From a virus, in the IMG/VR virus record IMGVR_UViG_3300027782_000034, positions 1 to 64,000 of that record: a stretch of 64,000 nt of DNA; one strand, written 5' to 3'. The translations under genes were made by a program, and so were the position numbers. This document shows, one piece after another, positions 1 through 64,000 of this stretch; the first letter of the stretch is position 1; every line of letters starts with the position of its first letter. Below the pieces are notes generated by a model. It made no database searches. It was not told where the DNA came from and saw only the letters and a list, made by a program, of their open reading frames with translations.

Positions 1-629
1 CCTTGTGGACCTTGTGGGCCTTGTGGACCTTGTGGACCTTGTGGTCCTTGTGGTCCTTGTGGTCCTTGTGGTCCTTGTGGTCCTTGTGGACCTTGTGGAC
101 CCTGTGGGCCTTGTGGACCTTGTGGTCCCTGTGGACCTTGTGGTCCCTGTGGACCTTGTGGTCCCTGTGGACCTTGTGGTCCCTGTGGACCTTGTGGACC
201 CTGTGGACCTTGTGGACCCTGTGGACCCTGTGGGCCTTGTGGACCTTGTGGGCCTTGTGGTCCTTGTGGTCCTTGTGGGCCTTGTGGACCTTGTGGTCCT
301 TGTGGACCTTGTGGACCCTGTGGGCCTTGTGGACCTTGTGGTCCCTGTGGTCCTTGCGGGCCTTGTGGACCTTGTGGACCCTGTGGACCTTGTGGACCCT
401 GTGGACCTTGTGGACCCTGTGGGCCTTGTGGACCTTGTGGGCCTTGTGGACCTTGTGGGCCTTGTGGACCTTGTGGGCCTTGTGGTCCTTGTGGTCCTTG
501 TGGTCCTTGTGGGCCTTGTGGACCTTGTGGGCCTTGTGGTCCTTGTGGTCCTTGTGGTCCTTGTGGTCCTTGTGGTCCTTGTGGACCTTGTGGGCCTTGT
601 GGTCCTTGTGGTCCTTGTGGTCCTTGTGG
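1..629 (-). repeat. 9-base repeat encoding (Gly-Pro-Gln)n
   Basis: About 69 consecutive 9-base units of the form GGN-CCA-CAR on the minus strand, with variation almost only at third codon positions. Amino-acid sequence is constant while synonymous positions differ, which points to selection on the protein pattern. The array continues past base 1. Confidence 0.95.
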
Positions 630-956
630 AAAATCTACAGACACATCAATGTCAAAATCGCAACATTCTCCCTTTGTAACGGTAAAAACTGCTTTTTCTT
701 GGCCAGGGGGAACAATACGAGTAGTAGCAAACCCTTGCGATCCTCCGTTAAATGTAATCTCAGGACACAATGGTTCTGGCTCTAAAATTGGTATTACAGT
801 TTCAGGGCAGTCTGCGATATCTGCTGGGGCAGGAGGAACTTGAGGATTAACCAGCCAATTAGCAGGAGGAATAGGAAGAACGCTAGGGACCTCGCATTTG
901 ACTATGTCAAATACGGGGTCTTGCGGTCCCATCGACAAATATGACTTGTCTTCCAT
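1..956 (-). CDS. Collagen-like tail fibre or virion surface protein (C-terminus beyond window)
   Basis: The frame opens at an ATG at 956-954 and stays open to base 1, so the C-terminus is missing. The first ~108 residues are a non-repetitive, Pro- and Cys-containing head domain. From base 629 to the window edge the protein is a perfect run of Gly-Pro-Gln triplets (69 seen), the Gly-X-Y pattern of collagen-like triple helices. Gly codons vary between GGT, GGC and GGA while every Pro codon but one is CCA, so the DNA is a degenerate 9-base repeat. Phage collagen-like proteins are usually trimeric fibre stalks. The place at the end of a tail protein array supports a fibre or surface-stalk role, which is inferred. 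No hydroxyproline system is seen, so stability would rest on Pro-Gln. Confidence 0.85.
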
Positions 957-970
957 TCCTAATCTTCCTC

Positions 971-1987
971 TTAAAGTGCCTCAGACACTGTGGCATAAGA
1001 ACAAGTTTGTAAGTCTTTCAAATTAATATTTACAGTTAAAGTACCAGTTACAGTGTTAGGGGATATAGATACCCCTACGCCTGCGATAAAGTTTAAATTA
1101 GGGCCTTGCAACCCATTTATTGATCTTAAAGTTTCATTACAGTAGTGGTCTCCAGCTAGTAAATTGTTAGCAGCGTCAATCGGTGGGGCTTCCTGCGGAA
1201 ATAATTTAAGTTCTTCGCATGGTTCTCCTAGCCCCGCCTTTAACCTTGCTGCAAATTGAATCGTGTTAGTAAACGAATCCTGATTTATTTGCATGTTATA
1301 TCCTGAGCGTAATTGTAAATCTCCTTGGATACATTCTTGCACCGTATAGGTGTATCCAATTGGGAATGTCCAAGAGTTGGGAGGACAGTTAGCGGGTCTA
1401 ATTGCTCTAGTTCTATCAGCATTCGCAATGTTTAAAGACACAACCTGACTTTGATTTAAGTTTTGAATTAGTGCGGGTTCTACTATAGCTTCATTATTTC
1501 CAGTACGAACAATCGTTTCTCCAACATATAAGCGGGAAACAATTTCTTCCATTGGTCCTGTTACAAGATAGCCAGACCAGTAGGGTTCTCCGCATGACAC
1601 TATAGGAACTGAAATAGACAAAGAAAGAGACTGGCTAACTGGGGCATAGAAAGGAGCATCACTTTCTACAAATTCTGTTTGATAAACTGGGTCTGAAATG
1701 TCTCGTCTGAACAGTAAGAAACTATCTATAAGATTAGGGGCATCTGAGTGAAATTCGTATTCAACGATAGAAGTGTTAATTCTTGAGATTTTATGCAAGA
1801 ATACAGAATGAACCCCATCAATAAAGCCGGACTCAGGTCCCATGATAAAACCACAGTCTGCAATAAAGTTATCCGGTAGCTGTAGCATTGTAACGGAGCC
1901 ACTAGTTGGGGTGTCTACCCCTACAGTTGCCCGCTGAAACGGAAAACTACGATTGATATTTTCATTGAAAAAGTTAGGTAATGCCAT
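971..1987 (-). CDS. Putative tail fibre/receptor-binding paralog, YPL/ING family
   Basis: 338 residues, no enzymatic motif recognised. The start is a clear ATG 12 bases after the preceding stop. The N-terminus carries an N-x-N-x-x-R-S-F-P-F motif that recurs as RSYPL, RYYPL and KYPF in neighbouring proteins. Near the C-terminus it has GYNMQI followed ~60 residues later by SINGLQG and a beta-rich tail, a module also found in the genes at 4576-6249 and 6253-7206. Related proteins in a row between baseplate genes and a collagen-like protein suggest virion tail tip or fibre components. The role is inferred from context and internal similarity only. Confidence 0.6.
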
Positions 1988-1999
1988 AGTGTCTCACAA

Positions 2000-2803
2000 T
2001 CATCCTGAAGGTGTAGACCCTTCTACATTTATTACAATACCTTCATAAGTGGTTCTAATTCGTAAAGCAGCATCCGTTGCTAATGCGTCATTCATCTGTA
2101 AGTTAAAATTACCTTGTGCATCGGGAGTACAGTCATACACATTTTCTCCGTTTACTACCCGGATTATACGCACAGGATTGACTGGAGTAAATATGTCGGT
2201 TGGGTTACATAACCTTTGCAAATAAAGCGGGTCTCCTACTGCATTTATTTGCAATGTTGGTGCAGGATTAATTTGTGGATTTAACGAAGGCGAAGTAGAT
2301 AACACAACACCATCATCTCCTACAAACCAAACTTTGCCACTTAGTAATTCTCCCGTCTCTAATAAAAATCCAGTAACCCCAGGCGAAGGTATAGGCATCT
2401 GACAAGTAACACAAAATTCTGTTTGTTTTCTTTCAAATTTGTAGGTGCCAATCCCCCAAGCAGACAACAAGGCTAGTCGATCTGGGCTAGAAACTAATAT
2501 TCCAGCTGGTCTACCATAGTCATCTTGTAGCTGTACATTTACAGTTGTTAATGGGAGGCTGACTTCGCCATGTATATTTTTAGGTTTGGTTTCATCCCCG
2601 ATGTAAATTGTGAATTTGTCAGACGCTACTACTACTTCTGAAATGTAGTAGCGAAGGAAACTTGTAGTAGCATATACATGTGCGTCTAAGAAAGTACCCT
2701 CTAACAATGAAACTTTGTTATTAGTCAAAGTAGCCGTAGGTATAAATGGGTATTTAGTATTTTCTAGCGAGTCTAAAAACTCTGGAAAACGAATAGCTGT
2801 CAT
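2000..2803 (-). CDS. Putative tail fibre paralog, YPL/ING family
   Basis: 267 residues, overlapping the upstream gene by 4 bases (ATGA-type), which implies translational coupling. The N-terminus has a KYPF motif in a position equivalent to RSYPL in its neighbours. The C-terminal part has a Cys, then RVVNGENVYDC and a GNFNL segment, the same Cys / hydrophobic-NG / GNF order as in adjacent genes. Predicted to be mostly beta-strand. No enzyme motif is visible. Best read as a short member of the tandem tail-protein family. Confidence 0.55.
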   Translation of the reverse strand: MTAIRFPEFLDSLENTKYPFIPTATLTNNKVSLLEGTFLDAHVYATTSFLRYYISEVVVASDKFTIYIGDETKPKNIHGEVSLPLTTVNVQLQDDYGRPAGILVSSPDRLALLSAWGIGTYKFERKQTEFCVTCQMPIPSPGVTGFLLETGELLSGKVWFVGDDGVVLSTSPSLNPQINPAPTLQINAVGDPLYLQRLCNPTDIFTPVNPVRIIRVVNGENVYDCTPDAQGNFNLQMNDALATDAALRIRTTYEGIVINVEGSTPSG

Positions 2804-4554
2804 AATTCGGCTTCCTCCACTCTCCAGAAGGAGAAATAGCTACGAGAACGTTTAGCGTAAAACCCTGCGTTACCCGCATCTGTTTGCCATAAATTAGCAG
2901 ATATTGAGGTAGAAAGCACTGTGGCAATAGTTGGGTCTGTAATTCCTGTCAAAACTGCGATTAGCTGTATGCTAGTCTGTGTAATATTGTTAGGAATAAC
3001 AGTAAAACTAATCCGGTACCAATCGTCTGTCCTAGCTTTTGATACCGAAGTTGTAACAATTGGTACAAGAAACAAACCATTAAAGAAATATATTCCAAAA
3101 GTACTAGTGTCAATGTCTAGCGTTGCTACTAGATAGTTGACCACGTTAGGTAGTATTTGCCGGTAATTTACAACGATTCCTGCATTTTTTTTACTTCCCA
3201 ACTGCCCATTTGTAATTTTAAGATCTGTGGTGTATTTGCGATACAGAGACTGCACATCCATCGTCCATATAGAAATGTTAGTACGAGCTTGTGCGTTAGG
3301 CTGTATTGTGGCATAACTGCTAGCAATTTCTACGCTTCGTAATATGGGAACAGTAGCTATTGAATAAGACATAGAATTAGAATTAGATAAAGAATAAGAC
3401 ATGCCATAATCAATAGAGGATGAGATAGAGACAGACATGTCGCAACCATAATTAGTAAGAGCCCCTACGCAGCAATCATTTTCAGCAGGGCTGTCATCAG
3501 AAATAAAATCAAACAACGAATCTCCCATGGGATAAAATCCAACAGCAACCATCTCATCAAAAGTATCGCAATAAGGTAAAGTTAATACAGTTTTTACTGA
3601 TTCACTGATACTAACATCAATGATAACCGGAGGGGTTGGAGGAGCTGGAGGAGTGATAATGACTCTAGGAGTTTCGCTAGGTAGCTTGCCAGTGCTCAGC
3701 GTAGGCAGATAAGGCGGAGAACAGCTGGCAGACAAGCCCAAAGAACAATCAAGAATGACACCGCAGTCTTTTGTATTTCTACCGACAACCGCACATCCTT
3801 GAAAGTCTATGGTAATCACACCGTCACAATCAGGTGCTACACCATTAATAAACTGTACTGGCTGGGGGTCAGTACAAGTCTTAGACCCAGTTCGCTTCCC
3901 ACAAGGACCCGCAAAAGTGGCTAAAACTGATTCAGCTGCTGCACCTACAGTTACTTGCTCTTCTTCTTTTAAGCTAAAAACAACGACATTAGAGTATTCT
4001 ACTCCATTAATAACTCGAGTTTCTTTGGTTAGCTGTAAAGGTGCAGCTGCAGTTAAATTAACTAAGCCGGATAATGCGGTAGCAGCATCGTCAACTTTGA
4101 TTGAGGGGATAGGTGCAATCCGATTAGGTCTAGCTGCTCTAGGAGTTAGTAAAGACTGAGCCGGAGAACTAAACCGGCCAGAATAGTTTTCATCTAAATT
4201 AGTTCCAAGTACAATGAATCCTCCAACTCCAGATTTAAATGCAGTTAGGGCATAAGTTCTTCCCCCAATCAACTCAGATTTTGGAAGAGTTATACCTGCA
4301 ATTAGTACAGAAGTACTTGGGTTGTTATCTAGTGTGTTTGTAGCTTCAATGAGTACGGTAACTAGGCCGGGGGTGGAAGCTGCAGCACTGACGAAAGCAT
4401 ATTTACCATACTGGGCGGGCCAGCATAAACGCATGTCTGCAATCAAAGAGCCTGGTAATACTTCACCAGCATCTGAACAAGCTGACGCAGTATCGTCCAG
4501 CGGATAGTAGCGCTGCTCGTTAAGGTTGTACCAATGATTGTTACGAATCGGCAT
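2800..4554 (-). CDS. Putative tail fibre paralog with laminin-G-like C-terminal domain
   Basis: 584 residues. It opens with the family motif N-x-N-E-Q-R-Y-Y-P-L. The middle has FINGVAPDCDG and several Cys residues, followed by a Pro-rich linker and a Ser/Tyr/Met-rich stretch around residues 370-400 (repeats resembling YSLSNSNSMSYS). The last ~180 residues look like a beta-sandwich with NAGFYAKRSR near the end, reminiscent of concanavalin/laminin-G folds that bind glycans. It overlaps the next gene by 4 bases. A host-surface binding role is an inference from domain style and neighbourhood. Confidence 0.55.
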   Translation of the reverse strand: MPIRNNHWYNLNEQRYYPLDDTASACSDAGEVLPGSLIADMRLCWPAQYGKYAFVSAAASTPGLVTVLIEATNTLDNNPSTSVLIAGITLPKSELIGGRTYALTAFKSGVGGFIVLGTNLDENYSGRFSSPAQSLLTPRAARPNRIAPIPSIKVDDAATALSGLVNLTAAAPLQLTKETRVINGVEYSNVVVFSLKEEEQVTVGAAAESVLATFAGPCGKRTGSKTCTDPQPVQFINGVAPDCDGVITIDFQGCAVVGRNTKDCGVILDCSLGLSASCSPPYLPTLSTGKLPSETPRVIITPPAPPTPPVIIDVSISESVKTVLTLPYCDTFDEMVAVGFYPMGDSLFDFISDDSPAENDCCVGALTNYGCDMSVSISSSIDYGMSYSLSNSNSMSYSIATVPILRSVEIASSYATIQPNAQARTNISIWTMDVQSLYRKYTTDLKITNGQLGSKKNAGIVVNYRQILPNVVNYLVATLDIDTSTFGIYFFNGLFLVPIVTTSVSKARTDDWYRISFTVIPNNITQTSIQLIAVLTGITDPTIATVLSTSISANLWQTDAGNAGFYAKRSRSYFSFWRVEEAEL

Positions 4555-4575
4555 ACTATCAATCCCATTAAATAG

Positions 4576-6249
4576 TTAGTCCACACAACTGCAACGGCGA
4601 CAATATGGATTTGAGCGGTCAGCTACTGTCAACGGAGTTACTTTTTGGTCTTTTATATTTGTAGGTAAAGCCATTCCTAAAGAAGTTTCCCATATATTTT
4701 GAACTTCTTCTGAAATTTCAGAATACTGAGTTTCTGGAAACACACAAACTTCCCCAGTTGCAGGATCTTTAAGTGCCGCACCCCATGTGATAGCTACATG
4801 TAATTTAAATTTTAATGCTCCGTCAGGATAGTCTTTACAATCTGGCATGCAGTGTCGGCCATATAAAGTTGTAACCGTTTGTGGATTGCTGTAATCCCAA
4901 GTAAACTTGGATACATCACCCCTAGCGTTTGTTTGATCGGATACGATAGGAACCGGCCCATCACATTGACCATCCCCATCTAGTAGGACAGGAAGACAAT
5001 CAAACTGAGGCCGAATAGGTGTTTGTACCACGCCATTAAGATACTGTAGCCAAGTTAAATATACTGTAACATTAGTAAGGCAGCACTTACTTGCGTTACA
5101 AAACGCAATTCCCCATCTAACTTTACAATTACCATCTAAAGAAATACGCACTCGCAGCACATTAGCTTCTCGTATCTGCTTTTGAACTAGCCATCGTGCT
5201 TTGTTTTGGGCATACCTATCTCGAACTGTTTCTGCAGTTCTTGCTGTGCTTCTAAATAAAAACCACTGTCGCTTTAATCCTTGGTAAGTCTGTGCAAAGT
5301 AGAGGCAGTCGCAACAGTTAGTACAATCATTACTTACAAGAAGGGCAGAACCAGCGGCTGCCGAGGTGGGCAATCCTACAGCTCCATAGCTAAAAACTCG
5401 AGGAGTAGGTGAGGCTAGTGCTACAGGTCGTTGAACCCTTATACACCCTTCGCTGTCATAAGTAAAATTTTGATGTGTGTTACTTCGCACCTGATTAATT
5501 GTTCGAATTACTTTTTCTTGATCTACACAACTTGGAAATATACCTAGCCCAGCTGATGGTACTGCTTCTAACAATAGCTTTTGTGTAACTCGTGTGCCTT
5601 TTACCAGAGGTTTAGTTGGTTGTAATCCTAATATTCCTAAAGTGTTAAAGTTAATATCGGTAGGAGCTTCATTTTTTGAAATCTGCATATTGTAACCTTC
5701 TGCTAAGGTTACACTGCTTTTTGTAATTTGGGTTAAACCTACCCGAATAGATAATACTCGTTTAGGTATTTTATACCATGTGTCAGGTTGTAGCTCACCT
5801 CGCTCAGGAACAATGTAATTGTTATAACTACGAGACTGCCCATCAATGATATCTGACTCTGTCCACTCTGTGTGCAGACTGCAGCGACATACACTATGTT
5901 GACTAGTCCACTCAAGAATTAATAAACGGTTATCCCACACTTCCGTAGTGAAGCGAGTTGCGGTGGTAGAATTAAATACTATTACATTGGTTGCATCTAG
6001 TATTACAAGATCATGGGTATGCGTAGGCGCAGGCCAACCTTCTGGAGGTGTAACGCTGATATCGCCAAATCCATGCATCCAAGCAATGTGTAGAGGATAA
6101 ACAAAATTGTCATAGATATCGTCAAATGATAGAAATAAATCAGCTAATAAATATAGAACATCATCAGAAGGGGATACAAACGGATAAGCAGACCCGCCAC
6201 TAGGGGGCTGGTTTAAACCAACAGGTTGTCTTCCTCTTGTATTACTCAT
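4576..6249 (-). CDS. Cys-rich virion tail protein, ING family
   Basis: 557 residues. It shares the GYNMQI ... TIN module with the gene at 971-1987 and a CTNCCDC cluster with the gene at 6253-7206 (CCTPCCGC). More than 20 Cys residues are present, including a final CRRCSC pair cluster, which is far above the level in the head genes and suggests metal binding or disulfides. It lies 3 bases after the stop of the upstream gene. No known catalytic motif is seen. Function is probably structural at the distal tail. Confidence 0.5.
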   Translation of the reverse strand: MSNTRGRQPVGLNQPPSGGSAYPFVSPSDDVLYLLADLFLSFDDIYDNFVYPLHIAWMHGFGDISVTPPEGWPAPTHTHDLVILDATNVIVFNSTTATRFTTEVWDNRLLILEWTSQHSVCRCSLHTEWTESDIIDGQSRSYNNYIVPERGELQPDTWYKIPKRVLSIRVGLTQITKSSVTLAEGYNMQISKNEAPTDINFNTLGILGLQPTKPLVKGTRVTQKLLLEAVPSAGLGIFPSCVDQEKVIRTINQVRSNTHQNFTYDSEGCIRVQRPVALASPTPRVFSYGAVGLPTSAAAGSALLVSNDCTNCCDCLYFAQTYQGLKRQWFLFRSTARTAETVRDRYAQNKARWLVQKQIREANVLRVRISLDGNCKVRWGIAFCNASKCCLTNVTVYLTWLQYLNGVVQTPIRPQFDCLPVLLDGDGQCDGPVPIVSDQTNARGDVSKFTWDYSNPQTVTTLYGRHCMPDCKDYPDGALKFKLHVAITWGAALKDPATGEVCVFPETQYSEISEEVQNIWETSLGMALPTNIKDQKVTPLTVADRSNPYCRRCSCVD

Positions 6250-6252
6250 AGT

Positions 6253-7206
6253 TTATGTGCAAGTTAAACAACGGCGATCTCCAAGCCTCGAACCAAGAAC
6301 AGTCATATCAAAAGTAGCTGTTTCTGCTGCCAACTGGTTAACAAATAGTTCTAACGCATTACGCTGTGTTGCAAAGCGTTCAAGATCTCTGGTAATTGCT
6401 TCTAACTCTTCGCAACCACAGCAAGGGGTACAGCAAGAATCAGTAACTTTAAGCCCATTTGTCACAGGATTAAACTGTAAGCAGTCATCCCCGATAAAAT
6501 TAAAGTTACCGGTTGTAGTTGGACTAATTCCGTTAATAGTCTTGATGCAAGGAATAGCAGCGGCTTCTCCTTCGCAGATGCATTGCTCAAGGGTGCCTTC
6601 TCCGCTTAGTGCACTTATGATGATTTTAGTTTCTGACCCGTTTATTGCAGTAGAAAGTTGAATGTTAGACCCAGCTACCAGCTCAATGTCTCCATAGAAG
6701 TTTTGGCTGACATCACCTACAGCGGAAGAGATGCGTAGCGAAGATATTCCTTTAATCATAGGGCGAATAGCTTGTGGCTCTATTCTCGTACCTTCAATAG
6801 TAAATGAAAACAGACCGCTGGGTTGTTCTTGAATGGTATCGACACGGCCAATAATTACTTTACCGCTTATATCTGTATACGCACCTATGCCATTGATCGC
6901 AAAAACTTTGTTGCGTATAGGATCAATTGTTGAGATTAAGCCAGTAGCTACATCGATAAGACTAGTACCGGTGTCGTAAGCAATAATTAGTTGAATACCA
7001 GAAGAGAATAAACCAAGCTGGCGTATAAAGAATCGTCCAGTTTCCATATCCATGGCTGGAGATACCGGCAAGTCTAACCCAACAAGAAAGTCGTTTGGTA
7101 TTTCAAACGAAGCGGTAACATCTCGCCTAGTTGCTTCCGAGGTTAAAGGATAGCTACGCTGCGAGTTATGATTTAGAAAATCTAAATTCCACTGAGATAA
7201 TGGCAT
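6253..7206 (-). CDS. Putative tail fibre paralog, YPL/ING family, Cys cluster
   Basis: 317 residues. The clearest member of the family: N-terminal FLNHNSQRSYPL, then beta-rich sequence, AGSNIQL, a Cys pair, TINGISP and GNFNF, then the CCTPCCGC cluster and a final helical ~45 residues that could form a coiled-coil. The module order suggests an N-terminal virion-attachment part and a C-terminal oligomerisation helix, which is inference. It is spaced 12 bases from the preceding gene. Confidence 0.55.
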   Translation of the reverse strand: MPLSQWNLDFLNHNSQRSYPLTSEATRRDVTASFEIPNDFLVGLDLPVSPAMDMETGRFFIRQLGLFSSGIQLIIAYDTGTSLIDVATGLISTIDPIRNKVFAINGIGAYTDISGKVIIGRVDTIQEQPSGLFSFTIEGTRIEPQAIRPMIKGISSLRISSAVGDVSQNFYGDIELVAGSNIQLSTAINGSETKIIISALSGEGTLEQCICEGEAAAIPCIKTINGISPTTTGNFNFIGDDCLQFNPVTNGLKVTDSCCTPCCGCEELEAITRDLERFATQRNALELFVNQLAAETATFDMTVLGSRLGDRRCLTCT

Positions 7207-7218
7207 CCTTGCCCTCCA

Positions 7219-9039
7219 TTATACTGCGGTTAATATACCTGTTTGCTGCATGATACCTAATTCGCCAGCATAAGCATCACCAACCGCAGTAGGTGTTCGC
7301 TGTATCTTAATATAGATAATAGTGCCTGCAGCTACTGCAATTAGTGAACTAGTTGCTTCTACTGCTTGGTTTACTCCGACCGAAGCTACCGTTGTAATTG
7401 TAAGCGATGTGTAGCTTTGAGTTACAGTTACTGGAGTTGTTAGCCCTGTAGTAGGTCGTGCAGAAGTGTAATAAGAGGCAGTAAGTTGAGGTAAGGTTCC
7501 TGCTACTCTGCCTAGTACCCGTAACCTTAGTCTAAAGTTGGAGCTGGTAGGAGCATCGCTAGGCACCTCAAATTTTACGACATAGCTTGTAGTGATGTCA
7601 TTCGGCATCCCTAAGTAGAGCACAGGATAACTTTCTTCTGTCACCCCATCTAACCGCACTAACTGGCTGGATAGTTCTTGCGTAGGTTGGCTTAGTACAC
7701 CCAGTCCAATTGGACCATGGTGAATAGTTCGTCCAAGCGTGTCTGTTGTAGTAAGGGGGCTAGATAGCACCACATTAGCCGAGTTAGCATAAACTCCTTC
7801 AGCCACTGGCCCTGCATTGAAAGTATTAGTCACTGGATCAAATGTTTTAAAAACACGATATCCTTTTAGATTTTGACTTCCAACCATAAAGTTTAGATTT
7901 AAATCAATTTCTAAATCGCCTACAACTCCAGGAATATCTGTTCCCGCACAGTTGATAATTAAACGAGGGTCTAAAGATGCAAGGCTAGTTACTGTAGATA
8001 CATCGGTAGCGAACCCAACCCGAGTGTAGTACAACTTTAAAACATAAGAACGACCCGCAGTATCGCATTCCCCGTAGCTGATGCTGGCAGAACTGGTTGT
8101 ATCAAGGTCGGTGGGCCAAGGTACTTCGTCATAGCAGTCGCTCATCCACCAAATACCATTCCTATCAATTACAACTAGGTCATCCATTAACTGTTGCCCA
8201 TACCAACGATGCTGCGTTGCGGTATCCCAGATGCTAGGGCGTTGCATCTGAATACAAGCAGACTGTAAGGGCACAGGTGGATATAGATTCTTAAGCGATA
8301 AATCTTTAGCTAGATTATATCCAAACTTAGCTCCTGCTGGAGCTAAGTTATTAAAGCTAACATGATCAGCAGGGAGCCACCCTTCGAGGTTAAAATCCGG
8401 ATTTGTAATCACATGGGCTGCACTTACAGCGGGAGGTGTTACCATACCTGCTGGAAGCATTACCAATGAAAAAGCATAATGCCTATGATTCTCTAAGAAG
8501 TCTACAAAACTTGGGTTTACATAGACACCACCACTGTTGTTAGTTTTACAAACAGGGATAGTGACTGGAGGCAGCTGCCTAGTGAGTTTACCTGCACTCA
8601 TGCCAGACAGATACCAAGTAGCCGCAGGAACAGCAGCTCCGGGAGCTAATGTTATGTCGAGAGCTTCTCGTATATCTATTTGGGCATAACCAAACAACAA
8701 GATGTCAGCTAATGTGGCATTGTGCTTTATAGCCACAATACCCCATACCTGTGCTTGATCTGGGACTGTCAAATAGCCTGTGACAGTGTCAGACTCAGTA
8801 GACGCAAATGCAGCTTCAAATCGACTCGTAGTGGCATTAAAATAAACAGGTTGACCTACTTTTAAAGTAGTTTCGATTGTCTGTGCTCGTGCATAGACAG
8901 TGGAACCTAAAGAAGCTGCTTGAATAATGCTCCACAGATACTGAATATTTTGGTCTAGTTGTTCTAGTGGTCGGTTAGCTGTACCAGGGGAGACTGGCTC
9001 TCCTTCCCTAATAAACTTAATAAAATGTTCTAAACTCAT
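7219..9039 (-). CDS. Putative tail fibre or baseplate-attached protein
   Basis: 606 residues. The N-terminal ~45 residues (REGEPVSPGTANRPLEQLDQ and a following helix) look like the short helical attachment segments found at the start of many phage tail fibres. The remainder is beta-rich with many Thr, Val and Ser residues and no enzyme motif, ending in a probable beta-sandwich. It is the longest protein of the fibre block and lies between the baseplate-like gene at 9673-11229 and the paralog array. Function is assigned from composition and position. Confidence 0.5.
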   Translation of the reverse strand: MSLEHFIKFIREGEPVSPGTANRPLEQLDQNIQYLWSIIQAASLGSTVYARAQTIETTLKVGQPVYFNATTSRFEAAFASTESDTVTGYLTVPDQAQVWGIVAIKHNATLADILLFGYAQIDIREALDITLAPGAAVPAATWYLSGMSAGKLTRQLPPVTIPVCKTNNSGGVYVNPSFVDFLENHRHYAFSLVMLPAGMVTPPAVSAAHVITNPDFNLEGWLPADHVSFNNLAPAGAKFGYNLAKDLSLKNLYPPVPLQSACIQMQRPSIWDTATQHRWYGQQLMDDLVVIDRNGIWWMSDCYDEVPWPTDLDTTSSASISYGECDTAGRSYVLKLYYTRVGFATDVSTVTSLASLDPRLIINCAGTDIPGVVGDLEIDLNLNFMVGSQNLKGYRVFKTFDPVTNTFNAGPVAEGVYANSANVVLSSPLTTTDTLGRTIHHGPIGLGVLSQPTQELSSQLVRLDGVTEESYPVLYLGMPNDITTSYVVKFEVPSDAPTSSNFRLRLRVLGRVAGTLPQLTASYYTSARPTTGLTTPVTVTQSYTSLTITTVASVGVNQAVEATSSLIAVAAGTIIYIKIQRTPTAVGDAYAGELGIMQQTGILTAV

Positions 9040-9070
9040 CCTTGAGCTCTCCCTTTTAAGCCATCCCTAG

Positions 9071-9655
9071 TTATTCTAAAGTTAGCACCCATTCGATGCC
9101 AACTTGACTAGTTGCAAGCTTTTGTTGCTGATCTTCTGCTGCAAAATAAAAACTACTGAATAACAAATCTCGAGTTGCGTCTGTTGTGTCAACAAAAGCC
9201 ACAAGAGATGCCCCAATGATAACAGAATTAGCAGCATAAGAGAAAGGCTTGCCGTGTACTCCAGCTACTCCGCCACTTCGAGCAAAGAATGTTATTTGGT
9301 TGTTGGTTAATCCTGTGCCAGCAGAAGCCACAGGGCTAGCTGTCAAAGGAACCCGTAAATAGTCTTTAACGGCACTTCCAGATAAATTATTGTAGTAATC
9401 TACATTACGAGTACGATTAAATGAAGGTATAGCCACGGTGTCGCCTGGGCTAGCTGTGTTTTCAAATTCCAAGTACAACCCGCCAATACGGAACCGACCA
9501 TCACCTGTTGTTAATAATTTTGCAGCAATTTCTGCCCATTGATATAACACAAGATTATGTTTATATTCTGTAAGTGCTGTCCAGTTGTCATCTGTCACAT
9601 TGTAGGCACGCACCTTGCCACTAATGTTTTCACCGCCATTTAGATAATTGTTCAT
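9071..9655 (-). CDS. Hypothetical virion protein
   Basis: 194 residues, predicted largely beta, with no hydrophobic segment or motif that I recognise. An ATG start follows the upstream stop by 17 bases. Its place between two putative baseplate/fibre genes makes a structural tail role likely, but nothing in the sequence itself shows this. Confidence 0.5.
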   Translation of the reverse strand: MNNYLNGGENISGKVRAYNVTDDNWTALTEYKHNLVLYQWAEIAAKLLTTGDGRFRIGGLYLEFENTASPGDTVAIPSFNRTRNVDYYNNLSGSAVKDYLRVPLTASPVASAGTGLTNNQITFFARSGGVAGVHGKPFSYAANSVIIGASLVAFVDTTDATRDLLFSSFYFAAEDQQQKLATSQVGIEWVLTLE

Positions 9656-9672
9656 ATAACATCCTTACTATT

Positions 9673-11229
9673 TCAAATGCAACGACCACCAATTATGGTA
9701 GCTCGTACTTGTTCAGACATATATAAAGCGGGTAGTAGGCTCTCTGCATTTACCATACATGGAAAAGAAGATAAACCTTCCTCATACCCTGCACTCGTTT
9801 CCGTACCTAAGGTCTCCATGATAACATGATTATCATCATAGACCAATTCAACATTTAATAACATTAAGGTATGTGGGGGCTGAATCTTGCGTAATTGGTC
9901 AGAAGGTACGAAAGGAAGTCTAGTTGCTCGAGAAATTCCAGCCTTAATTTTCACCACATAAGCGTTATTGCGTAAGACATTATCTGTAAGAAATTGTAAT
10001 GGGTTTATCTTACTAGGGAGCATTGCTGCAGTTGGTTGCCCTGTAGGGGTTTCTCGCCTATCTAAAAGCATGGCAAGCGTCTGGTTTTTAGCTACCCCTG
10101 CTGCGTGCGTGTCATCCCAAAACTTGTCGGCATCAAATGGGAATCCACCAAGCTTCCAAGATATCTTAGTAAACCCATCAACTTCAAGTTCCACAATTAT
10201 AGGTGTTTCAATGTTTTCAAAAACCAATTCACCTTGAAACCCATAAGGTATAAGCCCTGCCCCAATCGAAAGTGCAGATATATCTTGAGGATTAATCTGT
10301 TTACCTCGGTTAAACTCAAACACTTGTAGAAGATCTGTAAGACTTTCTCCAGCTGTTATTTGTTGATGCCTAAAGACAATAGGTGTTGCTGTTAAAGGAA
10401 AACGATAAACATGCTGATTTGTAAAGATATTAAGTTTGTCTGCGTCTCTAATTATACTCTCAACAACTTCTTTCGCTTCTATTGCCAGAGGTACTCCAAA
10501 AGCTGCGGCTAGTGCTAGCTGCTGTGTACGAATGTTTGTACCACTTATAAAAGCATCAAATATTGCATTAATAAACTGCTTGTAGTTTTCGCTAGATTTT
10601 AATTGGAGACGAAGGACATATCCAAATTGTTTGTATGTTGCAAACCAATCCCATTTTCCACGGTACATCCACAACACTATTTCTTTGTCTACAATCTCAC
10701 CTAGATCGTTTAATAACTCTCGCTTTGCAATTAAATCGTTTTTAAAAGGATTACTTCTAAAAATAATAATTGTATCTTCTAACCAGTAATCCACCCCTTG
10801 TACTAGTTCAACAGTAGGTTCAGTCAACCGATTGAAGATTAATTTTACTTCTACTAGACCCCTAGGTTTAGTAAGCACAAAATAAGGAGTAGATAAAGCT
10901 TGGCCATAAGTTAATGAGTGATTAGAACTATAAGTTTGGGAATCTTGCGTAGTATATTTTGCTAGTAAGTTTTCATTTGTATTTAAATCCGACTCACGAA
11001 AACGCAAAGCATACCAATTATCTTGATGGTACAGTGGAACATTAAATCTAGAAATACTGTTCACAAGCTCCATAAGTTGGGCATAAGTTTGCTGTGCCAT
11101 TTGCCCTGTCACTTCGGTTAAATCCGAAATCAACTTATTACCTTGATAAGTCGTTGCCCAGAAACTTCCTAAAAGATTTAAAAGCAAATCGGCATTATCA
11201 AGATCATTCTGTGGGTAGCGATATGCCAT
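9673..11229 (-). CDS. Putative baseplate periphery protein
   Basis: 518 residues; starts at the stop of the upstream membrane protein (1-base overlap at 11229). The N-terminal ~110 residues are helical and contain a Tyr/Asp-rich segment; the middle mixes helix and strand (WYRGKWDWFATYKQ-like aromatic region). Length and position between baseplate J and fibre genes suit a wedge or fibre-adaptor protein. No family can be named with confidence. Confidence 0.45.
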   Translation of the reverse strand: MAYRYPQNDLDNADLLLNLLGSFWATTYQGNKLISDLTEVTGQMAQQTYAQLMELVNSISRFNVPLYHQDNWYALRFRESDLNTNENLLAKYTTQDSQTYSSNHSLTYGQALSTPYFVLTKPRGLVEVKLIFNRLTEPTVELVQGVDYWLEDTIIIFRSNPFKNDLIAKRELLNDLGEIVDKEIVLWMYRGKWDWFATYKQFGYVLRLQLKSSENYKQFINAIFDAFISGTNIRTQQLALAAAFGVPLAIEAKEVVESIIRDADKLNIFTNQHVYRFPLTATPIVFRHQQITAGESLTDLLQVFEFNRGKQINPQDISALSIGAGLIPYGFQGELVFENIETPIIVELEVDGFTKISWKLGGFPFDADKFWDDTHAAGVAKNQTLAMLLDRRETPTGQPTAAMLPSKINPLQFLTDNVLRNNAYVVKIKAGISRATRLPFVPSDQLRKIQPPHTLMLLNVELVYDDNHVIMETLGTETSAGYEEGLSSFPCMVNAESLLPALYMSEQVRATIIGGRCI

Positions 11230-11561
11230 TATTTAGCCTGCTCTGACGGGTACAATCGTTTTAAAAACCAGTTTAATGCCATGCTCATTACTTGGTTTAA
11301 AAGAAAACTACCAATAAAGAAAAATATAATACCACCTGCAATGAATTTAACAGCTTGTTTGCGTGTTTGTTCTTCTGTTCCGTTAGGGTTAGCCTCGTAT
11401 GCTTTCTTTACTGCAAGTGCAACTCGACGAACATCTTCTCGCTTTTTTAGCAGATCGTGTGTGAGCCGTTTAGCTGCAAGAGTCACTCTAGTTTTAGGGA
11501 AGCTAGACATTGCACAGCCTTGTGCATTGCAACATTCTTCTGTTAATTCTGTCCAGTTCAT
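11229..11561 (-). CDS. Small single-pass membrane protein
   Basis: 110 residues. It has an N-terminal cytosolic part with three Cys in the first 16 residues (ECC...GC), a basic helical segment (residues 25-60) and one strong transmembrane segment at about residues 71-95. It overlaps its upstream neighbour by 4 bases and its downstream neighbour by 1, so it is tightly coupled. With the other small membrane proteins at 11881-13878 it forms an accessory set around two proteases. Holin, spanin or anchoring roles are possible but not demonstrated. Confidence 0.5.
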   Translation of the reverse strand: MNWTELTEECCNAQGCAMSSFPKTRVTLAAKRLTHDLLKKREDVRRVALAVKKAYEANPNGTEEQTRKQAVKFIAGGIIFFFIGSFLLNQVMSMALNWFLKRLYPSEQAK

Positions 11562-11839
11562 TGGGGTTTCACTTTGATATTAATGGGGGAATAATCAATT
11601 TCAACTTCCACGCCATCAGCCCCTGCAGTAAGAGAAGACATGGTAGTTCTTATGTTAAGGGGGCCGACCGCCATACTTACTTTGGCAGGAGGATTAAAAG
11701 TCATTACCCCTTGTTTGATCTTAATATCTTGCACTTCTGAAAAATCTAAACGTTTACCTTCGTATTCCACCACACCTCGCTGCAGCAAACTGCACAACAA
11801 GTCATAAGCAAATGATGGAATTTTGACTGGATAGTTCAT
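11558..11839 (-). CDS. Small hypothetical protein
   Basis: 93 residues, no signal peptide or membrane segment. The first ~35 residues look helical and the rest beta, with a short VGPLNIRTT strand region. It overlaps the following gene by 4 bases and so is part of the same translationally coupled cassette. Function unknown. Confidence 0.45.
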   Translation of the reverse strand: MNYPVKIPSFAYDLLCSLLQRGVVEYEGKRLDFSEVQDIKIKQGVMTFNPPAKVSMAVGPLNIRTTMSSLTAGADGVEVEIDYSPINIKVKPQ

Positions 11840-11880
11840 GCGTTTCCATTAGAACCTAACTGGTTCTTTAGAGTTTAACT

Positions 11881-12294
11881 TCATTTACTTGGTCCGCTAG
11901 TGGGCTGACGACTTGTGCTACCTCTACGAAATAGCCCACGAGAAGTAGTAATAGGAAAGCTTGGAGCTATTTCCATTGCTTCACAATTTTTATCTTCAAC
12001 TAATTTAGGGGCAATAGGTTCAGCCGAATTAGGCGACCCTATTAACCGATTTACATTCGTGTCAATCTTTTGCAATATTTTTAACTGTTCTGCTAAACTA
12101 TTTAGCTGTATTCGCTGACTTTCCGCAATAGCCTCTCCCAGCTCTTTATTAAAAGTAGCTTCCACGCTTGCCGGTAGCTCCGTAGATGTAGAAATTACAT
12201 CAGCGGAGCTAGTGGGGCGTAGTACTATAATGCTTACAAAACAGATCAATCCAAACGCAAATGCATTAAGCGTAGTCGTTAATAGATTTTTCAT
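11881..12294 (-). CDS. Membrane-anchored coiled-coil protein
   Basis: 137 residues with an N-terminal membrane anchor (about residues 8-26), then a Ser/Thr-rich linker, a helical coiled-coil-like region (residues 45-85) and a disordered Arg/Ser/Pro-rich C-terminus. This layout resembles inner-membrane spanin components but also many other anchored proteins. It overlaps the papain-like protease gene upstream by 4 bases, so the two are made together. Confidence 0.5.
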   Translation of the reverse strand: MKNLLTTTLNAFAFGLICFVSIIVLRPTSSADVISTSTELPASVEATFNKELGEAIAESQRIQLNSLAEQLKILQKIDTNVNRLIGSPNSAEPIAPKLVEDKNCEAMEIAPSFPITTSRGLFRRGSTSRQPTSGPSK

Positions 12295-13112
12295 TCGGGT
12301 TTTAACCTCATTTTGTAGTAAGGAGAATTGTTATACCAGTCAACTGGTTCAGCTTCCTTGTTGCCCATAAGCCCAATTGCAGCAGTGTCAGAATACTCTA
12401 TCATTTGTTTCCAAGCTTTAGGCGTAATCAAATAACCGCCATCTGCCCATGAGTTGGCAGCTCGAAGATTGCCATCTTTGTCGTACCCTAGCACACACAT
12501 TGCATGCCCACCAGAACTACGGCCTGGGTGGTAGCTACGCACAATGCGGTCATCAGGTAGGTACCCATCGTAGTAAGCGATACCAAAATTAATTGCACCA
12601 CCGCCACCGATAAAGTCCAAGACTTTGTCATGGTCATCCGGAACTTCCCACAAGGATAATGCTTTGTAAGGAAGGGCAGCTGCGTAATTGGCTGAGCTTA
12701 ATATGGCTTCTCGCTCTGCTCTCCTAGGGTAGCTATTAGGATAACCTGTAAGCACCTCAGGGCAGCAGCCATACTCGAGCCCAACTTGGCATCCTCCGGC
12801 AATCGTGGAGCCATCGTCTGAGCCAAGAAGCCCATCTAATTTTTGGGAAGAAAGATAAGCAAAAATCTCAGATAGCTGTATGGTTTCACCTCGTACCAAA
12901 GCTAGTCGCTCTAATACTGAGCTAAGTGCATGCCCTTGGCAACTTCCAATTTGCCCTTGGTCTTCATTACGATGCCACTTAATGTCTACTTCCGCAGGGC
13001 GGGCAAATGCTTGCCATAGTGGGGTAGACATTGGAACACGAGAAAGATTACGGATAAAGCTGTAGTCTTCTTTTTCTTTTTTCCAATTACCCGACATTTT
13101 TGGTTCACTCAT
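12291..13112 (-). CDS. Papain-family (C1A-like) cysteine protease
   Basis: 273 residues. The catalytic set of papain-like peptidases is visible in order: oxyanion Gln52 and nucleophile Cys58 in DQGQIGSCQGHA, His203 in SGGHAMCVLGY and Asn220 in AANSW, with the usual spacing. A GGCQVGLEYGCCPE segment matches the middle of C1 proteases where a D-G/EYG pattern is common. No signal peptide or long prosegment is present; the first ~40 residues could be a short pro-region. It overlaps genes on both sides by 4 bases. Known roles of C1 proteases are peptide-bond hydrolysis; the target here (virion maturation, cell-wall cross-links or a host protein) is unknown. Confidence 0.8.
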   Translation of the reverse strand: MSEPKMSGNWKKEKEDYSFIRNLSRVPMSTPLWQAFARPAEVDIKWHRNEDQGQIGSCQGHALSSVLERLALVRGETIQLSEIFAYLSSQKLDGLLGSDDGSTIAGGCQVGLEYGCCPEVLTGYPNSYPRRAEREAILSSANYAAALPYKALSLWEVPDDHDKVLDFIGGGGAINFGIAYYDGYLPDDRIVRSYHPGRSSGGHAMCVLGYDKDGNLRAANSWADGGYLITPKAWKQMIEYSDTAAIGLMGNKEAEPVDWYNNSPYYKMRLKPE

Positions 13113-13465
13113 TTTGCGTAACTCCTTAATAGTTTTTCATGTGCCTTGGCAGACCATCCGCCTTGTTTATCAAAATAATCTTGTTCGCTCTTTGCTAGTT
13201 CTTTAAAAGCAGCTTTGCGAGCAGGTTCTTGACCGGCTGCAATAAAGTCCCAAGCTTCTTGTTCTGTTTTAAGTTCACCAGCTGCCAGCTTATTTGCAGC
13301 AACTTGGGCATGGGCCCTCCACAGCTTCTCATACATCGCAAATACTTGCTTAGGTGATGCTGTGGAGGTAGGTGGAACAAATGCAGTGGAATCGCACTGA
13401 AAAGGCCCAACCAATAAAATTAAACCAAAAACACCACTCAGCAATCCAAGGTATCGTAAAGACAT
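13109..13465 (-). CDS. Small exported or membrane-anchored protein
   Basis: 118 residues. An N-terminal hydrophobic segment (about residues 5-21) is followed by PFQC, not a convincing lipobox, so I call it a signal anchor. The remainder is a charged, mainly helical domain of ~90 residues. It overlaps the papain-like protease gene by 4 bases, suggesting a shared role such as delivery or inhibition of that protease. That link is inference from context. Confidence 0.5.
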   Translation of the reverse strand: MSLRYLGLLSGVFGLILLVGPFQCDSTAFVPPTSTASPKQVFAMYEKLWRAHAQVAANKLAAGELKTEQEAWDFIAAGQEPARKAAFKELAKSEQDYFDKQGGWSAKAHEKLLRSYAK

Positions 13466-13482
13466 GACAATTCTCCTAAAGT

Positions 13483-13878
13483 TTATTTTTTTACTTCTTC
13501 TGGTTTAACTGCATTAGGGGCACAGTCATTGCGTCTGGCTAATTTAGCTTCCGTAATGGCTACCTGTGCTTCTGTCATTTCAGCTTTTGCATACTCCCAC
13601 CAGATGGAAGGGTTAGCATTAGGTGAAGTTGCTTCAATAATTTTAAGAAATTCCCCAATACCCGCAGGGGCGGGGGCATCGCTGTTGCGGATCTTAGGGG
13701 TAGGAGTAGGGGCGGGACTAGGAATATTCGGAATTGCAGAAACAAACCGAGAGATTAAATCTTTAATCCAAGGAATTGCAAAAAAAACTACTCCAATTGC
13801 CAGCAACCCAACAGCTAAGATAGGTTTGACCCAGCTAATTAACGCTGCCAAATCTATTACAATTTCACCTATAATCAC
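13483..13878 (-). CDS. Small single-pass membrane protein
   Basis: 131 residues. It starts with GTG at 13878 with an AAAGGAGG ribosome binding site nearby. One or two hydrophobic segments lie at residues 8-38, followed by a Pro-rich linker (PSPAPTPTPK) and a helical C-terminal domain. A holin-like or anchor role fits the location between the metalloprotease and the papain-like protease, but no holin family is recognised. Confidence 0.5.
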   Translation of the reverse strand: MIIGEIVIDLAALISWVKPILAVGLLAIGVVFFAIPWIKDLISRFVSAIPNIPSPAPTPTPKIRNSDAPAPAGIGEFLKIIEATSPNANPSIWWEYAKAEMTEAQVAITEAKLARRNDCAPNAVKPEEVKK

Positions 13879-13890
13879 AGGACACCTCCT

Positions 13891-14793
13891 TTAAACACAA
13901 GTGACAACTAATTTCTGCCCTTTGTGCAGCTCTACGGCTAATGTATTTTTTGCTTCCTTCTTAACCCCTACTGCATTTTCATTTTTCCCATATAGTTTTT
14001 GAATGCGCTTAATATCATCATTATCTTGGGGACCGCTTACAAAAGGGTTATAGTATGGGGCCATTAGTGCTCCAGCATTCTTTGAATGATCTAACCCAAG
14101 CAAATGTCCAAATTCATGACAAGCGACATTGAGCATCATAACTCCACGATCCGTAGGCTGGGAAATCCAAGTTTCATCTAGATCGAACCGCATTGTCAGT
14201 TGCTGGTCATTACCTTTTGGCATGTAAGCCCAAGCTAAAGTCCCACCTCTCCCATCAAAATTATGCTGTATTCCCTTTCCTGTAGCAATCGCAATGTCTG
14301 CTTTCTTTGCATCTTTGATACGAGTTATGTTTAAACCGCACACATCGTCCCAAGCTTTAAAGGCTGCAGCAAATATTTTATCTTGGGTGGGTTTGCCTAA
14401 CCCTGTGACATATTGTTGAACAGCAAAAGTAAGCCCTTGCTTGTTCCATTGATTACGCTGTTTTTCAGCAATGTCTTTAGCTTCCATGAATTGAATGTGT
14501 TGTTTATTTTTAGGATCAAGCTTGTCGGGGCAGCCACAGCGTGGGGTTTCCATAGCACGCAATGTCTTGGGTCCAATAACACCATCAACTTTTAAATTAA
14601 ACATACGCTGAAATGATTTTACTGCAGCATCAAGTTTGGCATAATCTATGTTCTTTAATAAGTCAATTGCGACATATCCAAAGAAGGTAAGATAGTCCAT
14701 TGCAAAATGCATTTCTTGTGGAGAGTTCTTATCGCTTCCATTTTTCTTAAATAAGCGAATAGCCTCAGTCCTACCCTTGTGCTCTAGTGACAT
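13891..14793 (-). CDS. Matrixin (matrix metalloprotease-like) with peptidoglycan-binding prodomain
   Basis: 300 residues. Residues ~52-82 form a PG_binding_1-like domain (FNLKVDGVIGPKTLRAM). Directly after it comes PRCGCPD (84-90), the matrixin cysteine switch in which Cys86 would bind the catalytic zinc and keep the enzyme latent. The catalytic domain has GRGGTLAWAY (structural metal region), FDLDETW, the zinc site HEFGHLLGLDH (226-236) with His226, His230 and His236 and Glu227, and a Met-turn at ALMAPYY. This is the full set of matrixin hallmarks. There is no signal peptide. It sits directly after baseplate J, so a virion-tip protease acting on the host surface, or a self-activating lysis enzyme, are both plausible inferences. 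Confidence 0.9.
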   Translation of the reverse strand: MSLEHKGRTEAIRLFKKNGSDKNSPQEMHFAMDYLTFFGYVAIDLLKNIDYAKLDAAVKSFQRMFNLKVDGVIGPKTLRAMETPRCGCPDKLDPKNKQHIQFMEAKDIAEKQRNQWNKQGLTFAVQQYVTGLGKPTQDKIFAAAFKAWDDVCGLNITRIKDAKKADIAIATGKGIQHNFDGRGGTLAWAYMPKGNDQQLTMRFDLDETWISQPTDRGVMMLNVACHEFGHLLGLDHSKNAGALMAPYYNPFVSGPQDNDDIKRIQKLYGKNENAVGVKKEAKNTLAVELHKGQKLVVTCV

Positions 14794-14807
14794 AAGCCAC
14801 CTCCTAG

Positions 14808-16469
14808 CTACTTTGCAACATAAATAGTTGAAGCAATATTAACTGTTACCTTGGATATTTCTGTAAAAAACTGTACAGTTTTAGCCGTGACCATTTTACT
14901 CGGTTGGTCTGGTATTATCAATGAATCTGAATCTCTTAGATACTGCATAGTGCCATCTGGATTGCGGATCCGCCCAAACAAGTCTAAATTTGTCACGCTT
15001 AAATTATCTTGTAAAAATCCATGTACTGCCTCGATAATGCGTGATCCATCCAGTCTGCCGATGAAGTCTGTGTTGTTTATTATGTCTACAACTGCTGTCT
15101 GGACCGCAGCAATAGGCGGAGAGACATCCCCAGCTGCTTTATTAATGGTTAGAGTAACTTCTACAAAGCAAGGAACAGGAGCCTTGACCAACACATCGGC
15201 GGCATAGCTTCGTACATCTCGGCTTCCTAGTAACTCTTGAACTTCTCGGATAAGTGGAGTACCTACCACATCGCAAAAGTATTGAGCTGTCTGGCCTACA
15301 CCAAGACCGGTAATAGAAGTAGTGGTGTCTATGAAACGAATAACTGCAGCTTGAAACGCAGAATAAGCACCTTCTGCCACAGTAGTAATATCAGGTAAAA
15401 ACCCGCTTTCAGTTAGATCGTTAGATCGAGAATCACTGCTGGGTTCAAATCCGGAATTTAAACCTTCATCTGCAATCTTTCTTATTTTAGTGACTTCATA
15501 AAATCCAGGTGCATCATTCTTAGCCAATGCAAATTGCCAAGTACTATTAGTAGCATTAACTTCAACGCAGACTGCTGTAACTAGTAAGCGTGTGCGCTGC
15601 AGTGGCACTTGCCCACGGATATACCAATCGACTCTACCGCCGTAGCTGATAGGGAATACTGTGTGCCTATCTCGCAGCATTTCTGCGTCACCATACCCAA
15701 TAATCGATTGATTAGTAATTGAATCAAATGTAGGGATTGAGCGAAGAAAAGACCGCATATTAGTGCGATTAGATAAAGTCTTTGCAGCAATACCCAACTG
15801 AAGTTGTTGTAGCAATTCTTCGTTAGTCTCTGTTCCTATCCCATCGCTAAAAGTTGAATTAGCATAGCTAGTCACATAACTTACAATGGTGCGATTAGGC
15901 ACAATAATATTGCCCGCACTTAATTTGTAGGCAGGTCCAACCTCTGCTGCTTCTACTTCAATAGTAAATGCATAGTTACCATTACTTAATGGCTGCATTA
16001 GTCGGTCTGTGTCTGAAGATACTTGAGCGTCTACCGCACGAGATGTAAATGTTTTTATAGCTAAATATCGTCTACCAGAAGATTCAAATACAAAGTTTAC
16101 AGGAATAACAACGGAGCGGGCTTGGCTTAACTCAATTGTAATAGCCCCAGTAGCTTTAGTTCCTATTTTACGAGTTATACCCCAGTTGGACAGCACATCA
16201 TTAACCACCTCGTTGTCTGCTATTGTGGGGTTAGCTTGGATTTGCTGTAGGCTGCGTGCAGACTGGTAACGGCGTAAGCTGGTTCGAATTGATGCTTCTA
16301 ACACTGCATGATAATAGGCAACAGTATCTTTAAACACCCCACGCTTTAGATCTAGGCTAGGGTTAAGTTCTTGCAGCTGCGTAACAAGTCGGTCTAAGAG
16401 TTGTTGCACATCTGCTGCGTTTAATGTAGCTAGGTTAGCCAAATCAGAATTAGAAAAACTAAATGCCAT
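14808..16469 (-). CDS. Baseplate J-like wedge protein (gp6-type)
   Basis: 553 residues. The pattern is that of the baseplate J family: a helical N-terminus, NWGITRKIGTKATGAITIEL then a hydrophobic strand VIPVNFVF, an AAEVGPAYKLSAGNI segment with a following SFSDGIGTETNEELLQQ-like helix, and a C-terminal alpha/beta part with PVPCFVEVTLTI. In contractile phages this protein forms the wedge ring around the hub. It follows the gp25-like gene by 11 bases, the order typical of myovirus baseplates (W/gp25 then J/gp6). Confidence 0.75.
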   Translation of the reverse strand: MAFSFSNSDLANLATLNAADVQQLLDRLVTQLQELNPSLDLKRGVFKDTVAYYHAVLEASIRTSLRRYQSARSLQQIQANPTIADNEVVNDVLSNWGITRKIGTKATGAITIELSQARSVVIPVNFVFESSGRRYLAIKTFTSRAVDAQVSSDTDRLMQPLSNGNYAFTIEVEAAEVGPAYKLSAGNIIVPNRTIVSYVTSYANSTFSDGIGTETNEELLQQLQLGIAAKTLSNRTNMRSFLRSIPTFDSITNQSIIGYGDAEMLRDRHTVFPISYGGRVDWYIRGQVPLQRTRLLVTAVCVEVNATNSTWQFALAKNDAPGFYEVTKIRKIADEGLNSGFEPSSDSRSNDLTESGFLPDITTVAEGAYSAFQAAVIRFIDTTTSITGLGVGQTAQYFCDVVGTPLIREVQELLGSRDVRSYAADVLVKAPVPCFVEVTLTINKAAGDVSPPIAAVQTAVVDIINNTDFIGRLDGSRIIEAVHGFLQDNLSVTNLDLFGRIRNPDGTMQYLRDSDSLIIPDQPSKMVTAKTVQFFTEISKVTVNIASTIYVAK

Positions 16470-16479
16470 CTTATTATCC

Positions 16480-16968
16480 TCAGTTAGCTAAAATTCGAAG
16501 CGGGTAAATAACAGTACGAGATTCTTCTGCCATGCTCTGTACTTGTATAGATAGCGTGGCGACATCGCCAAGCAAAGAAGCTGCAAGAAGATTAGATTGT
16601 TTATAAAGCTCGTCAGCTGGCTCGATTAGTTTGTTTTCTTCCATTTTTAGATTGTTACGCAATTCTAATTCCGATGCATTAAAAACCGCAAATAGGGCTT
16701 GCGATGTGCTAATCATACCTGCTCGAATCTTGGTTATAAAAAATGTGCCACGCTGCGGGGCATAGTGCAAGGAACCACGCTCAGTTAATAGCTCTAGTAA
16801 AAACCTTTGAACTAACTTTTCAATCCCTGTAATCAAAGCTCCTGTCTGTCCCGGAAGTACTAGAGCTTGAGTTAATAGAGCATCTCCTTTAACTTTCATG
16901 TCTTCAAATGCCAGAAAATCCACAGTGCGTCCACCATACTGTGCGGCAGTTCCAGATAATTGCGTCAT
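16480..16968 (-). CDS. gp25-like baseplate wedge protein
   Basis: 162 residues. The GALITGIEKLVQRFLLELLT segment followed by RGSLHYAPQRGT matches the fold of gp25/W-type wedge proteins (helix, LLT, then a Gly-containing loop). The usual EFR-type motif is not clearly seen, which keeps the call moderate. It overlaps the upstream gene by 4 bases and precedes baseplate J, the expected neighbour. Confidence 0.6.
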   Translation of the reverse strand: MTQLSGTAAQYGGRTVDFLAFEDMKVKGDALLTQALVLPGQTGALITGIEKLVQRFLLELLTERGSLHYAPQRGTFFITKIRAGMISTSQALFAVFNASELELRNNLKMEENKLIEPADELYKQSNLLAASLLGDVATLSIQVQSMAEESRTVIYPLRILAN

Positions 16969-17714
16969 ACTTGTCCTCCTTTAGAACTCCCACCCTGTTT
17001 TAAGAGTAATATAAAATAATCTAAAGCTTGTCCTAAGAACACACCGGTCTGCTGCCCATGTCCTTTTTCTCTAGTGGAAAGGTGGGCTAAAGTACGGGGA
17101 AAGGTGTGGGTAGCTCGGGAGCGATAAGCTCTTTCTGCCTGTGCCATATAGTCGATTTGTAAAGGTAATACGATACCATCCGAAGAATTACCTGAATCTT
17201 TTGGATTAAATGCTTCAATCAATTTTTCTTCTGCAGTATCTGTCTCAAATGCAGTGTGGATATTAATTAAATCTTCTTCTGTTTGTAAACCACCTTCCCA
17301 AGAAGTTTTAGCTGCACTTGTGCTAAAATTGTTAATTTCTGGAAAATGTTCAGAAATTTGCGGGTCTACTGTTTCAATTGTGCAACCATCTCCCAAAACA
17401 AACCCAGCACCCTGTGTAGAAGGGTTCACCGACATATCGGTAATTGCCCCATCCTCATCAGTAGTAACAGTTGCCCTCGCTCTTTCTTTTGTCTTAGGGT
17501 TAGTTATCCATACCTCGAATGTGCTATTAGGAGGACATTTTCCTTTAGTTTCCTGTTTAGAGGGTACCTTTGCTTTTAATAATCGCCCTATTACAGGGCG
17601 AAACCAATTCATAACATTGTTTCTTCTTCTTTCGGAAAAAGCTGTAGTTTTTTGTTCAGCAAACTTCTTTAAGTTTCTTTCAACATTAGGATCAATAAGA
17701 CCTTTTTGTGCCAT
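16965..17714 (-). CDS. Hypothetical baseplate-region protein
   Basis: 249 residues. A basic N-terminus (many Lys/Arg in residues 8-60) is followed by a small beta domain and a helical C-terminus ending in a Gly/Ser tail. No motif identifies it. It is placed between the sigma-like gene (3 bases upstream) and the gp25-like gene (4-base overlap), and so is cotranscribed with both. It could be a baseplate component or a partner of the sigma-like protein; neither can be shown. Confidence 0.45.
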   Translation of the reverse strand: MAQKGLIDPNVERNLKKFAEQKTTAFSERRRNNVMNWFRPVIGRLLKAKVPSKQETKGKCPPNSTFEVWITNPKTKERARATVTTDEDGAITDMSVNPSTQGAGFVLGDGCTIETVDPQISEHFPEINNFSTSAAKTSWEGGLQTEEDLINIHTAFETDTAEEKLIEAFNPKDSGNSSDGIVLPLQIDYMAQAERAYRSRATHTFPRTLAHLSTREKGHGQQTGVFLGQALDYFILLLKQGGSSKGGQV

Positions 17715-17717
17715 GGT

Positions 17718-18455
17718 TTATCTCGCAAGGAAAGGGGATAATTTTTGTTCTTGATCCAGCAATTGCTGTATCTTAGTTTTACGCTGGGTAATCGCACCTG
17801 GGCTGCGATTAAGCTTAGCTGCAATCTCTTGATTCGATAGTTTTTTATTTCCACGCATTCCCAAAGTCAGTTCCATGACACGCTGGTCTAAAGGACTAAG
17901 TCCTTGGTAAACCACTTCGCCCCATAGATCTGCGCTGGCTTGTTGGTTAGGAATTACACTTGGAGCACCGCCCGCTAATGGGTCAATTGCATCTAGTCTT
18001 CCTGTGTTAACTCCGGGTTGATAACTCCGAATCTTTGCAAGTCGAGGCATAGCTATCCCTAATTTATCTGACAGTTCTGCGTCAGTAGGCTCTCGACCAA
18101 GCTCATCTGACAGTTCTTGTGTGGATCCATGTAACCTTTGATTCTCTAGTAATATGCGTTCGGGTACGCTTATTACTTGATGTTGCTGTTGGTTGATCCT
18201 ACGCAGCCCTTGCATTTGGTTTAATAAATGAGACTGTAACCGAGACCGCTTAGGATCGTACTTACGCACTGCGTCCAATGTTAAAAGCTTGGCACGGCTA
18301 GAAGTTAATGGGCTATCTGCCCCATACATCTTGACCCCCTTTTGTACTATTGGATCAAGTGCTTTCAGTAAGGCAGCGTTGCCTTCTGGTGTTTGATTCT
18401 GCTGCCAGCTTTGAAATGCTGGTTTATATTCGTCTTCTAAATAATCGTCCATCAT
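17718..18455 (-). CDS. Sigma-70-family-like transcription initiation factor
   Basis: 245 residues. Region 2 is visible at residues ~30-90 (KALDPIVQKG, then AVRKYDPKRSR matching the classic FDP-x-R-G element). Region 3 follows at ~97-143 with ISVPERI and ELGREPTDAELSDKLG, and region 4 at ~184-233 with LSPLDQRVMEL and a helix-turn-helix, NQEIAAKLNRSPGAITQRKTKI. Order and spacing are those of group 2/3 sigma factors. The aromatic residues of region 2.3 used for promoter melting in sigma-70 (F, Y, W, W) are replaced by L, H, N and Q at ~73-80. Start is ATG-ATG with AAGGAG upstream. Its likely partner is the phage RNA polymerase encoded at 52788-62622; the host enzyme is the alternative. Confidence 0.8.
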   Translation of the reverse strand: MMDDYLEDEYKPAFQSWQQNQTPEGNAALLKALDPIVQKGVKMYGADSPLTSSRAKLLTLDAVRKYDPKRSRLQSHLLNQMQGLRRINQQQHQVISVPERILLENQRLHGSTQELSDELGREPTDAELSDKLGIAMPRLAKIRSYQPGVNTGRLDAIDPLAGGAPSVIPNQQASADLWGEVVYQGLSPLDQRVMELTLGMRGNKKLSNQEIAAKLNRSPGAITQRKTKIQQLLDQEQKLSPFLAR

Positions 18456-18471
18456 GATTAGGTACTCCTTG

Positions 18472-20541
18472 TTAAATTATTGTAGTTTGTCCTGCTTCTC
18501 CACTGTCTTTTTCAGGTAGTGGAAAACCACCACCTGTTCCTACATATAAGTTACCTGTTTCATCTACAGGTTGAGGATTATTTTCAACATCTAGGGCAGG
18601 GTTATATGGTGGGGATAGTTGCGAAGCTAATACATCTGCGGGGCTTAAGGTTCGCTGCGTACCTACATCATCGGAGGGGAAAGCGTCCAAGGGATCAAAA
18701 ATTCCTCCAGCGATAGGCCCCAATATGCGGGCTAATCCTGTTGCATCAACAGAACTTGCACTCGGAGTTGTTTCAGCTCCTTCGCTACCTACTCCAACGC
18801 TAGGATTAGGTAATGCCCCAGCTACCGGCTCTTTTTTAGGCACTGTGAGTCCTGGAACTAGTGGTGCATACTTAAAATAATTGTTTCCAAAGAATGGATG
18901 TCGCTGCATTGAAAATCTTCCGTCCGCTGAATTATTTTCAACTTCTGTGCGTAGATTAGTTAATTCAAAAGCGGTAGTGGCTGAAGCTTGTTCTGCATTA
19001 ATAGATATATGTACCTTAGCTACAAGCCCATACATATTCGTTGCCAAGGTATCCACGCCAGCTGATAGGTATTTATCTCCTTTGGCTTCTATCATTATGG
19101 TCGTACCAGGGGTAATATCAAACCTAAGCTTACCTACTACAGTGCCTTCTCTACCACGCAAGGCATTAATGGCATATATAAGTTTTGCATATTCCGCCAT
19201 TGCGTCATTCCAGTCATCTGCTTCAGTACCTATATCCCGATTTATTGCTACCTCATCAATACCAGTTGCGTCGTGCGAAGGTTCATTCATCGTTTTTATT
19301 ATATCTGCGTTACCATCCGCAGCTTGCGGATCTTGGTTAACCCAATCATCTAGCCAACTCGGAGCTTTTACAAATATCCACATACCATCATTTGCTGGAA
19401 AATTATCTGCAGTTTTAGCCACATAGGTAGCACCACAGCAAACCTTTGGATCTTGAGATCTGTTAAGAGTTCCCATTTGAAAATTACCCATAACACCTAC
19501 CCCATAGAGAGGTCGCTGACATTGTGTAGATAAATCAAAATCTACATATTCTCCTGCTTTAAGTATTACCTGCGCCTCTTTTGCCATAGGAAGAATAGGA
19601 GCCACAATTGCTCCAGATGCCCAAGGAATAACCCCGCAGCCAAAATCTGTTAACATTGAACCAATCATCATACTCCACATACTTGTACCAGAAAGCGAAG
19701 CTGCAACATGTTCTCCAATAGCTGTGGCTGCTTTTTGTGTTTGTGCTCCAGGCACTAACAAAGGGTAATCATCAAGATACTTGTCTACTTCTGTTCCAGT
19801 TGCAGCATTAGAAATACCTTGCCATCTACCTTTGCCATCAATTACTGACGCTGCCATTTCATTAGCTTCTATATCAGCTTTTGGACCATCGACTCCTTGA
19901 CACCAAGCTGTACCCTCGTGGGTTTGGAGCTGATTTTCTTTGGAAACATTTTTTAAAACTTTAAGCACAGCCGCACTAAAATCGGTTTCTAAATCAACTT
20001 TGAGCGTATTTATAAATTTATCTGCAGCCCTTCCGGCCCCTGACCCTTCAAGGTGTATAGGCAGCATAAGATCGCTAGGAGATCCTGGCACTACATCTTT
20101 ACTTCCACCGGAAGAAAGAGCCAAATCTACTAATTGATTTACCAAATTCAAAACTAAACTGACACGACCCGCCGAACGGCGATAGCTTATGCCTGAAACA
20201 TATCCAATAAAAATAGTGGCATCGTTAGCAATTGGAAAAGATTCTTTTGTACCATCTATCCCACGAGGAGACCAATCCCCTAGATTACCTCGGATAAATA
20301 CGCGCACTGCCGCCATCTGTTTAATTGCGTTTATCTGCGGATAGATGGACGAGACATCTCCAGTCCTAGCATCTCGCCCAAGTGCCACTAGTGCCGTAGC
20401 CTTTGGAATATCGTTTTGCCCATAACTCATACTAAACTGAGATACTGGAATTTGATCGCCTCCAATGCGTAGTACTAATGATGCTCCGCCATCTCGTGCA
20501 GATAAGTCCACCATTGCCCAGTTAGTTGATTTATCTGCCAT
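18472..20541 (-). CDS. Putative baseplate hub protein
   Basis: 689 residues. The N-terminal region (residues 15-160: LVLRIGGDQIPVSQFSMSYG, later IFIGYVSGI) resembles the beta-barrel domains of tail hub proteins of the gp27/phage D type. The C-terminal ~120 residues are Pro/Gly-rich and probably disordered. The gene lies between the tape-measure block and the gp25/J wedge genes, the normal hub position. It overlaps the upstream gene by 11 bases. The call rests mainly on position and fold style. Confidence 0.5.
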   Translation of the reverse strand: MADKSTNWAMVDLSARDGGASLVLRIGGDQIPVSQFSMSYGQNDIPKATALVALGRDARTGDVSSIYPQINAIKQMAAVRVFIRGNLGDWSPRGIDGTKESFPIANDATIFIGYVSGISYRRSAGRVSLVLNLVNQLVDLALSSGGSKDVVPGSPSDLMLPIHLEGSGAGRAADKFINTLKVDLETDFSAAVLKVLKNVSKENQLQTHEGTAWCQGVDGPKADIEANEMAASVIDGKGRWQGISNAATGTEVDKYLDDYPLLVPGAQTQKAATAIGEHVAASLSGTSMWSMMIGSMLTDFGCGVIPWASGAIVAPILPMAKEAQVILKAGEYVDFDLSTQCQRPLYGVGVMGNFQMGTLNRSQDPKVCCGATYVAKTADNFPANDGMWIFVKAPSWLDDWVNQDPQAADGNADIIKTMNEPSHDATGIDEVAINRDIGTEADDWNDAMAEYAKLIYAINALRGREGTVVGKLRFDITPGTTIMIEAKGDKYLSAGVDTLATNMYGLVAKVHISINAEQASATTAFELTNLRTEVENNSADGRFSMQRHPFFGNNYFKYAPLVPGLTVPKKEPVAGALPNPSVGVGSEGAETTPSASSVDATGLARILGPIAGGIFDPLDAFPSDDVGTQRTLSPADVLASQLSPPYNPALDVENNPQPVDETGNLYVGTGGGFPLPEKDSGEAGQTTII

Positions 20542-21325
20542 TATATATTTCTTCCGTACGGTAAATCATTGCAAGTACCACGCTTCCTAGCCGATAAGCA
20601 AACTCAGGATGTTTTTCCCAGCAATTTCGGAAAGTAGCATAAGGCTCATCGGGAGATGTACCAAAGAGTTGAAGTAAGTAAGGCTCTCCAATACTACGAA
20701 ACCCTTTCTCAATTTCAGATAAGCTATTTTGTGGCCTAAGGTATCCTTGTATCCGCCAAGATATTGTGGGATCTGTTGTGCTCACACAAAACCTATAACC
20801 AGATAAAGGCAGTGTAAAGTATGGACTGATCCCATCAGTTAAAGTTAGTAGATGCTGTACATCTATTAAAGGAAAAGTAAGCCTTTGTACTTTAATGATT
20901 TCGCCTTCAAGTATGCTAATTTGATAATCAAAAGTAGCTTTTCCCGAAACATCTGGTTTGATTGGGGTTCCAGCCAAAGTAAGGGTCTGTGACGAGGTTC
21001 CGCCTTGTTGTGTAACCTTAGGTAAAAATGTGTTCTGCAGACTAAGTCTATTAACATTTAAGTCATAAGTAATGCGAGGATCTAATGCAAGGATATGGGA
21101 TTGTAACTCCGTAGCTTCAACCAATTGCAACAACTGCCAAGAACGATAATTCAGCATAGCACGGTCAGGGTCTGCACCAAAGAAACGAGAGCGAAACACA
21201 TCGAGGTAAGTGGGAAGTTCTAACTTTTCATAGCCTCTCGGAATCAGTTCTTCACCAGGACACTCAGGGAAATATCCTGGCCCTCCATCTATATTCAAAA
21301 GTAATGTGCGTGCGTGATTGAACAT
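20531..21325 (-). CDS. Hypothetical tail/baseplate protein
   Basis: 264 residues. Mixed helix and strand, no membrane segment or recognised motif. It starts 8 bases after the upstream stop and overlaps the hub gene by 11 bases, so it is translated with the hub. A hub-associated or tube-cap role is likely from order alone. Confidence 0.5.
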   Translation of the reverse strand: MFNHARTLLLNIDGGPGYFPECPGEELIPRGYEKLELPTYLDVFRSRFFGADPDRAMLNYRSWQLLQLVEATELQSHILALDPRITYDLNVNRLSLQNTFLPKVTQQGGTSSQTLTLAGTPIKPDVSGKATFDYQISILEGEIIKVQRLTFPLIDVQHLLTLTDGISPYFTLPLSGYRFCVSTTDPTISWRIQGYLRPQNSLSEIEKGFRSIGEPYLLQLFGTSPDEPYATFRNCWEKHPEFAYRLGSVVLAMIYRTEEIYNGR

Positions 21326-21333
21326 AAGTAGCC

Positions 21334-21819
21334 TTAATCTGTTGGGGGTAGTAAAGAAATAGTTAGATTAAAATTAATCGTTCTAGTCTGTGAGTCTTGT
21401 GCATCCCCAGTCAAAGCAGTAACAAAACCTTGAAAAGACTTGTTAACTCCGATGGTCACCACTACAGGTTCTTTGCGTACCGATATACGATTTGTCTCGT
21501 ACCATTTAAATAATTTTTCAAAACCATGTTCAGGAGCACTGACTCCACCATTGGCACAAGGTTGTGCAAAGCATATGCCATGAAGATCTACCTGCCCCAT
21601 CCTATCTCCAAAAACATAAATATACACATCATTACCAATTGTGTGCAGAAATTGAAAATTTCCTGCAGCAGCAACGCCGATTCGAGTGATAATAGTAGTA
21701 TGCTGCGTAAATGTAATTGGAGTGTTTCCAACTACATTCCCCATAGAAATAGCTCCTTCCGCAACCGCATCAGGAAGCAGGAATACTCGACCAGTATTTC
21801 TCGAAAAAACGACTGGCAT
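21334..21819 (-). CDS. Putative tail tube-baseplate junction protein
   Basis: 161 residues. A compact beta-rich protein with FLHTIGNDVYIYVFGDRMGQ and a WYETNRISVRKEPVVVTIG segment, the style of small tube-like or tube-initiator proteins that sit between tape measure and hub in contractile tails. It starts 10 bases after the tape-measure stop. Family assignment is tentative. Confidence 0.45.
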   Translation of the reverse strand: MPVVFSRNTGRVFLLPDAVAEGAISMGNVVGNTPITFTQHTTIITRIGVAAAGNFQFLHTIGNDVYIYVFGDRMGQVDLHGICFAQPCANGGVSAPEHGFEKLFKWYETNRISVRKEPVVVTIGVNKSFQGFVTALTGDAQDSQTRTINFNLTISLLPPTD

Positions 21820-21829
21820 ATCTTACTCC

Positions 21830-24800
21830 TTAGCGGGTACCACCAGTTGAAGTAGTATCGTTTAAAGTTCCTTCACCATTGATTGTGCCTTTAACTTGTA
21901 GTGTACCAGTTAGCTTCATGGTGCGATCAGCTTCCTTTTTAACTTCTGTTTCCACATCTCGCTTGCCAACTCGACCTAAAGACTCATTCAAATCTTTTTC
22001 TGTGTACTTGTCTTTTTTATCTTTCATACCTAAAAACTCAGTCTTCTTCATTGTGCTTTCTAAGGCATCCTCAGACATACCATGCTTCTTTGCTAATGCT
22101 TTTTTTGCGTCTGGTGTTTTAGCTGCAGCATATTCATCCGTAAGCATGTCCAGCTTATCAATGGCTGAAGTTTTGCTATCTCCGATTGTGGTTAACTTGC
22201 CTACATCTTTAAGGACATTAGCAACCATCTGCTTGTTGCGGTCTCCAGACTCACCCTTACCGCCACCTTTACCCATCTCTTCCTTAAACTTCTGACGATC
22301 TTCTTTAGATGTCTTACCGAAAGAATCAGCTAGAGTATTCATGGCATCGCTGCCTAAATCTTTGTCAGCAAGCTCTTTAGCCTGTTTTTTGCCAGCTATT
22401 TCTTGCTCCTTTTGAATACCTCTATACTTAACGATGTCTTCATCAGACATACCGCTATCTTTTAACTTTTTATCTTCTGCAGCTATGATCGCTTTACTTT
22501 TTTCAAGCTGTTCTAATTTACCTTGATTATCTAAAAGTTGACCATACTTTTTAACATCTTCTGGTTTGTTTATATCTAAACCAGCTTCTTTCATCTTTTC
22601 TGCTTTATCGTCAGTCTTCTTTGTTACGAGTCCTCGTAACCTTTCTACTTCCTTTTGTGCCCCAGGATTTTCTGGCCTTTTCTCTAATGCAATTTCTGCT
22701 TTTCGCAGTTGCTCTTTTGTAGATTTTAATGATGCTTCTTCTTGTCTTGCTTTTTGTAACTGCTCCTTAGCCGTGCCTCTACCCTTACCACCCACCTTGT
22801 CTGGATCATCTTTAAACAATCTAAGATTAGGATCAGCTTCTTTACTTTCGTCCTTTAAGCCTTCTTCGTACTTCTTAACATCTTCAGCTTTGCTACTGTC
22901 TAAACCTACTTCTTTCATTCGTTCTGATTTATCTTTATTCCTAATTGCCAAGACATTCTCTAACTTAGCTACATCTTCTTTTGCCTTTTCCGATTCTGGA
23001 TCTTTTGCTAATACTTCTTTTGCTTTTGCTAATTGATCTTTTGTGCCCTTTAATTCCACTTCTTCTTTCTTTGCTATTTCAAGCTTTTCTGTAGCAGTTT
23101 TACCTTTCTTAGCTGGATCATCTTTAAACAACCTAAGATTAGGGTCAGCTGCTTTACCTTCGTCTTTTAAACCTTCTTCATACTTTTTAACATCTTCAGC
23201 TTTGCTACTATCCAGCCCCGCTTCTTTCATGCGTGCAGATTTATCTTCAGTCTTCTTTGTTACAAGACCTTGCAAATGATCTACTTTTGCTTTAACACTT
23301 TTTGATTCCGGATCTTTTGCTAGTTCTTCTTTTGCTTTTTCTAATTCAGTTTTTGTATCAGTTAATGATGCTTCTTCTTTCTTTGCTGTTTCAAGCTTTT
23401 CTACTGCAGTAATGCCCTTCTTTTCTGGGTCGTCTTTGAACATGTTAGGGGTAGTTGCTTTACCTTCAGTTGCTAAGCGTTGCTCATACTTCTTAACATC
23501 TTCGGCTTTTTTGCTATCTAACCCAGCCTCTTTCATGCGAGCAGATTTTATTTCAGTCTGCTCTGCTACTGATCCTTGTAATCGATCTACTTCTGCCTTG
23601 GCTTCTTTAGATTTTGGATCTTTTGCTAATGCTGCCTGTGCTTCTTTTAATTGGTTTTTCGTATCAGTTAAGGTTACTTCCCCTTTCCTTGCTATTTCAA
23701 GCTTTTCTGCCCCAGTAACACCTTTCGTGGTCTCATCCTTAAACAGTTTAAGTTTAGGATCAATAACCCCATCTTTAGCAGCTTTGCGGTATTCTTCTTC
23801 CGTCATACCTAAAGCTTCTGCTTCCTTTTTAATATCTTTTGTTTCTTCTTTAGAAATAGTCTCTAAGGATTTAATCTGTTCCTTAGTTAGACTCGATAAC
23901 CCTTTCATTCCTTCTGCCGATTTGATTAAAGTTTTTTGTTCTTCCGTCATTTTTGATGTATCAATTTTTGCACCAGCTGCAATTTGGCTAGTGATTTTTT
24001 TCATATCTAAACCAGCCGTAGCCTTCTTAACATCTATGTTGTTTAAAGTGGCAGCAGAACTAATAGCTTGTAGCCCTGTTTCTTGTGCACTTGATACATC
24101 CTTACCCATCATCTCTTTTGCCATTGTCTTAGTTGCATCTGTTGGCTTAAGTAGCTCGGCATAGGTCTGCCCCGCTCCGCCAGACATACCCTCTATCGAA
24201 TCTTTCATCGTTCCAACTAGGTCTTTGGATTTAAGCGAAAGGTAAGCAGCATAATGCTTTTCGTTAAGATTCTTTGACCCGCCTATGTCTTGACCCGCAG
24301 CTTTTAACCGCTCAGTTACTGTGGTCTTTTCTGCGTCAGACAATTTACCAAGGTCGGTTTTAACCTTGGCATAGTTTTCTTCTGTCATCGCAGCCCCGCC
24401 ACTGCTAACCATCTTGCCAACATTCCCATCAAAATACTTATTCGCCATAGTCTGAAGTTCTTCTTCAGCTTCTCGACTTTGCTTTGCAGCTATTATTGAG
24501 CGGGCACCTCCACGACTAACCGCTTTGGCATCAGATAGAAATTCTCGTCTTGTGTCAGAAAGACTACCTATTCGGGATTCGGTGTCTTGAGCTGCTCGCT
24601 GGCCTTCGGAAGATGTTGCGTAGGTATTTGCAGAATCTCTTTTCTTTGTAACTTCTGCTTCGGTTTTCCCATAAAACTGCTCAACTTGTTTGTTGTCAAT
24701 ATACTTGCTGACAATTGCTGCTCTGTCTTCAGTTTTGGCTGCAGCTAGGTCTTTGCGAAGCTGATCTTTATCTTTACCTTTTAACCCTTCAAACTTGGCA

Positions 24801-27800
24801 ATATCTGCACCCTTACCACTCAAAGTTTCTTCTGCTCCAAGTATTCCTAGACTGCGTAACTGATTCTCCGCAATTAATTGATCTTCAGCTTTTCGGCTTA
24901 ACTGCTTTTCATTCTCTTTATATTCTTTGCGGGCAGCGGGAGTAAGGGCATTAATTTCTTCTGTAGTAGCTTTCTTTTGTTGTCCTTCCATCTCTGTCCG
25001 CATCTTCTCTGTTCGGTCTTCAACCGCTTTAGCTGTCGGCTTCATTTCTACATCACTGCGTCGCTTTTGAATAATTGCATCTTGGACTTCTTTATCTTTT
25101 AAACCACCAACCGTGGCTTCTGTTCCTAGTTCTTCCCTCATCTCCCTAGCTCGGGAATCTACGGAAGCTACATTACTTCTTAACTTTTCCTTTACTCGTG
25201 CGCGTGCCGCCTCTTCCGTAGCCCCGCTGGCAATCGCTTTATCGTAAGTTTCTTTAGCTTCTGGAGACATCTTTTTTATATCGCCAGCTGCTATTTTATC
25301 CGCTTCTTGTAATTTGTTAGTGCGATCTTTTTCAGCAATTACTCGTAAGTCATTGTCTGTAAGTTTTGTTGTGCTAGCTCCTTTTCTTTCTAGATCTGTC
25401 ACAGTAGCAGTCGCACCGCTTACCCGCACTTGCTCTATTCGGTTGAAGTGATCTAATTCTCGTGCAGCTTCTTTACCTTTAGCAATATCGGCTTGATTAA
25501 ATTCTCCTTCTTTATCTGTAAGCCCAAGACTATCTGCCAGCTCCCGACTAGCTGTCACATGCTTCTTCAGCATTACTGTCTCTTCTTTAATCTCTTTTTG
25601 AATTCTCTTTTTATCTTCGGGGCTGGCACCTTGTAGCTGATTAGTTAAACTTTCAATCTTAGACTGGCTAGCCCGCACACTTTCCAAAGGTTTGTTTAAT
25701 TGTTTAGAGGCTTCGTCCATGTCCCCAGCAAACATATCTCCCAGCATTGTATCTAGATTAGCTTCTCCGCCTCGATCTCCCTGCTTCTGCAATGCAGTGG
25801 AAGCCCGCTGTAAGAAGCTACCTTTTGGCCCTAATCCCGACATCGCTTCGTTTATACCTGCGCGTGCGGATACTTCAGCTTGCTTGTCTTCCCGACTTTC
25901 TCTTACAGCCTTGCCGTGAGTTTGAGCATAAGAAGTTGCATCCATGTCTAGTCTTGTGCGTAGTACTGACTCCCTTTGTCCAAAGGAAGTAGCAGCCATG
26001 TTTTGAGCTTCTGCATCGGTTAAAGTTACCCCACGATTACCCGCCTCTGATTGTAGGGCATCTGCAATGGCTTGATTTCTTTGTTTTGGATCTTGTAGCT
26101 GCTCCATGGTCAGTTCATCGGTAGCCGTTGTAGCTGCTTTACCTAATGCTGCAGCAATTTCTGCACGCTCCTTAGGGCTTGAAACTTGGTCTTTAAGTGC
26201 TTTGTTTGAAGATAATCGATTAGCTGTGCTTCTTTCAATTTCTCTAGCAACCTCAGCTGGCTGCTGGCGCAGTGCCGCCTGTTGTCTTTCCTCGTTAGTA
26301 GACAAAGCACGTAAATTGGAAGTGGTATCTCCTAGCATCATATTAAAGTCAGAGGTGCTCATACCTTCCACAGCACCCCTACCAACTATACTTCTAAATT
26401 CACTTTCTTTAGTTGGGGTATTCTTTGTCTTAGATTTACCATTATCATCTACAAATGTGTAAGTGTGTGCTCCCGAGTCGGCAGCTGCCAACACAGCTTT
26501 CATTTCCCGCCCAGCCTCATTCTCAGCAAACCCTCCAGCTTCTTCGATGCGTGTTAAAGCACCTAAAGCGTTATTCATCTGTGAGCCCATACCACGAGAG
26601 AATAAACCCATGGATGCTTGTTCTGCTTGTTCTCGGTTTAATGCACCAAATCCGGTAGCTCCGCCATGCTCAGCGAAAGCCATACCCGTAGTAGTTCCAA
26701 CCTTAAGTGATGCAGGATTAAAATGAACCCCATACCCACCCATCATCTGAGAGTTCTGCGTGTTAGCATACTGATTCATTGCAGCTAGTTGGTCGATACT
26801 TTTACCCGAAAGTTGAGACATAGCCTGCATATCTCGAACCATCGAGGTAAGCTGCCCTGGACTAAATTTTTGCATTTGTCCTGAGGTCATGGCTTTAAGC
26901 GCATTTATCAATTTAGGTACAGGTGCGTTTGCGTCTCCATTTTCTCCAAACACTTCACGGATAGCAGAGAGTGACCCAACATAGCCTTGTAACTGGTCTG
27001 CCACTTGTCTAGCGTCGTCCTTGCCCATTTTAGCGGAGACAGTGGAATCCTTGCGTAGTTTAGTTAATGCTTCATTAGATAAGTTAGAGAGGTTGGTATC
27101 ATCATTAATCTCAACTCCAGCCTTTTTACCTATAGCTTTTAAATCCATCCCCTGCTCTCTGCCTTCTTGCAGCGATTGGATGGTGCGATCACGCAAACTT
27201 CCGGTAGGTCCAACTAATCCTTCTGAAGACAACTGCCGGTATGCTTGTCCCATGTCTCCGGCACGCATGCCATTCATCTGAGCCATGTTATCTTTAGAAA
27301 ACATGTTTTCAAAAACATTGTTAACTAGGTTTTTATTTGATTCAGTGCTGTAACCCATTTTGCCTGTGATAGGATCTGCGCGGTAACGATTTGCTTCCAT
27401 CATCTGACCGGCCATCGCTTGTACGCTACCTTTTTCTCCAGAAATTGCATCCATAAAATCAGGAGCAACCATTGAAAGAGTAGGCCCAAGCGAAGCAACG
27501 GTATCGGATATATTACGAGCTGCTTCTCGCTGTTTACGGTCAAACGGAACTCCAGCCAAGGCTGCAGCTCCACGGAAAGATCGATAGATACCATCAGCGT
27601 CTTGACTCGCTACTCCTGCGCTAACATCGTTCTTCATCCGTAAATGTTCACGAGTACGATGTGCTTGCATGTAAGAACCAGCATTGCCCATCGGCAGCAA
27701 GCCTTGCTGCTGCATCTGTCCTGATAGGTAAGAGTTACCAACAGCACCTGCTAGCATGCCACCTATGCCATACTGCTGTAAGTTAAGAGGGGCTAAGGGA

Positions 27801-27964
27801 GATGTGTCAGGGAGTGAGTTACCTTGTATCGCAGGACTATACCCTTTAGCTAATTGTGCTAAATACCCCGCACCACCCGAGGGATGCGGGCTAAATTGCC
27901 CACCAGGCAGCAGTCCTTGTGTTGCATCCTGCATCCACGATAGTTGGCTGGGATCCATGGTCAT
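21830..27964 (-). CDS. Tail tape measure protein
   Basis: 2044 residues, the longest gene in the window. It is predominantly helical, low in aromatics and Cys, with a Gly/Met/Gln-rich start and a long Lys/Glu/Ala-rich coiled-coil second half. Four tandem ~102-residue repeats lie at bases ~22518-23746, each starting LFKDD/MFKDD and containing GLDSSKAEDVKKY. It overlaps the chaperone extension by 4 bases, the diagnostic order of chaperone (frameshifted) then tape measure. Tape measures set tail length, so the protein predicts a long tail (about 300 nm at ~0.15 nm per residue, a rule of thumb). The repeats may be a means of changing tail length. Confidence 0.85.
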   Translation of the reverse strand: MTMDPSQLSWMQDATQGLLPGGQFSPHPSGGAGYLAQLAKGYSPAIQGNSLPDTSPLAPLNLQQYGIGGMLAGAVGNSYLSGQMQQQGLLPMGNAGSYMQAHRTREHLRMKNDVSAGVASQDADGIYRSFRGAAALAGVPFDRKQREAARNISDTVASLGPTLSMVAPDFMDAISGEKGSVQAMAGQMMEANRYRADPITGKMGYSTESNKNLVNNVFENMFSKDNMAQMNGMRAGDMGQAYRQLSSEGLVGPTGSLRDRTIQSLQEGREQGMDLKAIGKKAGVEINDDTNLSNLSNEALTKLRKDSTVSAKMGKDDARQVADQLQGYVGSLSAIREVFGENGDANAPVPKLINALKAMTSGQMQKFSPGQLTSMVRDMQAMSQLSGKSIDQLAAMNQYANTQNSQMMGGYGVHFNPASLKVGTTTGMAFAEHGGATGFGALNREQAEQASMGLFSRGMGSQMNNALGALTRIEEAGGFAENEAGREMKAVLAAADSGAHTYTFVDDNGKSKTKNTPTKESEFRSIVGRGAVEGMSTSDFNMMLGDTTSNLRALSTNEERQQAALRQQPAEVAREIERSTANRLSSNKALKDQVSSPKERAEIAAALGKAATTATDELTMEQLQDPKQRNQAIADALQSEAGNRGVTLTDAEAQNMAATSFGQRESVLRTRLDMDATSYAQTHGKAVRESREDKQAEVSARAGINEAMSGLGPKGSFLQRASTALQKQGDRGGEANLDTMLGDMFAGDMDEASKQLNKPLESVRASQSKIESLTNQLQGASPEDKKRIQKEIKEETVMLKKHVTASRELADSLGLTDKEGEFNQADIAKGKEAARELDHFNRIEQVRVSGATATVTDLERKGASTTKLTDNDLRVIAEKDRTNKLQEADKIAAGDIKKMSPEAKETYDKAIASGATEEAARARVKEKLRSNVASVDSRAREMREELGTEATVGGLKDKEVQDAIIQKRRSDVEMKPTAKAVEDRTEKMRTEMEGQQKKATTEEINALTPAARKEYKENEKQLSRKAEDQLIAENQLRSLGILGAEETLSGKGADIAKFEGLKGKDKDQLRKDLAAAKTEDRAAIVSKYIDNKQVEQFYGKTEAEVTKKRDSANTYATSSEGQRAAQDTESRIGSLSDTRREFLSDAKAVSRGGARSIIAAKQSREAEEELQTMANKYFDGNVGKMVSSGGAAMTEENYAKVKTDLGKLSDAEKTTVTERLKAAGQDIGGSKNLNEKHYAAYLSLKSKDLVGTMKDSIEGMSGGAGQTYAELLKPTDATKTMAKEMMGKDVSSAQETGLQAISSAATLNNIDVKKATAGLDMKKITSQIAAGAKIDTSKMTEEQKTLIKSAEGMKGLSSLTKEQIKSLETISKEETKDIKKEAEALGMTEEEYRKAAKDGVIDPKLKLFKDETTKGVTGAEKLEIARKGEVTLTDTKNQLKEAQAALAKDPKSKEAKAEVDRLQGSVAEQTEIKSARMKEAGLDSKKAEDVKKYEQRLATEGKATTPNMFKDDPEKKGITAVEKLETAKKEEASLTDTKTELEKAKEELAKDPESKSVKAKVDHLQGLVTKKTEDKSARMKEAGLDSSKAEDVKKYEEGLKDEGKAADPNLRLFKDDPAKKGKTATEKLEIAKKEEVELKGTKDQLAKAKEVLAKDPESEKAKEDVAKLENVLAIRNKDKSERMKEVGLDSSKAEDVKKYEEGLKDESKEADPNLRLFKDDPDKVGGKGRGTAKEQLQKARQEEASLKSTKEQLRKAEIALEKRPENPGAQKEVERLRGLVTKKTDDKAEKMKEAGLDINKPEDVKKYGQLLDNQGKLEQLEKSKAIIAAEDKKLKDSGMSDEDIVKYRGIQKEQEIAGKKQAKELADKDLGSDAMNTLADSFGKTSKEDRQKFKEEMGKGGGKGESGDRNKQMVANVLKDVGKLTTIGDSKTSAIDKLDMLTDEYAAAKTPDAKKALAKKHGMSEDALESTMKKTEFLGMKDKKDKYTEKDLNESLGRVGKRDVETEVKKEADRTMKLTGTLQVKGTINGEGTLNDTTSTGGTR
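22518..23746 (-). repeat. Four tandem ~307-base repeats within the tape measure gene
   Basis: Repeated elements include LFKDD, EKLE-A-K-E, L-KDPES and KMKEAGLDSSKAEDVKKY in each of four consecutive units of ~102 residues. Units 2 and 3 are most alike. The pattern suggests duplication within the coding frame. Confidence 0.85.
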
Positions 27965-28455
27965 TTTATGCGTCCTTGCTGTCTAAGCCGCTTTAACCTT
28001 ATATTCTCTAACTTGGTGTAAAACGAAGCTTCCTGTGCTGCCGCTTCATTTTGAGCCGCCACCACTCGGCTAGTCACGGACTCTGCTGCTTCTCCTACTT
28101 CCTTTTCCCACTTTGCTTTAGCTTCTAAATCGTCAGGGTCAAAGCCCATTAAAGCTTTCCACTGTTCTTTAAAACTTCCAACATCCTTAGTATGACGATC
28201 TTCTGAAGAACGACCAAGCCAAGGTCGCAAACTTCCTTCTAAATCTGCAAAAAGTTCTTTACATTCTTTTTGTAACTTAGAGAAATCTTCGGAAGAAAGC
28301 TTTGAACTAGAGACTAATGCTAATTGAAACTCATAGGCATGATGCAGAAGTTTTTCTCGAGAGGATTCTTCCATTGCTCGAATTAAGTATTTCCAACGAG
28401 TCCACCACATATTACTGTGTAAGTCTGCCTTACTGTAGTCGATTATTCCCTGCAA
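27961..28455 (-). CDS. Tail assembly chaperone extension, made by -1 frameshift from the upstream gene
   Basis: 164 residues counted from a TTG, but that codon has no ribosome binding site and is unlikely to be a true start. The frame is open upstream, through the stop of the gene at 28470-29426, back to the CCCAAATTTT slip site, and reads YERDRAAILTVRSA there. The natural product is therefore a fusion: 310 residues of the upstream protein plus 178 from this frame, ~488 in total. The equivalent is the G-T protein of lambda, which loads the tape measure for tube assembly. The sequence is helical and charged. It ends 4 bases inside the tape measure start. Confidence 0.8.
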   Translation of the reverse strand: MQGIIDYSKADLHSNMWWTRWKYLIRAMEESSREKLLHHAYEFQLALVSSSKLSSEDFSKLQKECKELFADLEGSLRPWLGRSSEDRHTKDVGSFKEQWKALMGFDPDDLEAKAKWEKEVGEAAESVTSRVVAAQNEAAAQEASFYTKLENIRLKRLRQQGRIK

Positions 28456-28469
28456 TGCCGACCGAACAG

Positions 28470-29426
28470 TTAGGATGGCTGCTCGATCTCGTTCATAAAA
28501 TTTGGGTCGTCAACGCACACCTCCAGCTTGACAACTAAACGATTAAATTTGCTGCAAGTATTTGAAACTATACGATGAAGATGCTCTGTGCATAATACAT
28601 TGGTAAGAACATAGTCTTTTATCTGGTCTATAAGACTTGGACCATTGTCTGTTTCTTCCTTGTAATAACCTTTTTCTTTTAAGAAAACATCCCAGAACGA
28701 TTCTGCAGTAGGGTGCGTTTCTTTAGTTAAGCCATCTGGTAATGTAATGTGTAAGGCACTTTGTTGTGCAGATAGGCTAGTAAGCTGGAGGTAAAGTCTA
28801 AGCCTATTTAAATATTCATAATAATCGTGATCTGTGGCTATAACACCCATCTTCTGTGCCCTAAATGTTTCTTGGTATAGCACATCGATTTCACGCAGTG
28901 TTAATGATCGTAACGATAAGCGCAAATGACCGGAGTATAGTAGGTAACGCTTGGTAAATACTTTTTGTCCCAACAGCATATGGAGAAAACCAAGCTTATC
29001 TGTGTGGCTAGGAGCTTCAATAACTGGCATGTTACAATCCCAGCCACATTGAGGACAAATATGCAGAGCAGAACCTAATTGTCCATCGTCTGTTTTATCT
29101 TCTTCTGGTTCTGTATCGGCTGCCATAGGCGGTTCAGGTATGGCAAAATCACTAGGTAAGCTGGGAACTGCATCTTCAATAGCTGCACTAGTTTCTGTTT
29201 GTACTTGCAAAGGTGGCTCAAGAACCATTGGAGGGGATTCAGCGGTATCTTCTGTAACATTAACCCCTACGAATTCTACCTTTACATCTTTTAGCTTTAC
29301 ATCTTGCTTAGGTGGTGGAACATGCCCAAGAGAAATCAATGCCTCTTCTAAAGTCTGGCCTTTAGCCTTAGCTACTTCTTCTAATAGCTGTCGTTCATCT
29401 TCAGAAATTCTGCTCAAATCAATCAT
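28470..29426 (-). CDS. Tail assembly chaperone (shorter product)
   Basis: 318 residues with AAGGAG upstream of ATG at 29426. The N-terminal 130 residues are acidic and Pro-rich and probably disordered. A short CPQCGWDC zinc-knuckle-like element is next (about residue 124), followed by a helical domain (GFLHMLLGQKVFTKRYLLYSG) that resembles proteins upstream of tape measure genes in other large phages. It ends TAA at 28470 and shares the -1 slip site at its penultimate ~10 codons with the downstream frame, so most ribosomes should make this form and a minority the long form. Confidence 0.75.
   Translation of the reverse strand: MIDLSRISEDERQLLEEVAKAKGQTLEEALISLGHVPPPKQDVKLKDVKVEFVGVNVTEDTAESPPMVLEPPLQVQTETSAAIEDAVPSLPSDFAIPEPPMAADTEPEEDKTDDGQLGSALHICPQCGWDCNMPVIEAPSHTDKLGFLHMLLGQKVFTKRYLLYSGHLRLSLRSLTLREIDVLYQETFRAQKMGVIATDHDYYEYLNRLRLYLQLTSLSAQQSALHITLPDGLTKETHPTAESFWDVFLKEKGYYKEETDNGPSLIDQIKDYVLTNVLCTEHLHRIVSNTCSKFNRLVVKLEVCVDDPNFMNEIEQPS
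28497..28506 (-). promoter_or_regulatory. Programmed -1 ribosomal frameshift site
   Basis: On the minus strand the bases CCCAAATTTT are read as C-CCA-AAT-TTT. Both C-CCA-AAT and A-AAT-TTT match the X-XXY-YYZ slippery heptamer, so two overlapping sites are present. A -1 slip enters the frame of 27961-28455 with no stop between them. It is 26-36 bases before the zero-frame stop. I did not identify a definite downstream pseudoknot. Confidence 0.85.
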
Positions 29427-29435
29427 CGTTGCTCC

Positions 29436-32231
29436 TTAGAGTGAATAATTTCCGTCACATGGTTCTAGTTTCCAGTCAGGAAAATTAGGTTCTTCGTAGT
29501 CTTCTTTGTAACCTTCCCGACTCTTTGCTGCACTAGTTCCAAACAATTTAAACTTATCTTCGGCACTATACCTTACAAATTTATCCCCAGATACCCAGTT
29601 AGCTTTACCAGGCCATGGGTATAAATCCTCACCTTGGTACAACACTGGATTTTCAGCCCAATGCTCCCCAGCAGACTGCAGCATACCCATACGCTCTAAT
29701 TGCTGCCATCTAGTTTCTAATAGAAAAAATGTAGAATAACCATAAGTCCCGCCCGCTTTGTCTTCATCCCTATAAGAAAAACCAATTTGATTACCTAGTA
29801 AATTATTGTCGCCCGGCTGTTTAGGAAGCCAAGCATAGTTAGGGTAGTACCCTTGAAATATCGGGTTTCCTGCGTCGGTAGCATTTTCAGAAAATACCTC
29901 GTATTCATTAATAAATTTATTAATATCTCGTATAAATTTTTCTTCATCGCTATCCCCAACTATGGCTTTGTAACATGCCATTTTTTCAAGACAGTACATG
30001 CCTCCTATAGCATATACGCTGCCGTCTACACCAAGATTACCTCTTTGAACGATACACACATTACGATCCATAACAGTTGGACCATGGACCTTAGAAAAAC
30101 TAGGACCAAAATAGTGAGATGAAGACATCTGGGTAGCCCCTTGGCCTACCGGCGAATGCCATATACCCACCCCTTCTGAGCAGAAAAAGTCAAACGCTTT
30201 ACCATAGCACACTACACGTGATCGCCCATTAGCACAGTCTATGATGAAATCCCCGCTGCCTTCTGGATCACCTTCTTCTACCCCTGTGCGAATGTAGGCA
30301 GTTTTTGACATAGCATTAACCGAACCACCTCGGCTAAGCAGTGTGATTCCAGATGCTATAACCTCCTCTCCAATAAGCCCTTCATACAGTTGTGAAGACC
30401 CTTGCCCTTTAGATTCTAAAAGCATGCCACCAGATCCAGAATTACCGGCAAGCAGCTGCATATTATTCTCAGCTTTAATCCTAACATCGTTTTCATTTGA
30501 AGAAATATCTACGCTGCCTTTAGCTCTAATTATTGCTTCTTTTGCTAATGTCACTACACGAGAACCTGACATCAACATTATGTCACCACCAGCCTCCAAT
30601 CTAATTTGTCCGCCACCCATCAGAAGCTGCGAACCATATCCGTCACCAAGAACAATGCTGCCATCCTCTGCAATTGTGATAAATGCTGCGGTGTTGTAGT
30701 AGTTTACATTTTGGTATCGGCTATCAATCCTCATAACCTTAGGGCTAATTTCAACATAGGCTGTAGACATTCTCCCACGGTAAAAACGAATCTCTGTTAG
30801 CGGGCTATTGTTGTCACCTTCTTCTGGGTAATCGTAATCTCTTTTATGGTAAGAAAAGGGATGAGTAGACTTCCAGTTGTAATGATGTGTAAGCAAATCC
30901 ATAATGCCGGCGGGTCGTAGCATATTTTTAAGCAAAGAAACATCTTGGTCTTTCCAGTCTCGAACCTTGTGCTCAGGTCCCTCTCCATATACTCCACTAA
31001 ACTTGTATTCCTCTTTACCGGGTCTTTCTAAATAATCATCACCTTTAGCGTCTTCCGCTAACCGCTTGCGCCTAGGGTTGGGAATTAATGGGTATTTGGC
31101 CAATAGAATCTGTTTTGCAGACCTTACCGAATAACTGCCATCTAGTGCTATTAGTTCTTGGAATAACCCTACATCTTTATCTGCCTCTGCCTCCGTCATT
31201 AATCTTTTGCCACTATTCTTAGCTGGTTTCATTAATGTGCGGTTAAACCCTTGCCCTAGATAACCAGTGTAATCCGTTAAGCGATAGATTGGAGTTTGGC
31301 TTTGGTCTTGTACTTCTTCTGTTCCAAATGGGAATTCTCTGTCTAACTGAACATCTTCTGGGCTGTTGGTTTTAGTGAATCTTTGCTGTGGTGCATACAT
31401 TCCTGTGGCTTCCCACGGATAGGTTGCATGCCCAATCATAGATAAGTTTTCACCTTCATCGTACTGCTGTATATTATGGGTGCAATACGACATGATGTTT
31501 AAAGACAAGCCAGCTAATTTGGTGTAATTATCAAAGTAGTTTAACCACAGTCCACAAGCTTCGTTTACTCGTAGATAAGTCTGAAAAGAATCAATTAGAA
31601 GCCCAATACCTGTTTCAGACATGCGGACATATTCACCGATAGTCCCATCCATTGGCCTACCACAAGATTGGGAAACCCAGCCATGAGCCATTGCCGTTGA
31701 TTTTGGAATATTGCGATAAGCTTCTACCTTCTTGACACCAGAGTTACCACCCTGCTGAACATGATCTGACGCATTAAAATCGTCGTGCATTACAGGGGAA
31801 GGAATAATTGCTAAGATGTAAGCTAGCTCAGCTGTATCTGGTTTCCAAATCAACACATTAGAATTAGGTGGGATTACTTCGCCTGAGCGTACCCCCAGCG
31901 GGGTTCGAGAATGGTTAGAGACAGCAGTTGCGATGCAAGTGCCTTGCCTTCCAGTTAATTGAACTTTGTAACAGTGAACATAAGGAAGGGCTAAGATCAC
32001 ACGACCAACGCGCAAAGGTGAGTCGGAGTTTAAAGGAGTTGTGTAGTTGGCTGCATTATTTTTGGGGTCACTGACTTGCCCGCCATTTAGTAACTGATCC
32101 CAAGGAGAAGCTGCATCCACTTTAGATTGGATTGCAGAAAGTAAACCAAGGTCTCCGGCATTAGCCCCCGTGGACTTTTCATTGTACACTGCGGGTTTAT
32201 TATCAACGGAAGAACCTGCATTGTATGTCAT
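29436..32231 (-). CDS. Central tail spike protein (gp5/VgrG-like)
   Basis: 931 residues. Residues ~72-146 look like an OB-fold (GRVILALPYVHCYKVQLTG). Residues ~515-600 form a repeating beta-prism/helix with alternating hydrophobics (GGQIRLEAGGDIMLMSGS and IRAKGSVDI), the needle seen in gp5 and VgrG. The C-terminal ~280 residues are mixed and probably wrap the spike or carry a tip. It lies between tube and chaperone genes. It functions in membrane puncture at the end of the tail tube. No lysozyme domain is recognised. Confidence 0.75.
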   Translation of the reverse strand: MTYNAGSSVDNKPAVYNEKSTGANAGDLGLLSAIQSKVDAASPWDQLLNGGQVSDPKNNAANYTTPLNSDSPLRVGRVILALPYVHCYKVQLTGRQGTCIATAVSNHSRTPLGVRSGEVIPPNSNVLIWKPDTAELAYILAIIPSPVMHDDFNASDHVQQGGNSGVKKVEAYRNIPKSTAMAHGWVSQSCGRPMDGTIGEYVRMSETGIGLLIDSFQTYLRVNEACGLWLNYFDNYTKLAGLSLNIMSYCTHNIQQYDEGENLSMIGHATYPWEATGMYAPQQRFTKTNSPEDVQLDREFPFGTEEVQDQSQTPIYRLTDYTGYLGQGFNRTLMKPAKNSGKRLMTEAEADKDVGLFQELIALDGSYSVRSAKQILLAKYPLIPNPRRKRLAEDAKGDDYLERPGKEEYKFSGVYGEGPEHKVRDWKDQDVSLLKNMLRPAGIMDLLTHHYNWKSTHPFSYHKRDYDYPEEGDNNSPLTEIRFYRGRMSTAYVEISPKVMRIDSRYQNVNYYNTAAFITIAEDGSIVLGDGYGSQLLMGGGQIRLEAGGDIMLMSGSRVVTLAKEAIIRAKGSVDISSNENDVRIKAENNMQLLAGNSGSGGMLLESKGQGSSQLYEGLIGEEVIASGITLLSRGGSVNAMSKTAYIRTGVEEGDPEGSGDFIIDCANGRSRVVCYGKAFDFFCSEGVGIWHSPVGQGATQMSSSHYFGPSFSKVHGPTVMDRNVCIVQRGNLGVDGSVYAIGGMYCLEKMACYKAIVGDSDEEKFIRDINKFINEYEVFSENATDAGNPIFQGYYPNYAWLPKQPGDNNLLGNQIGFSYRDEDKAGGTYGYSTFFLLETRWQQLERMGMLQSAGEHWAENPVLYQGEDLYPWPGKANWVSGDKFVRYSAEDKFKLFGTSAAKSREGYKEDYEEPNFPDWKLEPCDGNYSL

Positions 32232-32270
32232 ATGTGTCTCACCTTATGGTGCGTTTGGAGCTTAAAGCTC

Positions 32271-32301
32271 AAAAAACTGGCCCAACCGAAGTTGAGCCAG
32301 T
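32271..32301 (-). terminator. Rho-independent terminator after tail tube gene
   Basis: Minus strand ACTGGCTCAAC-TTCG-GTTGGGCCAGT then TTTTT: an 11-bp stem with one G-U pair, a TTCG tetraloop and a U tract. It lies ~19 bases downstream of the tube stop and upstream of the spike start, so it should reduce read-through from the highly expressed tube gene. Confidence 0.85.
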
Positions 32302-32319
32302 CGGTTTAAAATCCGGAAT

Positions 32320-32877
32320 TTACTTAGCGACTGCACAATCTAGGTTTGCAAACATGAGTGTAATATTTTCATTTACAAGCATGTCCTGCGAACCTACAGT
32401 AACGCCAATGTTAGTCATCAGCGCACCCGAGATGGTGTAAGCCACTTTGTTAAAAGTACCAGTACCAACAGCATTTTTAAGTGCTACAGGAGGAGTAGGC
32501 TTATCTTGCTTTCCCACGCCCGTAAGACCACAGCCACCCGCAAAGGTGAATGTCAAATCTTGGGGGGCACAAACATTACCCATTGCTAGGTAAAAATCGC
32601 AAAGTGCTCCTGACTGTGGTCCAAGTATTCGAGCAATCGTTCCTTGGCCTTGTGTACGACCTCCCACATAGAACACAGGAACAGTACCCGCACCTAGCCC
32701 ACCTGCGGAGCCACCATTTGAAACATCATAGATGCGTGCGACTTGTTGTGCAAATGAGATTTGAACATTCTGCACAATACCTAGTCCGGTGGTAGCACCT
32801 GCAAATGTAAGAGCAGCCACATCCGATGCGAAAGCTCCAGCAAATTGCGTCTTCTGTCTTTGATAGATATCTGACAT
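32320..32877 (-). CDS. Tail tube protein
   Basis: 185 residues, rich in Gly, Ala and Val, with the compact beta-barrel style of major tube proteins. It follows directly after the sheath gene and is bracketed by two terminators, as expected for a protein needed in hundreds of copies. A strong AAGGAG site precedes ATG at 32877. It forms the inner tube of the contractile tail. Sequence family is not specific, so the call combines size, order and bracketing. Confidence 0.75.
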   Translation of the reverse strand: MSDIYQRQKTQFAGAFASDVAALTFAGATTGLGIVQNVQISFAQQVARIYDVSNGGSAGGLGAGTVPVFYVGGRTQGQGTIARILGPQSGALCDFYLAMGNVCAPQDLTFTFAGGCGLTGVGKQDKPTPPVALKNAVGTGTFNKVAYTISGALMTNIGVTVGSQDMLVNENITLMFANLDCAVAK

Positions 32878-32938
32878 ATTAAATTACTCCTTGAAATTAT
32901 AAAGCTATAAAGCCACTCATAGCGGTTAGCCACTAGGG

Positions 32939-32968
32939 AAAAACTAGGGGGCTGGCTGGCCCCCTAGT
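32939..32968 (-). terminator. Rho-independent terminator after sheath gene
   Basis: Minus strand ACTAGGGGGC-CAGCCA-GCCCCCTAGT followed by TTTT: a 10-bp perfect GC-rich stem and U tract. It begins ~11 bases after the sheath stop and ends ~62 bases before the tube start. A TATAAT-like element occurs near 32900 on the minus strand, so a tube promoter is possible. Confidence 0.9.
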
Positions 32969-32978
32969 AAAGGCCACA

Positions 32979-35786
32979 TTAAACTACAAGGTGTAATTCA
33001 ATGTTGTTTAATGCGTATGGTACTTCCAAGTTAATGTAAGCAACATAACGATCTTTAAACAATTCAGAAACAAAGAACCGTTCAACCGTTGCGCTAATCA
33101 ACTGACCACCAAGATTGGGGGTAGTTCGCTCAATTCGCAAAGTACGAATTAGCTTGCCCATGCCACCAAGGATAATATCTTCCATTGATGGGGTTACATT
33201 AGTAACACCAATAAATGGAGCAAAGTAATCCTTGAAGCGATAGCTAATGCTATCCACATTGCGAGTAAGCATTTCTTCACGCTGATTGATGTCTGCGTAG
33301 TCACCAGTGGTTACAGCATGACGAGTATGAATTTGGCCAACAGCATCCTGTTGTACAACCCATACACCAGAAAGAGCTAAGATATCTCGCTGAGGCTTGT
33401 TAAACTTGTCGTTTGTCCGTTGTGTGCTGGAAAATCCAGAAATTTCCACATTGGTCAAACCTTGTTGTGGAAGCACGGCAGAAGACAAGCCAGCAAGTGC
33501 TGCATTCAAAAAGTAACCTGATTGAATGGTACCCGATGATTCGATGCGGTCAGGCCATGTGGCTCTAACACGTCGGTCACCATAAGCACCTGCACTCTTA
33601 GCGATTTCTACAGCTTCTTCGCTGTTAGAAAGATTGCGCCAAACTTCGATTTTGGATGGGACCAACTGTTCTACAGCAGGACCAGTCTTAATTCGAAGTT
33701 GACCTTCAGACTGAACTTCATCTACAACAAATTCGCTGTAGGTGTAGTTGCCGAAGCCATCGCCAGTGTACAACCCACGCACGATGTCACCAGGTCTTAC
33801 GCCATTTCTTTCGAACCCAGCGTTACCTGCGGGAACATAAACAATGGTGTAATCAACTGCAACAGTAGTGGGATCAGCTTCAAATCTAGCTAAAACAAGT
33901 TCCCCATCGATGCTGGTTGCTTCCATATGGTTAGGTATGGTAGAGCCAGCTGCCACGATTGGAACTTCAGGAATGCCTTGCAAGTTTGCCCAAAGCACTC
34001 GCCAAAGTCCTTCGGAGGCGGAGGAGCAACTACTAACATGAGCTTGGAACAAGTCAAGTACTGTTGCGTTGTTGGTCAATGGCACCAAGTTGTAGGCATC
34101 ATCTCGGCTTAACAACACTTCTAGCACTTCATCCCAGTAGTTAACATTGTTAGGATCGTTAACTGCGGTGTAAAGCACAGGAGTACCATTGCTGTTGGAT
34201 AGAGCCTTGAACACGCCCCATTTAAGAGGATTGTCAGGAGTCAAAGAACCATAGATATCATCAATGTTACCTACATCAGCAATGCTGTTTACCATGCCAG
34301 CCAAGTCGGGTAACCAACAACGATATTCAAGATACAGTTCACCATAGCCTGCTTCTGCAGAAGAGTAGACATCCAAAGGTGTAGCAGTACCGATTTCAGC
34401 ATCGTAAGCTACAATTCCGGATTTTACAGTAAACTCAACATCAGACTGTTCCCAGTTGGTAAGAGGAGCCATACCAGTACGATTTGCAGTCACTTCAAGA
34501 AGTGGCTTGCGAATGTACAGATCAACTCCAACTTCTTCACAACCGCCAAAGGTCTGATCTAGATTATCCCCAAGTATAATGGTGCGAATTGGACCATCGC
34601 TGGTGCCATTGGCTTGAACATAAAATTTGTCGCCTTTGCGTAAACCTGCAGTGCTAGTCAATTTGAATGACACACCACGAGTTCCAATCGCAAGACAGGT
34701 GTTGTCAGCGATTACGGAAGGGCCACTTTGATCAACACCATCAGTGGTAGAAACAGAAATCTCAGGATGAGCAGACCAAGCACCACCTTTAGTAACTGTT
34801 ACTACATAATTGGTGTCTGAGTTGCTTACATAAGTTCCGCAAGATGTCGATGTAGGAGCATCGAATGTCTGTGAAACTGTCATGGTAAACACTTGCCCCT
34901 CAAGGATATCAACATCGCTAACGCCAGCTGCTGCAGAAGCTGCGGCAGAAGGGATAGTAACGGTGCTACCAAAAGTTACAAGCAAACCACGTGTTCCAAC
35001 TGCAGTTGCACCATCTACTGACAAGGAGGACTGATTATCAGTACCACTTGCAGAAGTTACACGGAAACGTGCGGTAGACAAGTCTCCACCGATGGAACCA
35101 TCTAAAACCGTAAGAGTGTAGACTTCGTTGATTACACCGGAAGGTAATCCATTGTAGGTACCAGAAGGTGTGATAGTGATAGAGTTAGCCACACCAGTGG
35201 TGCGTACTGCAACGGAAGAACCACTTTGAGTGGCTTTATTGGTAGAGGCTGCGATTGGAGTATCGATGGAAGAGGCAACTACATTTGCAACAAACCCACG
35301 GACATAAGTCCATAAGGTAAGTACATCAGCAGTAGCTCCGGGACCATCTGCAACTCCACGCACTCGAATAACATCACCAATTTTTACATCACGGTTGCCA
35401 AACACAGCATTGCGTGCATAGCTACCGCTGGAAACAAAATTCACACAGCTTGAGTGAATTCGGTTACGGTAGTTATGTACTTTTGCCAAGTAGAAACCGC
35501 TGGTAGCTGGATCAGAAAAATACTTTAACAAAGCATCTTTGATAAATAGTTTGGTATAGCTTTCGTCAACCACGGCACCAGCTGGACGCTCAGGCCAAGG
35601 GAAAGCAGCGGATGTGCCTTCGTCATAAAAGCCTAAGTTACCAAATTCTCTTTCGTTTTCATCGCTGTAACGAACGAGTTTGGCATGACCGCCAGAGATA
35701 TGTGCTGACAGCGGGTTAGCTGCTGCAGCGGGTTGAATAGTAAAATCTTGGAAAACAAGAACTTGCGGAAGAACATAAGTTGCCAT
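32979..35786 (-). CDS. Tail sheath protein
   Basis: 935 residues. The C-terminal ~300 residues carry the conserved sheath core: GVWVVQQDAVGQIHTRHAVT, an RNVDSISYRFKDYFAPFIG segment, and an end strand for handshake contacts. In the middle (residues ~190-420) are two tandem beta-sandwich-like insertions with matching AVGTRGLLVTF and AIGTRGVSFKL elements. These enlarge it well beyond T4 gp18 (~660 residues) and should project from the tail surface. It forms the contractile sheath. Confidence 0.85.
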   Translation of the reverse strand: MATYVLPQVLVFQDFTIQPAAAANPLSAHISGGHAKLVRYSDENEREFGNLGFYDEGTSAAFPWPERPAGAVVDESYTKLFIKDALLKYFSDPATSGFYLAKVHNYRNRIHSSCVNFVSSGSYARNAVFGNRDVKIGDVIRVRGVADGPGATADVLTLWTYVRGFVANVVASSIDTPIAASTNKATQSGSSVAVRTTGVANSITITPSGTYNGLPSGVINEVYTLTVLDGSIGGDLSTARFRVTSASGTDNQSSLSVDGATAVGTRGLLVTFGSTVTIPSAAASAAAGVSDVDILEGQVFTMTVSQTFDAPTSTSCGTYVSNSDTNYVVTVTKGGAWSAHPEISVSTTDGVDQSGPSVIADNTCLAIGTRGVSFKLTSTAGLRKGDKFYVQANGTSDGPIRTIILGDNLDQTFGGCEEVGVDLYIRKPLLEVTANRTGMAPLTNWEQSDVEFTVKSGIVAYDAEIGTATPLDVYSSAEAGYGELYLEYRCWLPDLAGMVNSIADVGNIDDIYGSLTPDNPLKWGVFKALSNSNGTPVLYTAVNDPNNVNYWDEVLEVLLSRDDAYNLVPLTNNATVLDLFQAHVSSCSSASEGLWRVLWANLQGIPEVPIVAAGSTIPNHMEATSIDGELVLARFEADPTTVAVDYTIVYVPAGNAGFERNGVRPGDIVRGLYTGDGFGNYTYSEFVVDEVQSEGQLRIKTGPAVEQLVPSKIEVWRNLSNSEEAVEIAKSAGAYGDRRVRATWPDRIESSGTIQSGYFLNAALAGLSSAVLPQQGLTNVEISGFSSTQRTNDKFNKPQRDILALSGVWVVQQDAVGQIHTRHAVTTGDYADINQREEMLTRNVDSISYRFKDYFAPFIGVTNVTPSMEDIILGGMGKLIRTLRIERTTPNLGGQLISATVERFFVSELFKDRYVAYINLEVPYALNNIELHLVV

Positions 35787-35817
35787 TAGTGGCCTCCTGC
35801 CTAAGAATGTATAAGAG

Positions 35818-36549
35818 TTATGGTCCTTGGTACCGAGAGCTTAGATTGACTTGACCCCCGTCCAGTGATCCAGTGAAAGAAAAACCTTGCATCGGCAGTG
35901 ATTCGTTTTTAAGCTGCCAGACGTGCTCGTAAGCCCATCCAACAGTTATAGGAATCACATAATTTTCCGTGGACTCTTCAAGTTCTTGAATAGCCCCTAC
36001 ATCGGTGACCGAGAAGTTTCTCAGTCCAAGGTTCTGGCGAATCGGCCACATGCAGGCAATCAGTTGCCCTAGGACCTCCGCAGCCAGAATCTCTGTTGAA
36101 GCACCCGTTCCATGGATGCAGAAAAGAGTATGCGACCCAACAAACATTGTTGCATGCCGAGTAATCGCACCCTTTTCGGTTTCGTATGCCGCTTCTCCGC
36201 CTCCAAAGATAAACCCACCGCCTAAACCAAGGGGCGTATCCTTAAAAGCATTGCGTTTTATCATTATAGCTGGTCGTTTTTCAACAAGGTCAGGTCTATA
36301 ACGATACACACTTTCGATGAGTATACCCGAGTTGACTTGTTCTTTCCATACATATTGTTTCATTTCTGGACTAATAATGTTTGTAGGATTAGACCATTGC
36401 CTAATTAACAAATCACGCAGAAAACCGGTGATAAGTAAAGGCTGCCACCCATTGTCACATAAGTAGCTAATATCAACTGTGCTCTGGACTTTTTGAGCAT
36501 CTCGCTCAGGAGGGGGTACGCTTGGTGGACACCATTCTGCTGTATTCAT
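35818..36549 (-). CDS. Putative tail terminator / sheath-proximal neck protein
   Basis: 243 residues. It starts at ATG 36549 with AAGGAG about 10 bases before, so it truly overlaps the end of the upstream gene by 44 bases. A Gly-rich loop (LGLGGGFIFGGGEAAYETEKG) lies mid-protein. Position just before the sheath matches tail terminator or tail completion proteins of contractile phages. No motif is decisive. Confidence 0.5.
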   Translation of the reverse strand: MNTAEWCPPSVPPPERDAQKVQSTVDISYLCDNGWQPLLITGFLRDLLIRQWSNPTNIISPEMKQYVWKEQVNSGILIESVYRYRPDLVEKRPAIMIKRNAFKDTPLGLGGGFIFGGGEAAYETEKGAITRHATMFVGSHTLFCIHGTGASTEILAAEVLGQLIACMWPIRQNLGLRNFSVTDVGAIQELEESTENYVIPITVGWAYEHVWQLKNESLPMQGFSFTGSLDGGQVNLSSRYQGP

Positions 36550-36775
36550 CGATGTCTAACTCCTTACTAGTTATGTGTTTGTAAATCTTAGTTGCTGGAA
36601 CATCAAATTTCAGCATACTCAGCCTACCTATTAGTGAGCTTGGTTTTCTATCGGTAGCAACCTCGGGTTTAATATAAGGCACAGCTGGCTTCTCTGCACT
36701 TGCTCGAGAAGGGGCACGGGGTGCATTACCAAAGTCAGGAGTGCTGGGTGATATTGATCTTGGTATATATGGCAT
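36506..36775 (-). CDS. Small Pro/Ser-rich neck-region protein
   Basis: 89 residues, with a basic, Pro/Ser-rich and probably disordered first half and a helical second half. It overlaps the next gene by 44 bases. Function unknown. Confidence 0.4.
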   Translation of the reverse strand: MPYIPRSISPSTPDFGNAPRAPSRASAEKPAVPYIKPEVATDRKPSSLIGRLSMLKFDVPATKIYKHITSKELDIDEYSRMVSTKRTPS

Positions 36776-36782
36776 AAGTATC

Positions 36783-37649
36783 TCAGGTTAAGGATTCTAA
36801 CCATTCATCTTGCTGCGGTATCGCAATTTTATAAACCACATCCGAAAATGGGGCAGGGCGTAGTTCTACATTAGCAATTAAGGGTACGCCTCTTATCTCA
36901 GCAGTGTGTTGAATAGACTGTATGTAATAGCGGTCATCTGTTTTACGATTGACCCATACATCCTGTTCACTAATTAAAGGTAACATTAGCATTCGTGCGG
37001 ATACTTTAATGTCTTGAATCGTACCTCGCATACCTTGGTCATCTATATTCATGTTCTGTGATTGCGGAGAAAAGTCAGCCCAAATGCAACCAACTGGATA
37101 AAAATAACCGCACTCTTTGCCGGTTCCCCAGCATTGAGGGCAGTAAGGGTTGGTAACTTCTAAAGTTTGAAAATCAGAACATATGGGGCAATTATCTCCC
37201 ATTGCTCTACGCTTTAACAAATACCCATCTTGTGAAATATGTTTAAACCTTAGCTTTTCTTTCCTCACAATTTCTTTTGCTATTCTCCAGTCTCTAACAG
37301 ACAGAATACCCGCTTTTGCAACTGGATCGGAATAGTAGACTCCAACAGAGGTGGTTAGCTTAACCCTATAATAAACGGGTAAAGTTATAACACTGTAGGT
37401 TGCTTGCCCTGGATCAATTGCGTAGCAGGCATTAACGAGAGGAAGCCCAACATTCTCCCAGTCATCCGCAGTCGAAGTGCCACCATGACCTACTTGTAAT
37501 TGAAAAGTCCAAGGGGTGGGGTCTAAAAAAGTGGGGAGCAGTGACCACATAACATGGGTGCCACCTCGTATTAAATACGAGACATGCACCATATCAAAAA
37601 CATTTTCACAGGAAGGCGGGCATTGATCTGTTTCGCAGTTGTTATACAT
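36783..37649 (-). CDS. Putative head-tail connector with zinc ribbon
   Basis: 288 residues. A rubredoxin-type Cys set, CPIC...CPQC with two further Cys shortly after (ECGY and GC), lies at about residues 155-190 and probably binds zinc. It is flanked by beta-rich domains, the N-terminal one fibronectin/Ig-like. Position between the adaptor and the terminator suggests a neck or head-completion protein. A Cys-rich N-terminus (CETDQCPPSC) is also present. Confidence 0.5.
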   Translation of the reverse strand: MYNNCETDQCPPSCENVFDMVHVSYLIRGGTHVMWSLLPTFLDPTPWTFQLQVGHGGTSTADDWENVGLPLVNACYAIDPGQATYSVITLPVYYRVKLTTSVGVYYSDPVAKAGILSVRDWRIAKEIVRKEKLRFKHISQDGYLLKRRAMGDNCPICSDFQTLEVTNPYCPQCWGTGKECGYFYPVGCIWADFSPQSQNMNIDDQGMRGTIQDIKVSARMLMLPLISEQDVWVNRKTDDRYYIQSIQHTAEIRGVPLIANVELRPAPFSDVVYKIAIPQQDEWLESLT

Positions 37650-37665
37650 ATCAAGCTCCGCTGTG

Positions 37666-38616
37666 TTAGTTATAGAAGATGCCAGAATAACTTGAATTTA
37701 AGTTGCCAGAAAACAACCCGATATTAATTTCCATCTTCTTAGCACGGAGCATTTCTCTAAATTGCTGGGTCAGCTGATTGCTTGCTGCTCGGTATTGTTG
37801 TTCTTTATTCTTATCGTCAATAGATAACCCACCTGCGTTGTAGGCAAGCTGATTACGACGATAGTGGCTAGATACCATATCGAATAGATACGACTGAATC
37901 CCAACCATCCACATCTCTCTAAAAGGAAATGTTTTTGTAGTAAGCAAAGGCTGGATAGGTGGTGGAGTTTCATTCCAATACATAATTGGTCGCAAAACCG
38001 CTTGTGTAATTTCAGCTGCATCAAACTCTACATCGTCTAACAAAGAGTTATCTGCTGGGCCATTATCTCGCATAGACAAGCGTATTTCTTCAATTGTAGG
38101 AGGCCCTAGCGTTCGCTTAGTCATATCATCGCTTACACCAAACAAACCACGCCTTACAAAAGCACAGCTTTGATTACTAAATAGCATGTTGCCATTAGAA
38201 TCAAATACCGCCCACTCCTCCATGTACACTCCAGGATTTCGTACAATGTCATCAGGTAGGGCATCCGCACGCACCAGCCCAGTAGCAGGGTTGAGGATAG
38301 TAACATCTATGGAATAAATTGGGTCGTTAACTGGGTCAATGCCTGTCAACTCCCGCATACGCAAAGTAACACCACAAGGTGGGTTACCAACATCATCGAA
38401 AGAAACATTAGGCTGGCTAATCGCAGCACTATCGGAACAACTTGCAACTGCGGATAAATCTACAACGATTCCTTGCGGATCTTTTAAATTCCAGAGCAAA
38501 CGAGCATACTGCCCCATTTGAATTTCATGGCACTGAATTTTAGCCAGCACAGGGCAGCCATCTACCAAAGTCTGTTTGGGTCTAAGATTATTTTGATTAA
38601 TACTTTCATTCGGCAT
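37666..38616 (-). CDS. Putative head-tail adaptor
   Basis: 316 residues. The first ~150 are a beta-sandwich-like domain; the C-terminal part is helical with TIEEIRLSMRDN, FPFREMWMVGIQSYLFD and a long amphipathic helix, the style of adaptor proteins binding portal. It is the first neck gene after the glycosyltransferase. Family not certain. Confidence 0.5.
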   Translation of the reverse strand: MPNESINQNNLRPKQTLVDGCPVLAKIQCHEIQMGQYARLLWNLKDPQGIVVDLSAVASCSDSAAISQPNVSFDDVGNPPCGVTLRMRELTGIDPVNDPIYSIDVTILNPATGLVRADALPDDIVRNPGVYMEEWAVFDSNGNMLFSNQSCAFVRRGLFGVSDDMTKRTLGPPTIEEIRLSMRDNGPADNSLLDDVEFDAAEITQAVLRPIMYWNETPPPIQPLLTTKTFPFREMWMVGIQSYLFDMVSSHYRRNQLAYNAGGLSIDDKNKEQQYRAASNQLTQQFREMLRAKKMEINIGLFSGNLNSSYSGIFYN

Positions 38617-38687
38617 AGTAGGTACTCCAGTTTATATCATTGTAATTTGTCAGGCAAGAAATCTGAATAGGAGTCCTAGACTTCAAC

Positions 38688-39920
38688 CTAAATATGCTGT
38701 AAGCCGGGGTGTCGCTGCCCTTTTAAAGCTACAAGCTCAAAGCGTAGAAATTTAAAGTTATTGTCTCTGTGCCAGTCTGAAGGAAAAACTTCTAAACAAT
38801 TAATCTGCTGGAATCTACAATCAATATTGCCATTACTTTTAGCAAAGTTATTGCGGGTGTATGGGTACATACTTACCGCACTAAAATGGGACTGCCACTC
38901 TACATCTCCATAACCCATTCCAGAATGCACCTCGGGTACAGTAATTGTCAGATACCCGCCGGGGACTAAAGCAGCATAGGCCACATTCATAAACTCTCGA
39001 ACTTGAACACCAGTCAACCACTGTAATTCAGTATCTGCAACAATATGCCCATAACTATCTTCGCCAAAGCCTTGCAACAGCTGCCTATCCGCATTCCAAC
39101 CTTCTGATTTAAGCTTAGTAATGTCTAGTACTGCCAAGTTATTTTGCTTCAACCAAGCTTGTATCAGCTGTGGCATGTATTGCTTACGTAAACTTAGGCT
39201 AGTGTCTTGAATTAATTGATTTCGTGCCCACACCGTATTGTCAGAAAACATCCGATATAGGTAATGACAACCACCCGTATGCTCAAATTTAGCCCCACTT
39301 ATGTAGGTCTTGATCATCAACTCATGATCATCACATACCGACAGCTCTGGGTTGTGCCCACCTGCCTTGTAATAAGCTTTGCGAGACCAACTACGCACAT
39401 GGTCGGGACAATAATATATTTCACATAAAGACCGAGGAGATATTGAAAAGCAACGAGTAGCTTTTAACTTGTGACCATAAACTTTAATATCGTATTCTTG
39501 CCAACCATGCTGCGAAGAGTAAGTAAAAGGGCTAAACTTAATGTCATTTTTGACTACATCTTTTTGTCTAAATACCGCAGTATCTGAATAAACAAAATCA
39601 GCACCAGATTTAAACTTATCGTGTATTATCTGCAGACTATTACCCGGTGCAAATAAGTCATCGTGATCGAACTCAACAAAGATATCTCCAGTAGCAGCGT
39701 CGCAGGCACTTCTTTTTAAGGCCCCAATATTGTGCGAGTTATTATTAGTAGTTACCAGCTTTACTCTTGGATCCTTGCGTATAACCTCGGGGATTGTGAC
39801 ATTTTTGCCATTAGGCAGAATAACCCATTCCCAATCGGTAAGTGTCTGCAATTTTAAGGAGGTGTAAGCCTCAACTAGATAGGCAGGTTTGTGCGTGGGC
39901 GTGAACAAGCTTAGTTTCAT
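38688..39920 (-). CDS. Family 2-type glycosyltransferase fused to a methyltransferase-like domain
   Basis: 410 residues. The N-terminal GT-A fold is clear: SLFTPTHKPAYLVEAYTSL (nucleotide-binding start), HNIGALKRSACDAATGDI, and the DxD-type metal site FDHDD at 84-88, then YSDTAVF and DDHELMIKT as the acceptor/catalytic Asp region. Residues ~255-400 look like the back half of a SAM methyltransferase (ADTELQWL, AYAALVPGGYLTITVPE) without an obvious glycine-rich SAM motif I. It would transfer a sugar to an unknown acceptor in the cytoplasm. Location between capsid and neck genes suggests virion glycosylation or a moron gene. It is preceded by a hairpin (39942-39976). Confidence 0.8.
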   Translation of the reverse strand: MKLSLFTPTHKPAYLVEAYTSLKLQTLTDWEWVILPNGKNVTIPEVIRKDPRVKLVTTNNNSHNIGALKRSACDAATGDIFVEFDHDDLFAPGNSLQIIHDKFKSGADFVYSDTAVFRQKDVVKNDIKFSPFTYSSQHGWQEYDIKVYGHKLKATRCFSISPRSLCEIYYCPDHVRSWSRKAYYKAGGHNPELSVCDDHELMIKTYISGAKFEHTGGCHYLYRMFSDNTVWARNQLIQDTSLSLRKQYMPQLIQAWLKQNNLAVLDITKLKSEGWNADRQLLQGFGEDSYGHIVADTELQWLTGVQVREFMNVAYAALVPGGYLTITVPEVHSGMGYGDVEWQSHFSAVSMYPYTRNNFAKSNGNIDCRFQQINCLEVFPSDWHRDNNFKFLRFELVALKGQRHPGLQHI

Positions 39921-39941
39921 AACTACTACTTTCTAAAATAG

Positions 39942-39976
39942 AAGATCGACCGGTCATATTGTAACCAGTCGATCTT
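39942..39976 (-). terminator. Hairpin, likely terminator, before glycosyltransferase
   Basis: Minus strand AAGATCGACTGGT and ACCGGTCGATCTT form a 13-bp stem (one G-U) with a 9-base loop, followed by CTATTTTAG. The U tract is weak, so termination may be partial or the hairpin may protect RNA ends. Confidence 0.6.
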
Positions 39977-40017
39977 AAATTGCACACATTTATAGAAAGT
40001 TTTTCTAAGTAGATGTC

Positions 40018-40389
40018 TTAGCTATTGCCAGCTAAAACAGCAGCTTCGTGAGCTTTCAAAGCAAGGATCGAGTTATAGATAGCAGGATCATTTGCTAAGT
40101 CATATGTTGCTTGTTTTACTGCGTAATCCTGTGCTTCTGGTGTAGAAGTCAAAGCGGCATTAAGCCCAGCAACAGCAGAGCCGAAACGGCTATGATCTGC
40201 AGCTTGCTTCGTAGGACTGTCAATGTGACGAAGTTGTCCGGCAAGTGCAAATAAGTCTGAGACTTCTGCTTCAGTACTAGGAACAATACCGTAACCGGCC
40301 AACTTGTTCATAAATACTTCAGCATGCACATTGCTAAACAAATAGTTGTAAGCATCAGTAGGATTAGGTAGACCATTCGAGTTAGCCAT
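40018..40389 (-). CDS. Small helical head protein
   Basis: 123 residues, fully helical, no membrane segment. It sits between two hairpins just after the major capsid gene, with GGAG upstream. Expression as its own short unit suggests an abundant small virion or head-completion protein. Family unknown. Confidence 0.5.
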   Translation of the reverse strand: MANSNGLPNPTDAYNYLFSNVHAEVFMNKLAGYGIVPSTEAEVSDLFALAGQLRHIDSPTKQAADHSRFGSAVAGLNAALTSTPEAQDYAVKQATYDLANDPAIYNSILALKAHEAAVLAGNS

Positions 40390-40418
40390 GTTAATTTCTC
40401 CAATTCTGGATTTTAAAG

Positions 40419-40450
40419 TAAGTTAGCCCCGCCTATGCAGGGCTAACTTA
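40419..40450 (-). terminator. Hairpin, likely terminator, after major capsid gene
   Basis: Minus strand TAAGTTAGCCC-TGCATAGGCG-GGGCTAACTTA: an 11-bp perfect stem, followed by CTTTAAAA. It begins ~10 bases after the capsid stop. The poor U tract means partial termination is likely. Confidence 0.65.
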
Positions 40451-40459
40451 GACTTGTGG

Positions 40460-41407
40460 TTAGGTAAAGTCAACCCTAGCAAGACCAGAGGTATGACCAA
40501 TGGTGCCACCTAAGGTTTCATAAGCAAAGAATTCAATGAAGTAAGCTTCACGACGGATGTACATCGTGGTGTCTTCAATGAGGTAGCTCTTGCCGATAAA
40601 TTTAGGGTCAGCGAAATGATACATCGTACCAGTTGGGACAAGTCCCTTCTTAATAGTGATGATCCACTGAACACCCATAAATTCGCTGTAGGTCCAACCA
40701 TTACGCATAATCTCTTCACTAAGATCGCCACCCATATCATTACGATTGAGTTTGGCAACTTCTTTGATAGTGATGTTATTAAGCAAAACGGAATGAACTT
40801 CAAGATTAGAAGGAGTGCCTGGCATAATCTTAAAGCTGTCCCACAGGTTGCTGCGGGTTACCCCACCGCTAAGCTGCTTGTACTGGATTACTCCAGAAGT
40901 AGGAACAGTTGTTCCTGCGCCAACAAGAGCAGTGTTGACCGCAGAAATAAATTTGCCATCTTCTTCCGCTAACATATCCTTTATGGCATTATCGGATAGG
41001 ATTTGTCTTATATCCATATGCCATGTACGAAGTTCATCCACATCCTTCGTGAATTTAGGGGTCACGATGCGGTCAAAGGTAACTCGGTACCTATCACCAC
41101 GGATGTACAAGTTGGTAGGAAGCGTGGCAAAAGGAATCGAGATTGCTGCTGGAGAATCTGGTTCTTTGTCCACGATCTTTACAGGTTTGTCGGTATCGAC
41201 TTGACGATCAAGATCATCATTGCTAAGTGGGATTGGTGGCATAATACGTCTGTAAAAGCCATCTTCACGCATCTTGGTCCTAGTGAAGTCGTTGACAGCG
41301 TCAACAGCTTGCTTTTCTAGGTTAGAGTCACGGGAAGCCAATTTTTCAAAAATCGTTTGACTAAGAAGTTTGCTTTCTTCTTGAGTCATGATACTAGAAT
41401 TAGCCAT
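40460..41407 (-). CDS. Major capsid protein (putative)
   Basis: 315 residues. It has an N-terminal helical ~60 residues, a long charged strand region (YIRGDRYRVTFDRIVTPKF resembling an E-loop or P-domain strand) and an alpha/beta rest, consistent with an HK97-fold shell protein. It has the strongest ribosome binding site seen (AACAAGGAGG) and a following hairpin, as expected for the most abundant protein, and lies after protease, scaffold and decoration genes. HK97 fold is inferred, not shown. Confidence 0.7.
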   Translation of the reverse strand: MANSSIMTQEESKLLSQTIFEKLASRDSNLEKQAVDAVNDFTRTKMREDGFYRRIMPPIPLSNDDLDRQVDTDKPVKIVDKEPDSPAAISIPFATLPTNLYIRGDRYRVTFDRIVTPKFTKDVDELRTWHMDIRQILSDNAIKDMLAEEDGKFISAVNTALVGAGTTVPTSGVIQYKQLSGGVTRSNLWDSFKIMPGTPSNLEVHSVLLNNITIKEVAKLNRNDMGGDLSEEIMRNGWTYSEFMGVQWIITIKKGLVPTGTMYHFADPKFIGKSYLIEDTTMYIRREAYFIEFFAYETLGGTIGHTSGLARVDFT

Positions 41408-41476
41408 TTATAAGAACCTCCTTGTTATATCAGTCAAGCTGCAAGCTTAACTGAGTCAAGATTAAGAGAAAAGTTA

Positions 41477-42007
41477 TTAATTCCAAGGGAACACAGGGCA
41501 AGGCCAGAATGCCAAAGCATTCTTGCCGTAACCATTGTCCACAACACCACGGGAAACAAGACCAACAATCATATTGGTACCCATCGTACCAGCAGAAAGC
41601 TTGCCTGCGTTACCACCAGTGGTAGCAGAGGTTAAAGCAGCGTTGGGAAGGTAAGAACCAGACACATACGAAGTTGTTACCAACTCATACGCACCAGTTC
41701 CAACCAATGCCAAGGATTGACCGGTGGGGCCAATTGGGATGAATACACCCTTAACAGTGGAGGCATCGCCACCATCGTTAACAATATCTGGGTCATCAGA
41801 ATTGGCGAAGAGAAACATAGGCATAACCTTAAGGTTGCCAACGCCAAGAATGAATTTACCAGAAGAATTCAAAGAAACGACAGAGCCTGCAGGAACAACA
41901 GTAGTTACGCTAGCATCAAGTGCTGCGGTATAATCTACTGCGTTCATATTTGGCCAACCCTTCAACGCATTGAGAGTGTTGGCAGTCATTTGCCGTGGAG
42001 CAGCCAT
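41477..42007 (-). CDS. Putative capsid decoration protein
   Basis: 176 residues, Gly/Ala/Val/Thr-rich, beta predicted, in the style of small outer-capsid decoration or stabilising proteins. A TTAGGAGG site precedes its ATG. Placed directly upstream of the capsid gene as is common. Confidence 0.6.
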   Translation of the reverse strand: MAAPRQMTANTLNALKGWPNMNAVDYTAALDASVTTVVPAGSVVSLNSSGKFILGVGNLKVMPMFLFANSDDPDIVNDGGDASTVKGVFIPIGPTGQSLALVGTGAYELVTTSYVSGSYLPNAALTSATTGGNAGKLSAGTMGTNMIVGLVSRGVVDNGYGKNALAFWPCPVFPWN

Positions 42008-42063
42008 AATTGTCCTCCTAAGACCAAATTAAGACTCGTAATGAGTCTATAGTGTTAAAGTAG

Positions 42064-42504
42064 TTAAGAACCAGGGGCGCGCATTACTGCCCAAATCGCC
42101 TCATCCGATGCCTTCTTTTCAGAAGAACGGCGACCTACATACGGATCATTTAAACTGGTACGGCCTTTGAGACCTGGCTTAATGCCTGCCTCTCTATCCG
42201 AAACAGCTTGTCCAAGGTCAGAGCCAGTTTTCTCAGCAGCAGTTTTAAACTGATACATTTTGTCAACGGCATTGACCAACAAGTCTAAACTTTGGGCATG
42301 ATTGCTCAACATCGAAACAGCTGCCTGTTTTTGATGGGGAGCAACACAACCAGTTCGCTCCAACTGAGCAAGAACAGCAGACTGTTTATCGGCAGCTTGC
42401 TTATCTTGCACATGTCGTGCTTGTGCTTGCTTCAACAATCGATCATTTAGCGTCGAGGTGACAGCAATGTATTCGATCATTTGAGCGGCTAGCTTTGTGT
42501 TCAC
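42064..42504 (-). CDS. Small helical head-region protein
   Basis: 146 residues; GTG start at 42504 with TTGGAGG upstream. Helical, with many Gln/Ala/Lys and a likely coiled-coil in residues 15-75. It lies between the scaffold-like and decoration genes. It may be a minor scaffold or core protein. Confidence 0.5.
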   Translation of the reverse strand: MNTKLAAQMIEYIAVTSTLNDRLLKQAQARHVQDKQAADKQSAVLAQLERTGCVAPHQKQAAVSMLSNHAQSLDLLVNAVDKMYQFKTAAEKTGSDLGQAVSDREAGIKPGLKGRTSLNDPYVGRRSSEKKASDEAIWAVMRAPGS

Positions 42505-42540
42505 TGTATAAATCCTCCAAGAATAAATTTTAAAGAAAGA

Positions 42541-43740
42541 TTAACGGCGGGAACGCTCTAGAACTTCTTGAATGTAATCCCGCACATTTTTGTTAGCTGC
42601 ACCTTTTTTAGCTGCTGCTTGTTTATAAGCTGCTTCAACTTCCATGTTAGGGGCAGCACCTGCAGTTTCTGGAGGAGCACCACCGCCCATTTCTGGAGGA
42701 GCACCGCCACCTTCCTCAGGAATGCCACTTTCAGAACCATGACCAGCCATAGCTGCTTCTAGTTCTTCAGCAGAAATACCGAGGTGATCTAAAACAGCTG
42801 CCAACTGTTCTACGTCGTCACCGCCTTCGCCTTCTGGAGCTTCGCCACCACCCATAGCACCAGCCATAGCAGCTTCGTCACCACCAGCAGCGGAAGGATC
42901 CATTTCTGGAGGCATCATCTCTTCGCCTTCAGCTTGCTTTTGCAATTCGTTTTGATAGCTGTGCAAGTAAGCTGCAGTCTTGTCTGCATCATCATTAGCA
43001 GTCTTAATGATTTCAGTCAAAGTGGAGTATACAAGGGAGTCAGCAGCTCGTTTATCAAACTGACCACTCAACAACCCTGCAAGTTCCCAGCCAGCTTGGC
43101 CGGCAAGATCTACTGCACCTTTTTCTTCCATCATGTCAGATGCAGAGTCAGAGCCTGAGTCTGAGTCAGATTTGCGGGCTTCTTCGTCATCATCATGGAA
43201 TTCTGCATTCTTTGTCAAAGAGACAAGAACACGGTTTCCAAGATCGTTAGAAAGCTTGTGCAATGCTGCAGTAGACATAGAGGCATACTTGTTGCCATCT
43301 AGTTCACTGTTATCAGTGCTAGCAGGATGTGAAGTGTCCACATCGTCTTTTTCAGCTTTTACTGAAGAGGTTTCCACTGAAGGATCCTCTCCGGTTGGTT
43401 TTTTGTTAGTTCCAATCTGCATCTGGTCGTCTGAAGCAGATCCAGTAGGATCCTTTTCAGCAGCCCACTTGTTTGCAGAAGCTCGCTTCTTAGCTGCAGC
43501 TTTTTTAGCATTTTCAACAGAGGCTGGGCCTTGATCGGCCTTTACATCTGCTGTGTTTTCTGCGGATCGTGCACCTGTTGTGGCATCTTCCGTAGAATCA
43601 TCCACATCTTTCACAGGATGGGTGGTATCTCCGCCAATAGCACCTGGCTCTGTATTAGCCGCTGCATTCTTTTCGGAATAACCAACCGCCTTCAGAAAGC
43701 GATCAATAGAGTCTATTTGATTCTTAACTGTTGTCGCCAT
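42541..43740 (-). CDS. Putative scaffolding / prohead core protein
   Basis: 399 residues, very acidic and low-complexity: Ala/Lys/Asp/Ser-rich first half with a SDSDSGSDSASD run, then helical segments and Gly/Glu/Met/Pro repeats (GGGAPPEM) and a basic C-terminus (NVRDYIQEVLERSRR) that could bind capsid. Sits directly after protease and before capsid, the standard place of a scaffold that is later removed by proteolysis. No sequence family assigned. Confidence 0.6.
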   Translation of the reverse strand: MATTVKNQIDSIDRFLKAVGYSEKNAAANTEPGAIGGDTTHPVKDVDDSTEDATTGARSAENTADVKADQGPASVENAKKAAAKKRASANKWAAEKDPTGSASDDQMQIGTNKKPTGEDPSVETSSVKAEKDDVDTSHPASTDNSELDGNKYASMSTAALHKLSNDLGNRVLVSLTKNAEFHDDDEEARKSDSDSGSDSASDMMEEKGAVDLAGQAGWELAGLLSGQFDKRAADSLVYSTLTEIIKTANDDADKTAAYLHSYQNELQKQAEGEEMMPPEMDPSAAGGDEAAMAGAMGGGEAPEGEGGDDVEQLAAVLDHLGISAEELEAAMAGHGSESGIPEEGGGAPPEMGGGAPPETAGAAPNMEVEAAYKQAAAKKGAANKNVRDYIQEVLERSRR

Positions 43741-43781
43741 TTAAAAATACTCCTTACAAAACGGCACCGAGTTTCGATGAC

Positions 43782-45260
43782 CTAGTTAAATATTCGATTC
43801 TGTCGCAGACTTAACTTAACTGTTGAGGTAAAGTCGTTGTCTGTTGCAGCTAGCCTCCACAATCCTGCTAGCTTATACATTGCATATTCTTTGGCTAGGC
43901 TTTCACCTTCCAAATTACATGCAGCTGCTTTTTGGCGGATCACAGGAGCAGCCTGCCCCCGGATACAACTCAAGAAACTTCGGTCCTTCGTTGCTGAGCT
44001 TTGAAGCGAGTGACTCGCAGTCAAAGTAGCAGCGAATGCCTTAGAACTTTCATTAGCTGTCTTGTCAATAAATGAGCATGCACCTCGCTCAATCTCGAGA
44101 GGCAAAGATTCATCCGCAGCCATTAGCGTATATATTTCTGGAAGTATTAAGGCTGCAGATTTCATGTGCTCTTCGTGTCCTGCCAATCGTGCATAATCAA
44201 ATAATGTTAAAAATATTTTATTATCTGCTAACGCAGCTAACTGTTTGCTACATTGCTCCGAGCCCAGTTTTGCCAGCATTTCTATAGGGAAAGCAGAGGT
44301 TTCTACCGCTCGGTAAGTATTAGCATCACCCATTTCAGCAAATTTTTCAAGAGCAGCTAGCCCATATCCTAATTTAACTTGAGCAGTATTTTTCTCTGAC
44401 CATAACCCATGTCGTCCCGATTGATAAAGAACAACTTCTAGTGGAGCAGTCGAAGCAGAAGCTAACTTGATATAATCTTGAAACTCAAATATGCCAGAAT
44501 CTGCTGCTGCTTTTGTTAAGTAATTAGCCTTAGCTCCGTAGGCAATACGATCTGCTGGACGGAACACTCGACTAATATCAAACCAGACTGGGTCGGGATT
44601 GTCTACATGCAGGTGGTGAACATCGCTACCAACTTTTACTAATCTAGTAAGATTTTCTTTACAGCCACCCGCTGCACACTTTTCTCTTGTGCAATATTCA
44701 TCTCTAGTTTTAGCGGCATGTTTGCAGAATGAACAAACATCGTGTGGAACACGGCAAGCCATGCTCACAGCTATGTCGTCCCCTCTTGCAATCTTTTCTA
44801 ATTCTGTATCTGCAATAAAGCCACCATTTCGATCCGCTGCTGACTTGCTGGCATTCAATGCACAAAGCAACTCTACTCTACGCATATCCTCGTTGTATGC
44901 GGAAGCTTTAACTACACCATAGAAAGGGTCGCCTCGTTCTGCTTTGTTTTTATGATTGCGGAAGAACTTAGCAAATTTAACGAAGGTGCCATGGTGATCC
45001 CGACAAGTAGCTTCTTTAAACCCATCGCCATTGCGGTTAGGGCCGTAAGCTTCGCTGGCACCTAACGCAATTAAATGAATAGGAACTTCGTCTTTGGCAA
45101 ACTTGACATTATCTAACTGAGGTAAGAAGGTATGGCTGGCTCTTTTTAAAAACTCTTGACGATCATTACCAATCAACCCACGACTGCTCACCTTGATTGG
45201 GGAAACAATTCGTTGATCAAAATCCCAGCCAGCTGGAGAAACAAGTTTAATTAGTGCCAT
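43782..45260 (-). CDS. Prohead maturation protease (putative)
   Basis: 492 residues. The first ~175 residues fit a herpesvirus/HK97-type serine protease: SEAYGPNRNGDGF, a candidate catalytic His103 in FFRNHKN, then RRVELLCAL and a candidate catalytic Ser166 in GDDIAVSMACRV. A Cys/His-rich insertion follows immediately (CSFC...C...C...C, residues 176-200), probably a zinc knuckle. The C-terminal ~280 residues are helical and may be a core or scaffold part. The order protease, scaffold, capsid fits. Catalytic residues are by pattern only. Confidence 0.65.
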   Translation of the reverse strand: MALIKLVSPAGWDFDQRIVSPIKVSSRGLIGNDRQEFLKRASHTFLPQLDNVKFAKDEVPIHLIALGASEAYGPNRNGDGFKEATCRDHHGTFVKFAKFFRNHKNKAERGDPFYGVVKASAYNEDMRRVELLCALNASKSAADRNGGFIADTELEKIARGDDIAVSMACRVPHDVCSFCKHAAKTRDEYCTREKCAAGGCKENLTRLVKVGSDVHHLHVDNPDPVWFDISRVFRPADRIAYGAKANYLTKAAADSGIFEFQDYIKLASASTAPLEVVLYQSGRHGLWSEKNTAQVKLGYGLAALEKFAEMGDANTYRAVETSAFPIEMLAKLGSEQCSKQLAALADNKIFLTLFDYARLAGHEEHMKSAALILPEIYTLMAADESLPLEIERGACSFIDKTANESSKAFAATLTASHSLQSSATKDRSFLSCIRGQAAPVIRQKAAACNLEGESLAKEYAMYKLAGLWRLAATDNDFTSTVKLSLRQNRIFN

Positions 45261-45272
45261 AGCTATCCTCCA

Positions 45273-46421
45273 TTACTGCATTGTGTTAGATGTTTGATCT
45301 GGCATAATCGCAGTGCGTAGTGCGTTTAGCGTGTCTTTAGCCTCATTACGATTAGCTGAATCTTGTTGATACTTCCGGCTTATCGCACCACGACCAAGCC
45401 CCCAACCACCCGCTAACAGCCCTAATAAACCTAGTTTTCCAGGACGTATTTTACCTGCCATAGTTCGCATTCCAGAAAGCTGAGAACGCTCTAAGATACT
45501 TTTAGCTAAAGCTTCATCTAATCCAGTGGCTAGTGTAGCTTTTAACCTAGAAGGAGTCATACCAGATATATAAGATTTAGGTAAAAGATTCTTAAGCTGC
45601 TCTTCGGTTAAATTACTATAAAAATGACCTAAATCGCCACCCGGTGGAACGGCTCCGTTGCGCAGTGCAGAATTAAGCTTGTTTAAGTTAATTGCACTTT
45701 TAGGAGCTTTGCCATTAATAGGCACTGCGTTTGCAATTTCTGCTCTTAATGATTTTGCAACTACATCGGGGTCGTATGTTGCCTTGTTGGCTATATAAGC
45801 ACCAGCCCCGCCGGCAGCTGCTGTATTTAGTCCGTGTGCAGCGTAATTAGTAACTTCAGGCATGCTGCTATCGGCCACACCTTGTAATTTATTTATTTCA
45901 GCTAGTTGTTCTGCTGGAGTTCTACTTTTAATTTGAGTAGCGCTACGCTGTGCATTTGAAGCATTACGTGGCAGCGGCAATGAAGAAGTGATTCCAGGGC
46001 TCTTTTCAAAATGCAGAGCTTTGCTTAACACATCAGGATTGAAGGCTAATCCAAGACCACCACCGATAGCACCTCCAGCTAGCCCGCCTTTTAATGCCTT
46101 CCAGCCTGCGCCTTCCTCGCCATTCAATAAAGCAGAAGCTGCTCCAGTACCTGCTCCAACTCCTGCGCCAGCTAGCCCGGATAACAGCACATTACGAGTA
46201 GAGCTATCCATTCTGCCAAATCCGGATTTTAAAGAATCAAGCAAACCCGCTTCTGCAATCTTTTCGGAGTAGTCCGCACCGATGTCTCTTAAAGGAAAAG
46301 AAGTGGCCATAGCCTCTTTGGACATACGAGGAATATGCCCAGAGTCTAAAGCTTGCTTTCTAGCAGCCAGAAGCTGCAAACCTTGTGAATAAGTAATGCT
46401 ACCTAATGATATCGGTTTCAT
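45273..46421 (-). CDS. Gly-zipper virion or membrane protein
   Basis: 382 residues. There are two Gly/Ala-rich hydrophobic segments: around residues 77-140 (LAGAGVGAGTGAASAL and GLAGGAIGGGLGLAF) and near residues 330-345 (GLLGLLAGGWGLG). These are glycine-zipper patterns found in membrane-inserting phage virion proteins. Start overlaps the upstream gene by 23 bases. Could be an ejected membrane-active protein, which is inference. Confidence 0.45.
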   Translation of the reverse strand: MKPISLGSITYSQGLQLLAARKQALDSGHIPRMSKEAMATSFPLRDIGADYSEKIAEAGLLDSLKSGFGRMDSSTRNVLLSGLAGAGVGAGTGAASALLNGEEGAGWKALKGGLAGGAIGGGLGLAFNPDVLSKALHFEKSPGITSSLPLPRNASNAQRSATQIKSRTPAEQLAEINKLQGVADSSMPEVTNYAAHGLNTAAAGGAGAYIANKATYDPDVVAKSLRAEIANAVPINGKAPKSAINLNKLNSALRNGAVPPGGDLGHFYSNLTEEQLKNLLPKSYISGMTPSRLKATLATGLDEALAKSILERSQLSGMRTMAGKIRPGKLGLLGLLAGGWGLGRGAISRKYQQDSANRNEAKDTLNALRTAIMPDQTSNTMQ

Positions 46422-47778
46422 TTTTTACCTTTGCTTTAGGTGCTTGGCTTGAACCAGCAGGACTACTTTGAGTGTCTTTAAGACTTCCTTCCATTTTGAG
46501 TAGCTCAGCAACTTCAAAAGGTTCTGTATTGCCTATCATCCGCTTGTTCAGCAATGGCCCAATACCGCCAGACTGATCGGCTAGACGAGGTGACAACTGA
46601 ACCATTTCATTGTATTTGCTCAGTACATCCTCAGGATCATACTGGCTCAAAGGGTTATCAGGATCACTCATCAACTGAGTAAGTACCGTCTGTGCTCTAA
46701 TCTTACGCAATTCGTTAATATGCTCAGGGCTATCTAACTTATTTATTTGTCGTTCTACATCTTTTTCATGCCCATGACCTAAAGTATCCGATAAGTTGCG
46801 TGCTAGCCCTAAGCCAGCTCCACTAGCAAACATATTTGTGGCCGTGCCCCCTTGTTTTTCTCCCATAATATTAGAATGGAGAGGTAAACAAGGTTCGCTA
46901 TTGGAGTACGGCTGGTAAAAAGAAGCTGTAAGCTCTTTGGCTTCTGCTAATTTAATTTCGGCTTTTTGCAAAGCTTCAGAAGCTTTGTAATAGTCTTTAG
47001 CTTGTTTTATCGTGGCATCAATTAAAGTGTAGGGTTCTTTCTTCCAATCTGCTTCTTGCTGAAACCCTGCCCAACTAGCTTTATGGTCTGTGGCTCTTTT
47101 TTCTTTAGTAAACTGCCCTGCAACATGGTCCATAAGCGACTTACCTACAGCACCACGACAGACAGAAACTGCGTGTTCCACTTGTGCCAAAGGCAAACGA
47201 TCTTGAGCAAACTTACGGAAGTAGCTTTCCAACAAATGAAGCTTAAGGTTTAGCCTATCTTCATTTGCTGACTTTTCTCGTCTAGCTTCTTCAGCCATTC
47301 GACGACAGTAGTCAAAGTTTGAATAGCTTTTTGCAATTTTATTGGTGGCATGTTCTGCTGCTGCTAGTGGATGCGGTTCCACTGCTGCTGCTGATTTCTC
47401 TAATGTAGTTAAATCCATGCGGAGCAATTGTTGTCTTGCTTGTTCTTCATACGAATCAAAAGTAGGAGGAAAGAAAGATACCGAAGCAACTTTCTCTACC
47501 TTTTGCCCCCAGATCTGATCATGAACAGTAGCGTAGTCCGCTAGACTAAAACTAGCGAGCTTATCCAGCACGGAATCATTAGCATTCCACTGTGCTAGCT
47601 GTCTCCCAGTATTAAAAGCGTTGCAAGCTGCTTTTAAAAAGCCTGGGGAAAACTGCATATGTTTAGCTACCTTATGCATGGCATCATTAGGCAGCATGTT
47701 TTGGTTATCCACCAAATCCACGGCCATTTTAACGCCATCTAGTAGCTGCTGTTCGTCTGACTTACTTAGTGCTTGCAT
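46399..47778 (-). CDS. Hypothetical helical virion protein
   Basis: I choose the ATG at 47778, with GGGAGGAG ~11 bases upstream, over a longer reading from 47814 that lacks such a site; this gives 459 residues. The protein is helical and rich in Gln, Ala and Lys, with a Gly-rich segment ~residues 315-330 (NMFASGAGLGLARN). No motif is recognised. It overlaps both neighbours, so it is cotranslated with them. It lies in the block between RNA polymerase and prohead protease. Confidence 0.5.
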   Translation of the reverse strand: MQALSKSDEQQLLDGVKMAVDLVDNQNMLPNDAMHKVAKHMQFSPGFLKAACNAFNTGRQLAQWNANDSVLDKLASFSLADYATVHDQIWGQKVEKVASVSFFPPTFDSYEEQARQQLLRMDLTTLEKSAAAVEPHPLAAAEHATNKIAKSYSNFDYCRRMAEEARREKSANEDRLNLKLHLLESYFRKFAQDRLPLAQVEHAVSVCRGAVGKSLMDHVAGQFTKEKRATDHKASWAGFQQEADWKKEPYTLIDATIKQAKDYYKASEALQKAEIKLAEAKELTASFYQPYSNSEPCLPLHSNIMGEKQGGTATNMFASGAGLGLARNLSDTLGHGHEKDVERQINKLDSPEHINELRKIRAQTVLTQLMSDPDNPLSQYDPEDVLSKYNEMVQLSPRLADQSGGIGPLLNKRMIGNTEPFEVAELLKMEGSLKDTQSSPAGSSQAPKAKVKNETDIIR

Positions 47779-48784
47779 TTTTTTCTGGCTCCTCCCGTTT
47801 ATAAACATCAACACCTGTATCGTGTTCCAACACAGGTAAGTTAGTTCCAGCTGCGATCAAAATAGCTTCTTCTGAATTCAACTCAACTGGTCCCATATCA
47901 TACTTACCAACAGGGGTTCCTTGATATAACTGTTCCCCGTTTTTCCCAATACTCCAAGGAATTTCTAACATCATTGCACTGACATTTTTCTCAAACTCAT
48001 TGTGCCTTACTTCTTGGCTCTTGTCTGATCGCTGTAATTCCATCAGTCGTGCATGTGTATTAAGCAATTCCATCACATTGTACTTATTCACTTCAAACTG
48101 ACCCGCTGCTTGTGCGCTGCGACGCTGTACTTGAAGTGTGAACTGACTGTTAAAGAACTCCGCCAAATTATCTGTATTTAATACATGATTATTACGACGA
48201 AACCCACTAATCATCACATCACATACTAAAGGCCCGCCAAAATATGCAAAGAATTTTAAAGGCAGATCTAGCTGCGAACGCATAAGCCCAGCAGCTATAA
48301 TCGGCTGAGATGCTTCATCACTGTCATGTGGTGCTTGCTCAACAAAGCGGTCAGATGCTGGCAGAAGCACATTCTTTACAATCCAATCATGATGAGACAA
48401 GAAATCAGATACATTAAAGAATAATCGCTCATACCATTGGATAGTTTCAGGTATAGTTTTGCAATCATTAGCTATGCTCTCGATAGATGCCCCAGCTAGT
48501 AGTCTAGCCTCGATCATCAATGTCAACTCAGGTTCAACAGCTAATCGGTCATACAAACTATAAGCAAAGTATAAGCCAGGGTTTTCATAGAGAAGCTTTT
48601 CTCTATGCCCTTCACCTTTGTTCCAGAAAAACAAGAACTTCTTATATTCTTGAATCCATTGATCATCAAATCGTTTACATCGCTCAGGAGGAACACTTCG
48701 AAGCATACGGAGTACCCGCTCATGCCTCCAGTAGGGGCGAAGAAATGGGTCAGCGAGGCGTACGTCCTTGTAGCTTTTCAACAC
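47762..48784 (-). CDS. Hypothetical protein with helix-turn-helix-like segment
   Basis: 340 residues, mainly helical. Residues ~91-123 (IEARLLAGASIESIANDCKT, then PETIQWYERLFF) resemble a sigma region 4-like helix-turn-helix. The surrounding sequence is not a known regulator. It may bind DNA or be a structural protein with a chance match. Situated 2 kb downstream of the RNA polymerase genes. Ends in a Lys-rich tail overlapping the next gene. Confidence 0.45.
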   Translation of the reverse strand: MLKSYKDVRLADPFLRPYWRHERVLRMLRSVPPERCKRFDDQWIQEYKKFLFFWNKGEGHREKLLYENPGLYFAYSLYDRLAVEPELTLMIEARLLAGASIESIANDCKTIPETIQWYERLFFNVSDFLSHHDWIVKNVLLPASDRFVEQAPHDSDEASQPIIAAGLMRSQLDLPLKFFAYFGGPLVCDVMISGFRRNNHVLNTDNLAEFFNSQFTLQVQRRSAQAAGQFEVNKYNVMELLNTHARLMELQRSDKSQEVRHNEFEKNVSAMMLEIPWSIGKNGEQLYQGTPVGKYDMGPVELNSEEAILIAAGTNLPVLEHDTGVDVYKREEPEKNASTK

Positions 48785-48790
48785 TAACTC

Positions 48791-49939
48791 CTAATCAACG
48801 CTATTAGTTTTGCAGGTGTAAGCAACTTCCCATCCCAACATTATTTCATCACCTAGGGAAGCTGATGTAAATTCTAACCAAAGACCTGTGTGGCGACTAC
48901 GCAGATTAATGTCTTGGTTATCCTTGTTCTCATATCCACGATTTAAATCAAATGCTTGAAAAGTTGTTCCAGCAGTTACAGTACCAGAATAGACCAAGCT
49001 AGTTGGAGGTGAAGTTCTGGGATTAAATGGATCTGTCTGCCAGACACCAGAAGTAATTGCCGTAGATGAAAAAGTAGAGCTAGAAACTGTTACAGCAGTT
49101 GCAGAAACAACAGCTGTGACTGTGTAAGTTTTGTTATAAAGGGCTACATTGCAGTCTTTAATAAAAAATGAAGACCCTACTGTTAAAACATGTGGAGCAC
49201 TAAAAGTTACAGTAAGATTTACATTGATGGGTGCAGGTTCCCAGTAAGCACTACCTGGGGTGCTCGGACCTTCTGGTCCAGCAGGTTCACAAGTTCCAGC
49301 TACTACTGTTGGGGCAGGATCCGCACCACCCCATCGTGACCAAGTAGAAGTTAAAGCAGTTGCTGGAGAACTCGCCCATGCTGCCGTATATTTTACATTT
49401 GATGGGAATGAAGAACCTTGTGTTATCGTGTAATCACCCCGAGCTGGCGTGTAACCCATCCTTATATTGTCATCACCAACTTTTTCCCATCGCCCTGATC
49501 CTGAGTGCGGAGATCTAGGTCCAGCCACATAAGTATAAGTTCCATTAACGATTGCCAAACCAGCACCGGAAACACAATAGGGATCCACAGTAACTGGGAC
49601 AGATGCGATTTTTCGCTGCCACAAAGCACCCCCAGTGTAGGTTACAATGTCTCCAATCTTATAAGAAGCTCCAGCATCGTATTCCCCGATAAAGTTAGCA
49701 GTAGCCACCGAAATACTAGCAATAGTTCCCGAGTCTACTACATTAAGATCAGTCAATCCTATGCATGCAGATCTGCGATCATACACTTTGAAGGTACCGC
49801 TACCAGTATTACTTGCAGGGCTAGTCTGCGTAATAATAAAGCGGTCCAGCGTTCCATAAGATGGAGCAGGGAGTTCCAAAGCTTGGATCGCATTTGAGTT
49901 GCCAGAAAATGCAACTACACGAGAATATTCTGAAGCCAT
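48791..49939 (-). CDS. Virion protein with carbohydrate-binding-like module
   Basis: 382 residues, beta-rich. Residues ~85-155 contain YDAGASYKIGDIVTYTGGALW, a pattern of chitin/glycan-binding (ChtBD3-like) modules: Y-x-x-G-x-x-Y-x-x-G-D-x-V-x-Y-x-G-x-x-W. Later parts are Ser/Thr/Val-rich Ig-like sheets. A capsid or tail surface location with glycan binding is a reasonable inference. Only 3 bases separate it from the upstream gene. Confidence 0.5.
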   Translation of the reverse strand: MASEYSRVVAFSGNSNAIQALELPAPSYGTLDRFIITQTSPASNTGSGTFKVYDRRSACIGLTDLNVVDSGTIASISVATANFIGEYDAGASYKIGDIVTYTGGALWQRKIASVPVTVDPYCVSGAGLAIVNGTYTYVAGPRSPHSGSGRWEKVGDDNIRMGYTPARGDYTITQGSSFPSNVKYTAAWASSPATALTSTWSRWGGADPAPTVVAGTCEPAGPEGPSTPGSAYWEPAPINVNLTVTFSAPHVLTVGSSFFIKDCNVALYNKTYTVTAVVSATAVTVSSSTFSSTAITSGVWQTDPFNPRTSPPTSLVYSGTVTAGTTFQAFDLNRGYENKDNQDINLRSRHTGLWLEFTSASLGDEIMLGWEVAYTCKTNSVD

Positions 49940-49942
49940 GTT

Positions 49943-52474
49943 TTAGTTCCTTGAAACTTCGTCTAAGTTAATGTCACCTTTATCAAATGATGACTCAATA
50001 GTCTTCTCTTTCAAGAAGAGTGTAATATCACCAAGAGCTTCAAAAGCATTGCGCAAACTATCTTCTAACTCTGGAAGATCACTTTTGCCATATCTATCTT
50101 CAAATTCTTCTTGATGCCAGTAGAAATTCATTAACAACCGGCCTAGCGAATCCAAGGCTGCCATTAAGTCGCCCAAGTGGCGATCTACTAGTGAATCTTG
50201 TCTTACTGTTTTTAACATACCTGCCATCATTGAAACATCAAATACTTCTTTCTGCCCATCTTTGCCAGCAGTTTGAGCAGATTGCAGATTTTGTTGAAAA
50301 TCTTTAGCTTCAAAGTTCTGCCAGTTGTCCCACTTAGACCTATTTGTGTTCTTACCGCTCATTGAAGGGATAGGCGAGTTTTTCTCGGTAGAATATCGAG
50401 TTAGGGCAGAGGTGCTTGGGCCATAGGTTTCACTGCCACGATCCCCAGAAGTATCCGTATCAAGGGGGAAGGATGGGCCTCCAGCTAACACGCTGGTATT
50501 AGGCTCAGCTTGTTTCTCGGTCCCATAACCAGCAGCATAAAGCACACGATAAATTGCATGACCTTTTTTCTCTGCTTGTTGCAGCATATCCACGGCAACT
50601 TTTTCACGAAGTCCATGTGTGTCTACCAAGCGGCATAGTGCTGCTTTTTTGCTTAATTGAACGGCACCGATTACAGAGTCTAGGTACACATCAGTTCCGT
50701 TATTAAATATCTTGAGCCTAGCTGTCTTTTCAACTAATAAGCGTTTGATGTCAGCTAAGCCACCTAACTTAATAGGATTTGATTCATCGTCAAAAGGTGA
50801 ACAGCCACACCCGCCAAAGATGCTGGAAGAAGAACCATCCGACAATTTGATGAACTTGAAAGAAGCTGGCACACGAAGTTGTCCGGAGACAGGTCTAAGT
50901 CTAAGGCCGCTCTTATCTTCTTTGCCAATGATTAGAGTAGCCCCATAATTACTATTACTATTGAAAGAACTTATTAGATTAGCACCTGCTGCCATGCCCC
51001 GCCTAGAAGGAGCATACCGATCTTGTATCTTAGGCATCAGCTCGCTACGTGAAGCTGAATAATCTTTATTCGTGCGAAAATCTACTTTGTACTCACCATC
51101 ACCCATGTCCGTAGTTACACGGAAAGGAGCAGTAGCTGAACGACTGTAGTTTATAGCAATATATTCTGCATCCTCGTCCAAGTCTGTATCAGAGGATAAG
51201 CCATCAAACCAATCTTTCCACTCGTCTTTGTCAGAAACTTGTGTAGCAAAAACTGACGTGCTGTCGGCATTTAACCAGCTTTTGTTAGCCCCATCCTTTT
51301 TATCTATCCGTACAACTGTGGTCATGGACTCTGCTCCACGACTGCTGATACCATTCAAGACCACCAACATTTTACTAAATTCACCAGAGCTCTCTAAAAC
51401 AGAATACAATTCAGTTTCAGAGGGGTTGGTGAGGCTAATATCATTTTCAGTGGTGTAAAGCTTACTTACTTCTGTATCTTCTCTACGATCTTTGATGACT
51501 ACTTTGCCTTGTAATAACCTTTCTCGATCTAGGGTGTTTAGCTCATCTTTATTAGTTACCACAGAAGCTGACATATAGACTTCTAACTTACCTTCCTTAA
51601 TGTGGTCGGTAATAGGAAGTGGCTGGGATAGTGAGCTTAGCAAGGTGTTGGGCACAAGTGTGACAGTAGTAGGCGTAGGAAGAATGCTGCTAGCCTGCTT
51701 GATTGTGTTACTTCGAAGTTCTTTAGCCCAGCGTGAAAAACAATCCACACCATAGAAGTCACTAGTAGCTTTTTTAATGGTGGGATAGCGTTCTGCTAAG
51801 TCGTAAGCTGCTTCAAGTAATGCCAAGCTTTTAGGCAGCACTTGGTTAAAATCCAGATTTGAAGCTGTCTTGGTTAATGCTGCTGTGAATGGCACTCGAA
51901 CAACTGCCTTTTGATCCAGCTTACGGCTGCCGGCACCACGGTACAAAGAGCCCGCAAGTTTTACTTTGAAGGCCGCTAGCATAGGTAGAACGGGCTGTAA
52001 CCACTGGGAATCACTTGCGTGCTTGTGGCCTTGGGGAGAAATAGATAAAGAATTGATATCAGGAGCGATTCCTCCTAACTCTTGTAATTTACCTACGGAA
52101 GACTCCCCTAAAATATGAGGTTTTCGACTCATAAGATAGTTGATCCAGTTTTCCTTCATAGGAACAAACGAATCATTATTTTTTATGTAGAGTAACTCGT
52201 GTCCTTTTAAATCACCATTTAAGAAAAATACAGGAGCGTACAACCATTGCTTGCCGACTTGAAAACCAAAGACACCAATAGCTTTAGTGTTATCTTCATT
52301 TCGATCAATTAGCTGGAAGCCTAACATGTAATCAAGGAGGCGGGGTGCCTTATCTTTTAAATAAGCATAAGCCAAGCTAGAGAAAGCTTGTTCAAATTCA
52401 GTTTCTCCTCCCTTACCGCCGATACTAGCATTCTTCAATAAATTATTTTGTCTAGGCATTTCCATGAGCAACAT
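49943..52474 (-). CDS. Large hypothetical virion protein
   Basis: 843 residues, mixed helix and strand without a membrane segment. A CGCSPF pair occurs near residue 555. The C-terminal 120 residues are helical and acidic. It does not show the recognisable features of a portal or terminase, though a diverged portal cannot be excluded on size and location upstream of the prohead protease. Strong linkage to its neighbours (16- and 3-base spacers) supports a morphogenesis role. Confidence 0.45.
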   Translation of the reverse strand: MLLMEMPRQNNLLKNASIGGKGGETEFEQAFSSLAYAYLKDKAPRLLDYMLGFQLIDRNEDNTKAIGVFGFQVGKQWLYAPVFFLNGDLKGHELLYIKNNDSFVPMKENWINYLMSRKPHILGESSVGKLQELGGIAPDINSLSISPQGHKHASDSQWLQPVLPMLAAFKVKLAGSLYRGAGSRKLDQKAVVRVPFTAALTKTASNLDFNQVLPKSLALLEAAYDLAERYPTIKKATSDFYGVDCFSRWAKELRSNTIKQASSILPTPTTVTLVPNTLLSSLSQPLPITDHIKEGKLEVYMSASVVTNKDELNTLDRERLLQGKVVIKDRREDTEVSKLYTTENDISLTNPSETELYSVLESSGEFSKMLVVLNGISSRGAESMTTVVRIDKKDGANKSWLNADSTSVFATQVSDKDEWKDWFDGLSSDTDLDEDAEYIAINYSRSATAPFRVTTDMGDGEYKVDFRTNKDYSASRSELMPKIQDRYAPSRRGMAAGANLISSFNSNSNYGATLIIGKEDKSGLRLRPVSGQLRVPASFKFIKLSDGSSSSIFGGCGCSPFDDESNPIKLGGLADIKRLLVEKTARLKIFNNGTDVYLDSVIGAVQLSKKAALCRLVDTHGLREKVAVDMLQQAEKKGHAIYRVLYAAGYGTEKQAEPNTSVLAGGPSFPLDTDTSGDRGSETYGPSTSALTRYSTEKNSPIPSMSGKNTNRSKWDNWQNFEAKDFQQNLQSAQTAGKDGQKEVFDVSMMAGMLKTVRQDSLVDRHLGDLMAALDSLGRLLMNFYWHQEEFEDRYGKSDLPELEDSLRNAFEALGDITLFLKEKTIESSFDKGDINLDEVSRN

Positions 52475-52490
52475 TCCTCGATTGTATTAC

Positions 52491-52709
52491 TTACCGATTA
52501 TTAGAGCGCATCTGCTGTCTAAGTAAAGAAAGGCGGGCATTTACAATAGCATCACCCAAGGCAGCTGCCACCTTTTCCACATCCGTTTCTTCTTCCTCTA
52601 GTGGCGTTTTCTTTTTCTTTTTCTTCATGGTAGTCGGAGGCAACAAGTATGCTGCAGCATATTTTATGTCAAGCCCACCAAGCAGCGGTTTATTCCACAT
52701 AATATTCAC
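52491..52709 (-). CDS. Small basic/acidic protein
   Basis: 72 residues with a run of six Lys (MKKKKKK) then acidic residues and a helical C-terminus. Placed 78 bases after the beta' C-terminal gene. Unknown function. Size near that of omega subunits, but I see no omega motif and do not call it that. Confidence 0.4.
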   Translation of the reverse strand: MNIMWNKPLLGGLDIKYAAAYLLPPTTMKKKKKKTPLEEEETDVEKVAAALGDAIVNARLSLLRQQMRSNNR

Positions 52710-52787
52710 CTAAGTTTAAAACTTGAAATTATTAGACCAGTTTAGCCATATAGGGGCCTATACCGCAATACAAGCACACAACTAATA

Positions 52788-55700
52788 TTATTTAGAACTT
52801 TCTGCCCATCCTCGGTACTCAGCAAGGTCCTCGTTATTAGTTTTCAATTGGGCTTCTAGCTTTGCCCTTTGTTCAGGAGGAAGAGAAGTATCTCGAAGCT
52901 GTGCAGTAACTGCCACAATGTTTTCTTTAAGACCGCTAACCCGATTGCGTATATCCTTGCTGAATAATCCCTTACCCGAGGAACCGCTTTCTCGGTCATA
53001 AGTACCCAGCATTGCCTTACGCTGCGCCTGTCTATTTAATAACTGCTCCTGCCGTGCTTGACCTACTGCATCTAATTCACCTTTAGCTTTTAAATCTGCT
53101 AGCTCTGTGTCCGTAGCTGCAACCGAATTTTGCATGGCATCTCGGAATTTGTGTCCGCCACTCCCAAACCAATTCTGCTGACCTAATCTCCACTTAGCTG
53201 TTTCGTCTGCCGTATTTTCTTGTCTAGTTTTAGCGTCTCCTATTTGTGCATCGATGCCAGCTTGCTCTTGTTTATTTTGTTCTATCATGGAGGGAGCCAT
53301 GATATTTGTATTTTGCGACTCTTGCTGAAGCTTAGCTTTTTGTGCTTCTAAATCTTTTTGCTTTGCTACTTCCATTGCGTTAACTTTTGATTTGTCCACA
53401 ACCGATGCACGAGAAATAGCATCAGTTCCAGTTACTTTATCTCGAATAGCTTCAGCACCTATCCCAGCTTGCTCCCCAATCATCTGTGCAGTCTGAGTTG
53501 TACCGCCTGCTATTAGCTGTGCGTTAGCCACTGGGTTTAAAATTTGAACAGGAGCTTGCCACAATGTGTGCAACCCATCTTTACCTGAAGCAATGTTTCT
53601 TATATTTTGTGCTGCGTCGTTAGTTGTGTTATCCCAACCCTTATTGTAAACATCGTAACCGACACTCCCAGTTTCTAAAGCTATTCCAATACCAGGGGCT
53701 GCTTTAGCCAATGTTTTGTAAGTCGTGGAAACTGCTGGCATTACTTTACTAAGTAAACCTCCGGGTGCAGCTGGTATTGGTGCAGCTGGCATTGGTGCTT
53801 TGGGTATTGGTGCTTTGGGTATCGGTGGAGTAGGGGTAATAGGTGCTGGAGCTGTAGGTAGCGGTGCTTTAGGCACTAGTGCAGTAGGCGCAGGGGGAGT
53901 AGGTAATGCCTTAGGCGGTACGATTGTATTTTTTATAGCGGTATAGGCCGCCGGTGCATGATCTACAGCTGTAAATATATCTGGACCAGCTTTTGATGTA
54001 GCCTCTGCAGGAACTGCTTCTGCTGAAGATGCGGGTGCAGATTCCGCAGATGTGTTACTACTCAACATCCCGCCTTGATTTGTAGCTGAGTTGTAATCTC
54101 CACTGGGCATAATTGATTGCCCATTTTGATTGTTATTCCCAAACATATTAAACAAATTACCAAACATTCCACCGCCACTACCGCTTGTGGCTAATCGCTG
54201 CGAAGGCCCAGAGTTAAATAACTGAGACATGTTATTACTACCCCCTGCCATGCCTCCTAGCATCATAAGTGCACTTGTAGGATCTGCTCCGTTTAACATC
54301 TGACCAGTTTGCTGTGCAAAAGTATCGTTTTGCATCAAGTTACTAAATTGGTTTGAACTTGGGGTAGTCGGTGCAGTTTTGGGGGCTGGAGTAGGAGAAG
54401 GCATAATGTTTGTATTAAGAGGCTTAGAAACTGGTGACATACTGGTTACAGCAGGTGGCTTAGAGACAGAAGGTGGCTTAGACACAGAAGGTGTGCTATC
54501 TAATCCTAGCTTAGTTTGCCCAGGGGTAAAACGCCCGCCAAAAAAAGGAGCACTGCTAGGAGCTGTAGGCTTTGCCGCAGCAGGAGTAGAAGGAATAGGG
54601 GGAGGAAGTGGAGGTAATGCCGGTAGCTCATAACTAGGCTGAGGTTTTATTACCGCATGGTTTTTACCTTCTCCAAAATCAAGACCCATTGCTAAGCTTG
54701 GAACAAAGCTTGTACCTCGTTCTTCGCTGATAGCCCCATGAGTCACAGAGTCTAAGAAGCTTTTCTTTAGACCAGACCCATACATTTGTGTCATCCAATC
54801 GGGATCATGTTGCATTTGATACAACCCACGAACCATGTTTGGTTCAAATGGCGGTGGGTTCTTATGCACTGGAATTTCATTAATTTCAAAATCTTCAAAA
54901 TTCTTAAGCATAGAAGGTCGAATCTTGGTCCCAATAGTGTAGTGCAGTACAGGGCGCTCTAGATACTGTCCTAATGCACGCTTAGGAGTTAACCGCTGGT
55001 GGTCTTCTCGTGGCTTGTATGTGTGTTCAAGCGTAGAGTAAGGAACAACATCGTCAGGCACATGGTCATCTGTTTCTTCTGTCAGCCTTACATGGTTGAT
55101 AAGACCTCGGGCTAACACCTCAATATTACGTCTGTGCCCAAACATTCCGCTGTCACCCATCGCCTTGCGGAACTCATTAACAAAATACCGCCTACCCTCT
55201 CCAATTCCTTTATGTTCGGTAATAGTTGCTGGGTTAGGAATTCCTGAACTAATTACATCACCAGCCTCTACCTCATCTCCTTTTTTTACTTTAAGCTCAA
55301 ACCCAGCCCCTACATAATGTTGTTTATCCCCAATGGTGACATAGCTCCCGCCCGCAGGGGCTTCTTCAATACGCTGCACCACTCCATCCATTAACGAGTG
55401 GGCTGCCCCTCCTTGCATTTTCTTAGGAACTTGTACTAATTGGTTTAAATACTGAAAACCGCTAACAGCTTTTTCTTGTCCGGCCACGCCCCCCGAATGC
55501 TTTGCAGATAACTGACCTTGGCTAATCGGTTCACTTAAAGCGTGGGCAGCCTGTAACCCAACTTGCTCGCCAAGCCCAGGCAGCTTTCCAGTTTCTCTAA
55601 TACCTACATCTCTAGAATAAACACCGCCATCGGGAGACCCGCCCACTAGGGCAGATCTCACTAAGATTTTAGGTGTACCAAGCCGTTTTAAATGATTCAG

Positions 55701-56507
55701 TATTTTTGGAGTAAGTGGAGTATTTCTAGCGTAAGGACCAACATTACGAGCTAGCAATGCCCCTTCATTGTCTGGATCATCAGTATCCACCACTAATCCA
55801 CGGATAGGTGCGTCGTCTGCCTCTTCGGCATCTTCTCCGGTGACTACCAATCTATGACTAGTTTGATTAAGTTGTTTGTTAAAGAATCCAGCATCTTGTG
55901 TGGCAAACTTAGTTGCCATAATGCCTTTGCGTGCTCCGTAGGTTCCAGCCCAGTACTCGGCAGGAGACAGCCCCTCGCTGTAACTTCGCAGCACAGGAAT
56001 TGGAATTACATCGTCACGCTGGTCCGAATACAGCATGTCTGAACCTAACAAACTAGTTAGATTCATAGACTTACCACGGGTACCCGACATAACCTGCATA
56101 CCGAGAGGGTTCTTGTCTTTTAACGCTTCTGCAAGTATTTGTTTTTGCTGTTCTGGACTTTCCTTGCCAACTGCACGAATAATCTGCTCGTTTCGCTCTT
56201 GGTCTGTCAAAGAATCGTCAGCTAGGATATTAGTAAGAGAAGCTCTAACCTTCTGGCGGGAAGCTATTGCAGATTTACTTACTTGCATGTGACGAAGCCC
56301 AAACGACATACCACCCTGCTCTTGTGCTATACTTTGACCAAGATTACTTAGCTTAAAAGATATATCTCGGTAATTCTCTGGGTGCTGCCGCGCCACTTGC
56401 TGTAGTAAAGATTGCAACCCTTTTTTGTCTAGCACACGATGGGAGTCTCTCAACTCTTCCGGAAGGACATCATTAATTAACAGTTGTCCAACGGTCGTAT
56501 TCAACAT
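52788..56507 (-). CDS. RNA polymerase beta' subunit, C-terminal half, with long extension
   Basis: 1239 residues. Residues 1-625 align by eye with bacterial beta' from just after the active-site domain to its end: NTTVGQLLINDV (TTxGRxxxN), a secondary-channel region with GMQVMSGTRGK, GLSPAEYWAGTYGARKG, the bridge/trigger region GEQVGLQAAHALSEPISQGQ with His337 in the trigger loop, and KKGDEVEAGDVIS and YFVNEFRKAM near the end. The four Cys of the bacterial second zinc site are absent. Residues ~625-1239 are foreign to RpoC: a Pro/Ala/Ser-rich linker, Met/Gly/Asn-rich stretch, then helical Gln/Lys-rich sequence of virion-protein style. Works with the product of 58156-62622 as one core enzyme. 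Confidence 0.93.
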   Translation of the reverse strand: MLNTTVGQLLINDVLPEELRDSHRVLDKKGLQSLLQQVARQHPENYRDISFKLSNLGQSIAQEQGGMSFGLRHMQVSKSAIASRQKVRASLTNILADDSLTDQERNEQIIRAVGKESPEQQKQILAEALKDKNPLGMQVMSGTRGKSMNLTSLLGSDMLYSDQRDDVIPIPVLRSYSEGLSPAEYWAGTYGARKGIMATKFATQDAGFFNKQLNQTSHRLVVTGEDAEEADDAPIRGLVVDTDDPDNEGALLARNVGPYARNTPLTPKILNHLKRLGTPKILVRSALVGGSPDGGVYSRDVGIRETGKLPGLGEQVGLQAAHALSEPISQGQLSAKHSGGVAGQEKAVSGFQYLNQLVQVPKKMQGGAAHSLMDGVVQRIEEAPAGGSYVTIGDKQHYVGAGFELKVKKGDEVEAGDVISSGIPNPATITEHKGIGEGRRYFVNEFRKAMGDSGMFGHRRNIEVLARGLINHVRLTEETDDHVPDDVVPYSTLEHTYKPREDHQRLTPKRALGQYLERPVLHYTIGTKIRPSMLKNFEDFEINEIPVHKNPPPFEPNMVRGLYQMQHDPDWMTQMYGSGLKKSFLDSVTHGAISEERGTSFVPSLAMGLDFGEGKNHAVIKPQPSYELPALPPLPPPIPSTPAAAKPTAPSSAPFFGGRFTPGQTKLGLDSTPSVSKPPSVSKPPAVTSMSPVSKPLNTNIMPSPTPAPKTAPTTPSSNQFSNLMQNDTFAQQTGQMLNGADPTSALMMLGGMAGGSNNMSQLFNSGPSQRLATSGSGGGMFGNLFNMFGNNNQNGQSIMPSGDYNSATNQGGMLSSNTSAESAPASSAEAVPAEATSKAGPDIFTAVDHAPAAYTAIKNTIVPPKALPTPPAPTALVPKAPLPTAPAPITPTPPIPKAPIPKAPMPAAPIPAAPGGLLSKVMPAVSTTYKTLAKAAPGIGIALETGSVGYDVYNKGWDNTTNDAAQNIRNIASGKDGLHTLWQAPVQILNPVANAQLIAGGTTQTAQMIGEQAGIGAEAIRDKVTGTDAISRASVVDKSKVNAMEVAKQKDLEAQKAKLQQESQNTNIMAPSMIEQNKQEQAGIDAQIGDAKTRQENTADETAKWRLGQQNWFGSGGHKFRDAMQNSVAATDTELADLKAKGELDAVGQARQEQLLNRQAQRKAMLGTYDRESGSSGKGLFSKDIRNRVSGLKENIVAVTAQLRDTSLPPEQRAKLEAQLKTNNEDLAEYRGWAESSK

Positions 56508-56548
56508 GGATAGTTCTCAGAGTGTGCAAATTATTTAAAATCTGGATT

Positions 56549-57121
56549 TTAGTCGTCACTATCGTCACCACCAAAGGCAGCTTCGATATCTTTAAGAGTA
56601 ATTTCCTCACTCTTGCCACGCTTTGCTTTTTTACGAGATGGCTTAGGAGCCTCGTTTAAAACAGCAGTCGCCTCTGGCATATCTACAATAGGTAGAGCTA
56701 CTTCTTCTGGGCTAAGAATAGCTTCTGGGGCTAAGACAACAAAAACTATAGAGTCTGTTTGCTCTCGTGTTAATTCTCCACGACCCACTGACATGTCTAC
56801 AGCAACTTGCAGTTGAGTCACTACATAGTCATAGGCTTTAACTATGATGCGGGTGGCTCCGTCTTCAAATGCAGCTTGTATGGTAGCTAGGCCATAGCAA
56901 CCATCAAGTATCTCCAATTCTACTTCTTTCGGAGGCATCTGAAGCTTAGCAATAAGAGGGACATCTTCTGCAACAAGTGGTCCCATCTCGGCATAATACT
57001 TATTGTTAGAAGAGTTTATACTAGAGGATTGTTGATAAGTAGGAGTAGGAACAATCTCGGGAATAACCTCTGGTTTTCGGTCTCGGTAGTAGTAGTCAGA
57101 AGATCGTAAAGAAGAGTCCAT
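56549..57121 (-). CDS. Hypothetical protein between RNA polymerase genes
   Basis: 190 residues. The first ~45 are Tyr/Ser/Pro-rich; the middle forms a small helical domain (ILDGCYGLATIQAAFEDGAT), and the end is basic then acidic (SRKKAKRGKSEEI ... GGDDSDD). No family recognised. One-base spacing from its upstream neighbour indicates an operon with the two polymerase genes. An accessory polymerase subunit is possible but not supported by motif. Confidence 0.45.
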   Translation of the reverse strand: MDSSLRSSDYYYRDRKPEVIPEIVPTPTYQQSSSINSSNNKYYAEMGPLVAEDVPLIAKLQMPPKEVELEILDGCYGLATIQAAFEDGATRIIVKAYDYVVTQLQVAVDMSVGRGELTREQTDSIVFVVLAPEAILSPEEVALPIVDMPEATAVLNEAPKPSRKKAKRGKSEEITLKDIEAAFGGDDSDD

Positions 57122-57122
57122 A

Positions 57123-57347
57123 TTACACCTGTACTTTAGTAGAAATAACGGTTTCGTTGATACCTAGTTTACGCAAATTATCATTGAAATTAGCATCTTC
57201 ACAATGAGATACCATCACACTAGTAGCACTTCCAAAAAGTGCAGCTACACTTACTGGAGTACCATCTTGCATTCGAACTACAACCTGCGAAGCAGGTATC
57301 CTAAGTGGAGGCTTACCAATACTTTCAATAACCTCCACGATGAACAT
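57123..57347 (-). CDS. Small hypothetical protein between RNA polymerase genes
   Basis: 74 residues, beta-rich N-terminus (MFIVEVIESIGKPPLRIPAS) and short helical end. No motif. One base separates it from the next gene. It is in the size range of small RNA polymerase subunits, though no similarity to omega, delta or epsilon is seen. Confidence 0.45.
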   Translation of the reverse strand: MFIVEVIESIGKPPLRIPASQVVVRMQDGTPVSVAALFGSATSVMVSHCEDANFNDNLRKLGINETVISTKVQV

Positions 57348-57360
57348 ACGCTGAACCCCT

Positions 57361-58083
57361 TTACTTGTTATTATTACGCATTAAAAGAGCAGTAGCCATT
57401 GCAGCTACACTGCCATTTTTATTAGAAGGCTGCTGAGGATAGTAGTCAGCTGATAAACTAAAAGCTGTGCCACTTTCCCACGCTTCAGCAGCCTTGATCG
57501 GAGAAATAGGGGCAATCTGCCCAAGACCGCCACCCGACTTACCATCGGGAGTAGCTGCTGCCAAGCCTGGTCCACCTTGTGCAATCTGGTTTAAATCTTC
57601 GGGTGTTACCACCATATCAGACACAGGCACATGGATACCAAGAGCATCAATAATTTTAGCAAGCATCTTTTTAATTTGTACAATTTCAACATTTATGTCA
57701 ATTTTAGGTTTAAGCCCAGGGCCCGCACCTTGCGGTTGCCCACCACCATTAGCCGACATTGCTTGTTGTACTGCCTGTTGAACCATTGGCATAATTGCTG
57801 CCATTGGGTCCATAGGGGGAGGAGGTGGAGCACCACCACCCATAGAAGGATCCATAGGAGGAGCACCACCGCCCATAGAAGGATCCATAGGAGGAGCACC
57901 ACCCATTGAAGGGTCAGGAGGTGGAGCACCGCCACCCATGGAAGGATCCATAGGAGGAGCACCGCCAGAAGGCATAGGAGCACCCATAGCTGGGTCACCT
58001 GCTGCAACAAATGCATATTTAGATAGATGGCGTTTTCCTACATGTTGTCGGGCCATCTTTAACAATTCCAAATTAACTGCCAT
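57361..58083 (-). CDS. Repeat-rich Gly/Pro/Met protein between RNA polymerase genes
   Basis: I choose the ATG at 58083; the ATG at 58089 lies only 1 base from AAGGAG, too close to be used. The product is 240 residues. Residues ~35-90 are tandem GGAPPMDPSMG units (about five) at bases ~57800-57985. A helical segment follows and then DINVEIVQIKKMLAKIIDAL, a short coiled-coil-like helix. Disordered repeats of this sort suggest a flexible virion or assembly protein. It separates the beta/beta'N and beta'C genes. Confidence 0.5.
   Translation of the reverse strand: MAVNLELLKMARQHVGKRHLSKYAFVAAGDPAMGAPMPSGGAPPMDPSMGGGAPPPDPSMGGAPPMDPSMGGGAPPMDPSMGGGAPPPPPMDPMAAIMPMVQQAVQQAMSANGGGQPQGAGPGLKPKIDINVEIVQIKKMLAKIIDALGIHVPVSDMVVTPEDLNQIAQGGPGLAAATPDGKSGGGLGQIAPISPIKAAEAWESGTAFSLSADYYPQQPSNKNGSVAAMATALLMRNNNK
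57800..57985 (-). repeat. 33-base repeats encoding GGAPPMDPSMG
   Basis: About five imperfect units with conserved GGAGGAGCACC / GGATCC cores on the plus strand, in frame in the protein at 57361-58083. Similar GGGAPPE units occur in the scaffold-like protein at 42541-43740. Confidence 0.8.
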
Positions 58084-58155
58084 AAACATACTCCTTGTGT
58101 GATCTCATCTTATGATTCTAAGTTCTAATCAAAATCTAGGATAGAGATATATTGC

Positions 58156-61100
58156 CTACCCATTTAAAATTCGTACCGGATCGTTGATTGAAATATCTCC
58201 GCGCGCATGTGCTCGCCTTACATCTTGTATGTTCTGAAAAATCCGTACTGGTCGATCAGATTTACGAGAAGGATCTGTACCCATAAACAAACCCCCAATG
58301 TATTCATTAGCAGGGGCATGCATAACAGATTTCATATCCCCTATGCTAAAAAGATTACGACTAGGTAACAAACGATCAAAAGCCTCTTGCCTAGCTTTTT
58401 CCGTACTTGGCACATGATAGTTCATGGTGTCGCCATCAAAGTCAGCACCAAACCCTTTTACAATTAAAGGGCTCACTTGTAAGGTATTTCCTTTAGTCAA
58501 TCTTGGTCTCATTGCCATAATCCCAAACTTATGCAAAACAGGAGCACGACTAATATATACAGGACGATGCTCCATCTCTTCAAGCAAGAACTTGCGTGCT
58601 ACTGGAGTCTTATCTTCTAATTGAGTACGAGCCTGTAGCATAGACATGCCTTGTCGCACCAATCTTCTAGTAACAAATTTCTCATAGACCTTAAATGCCT
58701 TGTCTTCGGGTAGCCCTACCGAGTCCATGTCCAATTCCGGATTTGGAGTAATTACCGCTCGGCCCACATTGTCTACTGTAGAAGAAATCAGTTTACGTTG
58801 CACAATCCCAAACTTAGGACTTGCACCAAACACATTTTTTAAAGCCCCACGAACATTCTTCTCTTGGCTTTTTGCACTAATCGGATCTCCTAGACCAGTC
58901 ACCGCTTTAAATGCTTGATAGGTGGAAAGACGCTCCGATCCCGAAGCCTCTTCCCCTACTTCTTGCTGCATTTTGCTAAAATTCTGATTAGCCTCAAACA
59001 GTTCTTTGTAAAGGTGATTAGCATCGTTAACCAATGGCATGCCGTTGCTCATCAAGCTAACTGGACGAAACATTGGGGGAAGAACTGGAACTTTGGTCAG
59101 CATGTAGTCTGCAGGCTGCAAATTAAGTTTCTGTGCCGATTTAAAATAACCAAGTTTACGAATTGCCTCATCCCGCTGAGCCCCTCTACCCGCCGCAATA
59201 ATAGCCCGAGCTTTAGGAATTTCTGCAGCAGGATTAAGATCTGCTAATGCTTTTTGTAACGCTTTCGTACCGGTTCCATATTTCTCTAAAAATTCTGTGC
59301 CAGCCACAATACCTTCAAACTTTTTCTGTGTTAGCCCAAGCATATGACGGATAGGTTCTTCCATTACTGGGTTAGGTAAAGGTTCGTGCAAACGCATAAA
59401 CGACCATCGAGTGCCACCATGCCCGCCGGTCTTAGCCTTGTCAAACAAGCCACCATTAATCTCTTTAAGCTGGTTGCCCCACTCCACTCCATCGGCACTG
59501 CTAAGCTCACGATCCCCAGCTAAGTTATCGATATCCTTGTCCGTTAATGCCATAATCTGAGTCTGCGTTCCCTGCTTGACTACATTAACACCAGCAGATT
59601 GTAACTGGGCTACAAACTTCTGATAAGCAAAAGGAACCTTAGTAACTTTAGGGTTATACCCCGACATGTACTGCATCCAATACTGATCATTCTTCTGCCT
59701 TCTAACTGTGAAGATATCTTGCAGTGTGTCCGTGGCTCCGTGAGATAGCAAGGCATTAGCATCCATTAGCCCAATACGCTTAGAACCTTCAATGCCACCT
59801 TTGGCTGGGGCATCTTCCATCGTGTAAGCACCACCGCTCCTACCTTGTCCTTTAGACTCAGAAGTATGATGTAGCTTCATAAAGAAACGACTACCAGTTG
59901 CTATATTTTTAATTTTTTGTTCTTTAGATGGGTCTATAATGTCTTCTAAGTCCGACAAACCTTCTTTAGCCAGTTCTTGCATGACCCATTGAGTCATATC
60001 TTTTTTAGTATCAAAATCATCTACTTTAATCGGCATACCACGCTTAGCCGCTATTTTACCTAGAAACAATTCAGACATTTGAGCAGGGTTAGTTCGACTA
60101 ATAATACCAAGAGGGTTAAGCAGCACTTCAAAAGGTAACTTATTTGAATCGTGTGGCATTTCGCTATCTGGAATAATGTCCGCAATAACACCTTTGTCCC
60201 CATAACGACCAGATAACTTATCACCAACTTGCGTTGGAGATTCTGCTTTAACTACAACGACCGGACCCTTCTTACCCATCACCACATCAGTAACAACACC
60301 AGTATCGTGATGCTGCCAAAGTACGGCTGCATCGTTGAACCCGGCTTGACCCTTCTTATGTACCTTGTTGTATGCATTTTCCTTTTGTGTAATCCCTAGT
60401 ACCAAAGGATCTCCAAAATTAACTACTGTGCCTGGTTTGATCACTCCTTGATCATCTATGTTCGCTAATATGTCTTTCTTGAATGTAGCTGGAAATGCTT
60501 GAATAAATTGTCTTTTACCAACTTGTGTTTTGTCATCCACTTCCAGCTCATGCTGATACATATGAGAAGAGGCTGTCTTCTTTGCAAAACTTTCTGAGAT
60601 GACAATTGCATCTTCAAAGTTCTTACCCTGCCATGGGATATAAGCGGTACGTGCATTTGTACCTAAAGCCATTGTTCCTGTCTTGTTTGTAAAGTTAGAA
60701 CTTGCTAACAACTGGTTTGGCTTAAATGTGTCGCCAGGTTGAACTGCAGCGGTTTGATGAAAAAAGGTTTTACGATTAAAAGGAAAGTTGTGATAAAGTT
60801 CGTGCGTTTCCTCGGTTCCATCTTCATTCCGCACTTTAATCTCTTCATCTGTCACGGAGGTAACTGTGCCCCCTTGGGAAGCTCTTAAAGCTCCCATCCC
60901 AGCCGAGTATAGCTCTTCATAACTTTGTTTGCCACCTGTGCGGGGAACCGCTGACTGTACTAAAGGAGCTTCGGGAGAAGCTAAAGGTAATGCTTGTGTA
61001 GTCATACGAGATGCCATAACTAATCGCTGACCCTTTACCTGACTCTTCATAGGGATAACATTGGAAAGAGGATTAAATGCTTCTTCCATGTCAGGAAGCT

Positions 61101-62622
61101 CTAAATCAATGCTTGATTTAGGTACATGTAACATCTTACCGCCACGCATCGCCACTACACGGCCATCTTCGCCTTCTTGGCTTCCGGGAAAACCGACAGT
61201 TAGGTCTGCTACATCTTGAGGAGTTTTAAAAGTCATTTCCCCGTTACGCATATCCTTAAACTGAGCATAGAGCTTACCATCACTTCCCTTACGAGATCCC
61301 CTAGCCAGATAAGTGTCCACCCCAACACGACCCGACTCGGGAGTACGCACAGGATCGACATAACCCAGCATACTTGACTGTACATTTCTGGATTCCATGG
61401 GAATTGCATCCATAGAACCAATACCACCCTCACCTACTCGAGTAACAGACATTGTCTTTTCATAAATGTCTGTAGGATTAATTTCTTCAATAGCTTGTCC
61501 CAGCCCGCTGCCAAGCAAAGCACTTTTCACCTGTTTGTCTAAAGCAGAAGATGGCATTGAGTTTAAATCACCTTTGCCCGACATCTTCCAAAGTAGGTTA
61601 CGTCGTACCCCGCCTTTATCTCGGGCAATACGCTCTGAAAACAAATCTTCTGGACCTACAAATTGCTGAAAGTGAAGTGCATCTCTGTCATCCGGATCCG
61701 CTTCTTTCCTATTAACCTTTATCAGCTTTTTAGTAATGTCCATCAATGTGTCTAGTGTGACACCTGAATGTGGGTTTCCCAGCGTGCGACGATTTACCTC
61801 GGGATCCATTTCCATCTTAGAAAACTTAGCAAGCAATGCTTGTTTTTGTTTTTCTTCTGGCTCAGCTAGTTCTTTAGAAGAAAGAAACATGCCTTTAAGC
61901 CGTGTGTATTCGGATGCATCATCCGAATTGTAATTAGAAGCGAATAGATCTTTACCCCAAGCTTCCTGCGCCTGCTCCGAGGTAACTCCCATAGCTTTTA
62001 ACAAAGGAGTTAATCCAACTGAAGCTTGCCCAACCTTAAGCTTAAATTTGCCTTTCTCGGGATCTAAGAAATAACGCTGTGATACACCTTTCCCAGGCAT
62101 CACATTAACATGGGATTCAATTTCACCATTGTTCCGTGTGCGGGTGTAAACTCCGGGCAATAACCGCTGTTGATTTCTTAGAATGTACTCAGTGCCGTTG
62201 TTGATAAAGGTGCCACGATCCGTCAAGTGAGGCACAGTGGCAAGAACTGATTTCTTAGAAGCGATTACTTGTTGTGTTGCGTTATCCATTAACTCCCAAG
62301 TACCTTCTAGCCTACGTCCTTGGGATCTACCATTAAGAATGGCAGCTTTCTGCTCCTGTTTGCTAGCGGTATCACCATCACGGTAATTTACTCCAGTTAA
62401 ACTAAGCGTATGCCGATCATTAGCCATAGGCTGTAGCTGCTGAGCTGCTTGCAGCACTCTATCGTAGATAATAGATCTGACCTTCTTAGTGTCATGAAAT
62501 TCATGAAAGCTAGGCAATGGAGTTGCGGGTGGCAATGGCTGCATCGGCTGTGCTAAAGGAGGTGTATTCCCTAGCAACGAGAGATTAGAAGAATCAAACA
62601 AATTAGATGAAAGTGGAAGCAT
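58156..62622 (-). CDS. RNA polymerase beta subunit fused to N-terminal half of beta'
   Basis: 1488 residues. Residues ~100-1000 are a full beta subunit: GTFINNGTEYILRNQQRLLP (protrusion/lobe start), SMLGYVDPVRTPES, TAYIPWQGKNFEDAIVISE (661-677), QVGDKLSGRYGDKGV (798-812), LNPLGIISRTNPAQ (835-848) and the C-terminal clamp-side GSKRIGLMDANALLSHGATDT. Residues ~1040-1488 are beta' N-terminal: GGLFDKAKTGGHGG where the zinc ribbon should be, PVLPPMFRPVSL, clamp helices DANHLYKELFEANQNF, PEDKAFKVYEKF, RPVYISRAPVLHKFGIMA and the catalytic GADFDGDTM (Asp at 1394, 1396 and 1398). The four zinc-ribbon Cys are missing. It ends at DPVRILNG, just before beta' residues continued by the gene at 52788-56507. 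Synthesises RNA from DNA; alpha and omega genes are not in this window. Confidence 0.95.
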   Translation of the reverse strand: MLPLSSNLFDSSNLSLLGNTPPLAQPMQPLPPATPLPSFHEFHDTKKVRSIIYDRVLQAAQQLQPMANDRHTLSLTGVNYRDGDTASKQEQKAAILNGRSQGRRLEGTWELMDNATQQVIASKKSVLATVPHLTDRGTFINNGTEYILRNQQRLLPGVYTRTRNNGEIESHVNVMPGKGVSQRYFLDPEKGKFKLKVGQASVGLTPLLKAMGVTSEQAQEAWGKDLFASNYNSDDASEYTRLKGMFLSSKELAEPEEKQKQALLAKFSKMEMDPEVNRRTLGNPHSGVTLDTLMDITKKLIKVNRKEADPDDRDALHFQQFVGPEDLFSERIARDKGGVRRNLLWKMSGKGDLNSMPSSALDKQVKSALLGSGLGQAIEEINPTDIYEKTMSVTRVGEGGIGSMDAIPMESRNVQSSMLGYVDPVRTPESGRVGVDTYLARGSRKGSDGKLYAQFKDMRNGEMTFKTPQDVADLTVGFPGSQEGEDGRVVAMRGGKMLHVPKSSIDLELPDMEEAFNPLSNVIPMKSQVKGQRLVMASRMTTQALPLASPEAPLVQSAVPRTGGKQSYEELYSAGMGALRASQGGTVTSVTDEEIKVRNEDGTEETHELYHNFPFNRKTFFHQTAAVQPGDTFKPNQLLASSNFTNKTGTMALGTNARTAYIPWQGKNFEDAIVISESFAKKTASSHMYQHELEVDDKTQVGKRQFIQAFPATFKKDILANIDDQGVIKPGTVVNFGDPLVLGITQKENAYNKVHKKGQAGFNDAAVLWQHHDTGVVTDVVMGKKGPVVVVKAESPTQVGDKLSGRYGDKGVIADIIPDSEMPHDSNKLPFEVLLNPLGIISRTNPAQMSELFLGKIAAKRGMPIKVDDFDTKKDMTQWVMQELAKEGLSDLEDIIDPSKEQKIKNIATGSRFFMKLHHTSESKGQGRSGGAYTMEDAPAKGGIEGSKRIGLMDANALLSHGATDTLQDIFTVRRQKNDQYWMQYMSGYNPKVTKVPFAYQKFVAQLQSAGVNVVKQGTQTQIMALTDKDIDNLAGDRELSSADGVEWGNQLKEINGGLFDKAKTGGHGGTRWSFMRLHEPLPNPVMEEPIRHMLGLTQKKFEGIVAGTEFLEKYGTGTKALQKALADLNPAAEIPKARAIIAAGRGAQRDEAIRKLGYFKSAQKLNLQPADYMLTKVPVLPPMFRPVSLMSNGMPLVNDANHLYKELFEANQNFSKMQQEVGEEASGSERLSTYQAFKAVTGLGDPISAKSQEKNVRGALKNVFGASPKFGIVQRKLISSTVDNVGRAVITPNPELDMDSVGLPEDKAFKVYEKFVTRRLVRQGMSMLQARTQLEDKTPVARKFLLEEMEHRPVYISRAPVLHKFGIMAMRPRLTKGNTLQVSPLIVKGFGADFDGDTMNYHVPSTEKARQEAFDRLLPSRNLFSIGDMKSVMHAPANEYIGGLFMGTDPSRKSDRPVRIFQNIQDVRRAHARGDISINDPVRILNG

Positions 62623-62642
62623 TCATAAAACTCTAAATAAGA

Positions 62643-63425
62643 TTATACGGCATGCGGAGTAGCGTAAATTTCAGGAGGTTGTGTCAATGCTTGCCGACGT
62701 GCTCTTTCTTCGACAGCCTCTTCCAATATGGCGCGCCTACTATTCTTTTTCATAGCTTTGTTGACCAAGTAGTAACCAGCAGGAACACTAGACAACAACC
62801 AAGTTAAAGCTAGTCCTTTACCAAGCCCAGAAGCATTTGGAAAAGTAGAATTAAATTTGTCAGAAATGGCACCAATAGGATCTAATGCCGCTTTTTGACT
62901 ATATCCAGAAAATGCCTGGTCTAAGCAATCATCAGTTCCTTGCTTGTATGCTCCAAGTAAAGCTTCCTCGTATTTCTTTTTTGAAGATTCAAGCTTTGCT
63001 TTGCTTTCTCGTTCCTTTACTTTGTTTAGCAAAAGATCTACACCTTTCCAGCCACCATAAGCAGCGAGTGGAGCACCTACCACAAGGCTAGGTAAAAAGT
63101 AGTCTAAACCATAAGGAGAAGTCGCTCTAGAATTTGAATCTATTGCATTCTTTTCTTTTGGATATGCTACCGGCATATCAATTACGCGCGGGCCTTTTTT
63201 AGGGTTTCTTGGCCCTTCAAAAAGTCCGGTAACTCCTCTAACTGCAGCTCCAGTTCCTGCTGCAAATGCTACTGCCTTAAGAATAGTTTTAATTGCATCA
63301 GATTGCATTTGTTGATTAACTTGCGTTCTAAGATCATCACCGAGCGCACCAATTGGTGTTGCTGCAGATTTTTCAACTTTAATTTGTTTCAATAACTTTT
63401 TTGCGCTTGTCTTATTCATGTCCAT
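62643..63425 (-). CDS. Hypothetical protein with hydrophobic segments
   Basis: 260 residues. Hydrophobic Gly/Ala-rich segments occur at about residues 45-65, 105-125 and 205-225 (GKGLALTWLLSSVPAGYYL), so a membrane or membrane-inserting virion protein is likely. Its style resembles the gene at 45273-46421. It is placed 20 bases before the RNA polymerase fusion gene. Confidence 0.45.
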   Translation of the reverse strand: MDMNKTSAKKLLKQIKVEKSAATPIGALGDDLRTQVNQQMQSDAIKTILKAVAFAAGTGAAVRGVTGLFEGPRNPKKGPRVIDMPVAYPKEKNAIDSNSRATSPYGLDYFLPSLVVGAPLAAYGGWKGVDLLLNKVKERESKAKLESSKKKYEEALLGAYKQGTDDCLDQAFSGYSQKAALDPIGAISDKFNSTFPNASGLGKGLALTWLLSSVPAGYYLVNKAMKKNSRRAILEEAVEERARRQALTQPPEIYATPHAV

Positions 63426-63429
63426 ATCC

Positions 63430-63804
63430 TTATGGGGTAGAGGAAGAAGGCATCAAGCAGGGATTACCATCTTCTAAGAAATATTCGAGCCACTCTGCGT
63501 AGATGTAATGATGCTTATCTTTCTCTTCTCGCCATCTTTCGATAAACACCAACTGATACCAAGAATTTGCCACACCATCCATGACTTTTAAATAGGCCAA
63601 GTTCTGTTCGTTATCCCCAGTGTAGAAAGTAGCGTTTTTTGGGTCAGCTACTCGTACTAGTCTGTCTTCATACTCTTCGTTGCGGTATAGGGGTGCTTGA
63701 TGTCCTCGGAAAGGCAGACCATCTACATCCGCACGATCCCAAAACAATTGGCCTCGCTCGTTACCTTCTTTTCGGTTGGTAAACTTCACTAAACTATTAG
63801 CCAT
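63430..63804 (-). CDS. Small hypothetical protein
   Basis: 124 residues, a compact mixed alpha/beta protein with many aromatic and charged residues (SWYQLVFIERWREEKDKHHY). No motif recognised. It is 15 bases after the stop of the partial gene at the right edge and 4 bases before the next gene. Confidence 0.45.
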   Translation of the reverse strand: MANSLVKFTNRKEGNERGQLFWDRADVDGLPFRGHQAPLYRNEEYEDRLVRVADPKNATFYTGDNEQNLAYLKVMDGVANSWYQLVFIERWREEKDKHHYIYAEWLEYFLEDGNPCLMPSSSTP

Positions 63805-63819
63805 CTTAGCCTCTTCCGG

Positions 63820-64000
63820 TTACAGGAAAATACGCCCAGTACTCTTACGCTTTGCTTTATAATCTTGTCGTTCTTTCTGCCTTTGCAGCTGCCCAGCCAT
63901 TCTTTCATAAGTTTCTTGCAATTCCTGCCGCTTAATATTATCTACGCCTTGACTGCTTTCTGTGTCTGTAGCTTGGTTAGCAAAGTAGGCAGCAAGACCG
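63820..64000 (-). CDS. C-terminal end of a gene entering from the right edge
   Basis: The final 60 residues are open from base 64000 to TAA at 63820-63822. They are helical and highly charged (RQELQETYERMAGQLQRQKE, then KAKRKSTGRIFL). No family can be named from this fragment; a portal or other virion protein end is possible given the downstream order. Confidence 0.6.
   Translation of the reverse strand, partial: GLAAYFANQATDTESSQGVDNIKRQELQETYERMAGQLQRQKERQDYKAKRKSTGRIFL

Follow-up and report, generated by a model that had tools for sequence, protein, structure and literature searches.

Identification of a matrixin gene with a cysteine-switch prodomain

The window analysed here is a 64,000-base stretch (bases 1-64000) of the IMG/VR virus record IMGVR_UViG_3300027782_000034 (172,719 bases). 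The record contains RNA-polymerase-like ORFs, a DNA polymerase, UvsX and DnaB and is that of a large tailed phage. The features of the locus, all on the minus strand, are as follows:

12291..13112 (-): papain-like cysteine protease (xylellain-like; 3ois, E 2e-14; catalytic Cys58, His203 and Asn220 kept)
13109..13465 (-): 118 aa protein with a hydrophobic N-terminus
13483..13878 (-): 131 aa protein with a hydrophobic N-terminus, the next gene downstream of the matrixin
13891..14793 (-): proMMP-like gene (phage matrixin), 300 aa; PF00413 E 2.3e-36, PF01471 1e-9
13894..13983 (-): C-terminal tail, short and variable (residues 271-300); two short beta strands predicted at low confidence
14056..14070 (-): Met-turn ALMAP (residues 242-246)
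14086..14118 (-): zinc site HEFGHLLGLDH (residues 226-236)
14524..14544 (-): cysteine switch PRCGCPD (residues 84-90; Cys86, Cys88)
14551..14697 (-): prodomain core matching PG_binding_1 (residues 33-81; Pfam 1e-9)
14808..16469 (-): baseplate J / wedge gene, immediately upstream of the matrixin (PF04865 1.9e-11, phrog_6 6e-21)

The 300-residue matrixin ORF begins 14 bases past the stop of the baseplate-J-like gene, with a strong Shine-Dalgarno sequence (AGGAGGTGG) just 5′ of its ATG. Residues 115-269 cover the full Pfam matrixin profile (PF00413, positions 1-159; 125.5 bits against a cut-off of 24), and both the HExxHxxGxxH motif, as HEFGHLLGLDH, and the Met-turn, as ALMAP, are present. A phmmer search of solved structures aligned residues 28-269 with the human proMMP-9 zymogen (E 4.7e-31), the alignment running unbroken through the switch. 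Taken with the Pfam E values (PF00413 2.3e-36, PF01471 1e-9), this excludes a chance match. The original prediction, a matrixin whose cysteine-switch prodomain is intact, is confirmed at the sequence level, the ORF reading as a full proMMP-like zymogen with prodomain, PRCGCPD switch, HEFGHLLGLDH and Met-turn. The signature had also been called complete, which holds for these elements; however, the four structural-zinc ligands are absent. The window protein has no hydrophobic N-terminus that would indicate a signal peptide (best 15-residue mean of 0.03, from a hydropathy check rather than a trained predictor).

PG_binding_1 occurs once in the 172.7 kb record, as the matrixin prodomain. The original prediction had the matrixin joined to a peptidoglycan-binding prodomain. 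A special fusion to such a domain was a view that we abandoned, as PF01471 also matches human proMMP-9 (with a score near the cut-off) and the Paenibacillus and Acidobacteriota proMMPs. MMP prodomains ordinarily have this PG-binding-like fold.

Predicted fold of the window protein

An AlphaFold2 model of the window matrixin, made with 12 phage sequences, had a mean pLDDT of 81.5 and a pTM of 0.80, with residues 171-200 and the C-terminal 30 residues being of low confidence. The top VIA-align matches of this model were MMP zymogens, such as proMMP-9 (5ue3_B, Z 24.3, rmsd 2.2 Å, 211 residues, model residues 27-269), and the prodomain and switch of the predicted model lie inside the range aligned with proMMP-9 zymogen crystals. 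Isolated catalytic domains and karilysin gave a Z of about 20 against the same model. The window protein is predicted to have the three-dimensional fold of matrixin zymogens. Given a switch prodomain and a predicted fold that fits zymogen MMPs, prodomain included, a latent zymogen, as had been proposed, is the natural reading, and sequence and model strongly imply latency through Cys86.

A family of phage matrixins

Pattern and profile scans of IMG/VR returned 21 loci. The window protein was compared with 18 of these, near-identical copies being left out (n = 19), and the carriers of the compared members are large phage-like contigs. Arg85-Cys86, the three zinc histidines, the catalytic Glu and the Met of the Met-turn are invariant in 19/19 members. 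The helical prodomain of L160 is gone and VPRCGCPD is kept near its N-terminus. When compared with its two closest relatives, the window gene has a dN/dS of 0.04 and 0.06, low in prodomain and catalytic domain alike, showing that it is under purifying selection. A single matrixin copy per record was found in 11 of the 12 records tested. Separately, a second matrixin gene without the cysteine switch was observed close to the switch-bearing one in two loci (L160:8934-9629, L159:6243-7589).

Three traits set the phage clade apart at the sequence level, namely the loss of the structural-zinc ligands, a Cys-x-Cys switch in most members and no evident signal peptide. A second, structural zinc has been described for all MMPs (PMC7290392). 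Its ligands (His/Asp/His/His) number 0/4 in every phage member compared with 4/4 in human MMP1, 3, 9 and 10 and in the bacterial proteins L124 and L169; their loss marks a divergent branch that still belongs to the Pfam matrixins and retains the fold. The switch reads RC[GA]C in 16/19 phage members (the Cys-x-Cys motif is missing from L152, L157 and L159) and in 0/7 of the other cysteine-switch sequences compared (four human, three bacterial). No hydrophobic signal was detected by hydropathy check in the first 40 residues of 18/19 members. A proline-rich linker precedes the C-terminal tail in several members and L155 matches fn3 weakly, features that resemble exposed proteins; the tails gave no match to other ORFs of the loci. 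In the phylogeny that had been suggested as a check (32 rows, with thin bacterial sampling and several long branches), a branch with support of 90/95 separates the phage proteins from the human and bacterial rows. The phage matrixin is real and conserved, and on the evidence of the sequences and the model it is probably active and latent.

Gene neighbourhood

The baseplate cluster of the original prediction is borne out by the adjoining gene (PF04865/phrog_6). Baseplate J is followed by the matrixin on the same strand, with a gap of 0-31 bases, in 12 other records (L140-L149, L152, L158), some of which are near-copies; baseplate identity to the window across these records runs from 81% down to 39%. 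No baseplate gene recognisable by BLAST was found beside the matrixin in nine loci (L150, L151, L153-L157, L159, L160), the surroundings of which share no BLAST similarity and for the most part have no annotation. The synteny evidence for tail association therefore covers part of the family. Synteny with the baseplate gene suggests a tail role.

Downstream of the matrixin, three nearby genes encode hydrophobic N-termini, and the third gene downstream in the window encodes the papain-like protease. The papain-like gene is present in 6/19 records, near the proMMP gene in all six, whilst Trypsin_2 adjoins the matrixin in two records and is distant in three; as a general rule, a protease-cascade neighbourhood holds in part only. 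A 391 aa protein in L142, picked by eye as a second papain-like protease, gained no support from phmmer or profile comparison.

Comparison with known systems

Human proMMP-9, proMMP-2 and proMMP-3 (MEROPS M10A) have in common with the phage protein the prodomain, PRCGxPD, HExxHxxGxxH, the Met-turn and the predicted zymogen fold (Z 23-24). In contrast to them, the phage protein, at about 35% identity, lacks a signal peptide, a hemopexin domain and the structural-zinc ligands, and in most phage members the CG of the switch is followed by a Cys. The original prediction described the signature as best known from animals and plants, but cysteine-switch proMMPs occur in bacteria too. Examples are Paenibacillus sonchi plasmid WP_202677761.1 (L124) and Acidobacteriota L169, which combine the same PG_binding_1-like prodomain with PRCGxPD and a matrixin domain. 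Unlike the phage members, both have all four structural-zinc ligands and a long C-terminal extension, and neither has Cys-x-Cys. Karilysin of Tannerella forsythia is likewise a prokaryotic matrixin (catalytic domain Z about 20), but has a 14-residue prosegment and an aspartate rather than a cysteine switch (PMC6949598). The minimal L160 prosegment recalls mirolysin, which has a short cysteine-switch prosegment (PMC6949598).

Amongst viral proteins, the best BFVD fold matches were insect-virus MMPs (granulovirus, ascovirus, iridovirus); these are matrixins of eukaryote viruses, at about 20-28% identity and without a baseplate context. The phage-derived metzincin Mtz of Listeria, with its TIMP-like partner Tim, also ties a metzincin to phage genes and has cell-envelope effects; however, Mtz is secreted by way of a signal peptide and paired with a lipoprotein, and no cysteine switch is mentioned for it (PMC8235301). 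Matrixin-type catalytic domains in phage proteins are already in databases, and our literature searches found no phage matrixin with a cysteine switch. The window matrixin had no tblastn match amongst the isolated phages of INPHARED, plasmids yielded distant bacterial matrixins only, and neither Planctomycetota (392 genomes) nor Acidobacteriota (297) contained a phage-type member, the best matches being bacterial matrixins.

Proposed role and alternatives

We infer activity, virion location, trigger and substrate of the matrixin from the features above, and at about an even chance we favour a late, tail-associated latent protease whose prodomain would be released to allow cleavage of host envelope proteins. 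A zinc endopeptidase of matrixin fold would be made as a latent zymogen, without a signal peptide, among the late tail genes. Cys86 of the prodomain would fill the catalytic zinc position, keeping the enzyme off inside the producing cell, and the enzyme would most likely be borne on or near the baseplate. Displacement of the prodomain would be the on-switch, either by proteolysis or by oxidation of Cys86-x-Cys88 outside the reducing cytoplasm. The active enzyme could then cleave S-layer, outer-membrane or wall-linked proteins of the host at entry. The neighbouring papain-like protease, with its intact Cys-His-Asn triad, could release the prodomain, and a trypsin-like gene lies close to the matrixin in two other members. 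The Cys-x-Cys pair suggests redox release. In a more specific and rather improbable version, Cys-Gly-Cys would hold the zinc in the cytoplasm and a disulfide formed outside the cell would open the zymogen, possibly in a cascade with a neighbouring papain-like or trypsin-like protease; activity of the tail-borne enzyme would then be confined to the surface of the next host. The absence of the motif from L152, L157 and L159 limits this idea.

The same latency would also serve an enzyme of lysis and release, which would build up in the cytoplasm until small membrane proteins opened the inner membrane, when its activation and cleavage of the envelope would free the progeny. The three downstream genes with hydrophobic N-termini would fit a lysis cassette, and the sole PG_binding_1 domain in each of 12 large records is the proMMP prodomain. 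Amidase_2, Phage_lysozyme and SLT domains were found in 0/12 of these records and M23 had no match at the cut-off, although this absence concerns four families in records that may be fragments. A weak M23 match in the window record fell below the cut-off, inside an RNA-polymerase-like ORF. No catalytic domain of a known lysin family was found in the window matrixin, endolysin PHROGs matching only its PF01471-like prodomain. The constant position of the gene just after baseplate J speaks for a tail role instead, and we consider lysis unlikely, if still a serious contender. The gene order linked to the baseplate, and the presence within the cluster of another protease that is unrelated to the matrixin, would also suit one-time trimming of a tail or baseplate protein during morphogenesis, latency setting the order of assembly. 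However, thiol latency in a zinc enzyme would call for a trigger inside the cell, and the phage maturation proteases known to us act on heads and have other folds, making this a doubtful explanation. Lastly, the matrixin could be an accessory enzyme of bacterial origin that degrades protein outside the cell and has no tail role. Bacterial proMMPs with PRCGxPD exist (L124, L169) and bacterial MMPs are common (PMC12587646), but a signal peptide is not evident, the phage members separate from the sampled bacteria (90/95) and synteny with baseplate J is fixed; this reading is very improbable.

In animal MMPs, latency through a cysteine switch is textbook knowledge. The window virus and at least 18 related or similar ones have genes for self-inhibited proteases resembling the tissue-remodelling MMPs of animals. 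Many of these genes lie directly after one for the cell-piercing tail base, which suggests that the proteases are kept off until needed. Such latency may make a dangerous protease safe for phages to carry. A phage branch in which gene order is fixed, the structural zinc is gone and the switch mostly has a second cysteine is a natural test case for the release of latency. The history of how MMPs passed between bacteria and animals is unsettled and gains a viral branch here; one account of it does not mention phages or viruses (PMC12587646).

Other genes of the matrixin-bearing contigs

The window phage appears to encode its own multisubunit RNA polymerase, with large ORFs resembling the beta and beta-prime subunits at 52788-56507 and 58156-62622 (-). 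A Sigma-70-like factor (17718-18455, -) lies within the tail gene cluster and is kept in 12 related records. A ClpS-like adaptor, recognised by eye, sits beside the matrixin on the opposite strand in two loci (L151:8846-9202; L156:8891-9226, -). In four contigs that otherwise differ, the gene after the matrixin (L148:8960-10732, L149:8789-10417, L155:9153-11075, L157:9149-10888) encodes a secreted-looking protein of 540-640 aa that belongs to no Pfam family and has a conserved SCxxCH, possibly a c-type haem site. Small proteins with a CxxCH motif are also encoded in two of these contigs (L148:10743-11483, L149:10411-11181), and their weak match to Planctomycete cytochrome C (PSCyt1) hints at planctomycete hosts for these phages.

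Follow-up and report, generated by a model that had tools for sequence, protein, structure and literature searches.

Multisubunit-type RNA polymerases carried by phages have been described in several arrangements. In the phiKZ/AR9-type enzymes of jumbo phages, beta and beta' are each split and two polymerases are encoded per genome. Bacterial beta-beta' fusions (NCBIfam PRK09603, PRK14844) join the beta C terminus head to tail to the N terminus of a full beta', while cyanobacteria and plastids cut beta' into gamma and beta' in the linker after the catalytic barrel and keep beta separate. YonO, crAss gp66 and P23-45 are single-chain phage polymerases, and P23-45 gp96 is a virion enzyme. The multi-subunit-RNAP-encoding Caudovirales, or mReC (Weinheimer and Aylward 2020, PMC7481178), encode a tailed-phage RNA polymerase that can be aligned with bacterial beta and beta' and forms its own clade outside bacteria. 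Lastly, the cultured Salmonella phage Arash (OQ632216; PMC10585845) encodes gp206 and gp216, which its authors call beta and beta' without mentioning a fusion. We asked how a polymerase locus in an uncultured large phage compares with these systems. The window that we analyzed is a 64,000-nucleotide stretch, positions 1 to 64,000 of IMG/VR record IMGVR_UViG_3300027782_000034, and its relevant features are as follows.

58156..62622 (-), ORF-A, 1488 aa, whole beta subunit fused to the beta' N-terminal half
59581..62622 (-), beta part of ORF-A, about residues 1-1014
60187..60228 (-), beta double-psi barrel motif VGDKLSGRYGDKGV, residues 799-812, with K802 and K810 equivalent to E. coli K1065 and K1073
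58159..59475 (-), beta' N-terminal part of ORF-A, about residues 1050-1488, N-terminal zinc ribbon absent
58429..58449 (-), catalytic GADFDGD, residues 1392-1398
57361..58089 (-), ORF between A and B, 242 aa, Pro/Gly/Met-rich, unknown, no PHROG match
57123..57347 (-), ORF between A and B, 74 aa, unknown
56549..57121 (-), ORF between A and B, 190 aa, unknown, no PHROG match
52788..56507 (-), ORF-B, 1239 aa, beta' C-terminal half plus a lineage-specific tail
54669..56507 (-), beta'C core of ORF-B, residues 1-613
55857..55964 (-), predicted bridge helix, residues 182-217
55452..55571 (-), trigger loop region, residues 313-352, with H337 equivalent to E. coli H936
52788..54668 (-), 620-aa C-terminal tail of ORF-B, a low-confidence linker (residues 614-1017) followed by predicted helices from about residue 1030
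49943..52474 (-), 843-aa protein related to Arash virion protein gp218, next to ORF-B
40460..41407 (-), major capsid protein candidate, 315 aa

The initial annotation held that a whole beta subunit is fused to the catalytic half of beta' and that the rest of beta' is a separate protein. We confirmed this observation, and both ORFs exist at the stated coordinates and lengths. In a Pfam search, ORF-A hit Rpb2_6 (1.4e-50), Rpb1_2 (1.2e-23) and Rpb2_3 above their curated cut-offs and Rpb1_1 and Rpb2_7 below cut-off, and ORF-B hit Rpb1_5 (1.2e-18) above cut-off. The NCBIfam beta model PRK00405 matched ORF-A residues 268-1014, and TIGR02013 matched in three stretches. For beta', the rpoC model TIGR02386 matched ORF-A 1113-1485 at model positions 158-533 and ORF-B 2-495 at positions 548-1066 of 1147. 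Thus, beta' is complete and colinear across the split, with only a 14-position gap. No Cys cluster that could form the N-terminal zinc ribbon was found in the sequence. The three Asp residues of GADFDGD (D1394, D1396, D1398), K802, K810 and the trigger-loop H337 were invariant in 79 of 79 sequences. An AlphaFold model of ORF-A residues 360-1488 had a mean pLDDT of 83.6 and a pTM of 0.70, and its best PDB matches were bacterial beta; the best matches of the ORF-B model were bacterial beta'. In the ORF-B model the bridge helix, which we aligned with E. coli beta' by motif, is one 36-residue helix. However, the 1239-residue protein is a polymerase part only to about residue 613: the core is mostly above pLDDT 70, while residues 614-1017 are below 50. 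The remainder is a P/A-rich linker and a helical end with no convincing Pfam domain. We found no homologue of this tail outside close relatives; it is absent in Arash and nearly so in locus L007.

We next asked whether the layout was an artifact or was peculiar to this phage. Three ORFs lie between A and B, and we found the same layout in 105 distinct loci, with 8 more carrying an extra break; an assembly or frameshift artifact was therefore rejected. The 105 loci include cultured phage Arash and Vibrio phages D69, D148 and D181. The same pipeline gave beta | beta' in 57 of 57 complete cellular loci, which rules out an artifact of our own profiles. A scan of 84,980 genomes for a cellular origin of the layout returned ordinary bacterial rpoB | rpoC among its 80 best hits. 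In addition, 77 viral loci encode beta and the whole of beta' as one open frame of about 2,030-2,320 aa without inteins, and 5 are three-part. None of the phages of this group has beta | beta'. At the junction, ORF-A of the window ends ...INDPVRILNG* and ORF-B begins MLNTTVGQLLIN, where the single-chain locus L143 reads YNDLVKFNGKVSTVGRHLVN.

To determine the order of these events, we built trees rooted on bacteria. The two-part enzymes nest inside the single-chain ones. The clade of two- and three-part enzymes had an SH-aLRT support of 100 and a FastTree support of 1.0, as did all phages minus the group of phage loci around L313 (100 and 1.0), with values read from unrooted branches. Monophyly of the single chains was rejected (AU p = 4.6e-5), and the tree required 3 layout changes. 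However, the root lies on a long bacterial branch, so long-branch attraction of the L313 group cannot be excluded, and FastTree did not recover loci L143/L311/L162 as sister of the two-part clade. The layout therefore looks derived, by one fusion and then one cut at a new place, with a few relatives cut again.

We then turned to where the enzyme might act. Published virion proteomics of Arash (PMC10585845) found the fused protein gp206 to be the most detected protein (3516 spectra), with its beta'C partner gp216 at 1210. Per residue these are 2.31 and 2.00, against 1.51 for portal and 4.34 for capsid. The polymerase genes sit among virion genes: a profile search placed the relative of Arash gp218 (1149 spectra) next to ORF-B, and a profile built from Arash gp226 found the capsid candidate, which also matched the PHROG major head protein at 2.8e-4. 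The genome holds only one RNA polymerase, with a single Rpb1_2 locus. No match to the alpha profile PF01000 was found in the 172,719-base record, which may be incomplete, while the controls were detected in 13 of 14 cases. Searches for sigma factors in this genome gave no sigma region 2, two subthreshold region-4-like hits and no match to an Arash sigma; none passed the cut-off, which leaves promoter recognition unexplained.

Taken together, we consider it likely that ORF-A and ORF-B form the catalytic core of a bacterial-type two-barrel RNA polymerase that would work without alpha or omega subunits. In this view, beta and beta' were first fused into one chain, and the gene was later cut after the beta' catalytic barrel, which moved the subunit border from beta | beta' to (beta + beta'N) | beta'C. 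Both catalytic barrels would therefore sit in one polypeptide, while the bridge helix and trigger loop would come from the second chain and have to join it to make a working active site, an arrangement that we infer from models of the separate chains. The enzyme would be packaged in the virion, enter the host with the DNA and transcribe early genes. Our own analysis establishes the homology, the full domain coverage, the conserved catalytic residues, the survey of layouts and the nesting in the tree, and the presence of the Arash homologues in purified virions is taken from the Arash study; enzymatic activity, which has been shown for no member, injection, early transcription and the assumption that this uncultured phage behaves like Arash are all inferred. 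The interpretation in the initial annotation was partly supported. It was right that this is a phage multisubunit-type polymerase closer to bacterial than to phiKZ-type enzymes, with beta fused to half of beta'. However, the layout, which it knew from no characterized enzyme, is not unique to this phage but the rule in a large group with cultured members, and it looks derived from single-chain phage polymerases.

An alternative is that the enzyme is made after infection to transcribe middle or late genes and that its presence in Arash particles is carry-over. The Arash authors allow for this, as their sample held 116 proteins, including ribonucleotide reductase. The window genome encodes a single RNA polymerase, and here the nearest large gene upstream of ORF-A is a ribonucleotide reductase, not portal. 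However, gp206 gave more spectra than the capsid protein, and both chains occur at similar counts per residue. In Arash and many relatives the genes lie between portal and other virion genes, whereas the YerA41/Carin-5 polymerases lie beside replication genes. We therefore regard this alternative as unlikely, though it is the strongest of those considered. It is also conceivable that the two-part form is older and that single chains arose by rejoining A and B, perhaps more than once, since splits after the beta' barrel also occur in jumbo phages and cyanobacteria (PMC7598289). This did not fit well with the paraphyly of the single chains on the tree rooted on bacteria, and it would still need a beta-beta' fusion before the base of the tree; we consider it doubtful. 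Inheritance of the split from a cyanobacterial host enzyme is very unlikely. The cut falls in the same linker region and ORF-A also hits the cyanobacterial gamma model (1.3e-42), but the general rpoC model scores better than the cyanobacterial ones, ORF-B residues 1-22 lie upstream of the cyanobacterial beta' start and beta is fused here, although no cyanobacteria were in our tree. Finally, a degenerate polymerase kept only as an internal virion protein, as its abundance in Arash particles and the loss of the zinc-2 cysteines in the window's clade might suggest, is least likely of all, since a dead enzyme would not keep every tested catalytic residue invariant in every phage sequence.

The border between beta and beta' is among the most conserved features of cellular transcription. 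A natural lineage in which it was erased and then redrawn elsewhere shows that it is not a mechanical necessity, and it gives a series (two chains, one chain, two differently cut chains, three chains) for testing assembly without alpha, which the cultured phages Arash and Vibrio D69 make possible now. If the virion role holds, these would be bacterial-like polymerases delivered into cells by a phage particle. In the papers that we consulted, we found no description of the fusion, the single-chain group or the second cut. The broadest reading, which we judge only slightly more likely than not, is that a large tailed-phage lineage carries its whole catalytic core as one virion-borne polypeptide of more than 2,000 residues, fused from bacterial-type beta and beta', that one branch cut it again so that the active site is shared differently between chains, and that the published mReC beta and beta' would in fact be this single chain. 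This bears on the claim that phage polymerases of this kind branch next to bacteria, because published surveys that score beta and beta' separately could have missed the fusion.

The initial annotation had raised possible membership in a reported deep-branching polymerase group. The mReC paper speaks of beta and beta' subunits without mentioning a fusion and requires NADxDGD. The GADFDGD of this phage fails that filter, and all 78 single-chain ORFs would pass its motif and length filters. The mReC lineage may be the single-chain group, unrecognized; this remains a hypothesis. The window polymerase falls outside bacteria in our tree, which included no mReC sequences, and contigs of metagenomes 3300017989 and 3300000786 did not appear among our hits. 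A search for PF07068, the capsid protein family of mReC, gave no match in the genome, where the controls were silent too, and none in the capsid candidate; only 8 of 97 mReC contigs had a detected capsid gene.

Among the systems compared, Arash and Vibrio phages D69, D148 and D181 share the two-part layout, cut at the same place and lying among virion genes. ORF-A is about 30% identical to its Arash counterpart, and Arash gp216 lacks the 620-aa tail and keeps the zinc-2 cysteines. The phiKZ/AR9-type enzymes are likewise two-barrel phage enzymes without alpha or omega, with beta' cut after the catalytic barrel, but their beta is also split whereas here it is whole in ORF-A, they occur as two polymerases per genome rather than one, they are far more diverged from bacterial enzymes and they have no beta-beta' fusion. 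The bacterial fusions share the head-to-tail junction but hold a full beta' in the same chain, while ORF-A stops after the barrel, at rpoC model position 533 of 1147; the single-chain phage relatives, whose beta' is complete, match this bacterial layout. The cyanobacterial and plastid cut lies in the same general linker region, but by NCBIfam models it is about 20 residues further downstream, as the rpoC2_cyan model begins at ORF-B residue 23. YonO, crAss gp66 and P23-45 also hold both barrels in one chain, but they are highly diverged minimal enzymes in another major clade (PMC10770324), whereas the window enzyme aligns with bacterial beta and beta' over most of its length.

The initial annotation proposed that two open reading frames in the window encode an RNA polymerase divided in an unusual way, with beta fused to half of beta' and the rest of beta' separate. 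We first asked whether both frames hold the expected domains. Both ORFs are present where the initial annotation placed them, and this observation is confirmed. Pfam profiles identified Rpb2_6, Rpb2_3, and Rpb1_2 in ORF-A (beta joined to the N-terminal half of beta') and Rpb1_5 in ORF-B (the rest of beta'), all above their cut-offs. When compared with solved structures, ORF-A matched bacterial beta (1.5e-67) and, in its last 375 residues, beta' or cyanobacterial gamma, while ORF-B matched bacterial beta' (2.2e-35, residues 2-494). The bacterial rpoC model is covered from 158 to 533 by ORF-A and from 548 to 1066 by ORF-B. Thus, beta' is complete apart from its N-terminal part, where the zinc ribbon is missing, and its cut is clean.

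We next examined whether the enzyme is likely to be functional. The three catalytic Asp, the two barrel Lys, an Arg of the RAP motif, and the trigger-loop His are the same in 79 of 79 sequences, which comprised 62 phage polymerases of this group, YerA41 and Carin-5, and 15 bacteria. From this conservation, the enzyme looks active, although activity is inferred from sequence and predicted structure alone. The zinc-2 cysteines are kept in Arash and most single-chain relatives but are lost in the window's clade. AlphaFold gave a good model of ORF-A residues 360-1488 (pLDDT 83.6, pTM 0.70), whose best structural matches are bacterial beta (E about 1e-49). Jumbo-phage polymerases scored far lower in the viral structure library. 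The model of ORF-B has a confident core to about residue 613, a low-confidence stretch at residues 614-1017, and then helices. Its best matches are bacterial beta'. The C-terminal tail of ORF-B is specific to close relatives.

This led us to ask whether the layout was peculiar to this phage. A tblastn search of phage records found the same two-part arrangement in Salmonella phage Arash (gp206, 1525 aa; gp216, 606 aa) and in Vibrio phages D69, D148, and D181. In the same records, Listeria, Staphylococcus, and Enterococcus "phage" entries in INPHARED, such as OR846602, OR844998, and OR847295, carry what look like ordinary host RNA polymerase genes, probably through host DNA contamination. Alignment-based scans of IMG/VR gave hundreds of relatives. 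We sorted their ORFs with four profiles of our own and obtained 105 distinct two-part loci, 8 more with an extra break, and 5 three-part loci. In the three-part loci (L152, L155, L157, L163, and L168 in our locus numbering), the beta' barrel is a separate protein of about 385 aa, cut just after the start of beta'. The same profiles gave the ordinary beta|beta' layout in 57 of 57 complete cellular loci. At loci L221 (Rhizobium phage RHph_TM30) and L222 and L223 (Vibrio phages 1.031.O and Va2), one ORF of 1128-1304 aa matched both halves of beta', with no beta match within about 10 kb; beta may be elsewhere or very diverged.

One odd locus, L143, encodes a single ORF of 2,613 aa, with a 514-aa insert carrying LAGLIDADG-like motifs in its catalytic motif. 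Following this locus led us to the related loci L311 and L310/L313. A scan seeded with these returned 79 loci of 358 relatives, nearly all with beta and the whole of beta' in one ORF of about 2,030-2,320 aa. In all, we counted 77 distinct single-chain loci. Pfam profiles confirmed both subunits in one chain. At the position of the cut, single-chain L143 reads YNDLVKFNGKVSTVGRHLVN, and the window reads INDPVRILNG stop / MLNTTVGQLLIN. The cut removes nothing.

Inserts were also observed in other polymerase genes. In the fused or single-chain genes of L059, L062, L067, L069, L071, L103, L114, L116, L120, L129, L144, L143, and L311, in-frame inserts of about 330-520 aa sit in conserved motifs (after RTPE, after VGDKL, and in or after the DFDGD motif). 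Many start with Cys and end in Asn before Ser/Thr, and we consider them candidate inteins, with several per gene in L114 and L116. The fused gene is broken by inserts in L003 (Vibrio phage D181), L075, L076, L072, and L169. In D181, an annotated homing endonuclease lies in the gene, and these breaks are possible introns. Separately, at G000:C1:122046-125555 (contig C1 of genome G000, locus L013), a family A DNA polymerase carries an N-terminal uracil-DNA-glycosylase-family domain in the same ORF.

To determine the order of events, we built trees from concatenated beta, beta'N, and beta'C. The two- and three-part enzymes form one clade (SH-aLRT 100; FastTree 1.0) nested inside the single-chain enzymes. 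The single-chain group around L313 lies on the bacterial side of a fully supported branch. Forcing all single-chain enzymes into one clade cost 137 log-likelihood units (AU p = 4.6e-5), and the layouts need only three changes. The simplest reading is that beta|beta' became one chain, then (beta+beta'N)|beta'C, and then three parts, with the caveat that the bacterial branch is long.

We then asked whether published data bear on where the enzyme acts. In purified Arash virions, gp206 is reported as the most detected protein (3516 spectra), with 1210 spectra for gp216, 877 for portal, and 1333 for the capsid protein (PMC10585845). Per residue, we calculated 2.31, 2.00, 1.51, and 4.34, respectively. 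These values are consistent with a 1:1 complex present in quantity, but spectral counts are only a rough measure. The authors called the two genes beta and beta', did not remark on the fusion, and allowed that enzymes might be carry-over. In Arash and in many single- and two-part relatives the gene follows portal, and a gp218-like virion protein follows beta'C, also in the window. By contrast, the polymerases of YerA41 and Carin-5 are unfused and lie with replication genes. In the window's own genome, the nearest large upstream gene is a ribonucleotide reductase. Packaging of the window's enzyme is inferred by analogy with Arash.

We also searched for factors that could direct promoter recognition. 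We found no sigma region 2 and no alpha in the 172,719-base IMG/VR virus record, of which the window is the first 64,000 bases and which may be incomplete. Only two sub-threshold matches to sigma-70 region 4 were found, at G000:C1:73325-73456 and window 17772-17903, minus strand (1.4e-4 and 2.3e-4). These are possible minimal initiation factors. Arash virions hold a sigma factor, gp10 (PMC10585845).

Our literature search, which did not extend to most subscription papers, found no description of this fusion, of the single-chain group, or of the re-cut. The study that defined mReC screened for beta and beta' hits of at least 800 aa with NADxDGD and does not mention a fusion in mReC (PMC7481178). 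All 78 single-chain ORFs meet these motif and length filters, while the GADFDGD of the window does not. Thus, mReC may well be the single-chain group, but its contigs were not among our hits and this stays an inference. Taken together, our results support the initial interpretation in part and extend it. The enzyme of the window belongs to a known kind, the phage-encoded RNA polymerases of bacterial type, and has an unusual and testable history.
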